Source of the DNA: a virus
IMG/VR virus record: IMGVR_UViG_3300042337_000280
Location: 1 to 24,452 of that record
Strand: one strand, 5' to 3'
Length of the DNA: 24,452 nucleotides
Shown here: one piece after another, positions 1 to 24,452 of the stretch
Layout of the letters: every line of letters starts with the position of its first letter
How positions within the stretch are numbered: position 1 is the first letter of the stretch
Program-made: the position numbers and the translations under genes
Notes under the pieces: model-generated
What the model was told of the DNA's origin: nothing
The model's input: only the letters and a program-made list of their open reading frames with translations
Databases searched by the model: none

Positions 1-286
1 TATCACCATTAAGCCAGCCTTCTCGCTCCCAGGGCCGCTCACTCACCGGCACGGGCGTGGGGTGGCGCTGCTGGAGCAGCTCGGCGGCGCGGGAGCAATC
101 AGCGGCATGGTTGCTGCCAACGTAGATGCTCCCCTGATGTTCGGTTCCATCGTCTAATCCCCAGAGAATGCCACTGGGAATCGAGTTGCCGTTTTGCTTG
201 ACGTACCCGAGGCGCCGCACCAACTCCGCCACCTCGCCATCAGCCGGCGGCGGCCCTTCGCCCCGAACCGGGCATAATTCAGTCAT
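1..286 (-). CDS. Partial phage protein with WERExGW motif (3' end off window)
   Basis: Open frame read leftward from an ATG at 286 to the window edge (95 codons), so the C-terminus is missing. The start has a GGAG-type ribosome site a few bases upstream. The visible protein opens MTELCPVRGEGPPPADGEV and ends with VPVSERPWEREGW followed by LNGD. I associate VSERPWEREGW with short hypothetical proteins of cyanobacteria and their phages, from memory of the motif and not from a search. No catalytic motif, signal peptide or membrane segment is visible. It is the last gene visible on the left and is preceded by the 36-nt leader that also precedes the plus-strand gene at 1131, so it probably has its own promoter and is not simply the end of the late operon. 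Function unknown. Confidence 0.65.
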   Translation of the reverse strand, partial: MTELCPVRGEGPPPADGEVAELVRRLGYVKQNGNSIPSGILWGLDDGTEHQGSIYVGSNHAADCSRAAELLQQRHPTPVPVSERPWEREGWLNGD

Positions 287-304
287 CAGCTCATCTCCAC
301 TGAG

Positions 305-353
305 TTGGTCGCGCCTCGGGGATGCCAGTCCGCCGGGGCAACCCAATCCTATA
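305..353 (-). promoter_or_regulatory. Putative promoter -10 plus 36-nt shared leader, copy 1
   Basis: On the minus strand a TATAGG hexamer (348-353) is followed after 7 nt by a 36-nt block (305-340) beginning TGCCCCGGCGG and ending GGCGCGACCAA, then 18 nt and the ATG at 286. The same 36 nt occurs without mismatch at 1073-1108 on the plus strand, also 7 nt after a TANNNT hexamer and just before an ATG. The spacing would put a transcription start at or next to the first base of the block, so it may be a 5' untranslated leader. No convincing -35 is seen. Confidence 0.4.
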
Positions 354-371
354 CCACACCCGCCGGCTGCG

Positions 372-515
372 CTACGGCTGCACCAGATCGAACACCCCCC
401 AGCCGACGATGACCGCCAACAGCAGCGCCAACGGCAGGGGCAGGGCACCCAGCAGCCAGACCATCAACGCGGCCACTAGGGCGACGGCAACGGTGATACG
501 GATCAGGTAGGGCAT
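372..515 (-). CDS. Small single-span membrane protein (47 aa)
   Basis: Reads ATG at 515 to TAG at 372. A strong GGAGG ribosome site lies just upstream of the ATG. The protein is almost entirely hydrophobic, with Leu/Val/Ala-rich segments at about residues 5-26 and 29-44 that are separated only by a Gly/Pro turn (LPLPL), and it ends FDLVQP. It could be one long or two short membrane segments. Its start lies inside the end of the preceding 49-aa gene (overlap 503-515), which suggests translational coupling. Together with the 39-aa membrane protein two genes upstream it looks like the small membrane genes of phage late or lysis regions (holin-like), but neither sequence nor neighbours prove this. 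Confidence 0.6.
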   Translation of the reverse strand: MPYLIRITVAVALVAALMVWLLGALPLPLALLLAVIVGWGVFDLVQP

Positions 516-652
516 GGTTCCTCCAGAAGCCACTGCGCGATCAGCCGCCACTGGTCCGGGGTGAGCGATGGCCTGGCGTGCAGGTAGTCGGCACGTTCAT
601 CGGCATCCTGTAGCAACTGCTGGGCGAGCTGTCGCTGGTGGTCGCGGATCAC
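503..652 (-). CDS. Small hydrophilic phage protein (49 aa, GTG start)
   Basis: Starts with GTG at 652, which shares its last base with the TAG stop of the upstream 39-aa gene (TAGTG junction), and ends with TGA at 503, inside the next gene. The product, VIRDHQRQLAQQLLQDADER and onward, is charged, Gln-rich and predicted helical, with the segment LTPDQWRLIAQWLLEE near the end. It has no membrane segment. The tight overlaps on both sides, with small membrane proteins before and after, point to one co-translated unit. A helical cytoplasmic protein between two membrane peptides could be a partner of either. Function unknown. Confidence 0.6.
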   Translation of the reverse strand: MIRDHQRQLAQQLLQDADERADYLHARPSLTPDQWRLIAQWLLEEPCPT

Positions 653-771
653 TACTCGGTCCACTGGACCCTGACCAACGCTGCGAAAAACAACGCGGTA
701 AACAGCAGCAGGGGCGACATTCCTGCTGCCAGCATCGCAACCTCGGTCCAGGAATAGTTGGGGCAGGTCAT
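652..771 (-). CDS. Small single-span membrane protein (39 aa)
   Basis: ATG at 771, TAG at 652. The 39-residue product starts MTCPNYSWTEVAMLAAGMSP and has one hydrophobic helix at about residues 11-33 (LLLFTALFFAALV), then a short polar tail RVQWTE. An N-out, C-in single-span topology is possible. It overlaps the following GTG-start gene by one base. The ribosome site is not strong. It is the first gene of the three-gene micro-operon 771-372. Holin, pinholin or antiholin are possibilities based only on size, topology and location. Confidence 0.55.
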   Translation of the reverse strand: MTCPNYSWTEVAMLAAGMSPLLLFTALFFAALVRVQWTE

Positions 772-808
772 AAGAGGTAGGGCATGGTAGTGGCCGAATC
801 TACTACGG

Positions 809-1063
809 CTACGGTTTTGGAACCCACCGCAACGCAGATTCTAAAACCTCGGTTTCAGGATCGTCCGCGAGGTATTGGCCTGCGCTGTTCCGGGGCTGGT
901 CGTAAATCCATTCGCTGCCATCTGGCGCAGTCCATGGTTGGAACCTCGTCGGGTTCTCGGGCCACTGCCATGCCACTGCCTGGAGTCCCGCCTGCAGCCC
1001 ACTGATGAACGCCTGCGGCAGTCGCGACCTGCGATACCATGCGTTCGGCTGTCCAGTGCTACC
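809..1063 (-). pseudogene. 5'-truncated paralogue of the tail protein at 1707-2327
   Basis: An 85-codon open frame between an in-frame TAG (1064-1066) and the TAG at 809. It has no ATG and only a weak internal GTG at 976. The translation aligns with the C-terminus of the tail protein encoded at 1707-2327: LPQAF matches LPAAF, TAPDGSEW matches TSPTGTLY, GQYLADDPETEVLESALRWV matches GQFLPDDPQTPPRESLRWVV, and both end in a Pro-containing tail. Only about the last 65-70 residues of the parent remain. The 5' part is replaced by the leader and promoter of the plus-strand gene at 1131. It reads as the remnant of a duplicated tail gene cut by insertion of that gene. Expression as a 55-aa peptide from GTG is possible but unsupported. 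Confidence 0.65.
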
Positions 1064-1108
1064 CTATTTATGTGCCCCGGCGGACTGGCATCCCCGAGGC
1101 GCGACCAA
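1060..1108 (+). promoter_or_regulatory. Putative promoter -10 plus 36-nt shared leader, copy 2
   Basis: TACCCT (1060-1065), preceded by TG-N as in an extended -10, is followed after exactly 7 nt by the 36-nt block at 1073-1108. This block is identical to the reverse complement of 305-340. The ATG of the plus-strand gene follows 22 nt after the block, with an AGGAG ribosome site in between. The equal -10 spacing in both copies supports a shared promoter/leader cassette. The -35 position is poor. Confidence 0.4.
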
Positions 1109-1130
1109 TCCGCTACTCAGGAGCAGACTG

Positions 1131-1685
1131 ATGACTAAAGACTACTTGACGAGCGAACCATTCAAACGGCTATTTGCGGTCTTCTATCTCTGGTACGAAG
1201 GAGACAGCAATTTAATAGACATCTTTTGTGGAATCGCCACTAGCTTGAACTCAGCAATCAACATTGCTAACAGCAGGGCAAACGGGAGGCCTTGTGAAAT
1301 TTTTATGCCAGGGCAAGAGGCTCCAGATGATGGAAGCTATGGTGACAAAAGATTGCGTTACAGAATTGCAGCAGTTGAGGCTGACTTTGCCTTTGAAGAC
1401 GGTTGTGCATACGACGCCAACCAGCCTGCCACTCAAAAGTGGGGTGAAGGTTGCGACAGCTCTGTGGCTATCAACTACGCTTCTATGTTCAGTGCCTGTC
1501 GCTCCCTGGAATCACTTCCAGACTTTTCACAAGCTAAGGAAGCATGGGATAGTCTTGAGGTTGATTGGCAGGCAGTTTTTGCGGCCTGCAAGCCTGTAAC
1601 GGAACCGGTCAACGAGCGGGAGAAATTACGGGAACGACGCGCTTCCTGGCAGCGCATACAAAAGCTGTTGTGCGCTGATAACTGA
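1131..1685 (+). CDS. Unknown 184-aa accessory (moron-like) protein
   Basis: ATG at 1131, preceded by AGGAG about 7 nt away. An upstream in-frame ATG at 1005 was not used because it would run through the leader and the antisense tail-gene remnant. The protein MTKDYLTSEPFKRLFAVFYL and onward has a helical N-terminus, several cysteines and a basic helical C-terminus (EREKLRERRASW). At about residues 118-134 it contains MFSACRSLESLPDF, which resembles the MFxGCxSLQxIPxF core of the BspA-type repeats in the fibre at 2327-3967. It is the only plus-strand gene inside the left, minus-strand half, has its own promoter-like leader, and looks more AT-rich than its neighbours. These are marks of a horizontally acquired moron. 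Function unknown. Confidence 0.75.
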   Translation: MTKDYLTSEPFKRLFAVFYLWYEGDSNLIDIFCGIATSLNSAINIANSRANGRPCEIFMPGQEAPDDGSYGDKRLRYRIAAVEADFAFEDGCAYDANQPATQKWGEGCDSSVAINYASMFSACRSLESLPDFSQAKEAWDSLEVDWQAVFAACKPVTEPVNEREKLRERRASWQRIQKLLCADN

Positions 1686-1706
1686 GGAGGTGAAGGCCTG
1701 GCACTC

Positions 1707-2327
1707 TCATGGCTCAACCACCACCCACCGCAGGGATTCCCTGGGCGGGGTCTGTGGGTCATCGGGGAGGAACTGCCCATCCTCCCCAGCGGCCTGGGCT
1801 ACCCGGTAGAGGGTGCCGGTGGGGGAGGTCCATTCCTGGCCGAGGTTCTGGGCCGGAGGCGGCACCGTCAGCGCCTCGGTGAAAGCGGCTGGCAGATCAA
1901 ACCCCTGCGCCATGCTCAGCACCCCAGCCAGCAGCTGATCAGAGATCAGGCCCAGCCCACGGGCCATCGACCAGGAGTCGAGAAACACCCGAGCATCCCC
2001 ATCGGCAGCCTTGCCGAGGCCCACACCCAACCCAAGGCCTAGGGCCGGAAGCTGCTGCAGGGCCGTTCCTAGGAGTTGATTGATCGCCTCGGAGGCCTGC
2101 ACTGCGGAGCCAAACTGCACCCACTGAGCATCGGACTGACCATTGATTCCCCAAAATGCTTCGGCTATCTGGCGACTGTCAAACCAGTACCAATCATCTA
2201 CTGGGTAGATGTAATCAGCGTGGTTTGCGGCGGTTAGCGTAAATCCTGGCGCGTAAACGCTGGTGCCTGCATACTGGAGCAGGTCATCGGTGAACTTGTA
2301 GAAACCGGGGTAGGACATGGCGATCAT
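1707..2327 (-). CDS. Distal tail or fibre-associated protein
   Basis: Starts at ATG 2327 (MIAMSYPGFYKF), whose first A is the last base of the preceding gene's TAA (TAATG). A second in-frame ATG is three codons on, and an upstream ATG at 2345 would overlap the fibre gene by 19 nt. It encodes 206 aa: an aromatic-rich N-terminus (YIYPVDDWYWFDSRQ), a Gly/Leu-rich middle (LGLGLGVGLG) and a C-terminal module ending ESLRWVVVEP. That C-terminal module recurs in the broken copy at 809-1063. It is the last gene of the structural operon and directly follows the fibre, so a role at the fibre (chaperone, tip or accessory subunit) is an inference from position. No family is recognised with certainty. Confidence 0.7.
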   Translation of the reverse strand: MIAMSYPGFYKFTDDLLQYAGTSVYAPGFTLTAANHADYIYPVDDWYWFDSRQIAEAFWGINGQSDAQWVQFGSAVQASEAINQLLGTALQQLPALGLGLGVGLGKAADGDARVFLDSWSMARGLGLISDQLLAGVLSMAQGFDLPAAFTEALTVPPPAQNLGQEWTSPTGTLYRVAQAAGEDGQFLPDDPQTPPRESLRWVVVEP

Positions 2328-3967
2328 TAGGCGGTAACGGTCCACCCTTTGGCGGTGGCAATGGTGGGGTCGTAGCCTGCTCCATTGATGCCGTAGTTGC
2401 CGGTTACAGTGATTGTTTGGCCGGTAACAACAGGCAGGCCGGTGAATAGTTCGTTCAGTGCGGCGGCTGATAACTTGCAGCTGGCTACAGAGAATGAGAA
2501 GCGCATTCCTGTAAGCTGGGCACGGGCGAGGGATGAGCAGTTGGCGACAAAGTTTGCGGCATTTGCTGCTGAGGAAATGCCGCTCATGTCAAGCGGCGGG
2601 ATGCTTTCCAGGGAGGTGCAGCCTTGGAACATGCTGCTCATGTTCGTAACTGCTGCAACACTGCCTGGAAATACAGGGATTGTTTGCAGACTGCTGCAGC
2701 TTTGGAACATGCTGCTCATGTTCGTAACTGCTGCAACACTGCCTGGAAATGCAGGGATTGTTTGCAGACTGCTGCAGTTTTGGAACATGCTGCTCATGTT
2801 CGTAACTGCTGCAACACTGCCTGGAAATACAGGGATTGTTTGCAGACTGAAGCAGCCTTGGAACATGCCGCCCATGTTCGTAACTGCTGCAACACTGCCT
2901 GGAAATACAGGGATTGTTTGCAGACTGCTGCAGCTTTGGAACATGGTAGCCATGTTCGTAACTGCTGCAACACTTCCTGGAAATGCAAGGATTGCTTGCA
3001 GACTGCTGCAGCCGCTGAACATGCTGCTCATGTTCGTAACTGCTGCAACACTGCCTGGAAATACAGGGATTGTTTGCAGACTGGGGCAGCCGCTGAACAT
3101 GCTGCTCATGTTCGTAACTGCTGTGGCATTAGGCAGTGACGGCAGCGATTGCAATGAGCGGCAGCCCTGAAACAGGGTTGATGCCATACTCGTCAACGCA
3201 CCAACCGATACAATGTTGATCCGCTCTACATTTGCGTGAACAACAGTCGTCGAACCCCCAATCGTTAATCCCGTGCCACTGACCTGCGGCAATGCCATCG
3301 CAATATCCAGCCATCCTGTCGCATAACCATTCACCAACCCCGTCTGTCCATGCTTCTGAAAGAAGTTGGCAACTGTTAGGTTCTGTCCTGCCTGTGGTGT
3401 AATCGTCACTACCGCCACCTTATACGGCAGCAACGTGGCCGAACCGTCACCCGTAAACGTTACCGGACTGCCGCCAGCAGTCAGCGAAACTTGGAACGTA
3501 TTTGCTGCTGCATTAACAACAAAATACCGCTGCTTCGCAACAATTCCCGTTGTGGTAACAATGCTGTAGAACCGTACAATCGCGCCATTGCTCAGCCCAT
3601 GAGCCGTGCGGTTGACAGTGCTAGTTGCAGCCGTAAACGTAACCGGCGCATTCGTTCCAGCCAGCGCAGCAGAGTTAAAGTCAAACTCATAATCTGCTCT
3701 GGCATTGCTTGCATAGTTCGTCGTCGTCCCATCGCCATAATTGATGATGTAGGCGCCTTGGGCTAAGAATGCGAAAAAGTTGCCACCCTTGCCAACACCA
3801 TCGCCAGGCCACACCGCATAGAGGCCAACGATCTTCTGCTCTGCCGCGCCAGGTGCGGTCAACGCTGGCCACGCCGCATTTCGCACCCACTCGTCAGCCG
3901 CTGCACCACCCGCACCGCCTGCTACCAGCGTGCTGCCCAGATAGATTTTCCCAGTAGTCGTAGGCAT
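2327..3967 (-). CDS. Tail fibre with BspA-like leucine-rich repeats
   Basis: A 546-aa protein. Residues 1-60 form an N-terminal virion-type region. Residues about 70-100 (YIINYGDGTTT, YEFDF) and 180-205 (LPYKVAVVTITPQAG) look like two halves of a PKD-like beta-sandwich seen in phage fibres. Between them, about 107-178, sits a second module (NRTAHGLSNGAIVRF, NTFQVSLTAGG) of the FCCH type common in phage tail proteins. Residues about 266-470 carry seven near-identical 26-residue repeats of the form MFxxCxSLQTIPVFPGS followed by AAVTNMSS, i.e. BspA/DUF285-type leucine-rich repeats used for surface binding. The C-terminus is ITVTGNYGINGAGYDP and onward. The likely role is receptor recognition at the virion surface. 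It starts 2 nt after the upstream fibre's stop. Repeat identity at DNA level implies recent expansion or ongoing recombination. Confidence 0.8.
   Translation of the reverse strand: MPTTTGKIYLGSTLVAGGAGGAAADEWVRNAAWPALTAPGAAEQKIVGLYAVWPGDGVGKGGNFFAFLAQGAYIINYGDGTTTNYASNARADYEFDFNSAALAGTNAPVTFTAATSTVNRTAHGLSNGAIVRFYSIVTTTGIVAKQRYFVVNAAANTFQVSLTAGGSPVTFTGDGSATLLPYKVAVVTITPQAGQNLTVANFFQKHGQTGLVNGYATGWLDIAMALPQVSGTGLTIGGSTTVVHANVERINIVSVGALTSMASTLFQGCRSLQSLPSLPNATAVTNMSSMFSGCPSLQTIPVFPGSVAAVTNMSSMFSGCSSLQAILAFPGSVAAVTNMATMFQSCSSLQTIPVFPGSVAAVTNMGGMFQGCFSLQTIPVFPGSVAAVTNMSSMFQNCSSLQTIPAFPGSVAAVTNMSSMFQSCSSLQTIPVFPGSVAAVTNMSSMFQGCTSLESIPPLDMSGISSAANAANFVANCSSLARAQLTGMRFSFSVASCKLSAAALNELFTGLPVVTGQTITVTGNYGINGAGYDPTIATAKGWTVTA
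2615..3130 (-). repeat. 78-bp tandem repeat array inside the fibre gene
   Basis: The marker GTTCGTAACTGCTG (plus-strand reading) begins at 2642, 2720, 2798, 2876, 2954, 3032 and 3110, exactly 78 bp apart, giving seven copies of a 26-codon unit. More diverged half-units extend to about 2598 and 3170. Copies differ mainly at a few codons, next to the conserved Cys (P/S/F/R/T) and in the I-P-V/A positions. The period is a multiple of three, so gain or loss of units keeps the reading frame. Confidence 0.9.
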
Positions 3968-3969
3968 AC

Positions 3970-5121
3970 TCAGCTCGTAATAACGTACAGGGTTGATGCG
4001 CTTGGTGATGCAATCGCGTCGTACTCGGCCTGGGTCAGGCTGACAATGTTGGTCACTGCATCGGCGCCTGTGATTCCTGTGACATCGCTCACCACGGCAA
4101 TGTCGATCTTTTGCTTGTCGGTGGCGCTGGCCAGACCCGCTGTAGTGCTGTTGACTAGGGGGAGCACCGCGTCATCCCCAGTCGAGCTGCGCACTTCGCG
4201 GCTGGCGGCGTCGTAGGTGAGGTTGGTGGCGACGTTCACTTGAGCGCCAGAGGCAACCCCGTCGAGCTTTGTCTTGTCCGCCCCACTCATCAGGCCGGCC
4301 AACGTCGTGCTCGCCTCAGGCAACGTCACGTCAGCGCCTGTAGAGCTGCCCAGCAGCCGACTGCTCGCCGTGTAACTCAGATCGGTCGGGCCGGGAATCG
4401 AGGGCAGTCCCGACAAACTGCCATATGCGATCTGCGCACCATCGCCGCCGTTGTGATCATGGCTGTTGCCATTGGTCACACCCTGCGCTGCTGGAGCAAA
4501 GTCTGTCGTTGCTGCAGCAGCGGCTGTCCCCAAGGTGGGCTTGTTCAGGATCTGGGCGTCACCACTGGAGGCGTTCCAGTCGGCGTTGACGTTTACCTCG
4601 GCGCCGGCCTGGATACCATCGAGCTTGGTCTTGTCGGCGCCGCTCATCGAACCGGCGGCGCTGGTGGTCGCAGCGGTGATGCTGATCGCCGGGGTATTGC
4701 CACCAGAACTGACAATCGGTGCAGTCCCAGACACTGAGCTGACACCACCTGACGGCAACCCCGTTAACTGCGACGCATCCACCGCCGGAAGCCTGCCAGC
4801 ATTATCGAGCTGCACCACATTCCCGGCTGCCGTGCCGACGTTCTGTGCCGCAGCACTACCGAGCGTTGGCCGGTTGCTCAGATCGCCATACGCTCCAGTC
4901 GTTGCAACCGTCGCCAAAGTCGACTCCAACGCATACTGCCCATGCGGATCCGCAGCAGCAACGTGTGCATTAACCGCCGCCGTAATCGATCCACCACATA
5001 AATCCGCAATCGCCTGCGTTGACGCATCTACCGTCGTCCCACCCTGATCCATAGGCACCCTCTCAGTGCCACTCAATGGCACCGTCGCATTAGGCAAACC
5101 CGTGATCGTTACGTCAGCCAT
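3970..5121 (-). CDS. Tail fibre / collar-type protein
   Basis: A 383-aa protein starting MADVTITGLPNATVPLSGTE. It carries the low-complexity segments typical of phage tail fibres: a histidine/proline turn (AHVAAADPHGQYA, about 53-65), YGDLSNRPTLGSAA, and three related units with the core SGADKTKLDGIQAGAEVNV (about 159-177), SGADKTKLDGVASGAQVNV, and a weaker SATDKQKIDIA near the end. It also has HDHNGGDGAQ. The extended, Gly/Ala/Thr-rich composition predicts a trimeric fibrous shaft. The start codon overlaps the stop of the upstream joining protein by one base (TGATG). It probably anchors to the virion and carries or aligns with the repeat-bearing fibre encoded next. The specific family cannot be named with confidence. 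Confidence 0.8.
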   Translation of the reverse strand: MADVTITGLPNATVPLSGTERVPMDQGGTTVDASTQAIADLCGGSITAAVNAHVAAADPHGQYALESTLATVATTGAYGDLSNRPTLGSAAAQNVGTAAGNVVQLDNAGRLPAVDASQLTGLPSGGVSSVSGTAPIVSSGGNTPAISITAATTSAAGSMSGADKTKLDGIQAGAEVNVNADWNASSGDAQILNKPTLGTAAAAATTDFAPAAQGVTNGNSHDHNGGDGAQIAYGSLSGLPSIPGPTDLSYTASSRLLGSSTGADVTLPEASTTLAGLMSGADKTKLDGVASGAQVNVATNLTYDAASREVRSSTGDDAVLPLVNSTTAGLASATDKQKIDIAVVSDVTGITGADAVTNIVSLTQAEYDAIASPSASTLYVITS

Positions 5122-5480
5122 CAGAGTGTCACCAGCAATCGATCATCAAGTGTCTTCAGCCGCAACCCGGCCAACGTAGTGATATACATCGCAATCGCCT
5201 CAATCTTCTCCAGCACCATCACACAAAACCTCCCATCAGCCAACTTCAGTGGCTCATGCTGCAGCCTATACACCTGCCCCTCATGCAACACCTGATCCCC
5301 ATACCCCAACCCACCAAACAAATCAGCCCGCACCGTCAGCGCATACTCCACACTGATCACCTGATCGCCCATCATCACCTGCGACTGGCGATCCATAATC
5401 CCTAAACCAACAACGGCCCCAGCAGTTACGCTAGAGCCGAAGTCAGCCAGCAGGAAATCATCGGGGATCTCCTGGATCAT
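5121..5480 (-). CDS. Head-tail joining protein, gpFII-like (probable)
   Basis: A 119-aa protein, MIQEIPDDFLLADFGSSVTA and onward. The pattern of a short N-terminal helix followed by beta strands (GAVVGLGIMDRQSQ, ISVEYALTVRADLF, GDQVLHEGQVYRLQHEP, RFCVMVLEKI) resembles small beta-barrel head-tail attachment proteins of the lambda gpFII class. In those the barrel docks onto the connector below the portal. The position after the capsid and before the fibres agrees. The C-terminal 25 residues (ITTLAGLRLKTLDDRLLVTL) extend past the core. The identification rests on fold-like pattern and synteny, not on a diagnostic motif. Confidence 0.6.
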   Translation of the reverse strand: MIQEIPDDFLLADFGSSVTAGAVVGLGIMDRQSQVMMGDQVISVEYALTVRADLFGGLGYGDQVLHEGQVYRLQHEPLKLADGRFCVMVLEKIEAIAMYITTLAGLRLKTLDDRLLVTL

Positions 5481-5485
5481 TGCGA

Positions 5486-5872
5486 TCAGGGCCGGTACTT
5501 CTTGATGCCAACCGCAACGCAGCTCACAACAGCGCTATAAGTGCCGGTTTCATCGAAGAAACTCAGCCGCAGCCGGGACGGCAGATCGTCTTTCGAGATC
5601 ACCAGCCGGTTGTGATAAGCGGCGACGGCCAGGTCAGGGAATGCGCCGCCGGTGACGTCTACGGCATCGCTACCGTCGGACGCATCGCCGGCCTGCACCT
5701 TCACCTTCATGGCGCTGCCGGCAGCGCTGGCAGGGGCGGTGAGGATTAGGCACACATCACCATCAAAATCATGGCAATTAACGGCGGTGGTGTTGTTCGC
5801 CGCTGACACAGTGGTTGGGGCCAGAATGGTGACGCTATGCAGCGCCTCCAGGTTGCGTTGTCTGATAGCCAT
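5486..5872 (-). CDS. Virion beta-structure protein (possible head decoration)
   Basis: A 128-aa protein, MAIRQRNLEALHSVTILAPT and onward, dominated by predicted beta strands: DGDVCLILTAPASAAG, MKVKVQAGDASDGSDAVDV, NRLVISKDDLPSRLRLSFFDE, YSAVVSCVAVG. This style (mean-zero strand segments with Ala/Gly/Asp turns, a terminal basic tail KKYRP) is common in small capsid-decorating or stabilising proteins encoded just after the major capsid gene, including Bordetella phage Bbp16-type proteins. I cannot assign it to one family. It stops 5 nt before the next start, consistent with one operon. Confidence 0.6.
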   Translation of the reverse strand: MAIRQRNLEALHSVTILAPTTVSAANNTTAVNCHDFDGDVCLILTAPASAAGSAMKVKVQAGDASDGSDAVDVTGGAFPDLAVAAYHNRLVISKDDLPSRLRLSFFDETGTYSAVVSCVAVGIKKYRP

Positions 5873-5874
5873 GG

Positions 5875-6120
5875 TCAGGTTTCCTCCGTGGGGGGCTGAG
5901 TGACCGTGCTGAGCACGGGGTTGTTGTCCGTGGTGCGGCGTTTTCCGCCACGGCGTGGCGATTCGCCTTCGACCTCAGCGGCTGGGGCGGGAGCAGTGTG
6001 CTCAGTTGCCCACCCGCTGCGAATCATGTGAAGGCCAAAGTCGTTATCAACAGTAACCACGTCGCCGATCTCTCGATCCTTGCGACTGATCACCATCGAT
6101 TCGAGCATCTCGACTTCCAT
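5875..6120 (-). CDS. Small post-capsid protein (81 aa)
   Basis: ATG at 6120, two bases after the capsid gene stop (TGA-GG-ATG). A longer in-frame start at 6171 would overlap the capsid C-terminus and is not favoured. The N-terminal half MVISRKDREIGDVVTVDNDF and onward, LHMIRSGWA, matches the short pattern (GDVVxVD...LIxxGxA) seen in many small phage proteins encoded next to capsid genes. The C-terminal half is disordered, basic and Pro/Thr-rich (ESPRRGGKRRTTDNN). Role unknown; a head accessory function is inferred from position only. Confidence 0.65.
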   Translation of the reverse strand: MEVEMLESMVISRKDREIGDVVTVDNDFGLHMIRSGWATEHTAPAPAAEVEGESPRRGGKRRTTDNNPVLSTVTQPPTEET

Positions 6121-6122
6121 CC

Positions 6123-8198
6123 TCAGATACCCCACACAAAGGCCTCGGGATAGCGAACCCCAAAGTCGCAATCCTGCAGGATGCTGATCTCAACGCTGCC
6201 GGAATCCTGATACTTATAGGGATTCACGCCGATGTCTTGGCCGCTCCAGAACGCCAGCAGCACCTGCGAGAAGTCGCCGAAGAGGCTATTATTCACCTCC
6301 AGCTGGTTTGACATCAGGGCCGGGTAGCCGTTGATCTCGTTGTTGCGCAGAACGTAGAAGTCGCTCTGAGCGTTCTCCAGCGTGGTCTTGTAGACGCCCC
6401 TTGCATGGGCGTTCATCATGTACGCCATGCTGGGCACATCCAGGTTCGCCAGGCTCACCTTCGTTTCCATCTCAACCAGGTTGAGGAAGGTGCCAAAGTT
6501 ATAGCTTACGCTGTTGATGGTCTTCGCCTGGCCGCCGGACAGCGTTTCAGTCTTCACCCCATCGGTGTACCGCAGGCCCAGGGGGCGCTTGGATCCGCCT
6601 GGGGAGTACAGGAAGTCCTTGTCAATACCAAGGGCGACCTTGCGGCTCAGGTGGCTGCGAACCCAGGCTTCGGAGGAGAATCCGGTCTGGCCGATGAAAC
6701 GGCGCGTCAGGACAGTTTTCGCACCGACAGTCTTGGGCGTGAGGCTGACCTGGCCAACCAGGATCTCAGAGGCGTCAGGCGCCTGGCCCTCACCAACCCA
6801 GTAGTGAGTAGGGCCGGCGGTTTCCTTGGGGATGTCGATGTCACCCACCAGACCGCTCAGCACGGTGGCGCCGGCAGCGGTGATGCTCAGGCGGTTGTAG
6901 ATCAGCTCAATCATCGAGCCAATCAGCAGGTCGGTGTCAATCAGCGCACCGCCGGTGGTGAATCCACCTGCGGTCTGATCAGCGCGGATGTTCTTACGAC
7001 CGGCGCCCATGCCGGGGATCTGCGCGACCATCACGTCGGCGGGGATGCGGAACGAGCCCTGCAGCTCGCGGCCCGAATGCTTCACCGCAGCGGCGGACGC
7101 TTCCAGCTCCAGTCCGGCAGCATCACGCAGACGGGCATCGGTCGGGTCAGAAAAGTGCCGAATCGCATTCAGGATGTTGTACCGCTTCACCTCGCGGTCA
7201 GACATGCCGATCAGGCCATCAGCGCTCGACTGCATGCGACCGCTCATCTCGACCCTCTTGGCACCCTTGGCTTGCATCGCCAGCTCAAACAGCTCGGCGC
7301 GAACGCAGTCCACGCTGGCGCCAGACTCGATGTATTCATCGGCCTTTTCGTTGCCTGCGCCGGCCTTCTCGCACATATTCCGAATGGTCTTCGAGCGCTC
7401 GCGCTCAGCCTGCACAGCGGTCATCTCCCGCTCTGCAACGTCAATGGTCTGGGTTGTCATAGCAGGAGATGCGGTTTGCATTTCTCCATTCAGGCTATGC
7501 ACCTCCTCATTCTCTTCCTTCGCCACCTGATCATCCACGGGCGGTTCAGTTACCGCATCAACCAAAGCAGCAGTCTTGGCAACTGGCTTCCGTGGCTCGA
7601 CAAACTCCACCAGTTTGGCCAATGCCTGCGGCATCTTGGCGAATCGACCCAAGGGCACAGCAGCTGCCTTCACATCGCGAGCCGGTGCCATCTCCGATGC
7701 AAACCCAAACTCAACAGCCTCGGCAGCAGTAAGCCAGCTCTCGGCGGCCATCAGAGAACGCACGTCATCCTCGCTCAGTCCAGAGCGATCAACGTACGCT
7801 TGCCGATACGCAGTCGAAATCCGATCGATTAGATCAGCTTCCTTCCTGAGGTCATTGGCGCCACCAATGCCGAGCCCCCATGCCTCATGGATCATAAGGA
7901 AGCTGCTCTCTGGCATGACGATCTCATCGCCAGCCATCGCAATCAACGATGCAGCACTGGCAGCCACGCCGTCAATAATCACGCGCTTCCGTCCTGCGTA
8001 CCGGGACAGCATCGAATAGATCGCTAAGCCCTCCAGCGCATCGCCGCCATAGCTGAACAGATTGATCGTCAGCGGCTCATCGCGACCCGTCAACGCGCTC
8101 TGCACCTCTCGGGCTGTAATCTCCCAGCCCACCTCGCCAATCAAAGCCATTTCAAGCCCTGAGTTGTCGGCGGCGGCCTTAATTGCTACGCCAGTCAT
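6123..8198 (-). CDS. ClpP-like prohead protease fused to HK97-type major capsid protein
   Basis: A single 691-aa frame. Residues 1-175 are a ClpP-like serine protease: SYGGDALEG (49-57, oxyanion region), GVAASAAS with nucleophile Ser81, MIHEAWG with His104, and ESWLTAAEAVEFGFA (153-167). Residues about 190-325 are charged and helical (EREMTAVQAERERSK), like a scaffold or delta domain. From about 330 (SDREVKRYNILNAIRHFSD) and clearly from 400 the sequence is an HK97-fold capsid protein: GGALIDTDLLIGSMIELIYN, VGDIDIPKETAGPTHYWVGE, a YNFGTFLNLVEMETKV segment, and the C-terminus YPEAFVWGI. The protease would cut itself and the scaffold away during head maturation, leaving the shell subunit. Protease and capsid are more usually separate genes. 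No stop, strong internal start or frameshift is apparent between the parts. Confidence 0.9.
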   Translation of the reverse strand: MTGVAIKAAADNSGLEMALIGEVGWEITAREVQSALTGRDEPLTINLFSYGGDALEGLAIYSMLSRYAGRKRVIIDGVAASAASLIAMAGDEIVMPESSFLMIHEAWGLGIGGANDLRKEADLIDRISTAYRQAYVDRSGLSEDDVRSLMAAESWLTAAEAVEFGFASEMAPARDVKAAAVPLGRFAKMPQALAKLVEFVEPRKPVAKTAALVDAVTEPPVDDQVAKEENEEVHSLNGEMQTASPAMTTQTIDVAEREMTAVQAERERSKTIRNMCEKAGAGNEKADEYIESGASVDCVRAELFELAMQAKGAKRVEMSGRMQSSADGLIGMSDREVKRYNILNAIRHFSDPTDARLRDAAGLELEASAAAVKHSGRELQGSFRIPADVMVAQIPGMGAGRKNIRADQTAGGFTTGGALIDTDLLIGSMIELIYNRLSITAAGATVLSGLVGDIDIPKETAGPTHYWVGEGQAPDASEILVGQVSLTPKTVGAKTVLTRRFIGQTGFSSEAWVRSHLSRKVALGIDKDFLYSPGGSKRPLGLRYTDGVKTETLSGGQAKTINSVSYNFGTFLNLVEMETKVSLANLDVPSMAYMMNAHARGVYKTTLENAQSDFYVLRNNEINGYPALMSNQLEVNNSLFGDFSQVLLAFWSGQDIGVNPYKYQDSGSVEISILQDCDFGVRYPEAFVWGI

Positions 8199-8224
8199 TC
8201 AGCCTATAGCGATCTTGCTACAGG

Positions 8225-9919
8225 CTATGAATCCCCTTCCGTACCCATTCCCGGCAGAGCAGCCGCTGTCGTCCCATTCTGTTGCTCAGGCAGGCCCAGC
8301 CTTCTCCGCAACGCCACCTCGTACGCAATCTGCGCCCAAGTGCTCTCCAGATCAGTTCCATAAAGCTCTGCCATCTGGTCAGAGGTTGACTGCAGTCCCA
8401 TTTCCTGCGCATCCTTATACGCTTTCATCTCCTTCGCGGGATCTACCCAGCTCCATGTGCGGGCCTGCCAGCGTGGGGACGTGTAAAGCTCTGGCTCGTT
8501 CCAATAGTTGCCAAATAACTCAACAGGCAAAACGCCAGCCATTACGGCAGCATCAACCCATTCTTCAAACACTCGCTGGTGGAATTGCTGGATAAACAAA
8601 GACTGCATAACCCGATACCAATCCCGAACCTCCAGCTTCTCTTCACGCATGGAGCTGTAATTAGCATCACTGTGATCGCCGCTGATTGCTGAGTAGCTGC
8701 TGGTAATGCCAGTCGAAAACCGGCGCAGCATTGTCTTTAGTACAATCTCAAACTGGTTATCATCAGGGCCAAATTGCGGCGGATACGGCTGCTCCCCAGG
8801 ATTCAGCTCAACCCATTGCCCCGGTGAGCTGCGAGACAGTATCTCCCCAGTGCTTGGGTCTTGCTCATCCGCCAAACCTGAGGATGCCCCTTCATTGGGA
8901 TCCTCTTCCTTCTTGCCGACAAACCCAAGAATGTTGTTGACAATCCGCTTCCGGGTCCAGTGGGACTTTTCATATTCGTTGATATTGTGAATCGTCGTCA
9001 GAACTGGCGCTAGGTGGGGGATTTCACGGAGCTGCCCGATTTCATCGGGAATGAAAACATGAATCAAATCCCTTGCGTCTACAAAATAATGCTTAGGCTC
9101 ATTGCTCAGTGGATCGCCTGGGTCGCTATTGCCCGGGTGCCGCCGCAATACCGCATACCGCGTAACACGTCCGCCACGACGATCATCGGTCTCAACACCA
9201 AGTCGCCAAAAATGGCCAGGCCGATCTGACATGCCATTGTAATCTTCATCAAGCTGATCAACGCTCAATAACTCGAAGCAAAGCTGTTCACGTCTAGGAT
9301 TATTATTGGCAGATGATCGAATAATTCGAACCATTGCGCCACCGTGCGTTTGAAACGCACCAGCAATCATCAGCTCAAACTGATGAAACGAATATCGCCC
9401 GGCAAGATCAAACGTATCAGGCTTGCAAAACTGCTTCCACTTCGCTTCCAGAACTTGATTCCTGACATCATCACGCTCTAGCGCAGTCTGCGCCAGAATC
9501 ATTCGATCAAGCGCTGCATCCAATGCTCGCCCTTGCTCACCCCTCGCCAGCAGCCGTGCAATCTCCATTGATACCTCAGCCCGCGCCCTGCCCGCTTGTC
9601 GATCGCTCCGGCCACCAAGCGGGATCTGACCACGCATCTGCACACCTCGGGCGCCAATCACATTGATCTGCATGCTCCGCACTGCACGCCGGGCATACGG
9701 ATTCAACAGCGCCTGATAACGACACTTAGACCTAATCCCTTTCAATCCACCCCGCAGCATCGCCTGAGGATCGACAAACACTCCAGGCATGTCGCCCAAC
9801 AGTCTTCCCCCAAGGTGGCCTGCTAGCCCTTGCTGCGCCCGCGCTTTTCGTGCTCGCGGGCCAGGGCCAGACTCCCAAACCCTGCGAGCAAAACCCTTCG
9901 CTCTGCCAATCAAACTCAT
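8225..9919 (-). CDS. Portal protein, lambda gpB-like family
   Basis: A 564-aa protein, in the usual range for lambda-type portals. Typical features in order: a basic N-terminus, LKGIRSKCRYQALLNPYARRA then INVIGARGVQMRG (about 60-98); KQFCKPDTFDLAGRYSFHQFELMIAGAFQTHGG spans the conserved central helix; FELLSVDQLDEDYN; KHYFVDARDLIHVFIPDEIGQLREIPHLAPVL is the membrane-distal wing segment; AISGDHSDANYSSMREEKLE is the portal signature; and WSWVDPAKEMKAYKDAQEMGL is the conserved C-terminal block. It forms the dodecameric DNA gate at one head vertex and contacts the terminase. Its ATG overlaps the upstream connector gene's TGA by four bases, and the capsid gene starts 26 nt after its stop. Confidence 0.93.
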   Translation of the reverse strand: MSLIGRAKGFARRVWESGPGPRARKARAQQGLAGHLGGRLLGDMPGVFVDPQAMLRGGLKGIRSKCRYQALLNPYARRAVRSMQINVIGARGVQMRGQIPLGGRSDRQAGRARAEVSMEIARLLARGEQGRALDAALDRMILAQTALERDDVRNQVLEAKWKQFCKPDTFDLAGRYSFHQFELMIAGAFQTHGGAMVRIIRSSANNNPRREQLCFELLSVDQLDEDYNGMSDRPGHFWRLGVETDDRRGGRVTRYAVLRRHPGNSDPGDPLSNEPKHYFVDARDLIHVFIPDEIGQLREIPHLAPVLTTIHNINEYEKSHWTRKRIVNNILGFVGKKEEDPNEGASSGLADEQDPSTGEILSRSSPGQWVELNPGEQPYPPQFGPDDNQFEIVLKTMLRRFSTGITSSYSAISGDHSDANYSSMREEKLEVRDWYRVMQSLFIQQFHQRVFEEWVDAAVMAGVLPVELFGNYWNEPELYTSPRWQARTWSWVDPAKEMKAYKDAQEMGLQSTSDQMAELYGTDLESTWAQIAYEVALRRRLGLPEQQNGTTAAALPGMGTEGDS

Positions 9920-10473
9920 GGCTCAAACCTCACAAGGATTCTGCGGCTAGATGCCACACCCTGAGCCAACGCCTCAGCACGCCGCGCAGCCGCAACCCTG
10001 CTAATCAAGTCGTCGCGCTCCTTTCGTAATTCAGCTAGATCCGCACGTCGCACCTTTCGACCGCCAGATCCCAATGCACCAACCTGATACTCCTGCGCAC
10101 CGCTTACCAGTGCCCTGATCGCTTCCTTAATCGCATCCAGATCAATCTCATCTTGGCTGCGATCATCAAATGCTCCAGGCGTGCCGCTAAACGCCAAACT
10201 GCGGCGCACCGTCAGACCGCCACGCCTTACCGTGTGAGACGCTCCGTCGATCGTTGCCACCACCTGCAGCGCCCAATCACCTGCAGCCATTGCAGAGGTG
10301 ACCTGCGCTGTTAGCTCAATCATCCAACCATCTGCTGTATTCACTCCAACCGCCTGAGCGCCAGCCCCAGCTGCCTTTCCTCGCAGCCAAACAGTCACCC
10401 CCTGCGCACCAACTGGCACGTCAGGTTCAACCCATCTAATCCGGTCTCCCTGGTATAGCTCCTTGGGATTCAT
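9916..10473 (-). CDS. Head-tail connector, gpW-like with N-terminal beta domain (probable)
   Basis: Start chosen at ATG 10473 (MNPKELYQGDRIRWVEPD), 4 nt after the terminase stop. An upstream ATG at 10494 lies inside the terminase gene. The 185-aa protein has an N-terminal beta-sandwich-like part (about 5-95, VTVWLRGKAAG, WALQVVATIDGASHTVRRGG). Its C-terminal helical part (DLDAIKEAIRALVSGAQEYQ, then VRRADLAELRKERDDLISRV) has the helix, beta-hairpin, helix pattern of gpW-type joining proteins. The order large terminase, gpW, portal is the classical lambda order. The N-terminal extension is longer than in lambda gpW (about 68 aa), so this is a two-domain version. The assignment rests on C-terminal pattern plus synteny. 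Confidence 0.65.
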   Translation of the reverse strand: MNPKELYQGDRIRWVEPDVPVGAQGVTVWLRGKAAGAGAQAVGVNTADGWMIELTAQVTSAMAAGDWALQVVATIDGASHTVRRGGLTVRRSLAFSGTPGAFDDRSQDEIDLDAIKEAIRALVSGAQEYQVGALGSGGRKVRRADLAELRKERDDLISRVAAARRAEALAQGVASSRRILVRFEP

Positions 10474-10477
10474 CGGC

Positions 10478-12409
10478 TCACGACTGCAAATCAAATACTC
10501 GGCGTCGTGGGCGCCGCTTCCCTCCCAAGCCTACCGATGACAACCGCTGCGCCTCAATCAACCGCTCCAGCTGGTCCCACATCGTCGCCCGTGAATACCG
10601 CCGCGCCACCAACTGCAGCGCTGCATACGCCATCCTCGTACAGTCCCCCGCCTCATCCCTGCTACCGGTCGGCTTGTCCCATTTGTACTCTCGCTTGCCG
10701 GCACCCTTCTTTGGCATCTTCTTCCACGGGAACAGCTCTGCCAAAAACTGATCCGTAGCAGCCTCACCAAAATGCAAATATCCAGGCCCAGGTTTCTCCT
10801 GCCGTAATCTCCCCTGCAGATGCTGAATACTTGTCTCATACCCCACCGGATACATCAGCACACCTTTCTTAATCACACTCTGATTCTTCCTGTTGATATT
10901 CACCGGCACTCCCTTACCGATCAGCGGTTTACCCTTGCTCTCTGAACCCTTCATCGGCACCCATCTGCCCACCCTGGTGCGGCACCAGTCCCGTACTTCA
11001 TGCGTCGCATATCCACCATCATCAATACCACCTAACGCAATCTGCAGCTCTGCCCCATCCTCACGCTTCCATTTCGTCTCCAGCACTGCATCCAACTGAT
11101 TCAACGTCTCAACCTGCTGTGGGTCGCCATCGATCTCAAAATGCCCCACATGCCAACCTTCCTCTCCCCTCCCCCATCCCCATATCGTCACCACCAGCCG
11201 CTCAGCCATCGCACCACCGCCGCCCTGTACGTCAACGCCAGCGGTCAACACCAACACACCATTCGGCACCACGTCCGCTGGATACCCATTCCCAACTCCT
11301 GCATCCTGCCGCCGCTGAGACAATCCCTCCACATTCAACTTCCCGGTAATCGTGTCCTCCCATGGCACGCCCAACACCGTATTGTGAAACGTCTGCATCG
11401 AATCCGTATCACCCTTCCGCATCATCTCCAGCGCTTCTTGGTACTCACTCACCAGATTTCCCCACTCCGCTCCAGCGTGGTAGCTATACGCTGCCCAGAT
11501 ATGCCTACTCCTTACCCTCGGATAACCATCCTTCAATATCTGCTGGCTACGGTCCAGCCCCAGCGGACATGCCCACCCGCCATGCTCATCCATCCATCGC
11601 AACCTGGCATATCCAATCAACTCATGGCAGTTCTCACATTCATACTTCCCCGCATCCTCGCCTTCCTTTCGCATCTGCTCCCACCTCAGCACCTGATACT
11701 CCCCGCAATGCGGACACGGCAAGTACCGGTACTGCTGGTCACCCTTCTTAAACCACTGGTGCGTTTTATCATCAGGATAAATTGGCGTCCCGCCAATGAT
11801 CGTCTTGCGGTTCCAGGTGGTGGCCGATCGATTCATCCCTAGCTTGATCTGATCACCTTCGTCGATCGCGTCATACGCTGACGGTTCCTCAAATATCACT
11901 ACCGTCCGTTCCTTACGCCGAAACCCCTTACCACTGGCAGCGCTCACAATATCGATCAGCCCGCCATTGGTGAGCTTTTTAAGCAGGATGGTATTCGTCG
12001 CCGTTCCCCTAGCCTTCGACTCAGCCAGTAACCCCTGCAAACATGGCGAATCCCTAAACAAATCCGATATATCTTCCTTACTATACTCTTCCGCATCATT
12101 CTGCACCGGCTGCACAATCATGATCTTGCTCGGCTTCCAATGCGAGTAATACTGCACCGCGCCGATCTTCACGCACTCGGACCATCCCACACGGGCTGAC
12201 TTCATGCAAACCTCCACTTCCACATATGCACTGGTAAATCCATAAAACCAGTCACGCTGATACGGCCTAGTCGTCCACTTACCTTTACTCGCTGCATTAC
12301 CCGTAACATGACCATACGTGTCCGCATACTCAACCCCGTTCAACAGCGGCCGTGGCCTGAAGCATTCCGCCAAGCTCCGAGCCATACTTATCCGATCGCG
12401 GCTGATCAT
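10478..12409 (-). CDS. terL: Terminase large subunit, GpA family
   Basis: A 643-aa protein, close to lambda gpA in length. The ATPase part has a Walker A-like MKSARVGWSE (69-78, Lys70) and a Walker B region TVVIFEEPSAY (169-179), followed by the coupling segment RKTIIGGTP (201-209). A zinc-binding pair, CPHC (232-235) and CENC (258-261), is typical of this family. The C-terminal nuclease has acidic residues in LTAGVDVQG (Asp393) and GGIDDGGY (Asp463/464), and ends with PGYLHFG and the basic tail GGKRRPRRR. It cuts and pumps DNA into the prohead through the portal. The Walker B acidic pair reads Glu-Glu where an Asp-Glu is usual. Its ATG overlaps the small-subunit stop (ATGA). Confidence 0.95.
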   Translation of the reverse strand: MISRDRISMARSLAECFRPRPLLNGVEYADTYGHVTGNAASKGKWTTRPYQRDWFYGFTSAYVEVEVCMKSARVGWSECVKIGAVQYYSHWKPSKIMIVQPVQNDAEEYSKEDISDLFRDSPCLQGLLAESKARGTATNTILLKKLTNGGLIDIVSAASGKGFRRKERTVVIFEEPSAYDAIDEGDQIKLGMNRSATTWNRKTIIGGTPIYPDDKTHQWFKKGDQQYRYLPCPHCGEYQVLRWEQMRKEGEDAGKYECENCHELIGYARLRWMDEHGGWACPLGLDRSQQILKDGYPRVRSRHIWAAYSYHAGAEWGNLVSEYQEALEMMRKGDTDSMQTFHNTVLGVPWEDTITGKLNVEGLSQRRQDAGVGNGYPADVVPNGVLVLTAGVDVQGGGGAMAERLVVTIWGWGRGEEGWHVGHFEIDGDPQQVETLNQLDAVLETKWKREDGAELQIALGGIDDGGYATHEVRDWCRTRVGRWVPMKGSESKGKPLIGKGVPVNINRKNQSVIKKGVLMYPVGYETSIQHLQGRLRQEKPGPGYLHFGEAATDQFLAELFPWKKMPKKGAGKREYKWDKPTGSRDEAGDCTRMAYAALQLVARRYSRATMWDQLERLIEAQRLSSVGLGGKRRPRRRVFDLQS

Positions 12410-13005
12410 CCCGCTACCTCCCCTTCCGTAAACTCCCAGTCCGCTACGTTCTGCAGAAACTGATTCACCAACTTCGTTACAATGTCCTGCTCTTCTACCG
12501 TAAGATGCGGGATCTGGTTCTTAATCTGCTGCGGCAAACTCAACGCCTGATCCTGCAACGTCAGCGCCACCGCCTTCTGCGCTTGCTCTACATCATCCCG
12601 ATACACCAGCTTCCCCTCCAGCAGCTCGCGCTCTACCTGCAGCTTCAGTTTCTTTTCGTACTCAGTCCAGGCGCGTTCTGTGTTGAAGTCTGGTGTGTCG
12701 CCATCAGCATCAGCAGGGCGCTTCTCTGACTGAGCTGCATCACTTCTGACGGCCATCCGTTCCTTCGCTGGCCGCAACGGCTTCTGCGCTGCTTCCACAG
12801 GCGCTTTTCGGCTGCCATGCTTGCTCTTCGTCTTCGGCACCTTCGCCCACGCATCATGCAGACCCTCCCGCCGCACATGCCGCACACCATTCACCAGCAC
12901 CTCGTCGAGAAACCCGTTCTCGATCGCCCGGTAAACCTGATTCCTACTCGTCAGCCCCAGCACTGCCGCAGCATCACGAATAGTCAGCAGCTCAGTTCCC
13001 GCCAC
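12406..13005 (-). CDS. Terminase small subunit, Nu1-like (probable)
   Basis: A GTG start at 13005 is forced by an in-frame TGA two codons upstream. The protein has 199 aa. N-terminal residues 5-45 (LLTIRDAAAVLGLTSRNQVYRAIENGFL) form a MerR/excisionase-type winged helix, as in small terminase DNA-binding domains. A charged linker (about 50-110) follows, then a long helical C-terminus (WTEYEKKLKLQVERELLEGK, and DIVTKLVNQFLQNVADWEF) suited to oligomerisation and large-subunit binding. Position directly before terL supports the call. It would bind the packaging site to start DNA encapsidation. The TGTCAC operator cluster at 13007-13054 directly abuts the start codon, so this gene and the late operon below it are probably repressor-controlled. 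Confidence 0.8.
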   Translation of the reverse strand: MAGTELLTIRDAAAVLGLTSRNQVYRAIENGFLDEVLVNGVRHVRREGLHDAWAKVPKTKSKHGSRKAPVEAAQKPLRPAKERMAVRSDAAQSEKRPADADGDTPDFNTERAWTEYEKKLKLQVERELLEGKLVYRDDVEQAQKAVALTLQDQALSLPQQIKNQIPHLTVEEQDIVTKLVNQFLQNVADWEFTEGEVAG

Positions 13006-13006
13006 G

Positions 13007-13054
13007 TGTCACATTCGCTTGTCACAATCTATCTGTGACAGAATCTATGTGACA
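13007..13054. promoter_or_regulatory. Nested TGTCAC/GTGACA operator at the late-operon start
   Basis: TGTCAC at 13007-13012 and 13020-13025 is mirrored by GTGACA at 13035-13040 and 13049-13054. The inner and outer pairs are both centred near 13030, forming a nested palindrome. On the minus strand, TAGATT hexamers between the sites could serve as -10 elements for transcription into the small terminase gene, so a bound dimer or tetramer would block or position polymerase. The regulator is not identified. Confidence 0.55.
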
Positions 13055-13133
13055 GGCCGGTTCTCCTGTGGTGGTGCTGGGGTGGGGGATATACTGGCCG
13101 GTTATTGCGAAACAGTCACATAACGATAGCATG

Positions 13134-13290
13134 TTCTCAATAGAGAAAACAGGCGTCGGAACTAGCCGCTCGACCCTCAATAGGAAGGACCCAGATCCGT
13201 TGCAGCGCAAGGGTTCTCACTTGCGAGGCGTATTGAGAATCAATAGGCTGGCTTCCTTATTGAGAATGCCAGTGATACTAAGGGTTCTCA
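13134..13290. repeat. Repeated TTCTCAATA motifs in the terminase upstream region
   Basis: TTCTCAATA at 13134-13142 is part of the perfect palindrome TTCTC-AATA-GAGAA (13134-13147). Its reverse complement TATTGAGAA occurs at 13231-13239, where TATTGA-GAA-TCAATA (13231-13245) is again palindromic, and at 13258-13266. A partial copy CTCAATAGG lies at about 13177. The 11-mer AAGGGTTCTCA occurs at 13209-13219 and 13280-13290. No gene is supported in 13055-13287 on either strand, so these look like protein-binding sites. Factor unknown. Confidence 0.45.
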
Positions 13291-14025
13291 GCGAAAGCCA
13301 GCCCTTGCCAGCTCTGCCCGTGCATACCGCTCGATCTCACCAGGCCAGTAGATCCGCACCTGCTCTTGCAGGTCGCCCTTGAGGTCGTAGGTGCTGGCTC
13401 TGCGCTTTGGATTTGGTTCAAGGATCCACTTGAGCTTCGTTCCCTTAAAGCTCTTGTATTCCCCAGGCCCTGTGCGCTCGAAGATGCCGTAGCGACCTGG
13501 GCCACCCTTGATCGGGATGATGAAGATCCGGTTAGCACGATTGACCATCGTGCCGGTCTTCCTGATCGACGCCCAGCCCGTGAGCGCCTTGGTGTAGGCA
13601 GCACGTGTGACGTTGCCTTTGCTGTCCTTGCGCTGCGAACGAGTGGGGACCATCGTGACCCTGCTGCCCACAAGTTCAGAAGCTGCCAGGTCTGCGCCCT
13701 TGGTGCGTGGCTCTGTGCCTTGCGTGAGCACAGAGATGTAGCGACCAGCAGCACGTGGCCGATCAGTGCGCAGGCCAACCTCAGCCACTAGGTTCTGAGG
13801 TGTGGGTCGTTCGTGATAGGTGGCGTTGTAGGTCCAGGCTGTGGCACCGCCTTCAATGCGGTTACTGCGGTTGGTCTTCAGATCATCCTTGAGCCAAGCC
13901 TGGGTCTTGATCACGGTGTCGCGCAATGCACGGCCACTGGCATAGCGCAGGTTCTTCTCGGTGAGCAGCTCCAGCCCTCGTATTGAGCGGTCGAGACCAG
14001 TTGTATCGAGGCGGATGTCGAGCAT
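13288..14025 (-). CDS. Tail-completion / minor tail protein, HK97 gp10 / gpZ-like (probable)
   Basis: A 245-aa protein, MLDIRLDTTGLDRSIRGLEL and onward. The opening, including ALRDTVIKTQAWLKDDLKT, matches the N-terminal helical pattern of gp10/Z-type tail-completion proteins that cap the neck side of the tail. The C-terminal half has FERTGPGEYKSFKGTKLKWI, resembling the ERTGxGxxKxLfxf strand of that group. It is unusual in lying upstream of the small terminase, separated by 282 bases, and not after the head-tail joiner. A hairpin with a T-rich tail sits just before its ATG. The family call rests on pattern, not on a catalytic motif. Confidence 0.6.
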   Translation of the reverse strand: MLDIRLDTTGLDRSIRGLELLTEKNLRYASGRALRDTVIKTQAWLKDDLKTNRSNRIEGGATAWTYNATYHERPTPQNLVAEVGLRTDRPRAAGRYISVLTQGTEPRTKGADLAASELVGSRVTMVPTRSQRKDSKGNVTRAAYTKALTGWASIRKTGTMVNRANRIFIIPIKGGPGRYGIFERTGPGEYKSFKGTKLKWILEPNPKRRASTYDLKGDLQEQVRIYWPGEIERYARAELARAGFR

Positions 14026-14028
14026 GAG

Positions 14029-14050
14029 TAAAACCCCGCTGCAGGCGGGG
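14029..14050 (-). terminator. Rho-independent-type hairpin upstream of the 14025 gene
   Basis: Minus-strand reading: CCCCGC-CTGCA-GCGGGG followed by TTTTA. The 6-bp GC stem pairs 14034-14039 with 14045-14050. The T-run ends 4 bases before the ATG at 14025. It could end transcripts coming from the primase side or act as an attenuator for the tail-completion gene. Confidence 0.5.
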
Positions 14051-14100
14051 CGTGCGTCCCATTGGCGCCAGGGTCAGTCTGGGTAGGTGTCAGCAGGGCC

Positions 14101-14400
14101 AGGCAAGCCGTTACACCCGAAACAGGGCGTTACAAGATTCGTAACACCCCAAACCCAAGCCCCCCACTCAAATACAGGCCCTCCTGTTACACTGTTACAC
14201 CTATTCAAGAAAAGGTATAAGTAAAGAGAGAGTTGGGGACGTATCACTGTGGAGGGGTGTGGGTGTGGATGTATGTGCCTTTATGGGGGGCTGTATCCCT
14301 TGGCCGGCGTAACGCGTAACAATTCCCCCAGATCGCAGCCCACCACTCAAAAACAGGCGAAACACCCAACGTAACCACCGAAACGGTTTTCGGTAGCAGC
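14101..14400. other. Candidate replication origin: GTTAC iterons with AT-rich patch
   Basis: No gene is supported in 14026-14409. GTTAC/GTAAC pentamers occur at 14110, 14129, 14141, 14186, 14194, 14309, 14316 and 14371. Arrangements include an inverted pair (GTTACAAGATTCGTAAC, 14129-14145), direct pairs (TGTTACACTGTTACACC) and GTAACGCGTAAC. A purine/A-rich, GC-poor stretch at about 14200-14232 (TTCAAGAAAAGGTATAAG) follows the direct pair. A 15-bp direct repeat (CACTCAAAxACAGGC, one mismatch) lies at 14165-14179 and 14344-14358. A hairpin ACCGAAA-CGGT-TTTCGGT occupies 14377-14394. Iterons plus an unwinding-type stretch beside the primase-helicase gene suggest an origin bound by that protein, as in P4-type systems. 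This is inference. Confidence 0.4.
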
Positions 14401-14409
14401 GTGAACAGT

Positions 14410-17049
14410 TCAGCCTTGAATAGTTCGTATGGGCACAGAAACCGCTCGACTGACCGAACCGATGCCTTTGAATCGGATCACGCCTGCTCGAACTGCTCCA
14501 GGGATGCGGGAGAGGACGGTTGCCCAGCTATGAGCCCATGGCGTATCGGACAGGATGCGCTCGATGCCCTTGGCGGTGTTGGAGATGAAGAGGTTGCCAT
14601 CTTCGGTTTTGATGCCGATTCGTCCGAGGTGCGCCTCTGCGGTATCTGGGGTGATGTCGATGGATGAGGCTGTGTGGTTGGCGATTTCCACAAGCTCGCC
14701 GATGGTGCGTGTGAAGGCTTGACGATCCGTCTCAACCCTGAGCTGATGTTGAAGGATGGTTTGGAGGCAGCGGTGTTCGTCGGGTTCGGCGTTGGCTTCT
14801 TTGTATGGCTGCCAATCGTTCTGATCAATGAGTGTGTAGGCGTCGGCTTCGGTGGCGACGTGCTGGTTCATCAGGGACCATGCACCGGCGAGTAGGGTGC
14901 CGTACTGGTCACCTTCACGTTGGGAGTCGAAGCGATCAGCGGCAGCACGGCGAAAGGCAGCGACTGAATCGCGGATGATTGATATGGAGCGTACGGAGCG
15001 GTGAAGGAGGCGATGGCCTGCGGTGGTGGTGATGATGCGTGTGAGGTCAGCGTCTAGGGCAGACCAGTGAGCGATGCGGTCTGATTTAGGGAGGTAGGAG
15101 GGGTTACGAAGTGTGAGCTGAGCGAAGCGTGAGCGATCGGCGCCTTGCTTAAGGGCGGTGGAAATGGAGCACATGAGGAACATGGAGCGAACGGTGAAGC
15201 GCTGTGCGGCACCGTCAGCGCCACCTTTACCGATCACCCCACGGCCACTGGATGATGCGACGCGAGCTAGGGCGAGGATGTCTTGAATGCGTTTGCGGTC
15301 GGACTGTTCGTTGGATTCGGCTTCGTCGAAGATGACGGGGAGAGCGTCGGAGCGCAGTTCTTGGCGGATGAATGCTTCAGTGGTGTTGCCTTCAGGCCAT
15401 AGGGCGAGGGATTCGAGGATGGGGCCAAGGAAGCGGTTAAGGATGGCGGATTTGCCGGAGCCTGCGGATGCTGTGAGCCAGATGTGTGGGCGCCAGGAGA
15501 GTGCACCACAGATGGGCGCGAGTGCGAGCCAGCCGGCCAGGAGGATGCCGGATGCGGGGACTTCCCAGTGGAAGCGAGAGGCGATGTCTAGGAGTTCGGC
15601 GCCTTCGTGATCGGTGAGTGGGGTGATGTCTAGGGGGATCTCGATGGATGTGAGGCGCTGGTAGTTGAAGCGTGATGGCGGTGGGGCCATGACGGAATGG
15701 GAGATGCCGTCAACGATGAGGCGATCACCGAGGTGCAGGATGGAGCGGTTGTCATCGATCCATGCACCACGACCGCGGATGCGATCGGGGGAGTAGACAC
15801 CGGTGCGTGCTTGGCGAGCGAGGAGCGAGGATACGGCTGATTGCCAGTCAACGCCGGATTTGGAGGGGTAGATGGTTTGCCAGTAGGGGAGTTCGGCTAG
15901 GCGCAGGAGGTTGTTTGTGGAGTGACCGGGTGCGGTGAGGCGTATGACCTGGCCGGTGTTGCCGGGTTGGTAGTAGTAGGAGTCACCATCGAACCCGAGG
16001 CATGTGAATGGTGCGTTGTCTGGAATATCTGGCGGTGGTGTGGGTGGTTGGTTTTGGTGTTCCGGTTCTGGATCTGGTGTGGGCTGAGGATCAGGGAGGG
16101 TATCGATTAGGCGTGCGTGTGCTGCGAGTTCGGTAGCGGCGCGTTGAGGCGTCCATGAGGTGGGCGCATCAGCGAGGTCCCATTTGTGTGGGGTATTGGG
16201 TGGGGGGTTAACGATGGAAACGGTGCAGCCGATGCGTTGAAGGCGTGGCGCGAGTTTGGCCATGCACTGACGGCCGGGATCGTCGTTATCGGGCCAGATG
16301 GTAACGGTGCGAGCTGAGAGGGGTGACCAGTCGGTGTGTTGTACGCCTGCGACACCACCACACCAGGCGATGCAGACGTGATTAGGGAATAGGGGTGCTG
16401 CAGCGTCGGCTGATTTTTCGCCTTCGGTGATTAGGACCGGAGCGTTTGGGTTGGCGGTGAGTTTGTGGAGGTTGTAGAGGGGGCGAGGTGCGGGCCAGTG
16501 GGAGTCGAAGGGATCTTCATTGCTGGGGAAATGCCACTGGTTATCAAGCCAGGTGCGCTGGACAAAGAGTTTTTGCGGTTCGCCGTTCTTGGGTGGCTTA
16601 GGGATGCGCTGCACCCAGAACAGCTGGTTGCCGTCAGCGTCGGTGTAACACCACTGGGCGACGGCACGCCCGAGCGAAGGCGGCGGTGTACCTACTGGTG
16701 GTGCGGCTGGTGTGCGATGTGGCCGCTTGGATTTCTTGGGTGCGGACACGGCGGGTGATGGCAGGCCGAGGTGTTGTTCGATGCGTGAGACAGCCTGTTT
16801 GAAGTCCCATCCGGTGACGCGCAGGAGCAGGTCCATACCGGTCATGCCGCCGCCCTGCTGGTTCTTGCCGCCGCATTGATTGCAGTAGCAGCCACCGGGG
16901 CCATCGTCGTTATCCCAGCGGAAGCGGTCGGTGCCGCCGCAGGATGGGCATGGCTGGTGTTTATTGGTTAGCTGATCAGGCGAAATGCCGCCAAGGGATT
17001 GCAGCAGCTCCGGCCAGCGACCGGCTGTGAGGTCGTTGATGGAGCGCAT
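14410..17049 (-). CDS. Phage primase-helicase (zinc, TOPRIM and P-loop ATPase domains)
   Basis: An 879-aa multidomain protein. A zinc-binding primase domain lies at 34-59 (CPSCGGTDRFRWDND, then CYCNQCG). A TOPRIM-type domain has LITEGEKSADA (206-216) and WPDNDDPGRQ (252-261), the acidic residues that bind metal for primer synthesis. A Pro-rich linker (318-345) separates it from a C-terminal ATPase with Walker A TASAGSGKSA (526-535) and Walker B PVIFDEAES (571-579). The combination and length fit self-sufficient phage replication initiator/primase-helicases. It would prime and unwind phage DNA at its origin. The ATG lies 8 nt after the RHH gene's stop, so the two are co-transcribed, and the downstream non-coding region has origin-like repeats. 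Confidence 0.88.
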   Translation of the reverse strand: MRSINDLTAGRWPELLQSLGGISPDQLTNKHQPCPSCGGTDRFRWDNDDGPGGCYCNQCGGKNQQGGGMTGMDLLLRVTGWDFKQAVSRIEQHLGLPSPAVSAPKKSKRPHRTPAAPPVGTPPPSLGRAVAQWCYTDADGNQLFWVQRIPKPPKNGEPQKLFVQRTWLDNQWHFPSNEDPFDSHWPAPRPLYNLHKLTANPNAPVLITEGEKSADAAAPLFPNHVCIAWCGGVAGVQHTDWSPLSARTVTIWPDNDDPGRQCMAKLAPRLQRIGCTVSIVNPPPNTPHKWDLADAPTSWTPQRAATELAAHARLIDTLPDPQPTPDPEPEHQNQPPTPPPDIPDNAPFTCLGFDGDSYYYQPGNTGQVIRLTAPGHSTNNLLRLAELPYWQTIYPSKSGVDWQSAVSSLLARQARTGVYSPDRIRGRGAWIDDNRSILHLGDRLIVDGISHSVMAPPPSRFNYQRLTSIEIPLDITPLTDHEGAELLDIASRFHWEVPASGILLAGWLALAPICGALSWRPHIWLTASAGSGKSAILNRFLGPILESLALWPEGNTTEAFIRQELRSDALPVIFDEAESNEQSDRKRIQDILALARVASSSGRGVIGKGGADGAAQRFTVRSMFLMCSISTALKQGADRSRFAQLTLRNPSYLPKSDRIAHWSALDADLTRIITTTAGHRLLHRSVRSISIIRDSVAAFRRAAADRFDSQREGDQYGTLLAGAWSLMNQHVATEADAYTLIDQNDWQPYKEANAEPDEHRCLQTILQHQLRVETDRQAFTRTIGELVEIANHTASSIDITPDTAEAHLGRIGIKTEDGNLFISNTAKGIERILSDTPWAHSWATVLSRIPGAVRAGVIRFKGIGSVSRAVSVPIRTIQG

Positions 17050-17057
17050 GCGAGGTG

Positions 17058-17255
17058 TTAGGCGATGCCGCGGCGTGCGGAACGAGCAGCGCGGCGCATG
17101 TGATCAGCGATGAGCTGGCGTATGAAGGCAGCACGTGAGAGGCCAACGAGATCGCGTTCGCGGTCGACGTGCGCCATGAGTTCAGGGGATAGGCGGATGG
17201 CGGTGGAGGAAGCGCGTAGCTGGTGGTTGGGGTTTTGAGAGAAGGGGGCGTTCAT
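17058..17255 (-). CDS. Ribbon-helix-helix DNA-binding protein (65 aa)
   Basis: Start taken at ATG 17255 (MNAPFSQNPNHQLRASSTAI). An upstream ATG at 17342 would add 29 residues of non-conserved character. The core STAIRLSPELMAHVDRERDL and onward, GLSRAAFIRQLIADHMRR, has the strand-helix-helix pattern of Arc/CopG regulators. A basic tail (RAARSARRGIA) follows. Such dimers bind operator DNA. As first gene of the primase operon, next to the repeat-rich divergent region, it is a good candidate for autoregulation or copy control of replication genes. The ribosome site is weak. Confidence 0.7.
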   Translation of the reverse strand: MNAPFSQNPNHQLRASSTAIRLSPELMAHVDRERDLVGLSRAAFIRQLIADHMRRAARSARRGIA

Positions 17256-17337
17256 GTGGTGGAGCGTTCTGAGGCAGCCTACCGCAGCATTTCCGGAACT
17301 GGTGTGGTATGGTTTCGGTGTTGCCGATTCGCCGGTG

Positions 17338-17835
17338 ACCACCTACGCCGTCCAACTCTTCGCTACGCCTCGCCACGCATCGCCTCGCGCCGTGTCGCAT
17401 CGCCAACCACCGGGGGGCTTCGGCCCCCACACCCCACCCCTGAGCTTCCGGCTCATTGGTGGGCTGATTGTCCACCACCTACGCCTCGCGCCGCTACGCA
17501 TGGCGCCGCATCGCCAACCACCGGCCCCCGTCACTGGGGGCACCCCATCACCTGCTGCAGGCGCATAAGCCGAGCGGGTGCAACACCACCGCGCAGATGC
17601 TCCCATCGGCGCCACGCTGTGCCAATCGCTGCTCCGCTCTGCTGATCAGCGCATATCAACGAGGGGGCCTAGTGGCCCCCGCCCACACCCCAGCTCACAG
17701 CATCAGCTGTCTGGTGGGCTGTGCTCACCATTCGCAGCCACGCTTTGCCGTCCCACTCTTCGCTACGCATCGTCCGCAACGCGCCGCATACGCAGGGGGC
17801 TTCAGCAATGAGACCCCAACCATTTCACTCTTGAA
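17338..17835. repeat. Divergent intergenic region with direct repeats and GC hairpins
   Basis: The 620 bases 17256-17876 hold no supported gene. GCCGTCCxACTCTTCGCTACGC occurs at 17347-17368 and 17747-17768, 400 bp apart with one mismatch. CGCATCGCCAACCACCGG occurs at 17396-17413 and 17507-17524, and ACCACCTACGCC at 17338-17349 and 17474-17485. Hairpins follow or lie near these: GGGGGC-TTCG-GCCCCC (17413-17428, a UUCG tetraloop in RNA), GCCCCC-GTCACT-GGGGGC (17524-17541) and GGGGGCC-TAGT-GGCCCCC (17663-17680). The first and third are followed by a similar C/A-rich string (CACACCCCA). It lies between divergent operons and probably combines transcription signals with an unknown repeat function. 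Confidence 0.6.
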
Positions 17836-17876
17836 GATGTGACCCCAACCCTCCATTCTTCCACCACCACTCCATC

Positions 17877-18083
17877 ATGAAAACCAAAACTCTACTGCTT
17901 AAGTTCTCTTTTGAACTTGAAGTGTTGGTTGATGCCAGATTTGACAGCGATTGGATCGCTGAACAGTTTTTAAGTAGCGACAGATTTGGTGTTCTCGACT
18001 GCTCTGGTGATCCAATTTATCATGCAACGGTCTTATCTGCGTGCTCTGGTATCAAAGAGATAAATCAGTTGCCAAGCAATTAA
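17877..18083 (+). CDS. Unknown small protein (68 aa), first of the rightward operon
   Basis: ATG at 17877, with no clear ribosome site. The start overlaps the TGA of a short upstream GTG frame that begins with the same codons as the helicase gene (GTG ACC CCA ACC CTC). The protein MKTKTLLLKFSFELEVLVDA and onward is mixed alpha/beta, with DSDWIAEQFLSSDRFGVLDC in the middle. No motif is recognised. It looks more AT-rich than its neighbours. Its stop is 11 nt before the helicase ATG, so it belongs to that transcript. Confidence 0.55.
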   Translation: MKTKTLLLKFSFELEVLVDARFDSDWIAEQFLSSDRFGVLDCSGDPIYHATVLSACSGIKEINQLPSN

Positions 18084-18094
18084 GGGATGACACC

Positions 18095-19561
18095 ATGACC
18101 CCAACCCTCCGCCCCGACCAGCTGCAAGCCGCTGCTGAATTGCTAGCAATCCTACGCACCAAGCGGCTAGCGTATCTGGCCGGTGAAGTCAGGACTGGCA
18201 AGACTTTTACGGTGCTCCAGGTTGCGCGAGATCTACTAGGTAACGCACCTGGATCTGTTCTGATTGTCACCAAGAAAAAAGCCATAGCCAGCATTGAGTC
18301 TGATGCTGCTGCGATTGGTGTGAGCGAGATGGTGTCCGTGATCAATTATGAGCAGCTGCATAAGTACGCGGGCCGCTCTTATGAGCTGCTGATCGTTGAC
18401 GAGGCGCACGGTATCGGCGCGTTTCCAAAACCCTCTAAGCGGTTCAAGGATCTGCAGCAGATCAGCCACGACTACTTGATTTTGATGAGTGGCACACCGT
18501 CGCCGGAGAGCTACTCACAGCTTTACCACCAGATTGCGCTATCCCGATCATGTCATGCGCCGTGGCGGCAGTATCGCAACTTCTACGCCTGGGCCAGGGA
18601 CTATGTGACCGTCAGGCAGAAGCATGTCGGCATGGCGATGCCGGTTAATGATTACAGCGACGCCAACCGAGAGCGGATCATGGCTGATTTGGGATCGTTC
18701 GTGGTTCGCATGACACAGGCCGAAGCAGGCTTTAGCCAGAAGATCACCGAGCAAGTGCATTATGTGCCGATGCGACGGCGAACGTATCGGATGGCCAAGC
18801 GGATCATGCGTGATGGGGTGATTGGTCGGCCTGACTGCCGCGCGGTGTTAGCTGACACCGGCGCCAAGGTTATGAGCAAGTTACGGCAGTTGTGGAGTGG
18901 CACGGTGATCACCGAGAATCATGGCGCAATTATTACTGATGACAGCAAGGCGAGGTTTATTGCCTCCAAGTGGCATGGCAAGAAGGTGGCGATCCTTTAT
19001 ACGTTTGATGCAGAGCGCCGGATGTTGGATCGTGTCTTACAGCGTGCAGGGATCACGACTACTGATAGCCCCGAAGAGTTTAACGGTAGTGGTCCGCACT
19101 GCTGGTTTCGGGGACAGGTGCAGGCCAGCCGTGAAGGTGTGAATTTAAGCGCTGCCGATGATCTGGTTTTTTTGGGCGTGGACTATGCCGCCCTTAGCTA
19201 CTTGCAGGGCCGCGATAGGGCCAGCCATTGCAACCGCGAGCGCGAGAACCGAGTGCATTGGGTGCTGGCAGCAGGCGGGATGGAGCGCAAGGTCTTCAGA
19301 CTGGTGAAGGGCAAAGAGGATTTTACCGTTGCGCACTACCGGGCCGCTAGAGGCAAATTTTCAAGCGAAATTGATCAAGTTCTGGGAGGGTCTGGGGTGG
19401 ACGACGGTGCGGCTGCTGCGTACCAGCAAGGGAGGGATGCCGGACGTGGTGCTGCTGCACCCAGAGCGTGCAACGGTCTTCGTAGAGGTGAAGCGAGCAG
19501 GAGAGGAAGCCAGGACAGTACAGGTGTATCGCCATCAAGAGCTGCGAAGGGTGGGGTTTGA
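18095..19561 (+). CDS. DEAH-box / SNF2-like superfamily 2 helicase
   Basis: Start at ATG 18095 (MTPTLRPDQLQAAAELLAIL), with an AGGGA ribosome site. An upstream ATG at 18041 would overlap the small gene. Motifs: RPDQ (6-9, Q-like), Walker A GEVRTGKT (30-37), VDEAH (101-105), LMSGTP (130-135), then C-terminal helicase features SREGVNLSAADDLVFLG (345-361) and YLQGRDRASH (369-378, motif VI with its arginine finger). It probably remodels phage DNA during replication or recombination, and it pairs with the VRR-NUC gene that follows, a common phage arrangement. From about residue 412 the frame is the out-of-phase reading of the nuclease gene and becomes Arg/Gly/Ala-rich without domain character. The true C-terminus may have been near residue 420 before a stop was lost. 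Confidence 0.85.
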   Translation: MTPTLRPDQLQAAAELLAILRTKRLAYLAGEVRTGKTFTVLQVARDLLGNAPGSVLIVTKKKAIASIESDAAAIGVSEMVSVINYEQLHKYAGRSYELLIVDEAHGIGAFPKPSKRFKDLQQISHDYLILMSGTPSPESYSQLYHQIALSRSCHAPWRQYRNFYAWARDYVTVRQKHVGMAMPVNDYSDANRERIMADLGSFVVRMTQAEAGFSQKITEQVHYVPMRRRTYRMAKRIMRDGVIGRPDCRAVLADTGAKVMSKLRQLWSGTVITENHGAIITDDSKARFIASKWHGKKVAILYTFDAERRMLDRVLQRAGITTTDSPEEFNGSGPHCWFRGQVQASREGVNLSAADDLVFLGVDYAALSYLQGRDRASHCNRERENRVHWVLAAGGMERKVFRLVKGKEDFTVAHYRAARGKFSSEIDQVLGGSGVDDGAAAAYQQGRDAGRGAAAPRACNGLRRGEASRRGSQDSTGVSPSRAAKGGV

Positions 19562-19616
19562 TGTGCGAGTGGTAAGCCCTGCGGACTGGCCGCTAGCGGC
19601 ATCTGAGTGGTCCTAG
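19329..19616 (+). CDS. VRR-NUC domain nuclease
   Basis: A 95-aa frame with a TTG start at 19329. The next ATG (MPDVVLL) would delete the first catalytic acid, so the TTG or a nearby start is needed. It shows the full VRR-NUC signature: PLEANFQAKLIKFWEGLGWT (Glu in the first helix), GGMPDVVLLHP (catalytic Asp), TVFVEVKRAG (ExK), a Gln-containing helix VQVYRHQELRRVGFDVRVV, and an end near DWPLAA. This is a PD-(D/E)XK fold in the Holliday-junction/FAN1-type nuclease group, usually small and phage-encoded next to an SF2 helicase, as here. It overlaps the helicase frame by 233 nt in the +1 phase. The conserved domain shows this is the real frame in the overlap. Confidence 0.85.
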   Translation: MRTTGPLEANFQAKLIKFWEGLGWTTVRLLRTSKGGMPDVVLLHPERATVFVEVKRAGEEARTVQVYRHQELRRVGFDVRVVSPADWPLAASEWS

Positions 19617-19744
19617 CGCGGCCTTGTTGGCCCAGATCTGGCGGCTGCGCAGGAATCGCCCGCAGCGTTGGTGAGGCAGAGGAGCTGTTGAGGGGCTAGG
19701 CCGGAACTGCGGCATGGCGGGTGCGGTTTAGTGCGTTCGGTTTT

Positions 19745-19758
19745 AGTACGGCTGTACT
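19745..19758. promoter_or_regulatory. Candidate LexA (SOS) box
   Basis: AGTACGGCTGTACT is an exact match to the cyanobacterial LexA-box consensus RGTACNNNDGTWCB. It lies about 100 bp upstream of the ATG at 19857, in the 240-bp gap after the nuclease gene, where no other gene is seen. This would tie the recombination cluster (YqaJ exonuclease, SSB and others) to DNA damage. A possible -10, TAGGGT, is at 19827-19832. Confidence 0.55.
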
Positions 19759-19856
19759 CAGAGTGTGCCGGTGATGCAGGGATGGCAATTTGGAGCAAGA
19801 GCGCTGCAAATCCGGAATTGCTGCGCTAGGGTAGCAGGGTCCCACCTAGGAGGCTC

Positions 19857-20261
19857 ATGCCCCACCCGACTGAAGCCCGCCAACTGCCTGGCGTAAAAGG
19901 GCAGTGGATCCTGTGCTCAGAGTGTCCGCCGACTGAGGTGGATGCAACTATTGAAGGCCATGTTCGTATTTACTACCCTGATCAGCCAGAGCCTGCATAC
20001 ATAGTGATCGCCGATCTGCGCCTAGATGAATACTGGTGCCCACCCGACTCCAAAGACCCCCGCCCCTTCACCCTGCCCGTCGCGCCTGCACCAGAGCAGC
20101 CCGCAACCGTTAAGCGGAAGTTTGTCCAGCTGGGGTGTCACCCAAGTGGCACAGCGATCTTTGCGGTAGCCGATGACGGCACTGCATGGACGTCATCCGA
20201 AGACCTCCCCGACTGGAATGAGGTGGGGGATCTCCCCGACCGCGAGGTGCCCAATGCCTGA
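19857..20261 (+). CDS. Unknown protein leading the recombination cluster (134 aa)
   Basis: ATG at 19857, 3 nt after a full AGGAGG ribosome site. The protein MPHPTEARQLPGVKGQWILC has a CxxC (CSEC), strands such as IEGHVRIYYPDQPEPAYIVI and a C-terminal segment RKFVQLGCHPSGTAIFAVAD followed by DDGTAWTSSEDLPDWNEV, which reads like a small beta-propeller-blade or WxW-type sheet motif. No family is recognised. It overlaps the YqaJ gene by 8 nt and sits first behind the LexA-like box, so it probably acts with or before the exonuclease. Confidence 0.7.
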   Translation: MPHPTEARQLPGVKGQWILCSECPPTEVDATIEGHVRIYYPDQPEPAYIVIADLRLDEYWCPPDSKDPRPFTLPVAPAPEQPATVKRKFVQLGCHPSGTAIFAVADDGTAWTSSEDLPDWNEVGDLPDREVPNA

Positions 20262-20931
20262 GCCGGTCTACCACTACGACATCGAGCAAGGCACGGACGA
20301 ATGGCATGATCTGCGGCGGGGGATGATCACCGCCAGTGCCATTTCAAGGCTGATCACGGCAACAGGCAAGCCTGCATCAAATGACACCAGCCGTGGGCAG
20401 CTGTACCAGTTGCTGGCGGAACGGATCACCGGCACCACCGAGTCGTCTTTCTACAACGACGACATGGCAAGGGGCCATCTGCTGGAACCGTATGCCCGCG
20501 ACCTGTACCAGGAGCATTACGGATTCGTGCGTGAATGCGGATTCATCACGTGCGAGATGAACGGCATCACGCTGGGGTATTCACCGGATGGGCTGGTGGG
20601 TGATGACGGGATCATTGAGATCAAGTCACCACGGGCTAAGACGCACCTCAAGTCATTGCTGACCAATGAGGTGCCTGCGGAGTACATGCCGCAGGTGATG
20701 ACGGGGTTAGCGGTAAGCGGTCGCGCATGGTGCGATTTCATTTCGTATGTACCTGGACTGCCCCTATTCCGGAAGCGGTGCAAGCGTGATGAGATCACGA
20801 TTGCGCAGCTGATATTGGCTGCGCAGGCGGCTGAGGAACAGCTAGCGGGGATGTTGGTTGTGTACCAGCAGATCGCGAAAGAGTATCCACCAACTGAAGT
20901 TATCCAACCTGAACAGGAGATTGTGATCTGA
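20254..20931 (+). CDS. YqaJ-family viral recombinase / lambda exonuclease-type nuclease
   Basis: Start chosen at ATG 20254 (MPEPVYHYDIEQGTDEWHDL), overlapping the previous stop. Upstream codons from 20173 are not protein-like. It encodes 225 aa, the usual length of YqaJ exonucleases. Motifs: the N-terminal GTDEWHDLRRGMITASAI (13-30), ARGHLLEPYAR with Glu78, GYSPDGLVGDDG with Asp112, IIEIKSPRAKTH with Glu122/Lys124, and AEYMPQVMTGLAVSG with Gln147. These are the metal-binding residues of the PD-(D/E)XK fold. The enzyme degrades one strand from double-strand ends to give 3' tails for a single-strand annealing partner. Genes after it (unknown conserved protein, SSB) fit such a module. Confidence 0.9.
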   Translation: MPEPVYHYDIEQGTDEWHDLRRGMITASAISRLITATGKPASNDTSRGQLYQLLAERITGTTESSFYNDDMARGHLLEPYARDLYQEHYGFVRECGFITCEMNGITLGYSPDGLVGDDGIIEIKSPRAKTHLKSLLTNEVPAEYMPQVMTGLAVSGRAWCDFISYVPGLPLFRKRCKRDEITIAQLILAAQAAEEQLAGMLVVYQQIAKEYPPTEVIQPEQEIVI

Positions 20932-20933
20932 TT

Positions 20934-21596
20934 ATGGACATGACCCCAACGCTGGAGGCTAAGAGTAACCAGCTGACCAGTGATGATTTGATTGCTGGGC
21001 CGAAGACGATTGTGGTTACGAAGGTGGCGGCCGGCAACAATGAGCAGCCGGTAGCGATCAGCTACGACGGCGACCAAGGCAAGCCGTGGTATCCGTGCAA
21101 GAGCATGCGCAGGGTGCTGGTAGCGGCCTGGGGTGCTGATGCAAAGGGCTACATCGGCCGGAGCATGACGTTGTTCCGTGACCCTGAGGTGAGTTACGGC
21201 GGAATCAAGGTTGGCGGGATACGGATTAGTCACTTGTCTGATCTGGATAGTCCGCTGTCGATTGCGCTCACCGTGACGCGCCAGAAGCGATCGCCGTACA
21301 AGGTGCAGCCACTGAAGGCACCGGCACCGGCACCAGCACCGGACACTGCTGCGCCAACACCTGCTGCAGCTGCGTTGGCGGAGTGCAGGAAGGCTGGCCT
21401 GACCAATGCTGGCATCGAGGCGCTATGCCTCAAGGCCAGCGACGGTGCCCATACCAGCCTGGCGGATCTGTCTGAGAACACGTTGGTTTACATCGTGCGC
21501 AACGGCATCGACGCAGAGAAGGTGGCGGCATTCAATGCGACCGCCGAACCAGCACCAGCAGAGACAGCCCCGGCACCTGCCGGTTGGGCTGACTGA
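20934..21596 (+). CDS. Conserved phage protein of the YqaJ/SSB cluster (annealing partner?)
   Basis: ATG at 20934, 2 nt after the exonuclease stop. A second ATG two codons on (ATGACCCC) is an alternative. It encodes 220 aa. The N-terminal 125 residues (LTSDDLIAGPKTIVVTKVAA, YDGDQGKPWYPCKSMRRVLV, WGADAKGYIGRSMTLFRDPE, GGIKVGGIRISHLSDLDSPL) form a recurrent domain that I recall from recombination clusters of several phages, but whose activity I do not know. A Pro/Ala linker (about 126-145) leads to a helical segment (LAECRKAGLTNAGIEALCLK) and a second acidic Pro/Ala tail. A DNA-annealing or exonuclease-partner role is plausible from position only. Confidence 0.75.
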   Translation: MDMTPTLEAKSNQLTSDDLIAGPKTIVVTKVAAGNNEQPVAISYDGDQGKPWYPCKSMRRVLVAAWGADAKGYIGRSMTLFRDPEVSYGGIKVGGIRISHLSDLDSPLSIALTVTRQKRSPYKVQPLKAPAPAPAPDTAAPTPAAAALAECRKAGLTNAGIEALCLKASDGAHTSLADLSENTLVYIVRNGIDAEKVAAFNATAEPAPAETAPAPAGWAD

Positions 21597-21625
21597 TTAC
21601 CATCCACTTCCAGAACTGAAATCCC

Positions 21626-22012
21626 ATGAATGTGATCACTTTGGTCGGCCGGGCCGGCCGCGACCCGGAGCTTAAGTATTTCGAGAGCGGCAGCATGGTT
21701 GCCAATCTGAGCTTGGCGGTGAATGCTGCCAAGAAAGGTGATGAGCCGGACTGGTTTGAGTTGAAGATCTGGGGCAAGACTGCACAGATCGCGGCTGATT
21801 ATGTGAAGAAGGGCAGCCAGATTGCTGTGACCGGTCGGCTGTCTACCGAGCGGTGGGTGGACAAGACGACCGGTGAAAAACGGCAGAAGTTCGTGGTGAA
21901 CGTGGAGCGCCTGAGCCTGCTTGGCAGCAAGGGTGACAACGAGAGCCATCCGGCCGCACCAGCCAGCAACGGTGGCGGCGGGTATGTGCCTGACGAAGAT
22001 CCGCCGTTCTGA
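21626..22012 (+). CDS. ssb: Single-stranded DNA-binding protein
   Basis: A 128-aa protein with an OB-fold from residue 1 (MNVITLVGRAGRDPELKYFE) through DWFELKIWGKTAQIAADYVK, then GSQIAVTGRLSTERWVDKTT and KFVVNVERLSLLG (about 94-106). It then has a Gly-rich linker and the acidic tip DEDPPF, the standard site for recruiting partner repair proteins. Length and tip match bacterial SSB, and the opening resembles cyanobacterial SSBs, so a host origin of the gene is likely. It protects single strands made by the exonuclease and the helicases. The next gene starts 2 nt after its stop. Confidence 0.95.
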   Translation: MNVITLVGRAGRDPELKYFESGSMVANLSLAVNAAKKGDEPDWFELKIWGKTAQIAADYVKKGSQIAVTGRLSTERWVDKTTGEKRQKFVVNVERLSLLGSKGDNESHPAAPASNGGGGYVPDEDPPF

Positions 22013-22014
22013 TC

Positions 22015-22290
22015 ATGGACAACATCACACAGGTAAAGCAGCAGCTCGACACGTTGCTGCTGGAGCTAGAGCAACGGGAGACCGCAACAGCCCATGCGAT
22101 GGAGACCCTCACTGTGGACGACCGTGTGAGGGCTGCTTGGGTAGAGGCGACGATGGCTGAACGGTTCAGGGTGCTGGCGCTGATCGATGCACAGATTGGC
22201 CAGTTGAACGGCGCGGGGATGAACACGATCCTGTTGCGCTCGTTGCGCGGGGTGGTGGCAACAGAGACCAACAACGGAGACAACCAATGA
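22015..22290 (+). CDS. Small helical protein (91 aa), possible coiled coil
   Basis: ATG at 22015, directly after the ssb stop. The protein is almost all helix: ITQVKQQLDTLLLELEQRET shows regular Leu spacing, followed by DDRVRAAWVEATMAERFRVL and NTILLRSLRGVVA. It has no DNA-binding or catalytic motif. Its TGA overlaps the next ATG (ATGA), indicating coupling. It could be a small adaptor of the replication module. Function unknown. Confidence 0.65.
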   Translation: MDNITQVKQQLDTLLLELEQRETATAHAMETLTVDDRVRAAWVEATMAERFRVLALIDAQIGQLNGAGMNTILLRSLRGVVATETNNGDNQ

Positions 22291-22868
22291 TTACAGCACA
22301 GGAACTAGAGCTGCACGCCAAATCGCTGCGCGGCGAACCTGATGGTGTGCGACTGGTGAAAGTCGGGGCCGACCTGCGCGATTCCGACCTGCGCGATGCC
22401 TTCCTGCGCGATGCCGACCTGCGCGATTCCGACCTGCGCGATGCCTTCCTGCGGGGTGCCGTCCTGCGCGATGCCTTCCTGCGCGATGCCGTCCTGCGGG
22501 GTGCCGTCCTGCGCGATGCCGTCCTGCGGGATGCCGTCCTGCGGGGTGCCTTCCTGCGGGGTGCCGACCTGCGCGATGCCGTCGGCCTACCAATAGCAGC
22601 CGATGCAGCTGATCGCCTGAAAGCTGTAGCCGCTGCAGCATTACAACCTGATGCGCTGCAGATGTCCAATTGGCATACATGCGGCACCACGCATTGCATT
22701 GCGGGCTGGGCTATTCACTTGGCGGGCGAACCTGGCCGGCTGATGGAGTCAATGATGGGTCCAGAACTTGCTGGGTTGTTGTTGCTAGGGACAGAAGCGC
22801 ATCAGCATTTCTATGACAGGAATGAGAAGGCGCTGGAGTATTTGCGCGGGGTGGTGGCTGATGGCTGA
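22287..22868 (+). CDS. Pentapeptide-repeat protein with CGTTHC C-terminal domain
   Basis: A 193-aa protein. Residues about 26-95 are 14 consecutive pentapeptides of the form (R)(D/G)(A/S)(D/F/V)L, which fold as a right-handed square beta-helix. The C-terminal part (about 127-190) contains SNWHTCGTTHCIAGWAIHLA, then EPGRLMESMMGPELAGLLLL and a helical end. This domain recurs after pentapeptide repeats in cyanobacterial and phage proteins. Some pentapeptide proteins mimic DNA and protect gyrase, so interaction with a host topoisomerase or DNA enzyme is one possibility. The repeat loops here are unusually uniform. Its start overlaps the previous gene and its end overlaps the next. Confidence 0.8.
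   Translation: MITAQELELHAKSLRGEPDGVRLVKVGADLRDSDLRDAFLRDADLRDSDLRDAFLRGAVLRDAFLRDAVLRGAVLRDAVLRDAVLRGAFLRGADLRDAVGLPIAADAADRLKAVAAAALQPDALQMSNWHTCGTTHCIAGWAIHLAGEPGRLMESMMGPELAGLLLLGTEAHQHFYDRNEKALEYLRGVVADG
22368..22583 (+). repeat. 15-bp tandem repeats encoding pentapeptides
   Basis: Fourteen in-frame copies of a unit close to CTGCGCGATGCCGTC, with changes limited mostly to GAT/GGG and GAC/TTC/GTC codons. The near-identity at nucleotide level indicates recent slippage-type expansion. Because the unit is 15 bp, unit loss or gain keeps the frame. The apparent Arg- and Pro/Cys-rich open frames on the other strands here are mirrors of the repeat. Confidence 0.85.
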
Positions 22869-23052
22869 TCGTTACCCGCCAATGGAACAGCAGAGTTGTT
22901 TCAACTGTCGCTATTGGCGACGCGCCAGTGATGACAACTTGACGGTGAATCTGTGTTGCCGTCATGCGCCGAGGCCGAGCACCAGCCCGCAGTACCCAGC
23001 ACGGTGCCCTGCGGTGCGGTGGTGCGGTGAATGGAGCGCGATTGATGATTGA
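22861..23052 (+). CDS. Small cysteine-rich zinc-ribbon-like protein (63 aa)
   Basis: ATG at 22861, overlapping the previous gene by 8 nt. The protein starts MADRYPPMEQQSCFNCRYWR and contains CFNC, then CCRHAPR, then ARCPAVRWCGEW. This spacing (CxxC, C, C) recalls small phage/cyanobacterial zinc-binding proteins with the CxNCRxW...CxRHxP...WCGE pattern. A single metal site or iron-sulfur site is possible. Its role is unknown. It is followed by an overlapping start at 23045, so it is part of a chain of coupled small early genes. Confidence 0.65.
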   Translation: MADRYPPMEQQSCFNCRYWRRASDDNLTVNLCCRHAPRPSTSPQYPARCPAVRWCGEWSAIDD

Positions 23053-23248
23053 CCCCTCCACGATCGCCGCGATGGAGCGGCTGGCTACACAACCACCAAC
23101 GAGTGATCAAGCAATGACAAAAGGAGAAACCCGCCGTTTAACGGTGGTGCTTCCGCTTACGGAAGTGGAACGGCTCAGGGCGTTTTTGATGCCTGGTGAG
23201 AGCATGGCTGAGCTGCTGCGGCGTGTGCTGCAGGAGGTGGGGAGGTGA
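23045..23248 (+). CDS. Small RHH-like protein (67 aa)
   Basis: ATG at 23045 overlaps the preceding TGA. A shorter alternative starts at the ATG of MTKGETRRL. The C-terminal part TRRLTVVLPLTEVERLRAFL followed by MPGESMAELLRRVLQEVGR has a strand then two helices, consistent with a ribbon-helix-helix fold, where Arg/Thr in the strand would read DNA. No partner toxin gene is seen beside it, so a regulator is more likely than an antitoxin. It ends 4 nt into the next gene's GTG start. Confidence 0.55.
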   Translation: MIDPSTIAAMERLATQPPTSDQAMTKGETRRLTVVLPLTEVERLRAFLMPGESMAELLRRVLQEVGR

Positions 23249-23625
23249 GTGCACCCGACATCCACGCCATTGCAGCGCGGCGTGTACATGGCCTGCCTGC
23301 TGACTGGCAGCCACGGATCTATGGCTGCCTTGACCGCGACCTGGGGTTCTACCTGCGTGGCGCTGTGCCGATCGGCACCTACTCACGCGGACCACGGAAA
23401 GGCCGGCCGAAGTGGGCACCGCTGGGCCAGCTGGAACGGGTTGTGATCACCGCCGACGAGGTGAAACAGGCCCGCATCTGCTGGGAGAACGAGACCGGGC
23501 TGTGCAGTCACTGCGGCGGCAGCGGCCAGCAGGTCAAGTCAACCGGCATCAATGGCACCACCTACCGGGAGTGCGGTGCGTGTAGCGGCACTGGCAAGGC
23601 GCTGCATCTGCGGGGGGTGGGATGA
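23245..23625 (+). CDS. Zinc-finger protein with DnaJ-type CxxCxGxG motifs
   Basis: A GTG start at 23245 with a GGAGG ribosome site. The 126-aa product has an N-terminal half SAPDIHAIAARRVHGLPADW and a middle FYLRGAVPIGTYSRGPRKGR with basic residues. At about 94-118 it has two knuckles, CSHCGGSG and CGACSGTG, the same CxxCxGxG pair found in the DnaJ cysteine-rich domain, here as a stand-alone unit. One zinc site made from the two knuckles is expected. Its stop overlaps the methyltransferase ATG (ATGA), so the pair is translationally coupled. The role is likely nucleic acid or protein binding; the target is not known. Confidence 0.65.
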   Translation: MSAPDIHAIAARRVHGLPADWQPRIYGCLDRDLGFYLRGAVPIGTYSRGPRKGRPKWAPLGQLERVVITADEVKQARICWENETGLCSHCGGSGQQVKSTGINGTTYRECGACSGTGKALHLRGVG

Positions 23626-24452
23626 GTTTCCTGAACCCCGACTTCTACCCCACCCCACCCGAGGTAGCGGCCGAGATGCTCGACCCGCTCGACCTGCGGG
23701 GCAAGACGGTGCTGGAGCCCAGCGCCGGCTCAGGGAACCTGGTGCGGGAGTGCCTGGAGCGTGGCGCGGCGGAGGTGCTGTGGTGCGAGAAGGAACCGCA
23801 GCTGCGGGACATGCTGACCAGCCTGCGGGGCGGTTACTACCTGGGGCATGACTTCCTGCTGGTGGAGGCCCATCAGGTCAGCCACATCGAGCTGATCGTG
23901 ATGAACCCGCCGTTCTCGGCGGACGAGGCCCACATTTTGCACGCTTGGGAGATCGCCCCGCCTGGGTGCGAGATCGTGGCGCTGTGCAACTGGAACACCG
24001 TCTCAGGCGTGTTCCGTGGGCTGCAGCTACAGCTGGCCAAGCTGATCGAGGCATACGGCAGCCTGGACGATCTGGGCGAGTGCTTCACCACCGCCGAGCG
24101 TCCCACCAAGGTGAGCGTCGGGCTGGTGCGGCTCACCAAGCCTGGCCAACGTGTAAGCGGCGCTGATGAGTTCGACGGCTTCTACCTAGGCCCCGACGAC
24201 ATCGAGGCCCAAGGCGAGGGGTTGATCCAGTACCGCCGCAGCAGTGACATCGTGCAGCGGTATGTGGAGGCGTGCCGGATTTTCGATGAGCAGGTGGAGG
24301 CCGGCACCAGGCTGCGCAGCGTGCTGGATGGGTTCTTCGGCCAGGAGCTGGGCTTACAGGTCACCGTCGAAGGTGCACCGGTAACGCGCAACCGGTTCAG
24401 GAAGGATCTGCAGAAGGCGGCATGGAAACACGTCTTCGCTGAGTTCCTGCCG
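23622..24452 (+). CDS. Adenine-N6 DNA methyltransferase, DUF4942-like C-terminus (3' end off window)
   Basis: ATG at 23622, no stop before the window end (277 codons visible). The opening NPDFYPTPPEVAAEMLDPL is followed by the SAM site LEPSAGSGNLVREC (about 31-44) and the catalytic NPPF (about 91-94) in IVMNPPFSADEAHIL. This is the class I N6-adenine arrangement with motif I before the N-P-P-F loop. After TVSGVFRGLQLQL the sequence passes to SSDIVQRYVEACRIFDEQVE and FRKDLQKAAWKHVFAEFLP, which resembles the DUF4942 tail of such phage methyltransferases. It would modify phage DNA, for example to evade host restriction. No matching restriction endonuclease is seen in the window. Confidence 0.85.
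   Translation, partial: MSFLNPDFYPTPPEVAAEMLDPLDLRGKTVLEPSAGSGNLVRECLERGAAEVLWCEKEPQLRDMLTSLRGGYYLGHDFLLVEAHQVSHIELIVMNPPFSADEAHILHAWEIAPPGCEIVALCNWNTVSGVFRGLQLQLAKLIEAYGSLDDLGECFTTAERPTKVSVGLVRLTKPGQRVSGADEFDGFYLGPDDIEAQGEGLIQYRRSSDIVQRYVEACRIFDEQVEAGTRLRSVLDGFFGQELGLQVTVEGAPVTRNRFRKDLQKAAWKHVFAEFLP

Follow-up and report, generated by a model that had tools for sequence, protein, structure and literature searches.

A two-hairpin element opposite the starts of accessory genes in picocyanobacteria and their phages, a putative antisense-RNA control unit

The DNA analysed here (the window, an IMG/VR virus record of 24,452 bp) carries one 36-nt sequence twice, in opposite orientation, upstream of two different accessory genes, which raises the question of what is being shared. 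The window encodes a terminase with 61% identity to that of S-LBS1, a freshwater Synechococcus phage. In a sequence check, 1073-1108 (+) was confirmed as the exact reverse complement of 305-340. As the original prediction held, the repeat is not a chance match, its 19-nt core (≤3 mismatches) being found twice in the window and never in 100 dinucleotide shuffles.

The two copies and their setting in the window

Both 36-mers lie upstream of ATG-ACT, at 18 nt in copy A (start ATG at 286, minus strand) and 22 nt in copy B (start ATG at 1131, plus strand). A TANNNT hexamer had been placed 7 nt before each block. This is true of copy B (TACCCT, 1060-1065), but the copy A hexamer at 7 nt is TATAGG, which does not fit TANNNT, and the fitting hexamer, TAGGAT (351-346, minus), stands at 5 nt. 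The flanks had also been called otherwise different, which holds for promoters and genes but not for the stretch between 36-mer and ATG, which, with differing letters, completes an opposite-strand hairpin in both copies. The parts are as follows, with bit scores from R3, a covariance model of the family described below.

1-286, minus: P0002, accessory gene downstream of copy A, 95+ aa, running off the contig
273-278, plus: copy A antisense -10 box CATAAT, within P0002 codons 3-5 (sequence; family statistics)
284-340, plus: copy A putative antisense RNA, two hairpins (R3 match, 66.4 bits; fold, -28.5 kcal/mol)
285-293 / 301-309, plus: copy A hairpin I arms
310-312, plus: copy A spacer between the hairpins
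313-323 / 328-339, plus: copy A hairpin II arms, with bulged G332
346-351, minus: copy A sense -10 box TAGGAT; alternative TATAGG, 353-348 (sequence; family -10 profile)
378-387, no strand: boundary whose left side differs among sibling genomes (sibling comparison)
1060-1065, plus: copy B sense -10 box TACCCT (sequence; family -10 profile)
1073-1133, minus: copy B putative antisense RNA (R3 match, 48.3 bits; fold, -31.9 kcal/mol)
1131-1685, plus: P0001, accessory gene downstream of copy B, 184 aa, of no known family
1139-1144, minus: copy B antisense -10 box TAGTCT, within the first P0001 codons (sequence; family statistics)

The 36-mer at 305-340 is thus the 3' part of the copy A putative antisense RNA. 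Hairpin II is identical in the two copies, and hairpin I of copy B is a fully paired 11-bp helix that differs from the likewise fully paired one of copy A. To judge from this layout, P0002 may be controlled by copy A and P0001 by copy B. P0001 lies on the strand opposite to the neighbouring structural genes; it has no Pfam or PHROG match, and its relatives in IMG/VR are identical siblings only. P0002 is also without a Pfam or PHROG match, and its N-terminus resembles those of leader-bearing genes at loci L335 and L368.

Six sibling contigs (L003-L008) are near-identical to the window rightwards from position 378 or 387 and carry copy B only. To the left of this boundary, three alleles exist among the window and its siblings: 1-386 with copy A and P0002 (the window), a 207-bp insert that carries the upstream frame on into a small Cys-rich protein (four contigs), and no insert (two contigs). 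This places copy A in a cassette that can be replaced, and the junction looks like an insertion hot spot. The junction lies at the 3' end of a small membrane-protein gene, and the frame extended by the 207-bp insert encodes a Cys-rich CNCRFWD protein. That the second copy is an assembly artefact or a chance repeat might be argued from the absence of 1-386 from all sibling contigs and from the fact that two copies with this hairpin II occur in this contig only. This is very hard to credit, however, as hairpin I of copy A is of the family type (CTCA/TGAG), which copy B lacks and could not have provided, other loci hold related genes with the leader, and about 150 further contigs as well as cultured phages carry the element. 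For the family as a whole, artefact and chance are already excluded.

Other features of the window were also noted. By reading, the minus strand at 810-1040 holds a startless remnant resembling the C-terminus of the ORF at 1707-2345 (-), and P0001 with copy B stands between the two C-termini, an arrangement that suggests insertion of the cassette next to a displaced gene end. Seven 78-nt direct repeats (2520-3221) lie within a predicted tail-fibre-like ORF (2327-3967), and fourteen 15-nt repeats (22323-22622) encode a pentapeptide-repeat-like protein (ORF 22287-22868).

An element family before unrelated genes

Diverged versions were first sought among TerL relatives, yielding matches of 23 to 29 of the 36 positions, several with a matching -10 box and ATG. 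The family was then extended with covariance models R1, R2 and R3 and two degenerate pattern scans, the first of which fixed parts of hairpin II and the second of which was made without it. About 150 distinct IMG/VR contigs carry the element (hand count, duplicate contigs removed). All 58 loci newly fetched with the second pattern match the model, one being cut by the contig end, and hairpin II covaries in them at 9 of 9 tested pairs. The viral contigs are all metagenomic, cultured phages excepted. The cultured Synechococcus phages S-CBP1 and S-CBP3 carry the element before an unannotated 63-aa ribbon-helix-helix gene:

KC310802 45638-45826, minus: unannotated 63-aa ribbon-helix-helix gene of S-CBP1, element at 45824-45883
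KC310803 8179-8367, minus: unannotated 63-aa ribbon-helix-helix gene of S-CBP3, element at 8365-8424

S-SRP02 has a related ribbon-helix-helix gene and lacks the element; weak matches in this phage (L377) and in S-LBS1 (L023) were treated as chance, as were L189, the second L202 match and L376. At the loci of P0002 homologs found by protein search, R1 gave nothing above noise. Cellular matches came from two samples of genomes. In one, drawn from the phylum of a cyanobacterial genome (Oculatella), 2 of 386 had a match, and in the other, drawn from the family to which one positive genome belongs, 8 of 400 did. The matching genomes are picocyanobacteria-like (1.3-4.1 Mb), and their copies precede genes for ribbon-helix-helix proteins, a serine resolvase and an integrase-like protein, as well as one unknown gene. 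An exact 17-mer scan of cellular genomes returned 31 matches over scattered unrelated taxa, about the chance expectation, and was set aside. Plasmids gave no good element match. Against Rfam 15, the element region had no match even at E up to 5 and the rest of the window only sub-threshold, unrelated ones, and a literature search found no paper on this motif. The ~57-bp module is previously undescribed, and its structured RNA family is absent from Rfam 15.

The original prediction would have been undermined by a 36-mer common without a start codon behind it. The element is indeed common, and an ATG stands at the fixed place in all confirmed IMG/VR members and both cultured-phage members examined, a position that the second pattern required and the first did not. 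The exceptions are host copies, L305 being without an intact ATG at this place and L311 being followed by a short broken frame.

There is strong support from sequence that the element precedes unrelated genes, mostly those of homing-type nucleases and ribbon-helix-helix proteins. Among 63 downstream proteins, Pfam assigned 29 to HNH, 10 to RHH_5, 6 to HNH_3, 4 to NUMOD4, 1 to endonuclease VII and 1 to resolvase, these classes overlapping; others are orphans or Cys-rich proteins that Pfam does not recognise. The same gene can follow elements with differing hairpin II (L324/L345, L322/L339). A AAGGTTGC motif recurs upstream of the sense -10 box in many homing-nuclease cassettes (for example L148, L206 and L171) and is perhaps an insertion-site feature or an activator site.

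The mobility of these cassettes might suit an element acting at the DNA level, as a single-strand hairpin or a dual protein-binding site for cassette recombination or replication. However, its placing is fixed relative to the ATG and both -10 boxes, the genes and genomes are unrelated, and a shared recombinase was not found, all of which makes such a role decidedly unlikely. The wobble pairs described below would also suit it, G.T being the better tolerated mismatch in DNA as well. Integron attC-like and REP/IS605-like hairpins were also dropped, since their core sequences do not appear to fit and a common recombinase was not found.

Strand of the fold and the facing -10 boxes

The conserved structure spans ~57 nt from the complement of the ATG and, read on the antisense strand, consists of a 9-bp hairpin, a 3-nt spacer, and a second hairpin of 7 bp, a bulged G and 3 bp. 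Across 63 sequences, 99.9% of 1196 pair cells are paired. Double changes occur at 13 of the 19 pairs, in 218 cells against at most 33 in slid controls, these cells not being independent events because the members are phylogenetically related. The covariance model of the leader that the original prediction had asked for, run on these relatives, proved the decisive test.

An initial model placed the hairpins on the sense side. It sufficed to find the family, yet it gave no account of the C.A mismatches or of a conserved, supposedly "unpaired" linker, and it gave way to the antisense fold when the polarity of the wobble pairs was counted. In the outer helix of hairpin II, a sense reading contains 64 A.C/C.A cells, which are G.U on the antisense strand only, against 4 sense G.U cells, counts that are biased because the first pattern fixed parts of this hairpin. 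In the set not selected via hairpin II, antisense wobbles occur in 11 distinct helices and a sense wobble in 1. Hairpin I shows the same polarity in 88 elements, with 620 Watson-Crick pairs, 227 antisense-only G.U and 2 sense-only G.U. Given this polarity in both hairpins, the linker GACCAAC and the start-codon segment GCTGATG are read as the two arms of one antisense helix. RNAalifold recovered the two hairpins (19 bp, -31.7 kcal/mol) unaided from the antisense alignment, compared with -14.0 kcal/mol for the sense alignment, and the antisense strand folds more stably in 90 of 90 elements (mean z of -4.3 versus -1.7 for sense). It is therefore strongly supported, at the level of sequence, that the fold lies on the strand opposite the gene, where its 19-bp two-hairpin structure takes in the complement of the AUG.

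A sense 5' leader would instead have mRNA hairpins setting stability or hiding the ribosome-binding site (RBS), with the facing -10 box as secondary. The sense -10 box puts the 5' end at a hairpin, the pairs covary on the sense strand too, and in T4-like phages homing endonuclease genes rely on RBS hairpins (PMC2988022). The conserved A.C mismatches of the sense strand are nevertheless antisense G.U pairs. Occlusion of the RBS is also unsupported, the RBS region being 0.43 unpaired against 0.41 in shuffles, and the antisense -10 box within codons 3-5 would go unexplained. We consider a sense leader unlikely.

Each end of the module has a -10 box just outside it, the two facing each other, an arrangement strongly supported by the family sequences. 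For 58 of 78 genes the element is preceded at 4-5 nt by a sense TANNNT (background, 0-1 per position), and an antisense TANNNT lies 4-6 nt from the CAT in 55 of 78, with at most 1 at any other distance. The antisense -10 box coincides with codons 3-5 of unrelated proteins, which allows it to be tested through synonymous codon usage. Where codon 5 encodes V, L or I, it is NTA in 28 of 29 cases compared with 16% elsewhere (p = 2.6e-21), and codon 3 ends in A in 56 of the 72 cases where this base is synonymous, compared with 27% (p = 5e-19). In many ribbon-helix-helix and host copies the antisense -10 is only nAnnAT. The family profile showed no conserved -35 for either -10 box, and no clear terminator of the antisense RNA was seen, with no T-run after hairpin II.

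An antisense -10 box placed exactly before two hairpins also recalls the put RNAs of phage HK022, which are about 70 nt long, have two stem-loops and need no protein factor (PMC9378689), so the nascent RNA could act on RNA polymerase as an antiterminator for upstream genes. The upstream gene, however, lies on the strand of the accessory gene in 43 of 66 cases (longest ORF as proxy) and thus opposes such a transcript, which makes this role less likely; in addition, the module is bound to the AUG of the accessory gene and not to an operon. We regard antitermination as improbable.

Much of the original prediction has stood, namely a mobile promoter/leader unit with its own -10 box that serves stand-alone, moron-like accessory genes, and the suggestion of an RNA element, now borne out by a covarying two-hairpin fold. 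Its account of extent and strand has not, and it overlooked a second -10 box. The 36-mer is the conserved part only of a ~57-bp module that includes the start codon, it corresponds for the most part to hairpin II in a putative antisense RNA whose structure is conserved opposite the gene strand, and the second -10 box, facing the first, lies within codons 3-5 of the gene.

Proposed mechanism and comparison with known systems

We propose, with a probability of roughly two in three, that the module is a portable antisense-RNA control unit with facing promoters, akin to IS10 RNA-IN/RNA-OUT; transcription of both strands, and repression by the antisense product, are inferred from sequence features. 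The sigma70-type upstream -10 box would start the mRNA at the outer edge of the module, which is the outer edge of hairpin II. Antisense transcription would begin opposite the AUG, driven by the facing box in codons 3-5, and the two RNAs would then overlap along the entire leader. The antisense RNA is predicted to form two stable hairpins. The mRNA would be more open, because the fixed antisense G.U pairs become A.C mismatches in its leader (AUG 0.59 unpaired against 0.51 in shuffles, RBS region 0.43 against 0.41), suggesting that the placement of G.U pairs can fold one strand and leave its complement more open. Since its complementarity extends over the entire leader, the ribosome-binding region and the AUG, the antisense RNA most likely represses translation, an effect to which polymerase collision may add. 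With such a brake, a newly arrived homing endonuclease, recombinase or regulator would be expressed briefly and then silenced. Since the P0001 and P0002 leaders have a common hairpin II, each antisense RNA could touch the mRNA of the other gene.

The odds seem to us about even for a wider reading, in which many independent selfish genes, found in picocyanobacteria and their phages and encoding homing nucleases, recombinases, small regulators that bind DNA, or orphan proteins, have taken up one transferable antisense-RNA cassette as a common dose limiter. The cassette would lie outside the known RNA families and be written partly in synonymous codon positions, and copies that have a common hairpin would cross-talk within one phage. 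The element provides a sequence handle on uncharacterised accessory genes of picocyanobacterial phages, and codons 3-5 are a clean case of promoter information imposed on protein genes.

No family of Rfam 15 has anything in common with the element, and no covariance-model match was found. Nearer parallels exist. The put RNA of HK022, about 70 nt with two stem-loops, forms directly after a phage promoter without a protein factor (PMC9378689), and the present element likewise has two predicted stem-loops directly downstream of a -10 box; put, however, is the leader of long early operons, whereas the RNA here faces an accessory gene and usually opposes the upstream gene. In T4 and Aeh1, the homing endonuclease genes I-TevI to I-TevIII, segB and mobE have RBS-sequestering hairpins that are thought to time expression (PMC2988022). 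Both thus have structured RNA where phage homing endonuclease genes begin, but those hairpins are on the mRNA strand and gene-specific, whereas the conserved fold here is antisense and shared across gene families, and the RBS region pairs no more than it does in shuffles.

Of working systems, the closest is RNA-OUT of IS10/Tn10, where pIN and pOUT face each other and the translation start is matched by the complementary sequence of a short structured antisense RNA (PMC5006887). Here too, to judge from the sequence, a promoter within the coding sequence faces the gene (antisense TANNNT in codons 3-5, 55 of 78), and the predicted 19-bp two-hairpin antisense fold covers the translation start of a DNA-acting gene of a mobile element. 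The controlled genes are not IS transposases as in IS10 but HNH-type nucleases, ribbon-helix-helix proteins, a resolvase and orphans. Unlike IS10, the module has two tandem hairpins, holds both starts at the edges of one ~57-bp block, and serves many unrelated gene families in cyanobacteria and their phages. Selfish genes need to act on arrival and then do no harm to their carrier, and the solutions of IS10 and the T4 endonucleases are each specific to one gene or element. If the proposed mechanism is true, a portable antisense module would be a common solution for unrelated mobile genes, which is testable in the cultured phages S-CBP1 and S-CBP3.

Follow-up and report, generated by a model that had tools for sequence, protein, structure and literature searches.

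A putative iteron origin behind a phage primase-helicase gene, with box letters that covary with the C-terminal domain of the encoded protein

The gap at positions 14026–14409 of the DNA analysed here is very probably the replication origin of the phage, with iterons bound by the C-terminal domain (residues 757–879) of the phage's own primase-helicase. The analysed stretch, hereafter the window, is the 24,452-base IMG/VR virus record IMGVR_UViG_3300042337_000280. Comparison with relatives shows that the box array in the gap is a conserved element tied to the primase gene, and that its letters change in step with both the C-terminal domain and residue 859. Direct contact between primase and array, melting, helicase loading and origin activity are what we infer beyond this; a start of replication at the array is suggested by its architecture and by the analogy with SaPI Rep and Cch2. 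A described origin for this phage family was not found in the open-licence PMC literature; as far as our literature search reaches, the novelty lies in this phage family, in how many matched versions it has and in the predictive residue.

Intermediate states should fail when a multi-copy origin changes its letters along with its initiator, which makes such changes puzzling. One family here offers at least ten matched origin/initiator versions and confines the switch to one or two residues. How specificity shifts could be tested directly, using short DNA fragments and a single small domain, and the protein sequence offers a means of predicting the letters of the origin.

Table 1. Features of the array region and of the primase-helicase gene in the window.
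Feature	Position	Strand	Basis or remark
Terminator-like hairpin with T-run, directly ahead of the next gene	14030–14050	−	Sequence reading
Iteron box	14110–14114	−	In many relatives, one extra box between this box and the 14129 box
Iteron box	14129–14133	−	Box reading and array comparison
Iteron box, opposite orientation, 45 bp past pair B	14141–14145	+	Box reading and array comparison
Iteron box, pair B	14186–14190	−	Box reading and array comparison
Iteron box, pair B	14194–14198	−	Box reading and array comparison
AT-rich candidate unwinding element adjoining pair B	14199–14228	.	Sequence and 73 anchored arrays
Central spacer, pair A to AT-rich element	14229–14308	.	In relatives, letters vary and length is roughly kept
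Iteron box, pair A	14309–14313	+	Box reading and array comparison
Iteron box, pair A	14316–14320	+	Box reading and array comparison
Iteron box nearest the primase stop	14371–14375	+	Strand is the one reading GTAAC
Short hairpin ACCGAAAACCGTTTCGGT directly past the primase stop	14377–14394	−	Sequence
Primase-helicase gene (879 residues)	14410–17049	−	Profile matches and structure model
Primase-helicase domains (residues): zinc ribbon 29–62; DnaG/T7-type Toprim primase about 116–320; AAA+ helicase about 467–754; C-terminal domain 757–879			
C-terminal domain (residues 757–879), proposed iteron-binding domain	14413–14781	−	Divergence tracks box type
Codons for residues 855–860 (AGVIRF)	14470–14487	−	V857 and R859 in β-strand 853–859; columns best tracking box letters
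Gene for a small ribbon-helix-helix protein, immediately upstream of the primase	17058–17342	−	Not universal in relatives

The original prediction, made from the letters of the window, was of eight GTTAC/GTAAC boxes in a gene-free stretch, and both points were borne out. Exactly eight boxes occur at 14110–14375 (Table 1), all within the 384-bp gap between the stop of the primase-helicase gene and the next minus-strand gene (13288–14025). The gap holds no open reading frame of at least 60 residues (ORF 14401–14667 merely touches its edge), and a 57-residue frame inside it grouped just 7 loci. The box density exceeds that of random shuffles (8 boxes seen, against a mean of 0.63 and a maximum of 6 in 20,000 mononucleotide shuffles of the gap), and the array is the densest 300-nt box cluster of the window, with the highest count elsewhere being 4, in a coding tandem repeat. 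The window-wide count of 44 boxes against 18 expected is no clean test of enrichment, because seven of the 44 sit in a 78-nt tandem repeat. This repeat (2617–3123; 6.5 copies, 92% matches) lies inside the minus-strand ORF 2327–3967, and its seven boxes read GTTAC. The A-rich stretch that had been noted with the boxes was likewise recovered, beside the pair at 14186 and 14194. The orientation of a single box is a matter of the central base only, because GTTAC and GTAAC are reverse complements that differ there; orientation gains meaning only through comparison with relatives.

Relatives were collected by a scan of viral contigs, which gave 233 loci with this primase; the best 80 of these, at 50–100% identity, were taken first. 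At least 300 nt follow the primase stop in 76 of the 80 loci, with too little sequence in L013, L040, L065 and L076. Among these best 80 of 233, 74 of the 76 loci carry the array immediately past the primase stop, down to a primase identity of 50–51%, and the other two, L024 and L025, have none behind the primase gene. A box of five or six letters is present at least five times in 71 of the 74 arrays, the boxes being mixed in L052, L054 and L055. Read on the primase strand at pair B, the box of the window is GTAAC, and those of the relatives include GTTAC, GTAGAC, GTGAG, GCAAC, GTTAG, GGAAC, GGTAC, GGGAC, GTAAG and GTGAC. Each array repeats its own box word, and the pattern of forward and reverse boxes is common to the relatives.

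The layout is largely fixed, with inverted pairs about 115 bp apart, an AT-rich element adjoining one pair, and then spaced boxes. Layout statistics were taken from 73 anchored arrays, leaving out L039, L066 and the three mixed arrays. In these, the second box of pair B lies 8 bp (50 arrays) or 9 bp (23 arrays) past the first, and the boxes of reverse pair A are found about 115 and 106 bp ahead of pair B. Past pair B, a reverse box stands at 51–53 (56 counts), followed by forward boxes at 63–65 (50), 74–76 (47) and 82–86 (49). The 20 nt ahead of pair B average 71% A+T, against 34–53% in other bins. A change of letters across the whole array with the spacing kept is the trace that a site-specific binding protein of drifting specificity would leave. 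The genes flanking primase and array vary among relatives, both the small gene ahead and the gene behind the array (a minor tail protein, a ribbon-helix-helix-like gene or others), and the primase is constant. In the window, the gap is followed by a phrog_1924 minor tail gene and then by terminase genes, on the same strand as the primase. One relative, L039, has a hybrid origin (about 8840–8909), in which pair A and the primase C terminus are of the GTGAG type and pair B and the right flank are of the GTTAC type. Its right flank is 92% identical to L044 and its left flank 86% identical to L034, with the junction inside the origin; the hybrid reflects either a recent recombination event or a misassembly.

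Box type was compared with the primase sequence in 55 primase representatives, of which 51 could be labelled by eye; L013 and L040 have no downstream sequence, L024 has no array and L039 is the hybrid. On the primase tree of the 51 labelled, dereplicated primases, the ten box labels change 13 times (17 times on the same tree if unlabelled, no-array and hybrid rows count as extra states). Pairs of primases at least 90% identical in the helicase part (residues 361–760) have C termini 89% identical when they share a box (31 pairs), against 46% when their boxes differ (nine pairs, which amount to about two switches because eight of the nine set L035 or L037 against their neighbours). A permutation scan of 22 windows along the protein gave z-scores of 3.5, 3.3 and 6.7 for residues 761–800, 801–840 and 841–880, and at most 2.2 for the rest. 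Clear tracking of box type is confined to the last 120 residues of the primase. Among pairs at least 80% identical over residues 761–877, 36 share a box and none differ; over the shorter stretch 801–877, one different-box pair appears, L023 and L038 (83%), with GGTAC and GGAAC. As the C terminus and the array are adjacent, cassette exchange alone would link the two and give co-inheritance without proving contact, and some switches look like exchange of such a cassette (L026 and L035).

At the level of single columns, residue 859 tracks the last base of the box. In the first set it is arginine in 40 of 40 primases with a C-ending box and tryptophan or tyrosine in 11 of 11 with a G-ending box, and for the last base this column tops the whole protein (z-score of 30.8, with 12.1 for the next column); column 857 tops the protein for the whole box, the z-scores in both cases ignoring relatedness. 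The rule for residue 859 was written before new loci were fetched, and boxes were called by a program that saw DNA only and was blind to the protein. Its calls agree with the labels given by eye in 66 of 76 labelled loci, comprising 64 of 66 at a score of at least 5 (the exceptions being L039 and L063) and two of ten below; L024, L025 and L039 were unable to agree by construction. A complete 3′ end was present in 137 of 153 new loci; these 137 yielded 45 new primases, 31 of them at a score of at least 5; L185, with a match ending at residue 286, was dropped, which leaves a test set of 30.

Residue 859 predicts the last base in 30 of the 30 test primases, with arginine and C in 21 and tryptophan or histidine and G in nine; strictly unseen are 29 of 29, because the cultured phage S-H1 (L111) was examined before the rule was written. 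Histidine at this position is absent from the first set. The test set is unseen yet not independent, because identity to the closest first-set primase is 75% or less for 17 members and 88–95% for nine. Overall, the residue at 859 and the final base of the box agree with the rule in 81 of 81 primases, including the 29 that were unseen at rule writing. On a tree built without the C terminus, the residue and the base each change eight times, and six of six independent pairs agree (p = 0.031). The signal in this single column, with its eight changes and its persistence in unseen sequences, is the main argument for a direct contact, which these comparisons suggest.

Residue 857 is a weaker predictor than residue 859. 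In the test set, valine goes with GTAAC in ten of 11 cases, lysine with a second-position G in seven of seven, and proline as predicted in one of three; L249, L177, L233 and L088 break the rule. Valine at 857 was compared with GTAAC in 11 independent pairs, of which on average 9.3 agree, 1.7 are the same and none are opposed (median p = 0.004), and lysine agrees in five of five pairs (p = 0.06).

A scan of bacterial genomes extended the comparison to more distant relatives. Here 55 of 58 loci were taken (L292, L296 and L320 end before the C terminus); 52 had enough sequence, 39 were new, and eight reached a score of at least 5. Arginine at 859 goes with a C-ending box in five of five cases (L281, L291 and L305, and L280 and L312 with the word completed by eye). 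In the distant L304 and L308 (Verrucomicrobiales, 39–40% identity), residue 859 aligns as lysine with a C-ending box, and in L313 (Paraburkholderia) as serine with a GTCAT box, in a doubtful alignment. Because of these three loci, the code at 859 is taken to hold in the core family and to loosen or change in distant kin. Eight further genomic loci have arginine at 859 and, by eye, mixed GTTAC/GTCAC boxes, none of them called at a score of 5; the relatives with histidine at 859 (L176, L183, L283, L266 and L276) have boxes that end in G by eye and lie below the score threshold.

We think it rather likely that these columns form a readable origin code, in which arginine as against tryptophan, tyrosine or histidine at 859 would set the last iteron base to C or G, and residue 857 (valine; alanine, proline or threonine; lysine) would bias the bases before it. 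The whole array of about 8–14 boxes would be rewritten with each residue change, about eight times for the last base alone, and origin and C-terminal domain would form an exchangeable identity module. Rivals that target the origin, or incompatibility of co-infecting phages, may drive exchange of this module.

The primase-helicase matches the phage DNA primase family phrog_35358 in a profile search (E-value of 7.4e-138, residues 343–877). The full-length AlphaFold model has a mean pLDDT of 80 and a pTM of only 0.49. Its residues 116–316 align with DnaG and T7 gp4 (Z-scores of 13–15) and its residues 467–754 with MCM-type AAA+ helicases (Z-score of 10.5 over 242 residues with 6mii). SCCmec Cch (5dgk) aligns with the helicase part (Z-score of 9.7 and r.m.s.d. 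of 6.4 over 317 residues). At an E-value of 0.1, 46 primases matched 22 Pfam families, and DUF927, the family of the Cch sequence, is not one of them.

The C-terminal domain modelled alone reaches a pLDDT of 88 and a pTM of 0.80. The model has a winged-helix-like order of helices and strands with a β-hairpin at the end, residues 857 and 859 being on the first strand of the hairpin; the proposed iteron-binding domain is predicted to be winged-helix-like. A Foldseek search of this model against solved structures gave no rows at an E-value of 0.001 or below (best E-value 0.56), and a sequence search of the C-terminal third against the sequences of solved structures gave no matches at an E-value of 10. 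A second structure aligner ranked SaPIBov1 Rep residues 452–554 (8tch_A) first, with a weak Z-score of 5.3 and r.m.s.d. of 3.4 over 87 residues, followed by a relaxosome DNA-binding protein and, lower, Cch (Z-score of 3.6). Such low scores towards SaPI Rep and Cch are a hint only, albeit one towards proteins to which the literature ascribes this mode of action.

The original prediction had assigned the reading of the boxes to the adjacent primase-helicase. Comparison supports this, since the array stays with the gene, the C-terminal windows covary with the boxes and residue 859 predicts boxes that were unseen. In the mechanism that we propose, the C-terminal domain, with V857 and R859 in β-strand 853–859, would bind the GTAAC iterons, and two primase-helicase assemblies would form on the inverted pairs. 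Melting of the AT-rich element (about 14199–14228) would follow, and the same primase-helicase would unwind and prime the DNA.

By analogy, we conclude that the array and its primase-helicase probably work like the downstream origins of SaPI Rep and SCCmec Cch2. SaPI Rep is described as an initiator helicase that loads itself and whose C-terminal domain reads numerous short repeats lying just past the gene that encodes it (PMC7581432, citing Ubeda et al. 2007). The present system likewise has an AAA+ core and a short-repeat array directly downstream of the initiator gene, and its C-terminal domain would set specificity, as judged by covariation. Unlike in SaPI Rep, the helicase here belongs to a tailed phage and is joined to a DnaG/Toprim primase, and the boxes are of 5–6 bp in a set asymmetric layout; the structural score is too weak (Z-score of 5.3) to establish kinship. 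For Cch2, residues 400–538 at the C terminus are described as binding a putative origin downstream of the gene (PMC7581432). For Cch2 the reported iterons number only three and priming is left to separate proteins; the primases here have no DUF927 match.

Other systems resemble the present one in single respects. In PLE RepA_N, DNA-binding domain and origin are described as covarying, swapping as a module and working only as cognate pairs (PMC7145576, PMC8263062). The initiator is unrelated, with an N-terminal DNA-binding domain and no predicted primase or helicase, and two origin groups are described, as against at least ten box types here. In geminivirus Rep, one or a few residues are described as changing with an iteron base, and recombination has been proposed to swap both at once (PMC2974675); that Rep is given as a rolling-circle initiator of plant ssDNA viruses, and the protein is unrelated to the primase-helicase here. 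The pRN1 ORF56/ORF904 replicon is described as having a repressor gene, a primase-helicase gene and then an origin behind (PMC4234260). This gene order is shared with the window; the putative pRN1 origin, as given there, is a 100-nt stem-loop, unlike the region in the window. A stem-loop origin was also considered for the window and rejected, the region folding no better than dinucleotide shuffles (z-score of −0.31).

The boxes might instead be operators for another phage DNA-binding protein, such as a ribbon-helix-helix protein, and control transcription, not replication, a reading that we consider improbable. Ribbon-helix-helix proteins are known to bind short iterated boxes, a gene for one lies directly ahead of the primase in the window, and similar-looking small proteins occur ahead of the primase or past the array in many relatives. 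However, the small gene looks unrelated by eye in L034, L039, L042, L043, L045–L048, L050, L051, L062, L063, L072, L075, L076 and L080, those of these loci with enough sequence still carry an array of the same layout, and box type tracks the primase C terminus and one primase residue. A ribbon-helix-helix protein was rejected as the box binder, its gene not being universal in relatives.

We likewise give little credence to a scheme in which the primase binds the array as a site of copy-number control, incompatibility or autoregulation and replication starts elsewhere. The array lies behind, not ahead of, the primase gene, with a terminator-like hairpin next, and the cumulative skew of S-H1 has no extreme at the S-H1 array, all of which would suit a regulatory site. 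Yet the array is the densest box cluster both in the window and in the complete S-H1 genome, its two-sided layout, with an AT-rich element adjoining one pair, matches iteron origins, and SaPI origins are described at the same place relative to the initiator gene (PMC7581432). The small and large terminase genes of the window, about 1–4 kb beyond the array, could point to a packaging or recombination site adjoining them; this is very improbable, as the genes that follow differ among relatives, but the array stays with the primase and its letters track the primase.

Skew gave a divided outcome for the origin reading. The array of the window marks a flip in GC skew, but across relatives it is greater on the right than on the left in only 18 of 32 loci. 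Within 10000–17000 of the window, the sign change of the skew near the array occurs between genes that share a strand. Support for a hairpin between boxes is modest: the paired fraction of cells is 68.8%, compared with 65.6% for shuffles, 7 of 500 of which reach that value, and with 29–48% for slid versions, and the covariation score is equalled by 30 of 500 shuffles. The region had no matches to Rfam noncoding RNA families at gathering scores.

The family has a cultured member, Synechococcus phage S-H1 (MK105819.1), with tryptophan at 859 and 14 GTTAG/GTTCG boxes within the 300 nt that start at 17654, a stretch that surrounds the primase stop and runs on behind it. The origin idea is testable because this cultured phage carries the array and the W859 form. 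The annotated start of AZB50553.1 (MK105819.1 17847–18212, L321) falls inside the S-H1 array, and the true start is probably further on. Relatives of the primase occur in genomes of Synechococcus, Cyanobium and Vulcanococcus. Two of them (L286 and L289) lie 56 kb apart on the Vulcanococcus contig NZ_JACVZV010000018.1, and Synechococcus sp. HJ21-Hayes has relatives on four contigs (L263, L264, L281 and L299); these repeated copies suggest several integrated elements in picocyanobacteria.

The small gene upstream of the primase (L002–L081) is, by eye, ribbon-helix-helix-like in many loci and encodes at least three other, unrelated-looking proteins elsewhere. Among ten small neighbours typed with Pfam, one is a ribbon-helix-helix/NikA-like protein, so that for the remaining small neighbours the label ribbon-helix-helix-like is a reading by eye. 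Dense GTTAC arrays were also seen directly behind other replication genes, at 61–293 of L086, 2067–2375 of L096 and 5629–5968 of L089, a biased sample chosen by a 17-mer that holds two boxes. The genes ahead of these arrays encode a DUF3987 protein with a Fis-type helix-turn-helix, a DUF3854 protein and a VapE-like protein, and tblastn with five primases of the family gave no matches in these three loci at an E-value of 1e-4. Elsewhere in the window, a 15-nt repeat at 22368–22583 (14 copies) lies inside ORF 22287–22868 and would encode AVLRD/ADLRD-like pentapeptides, the unit being read by eye.
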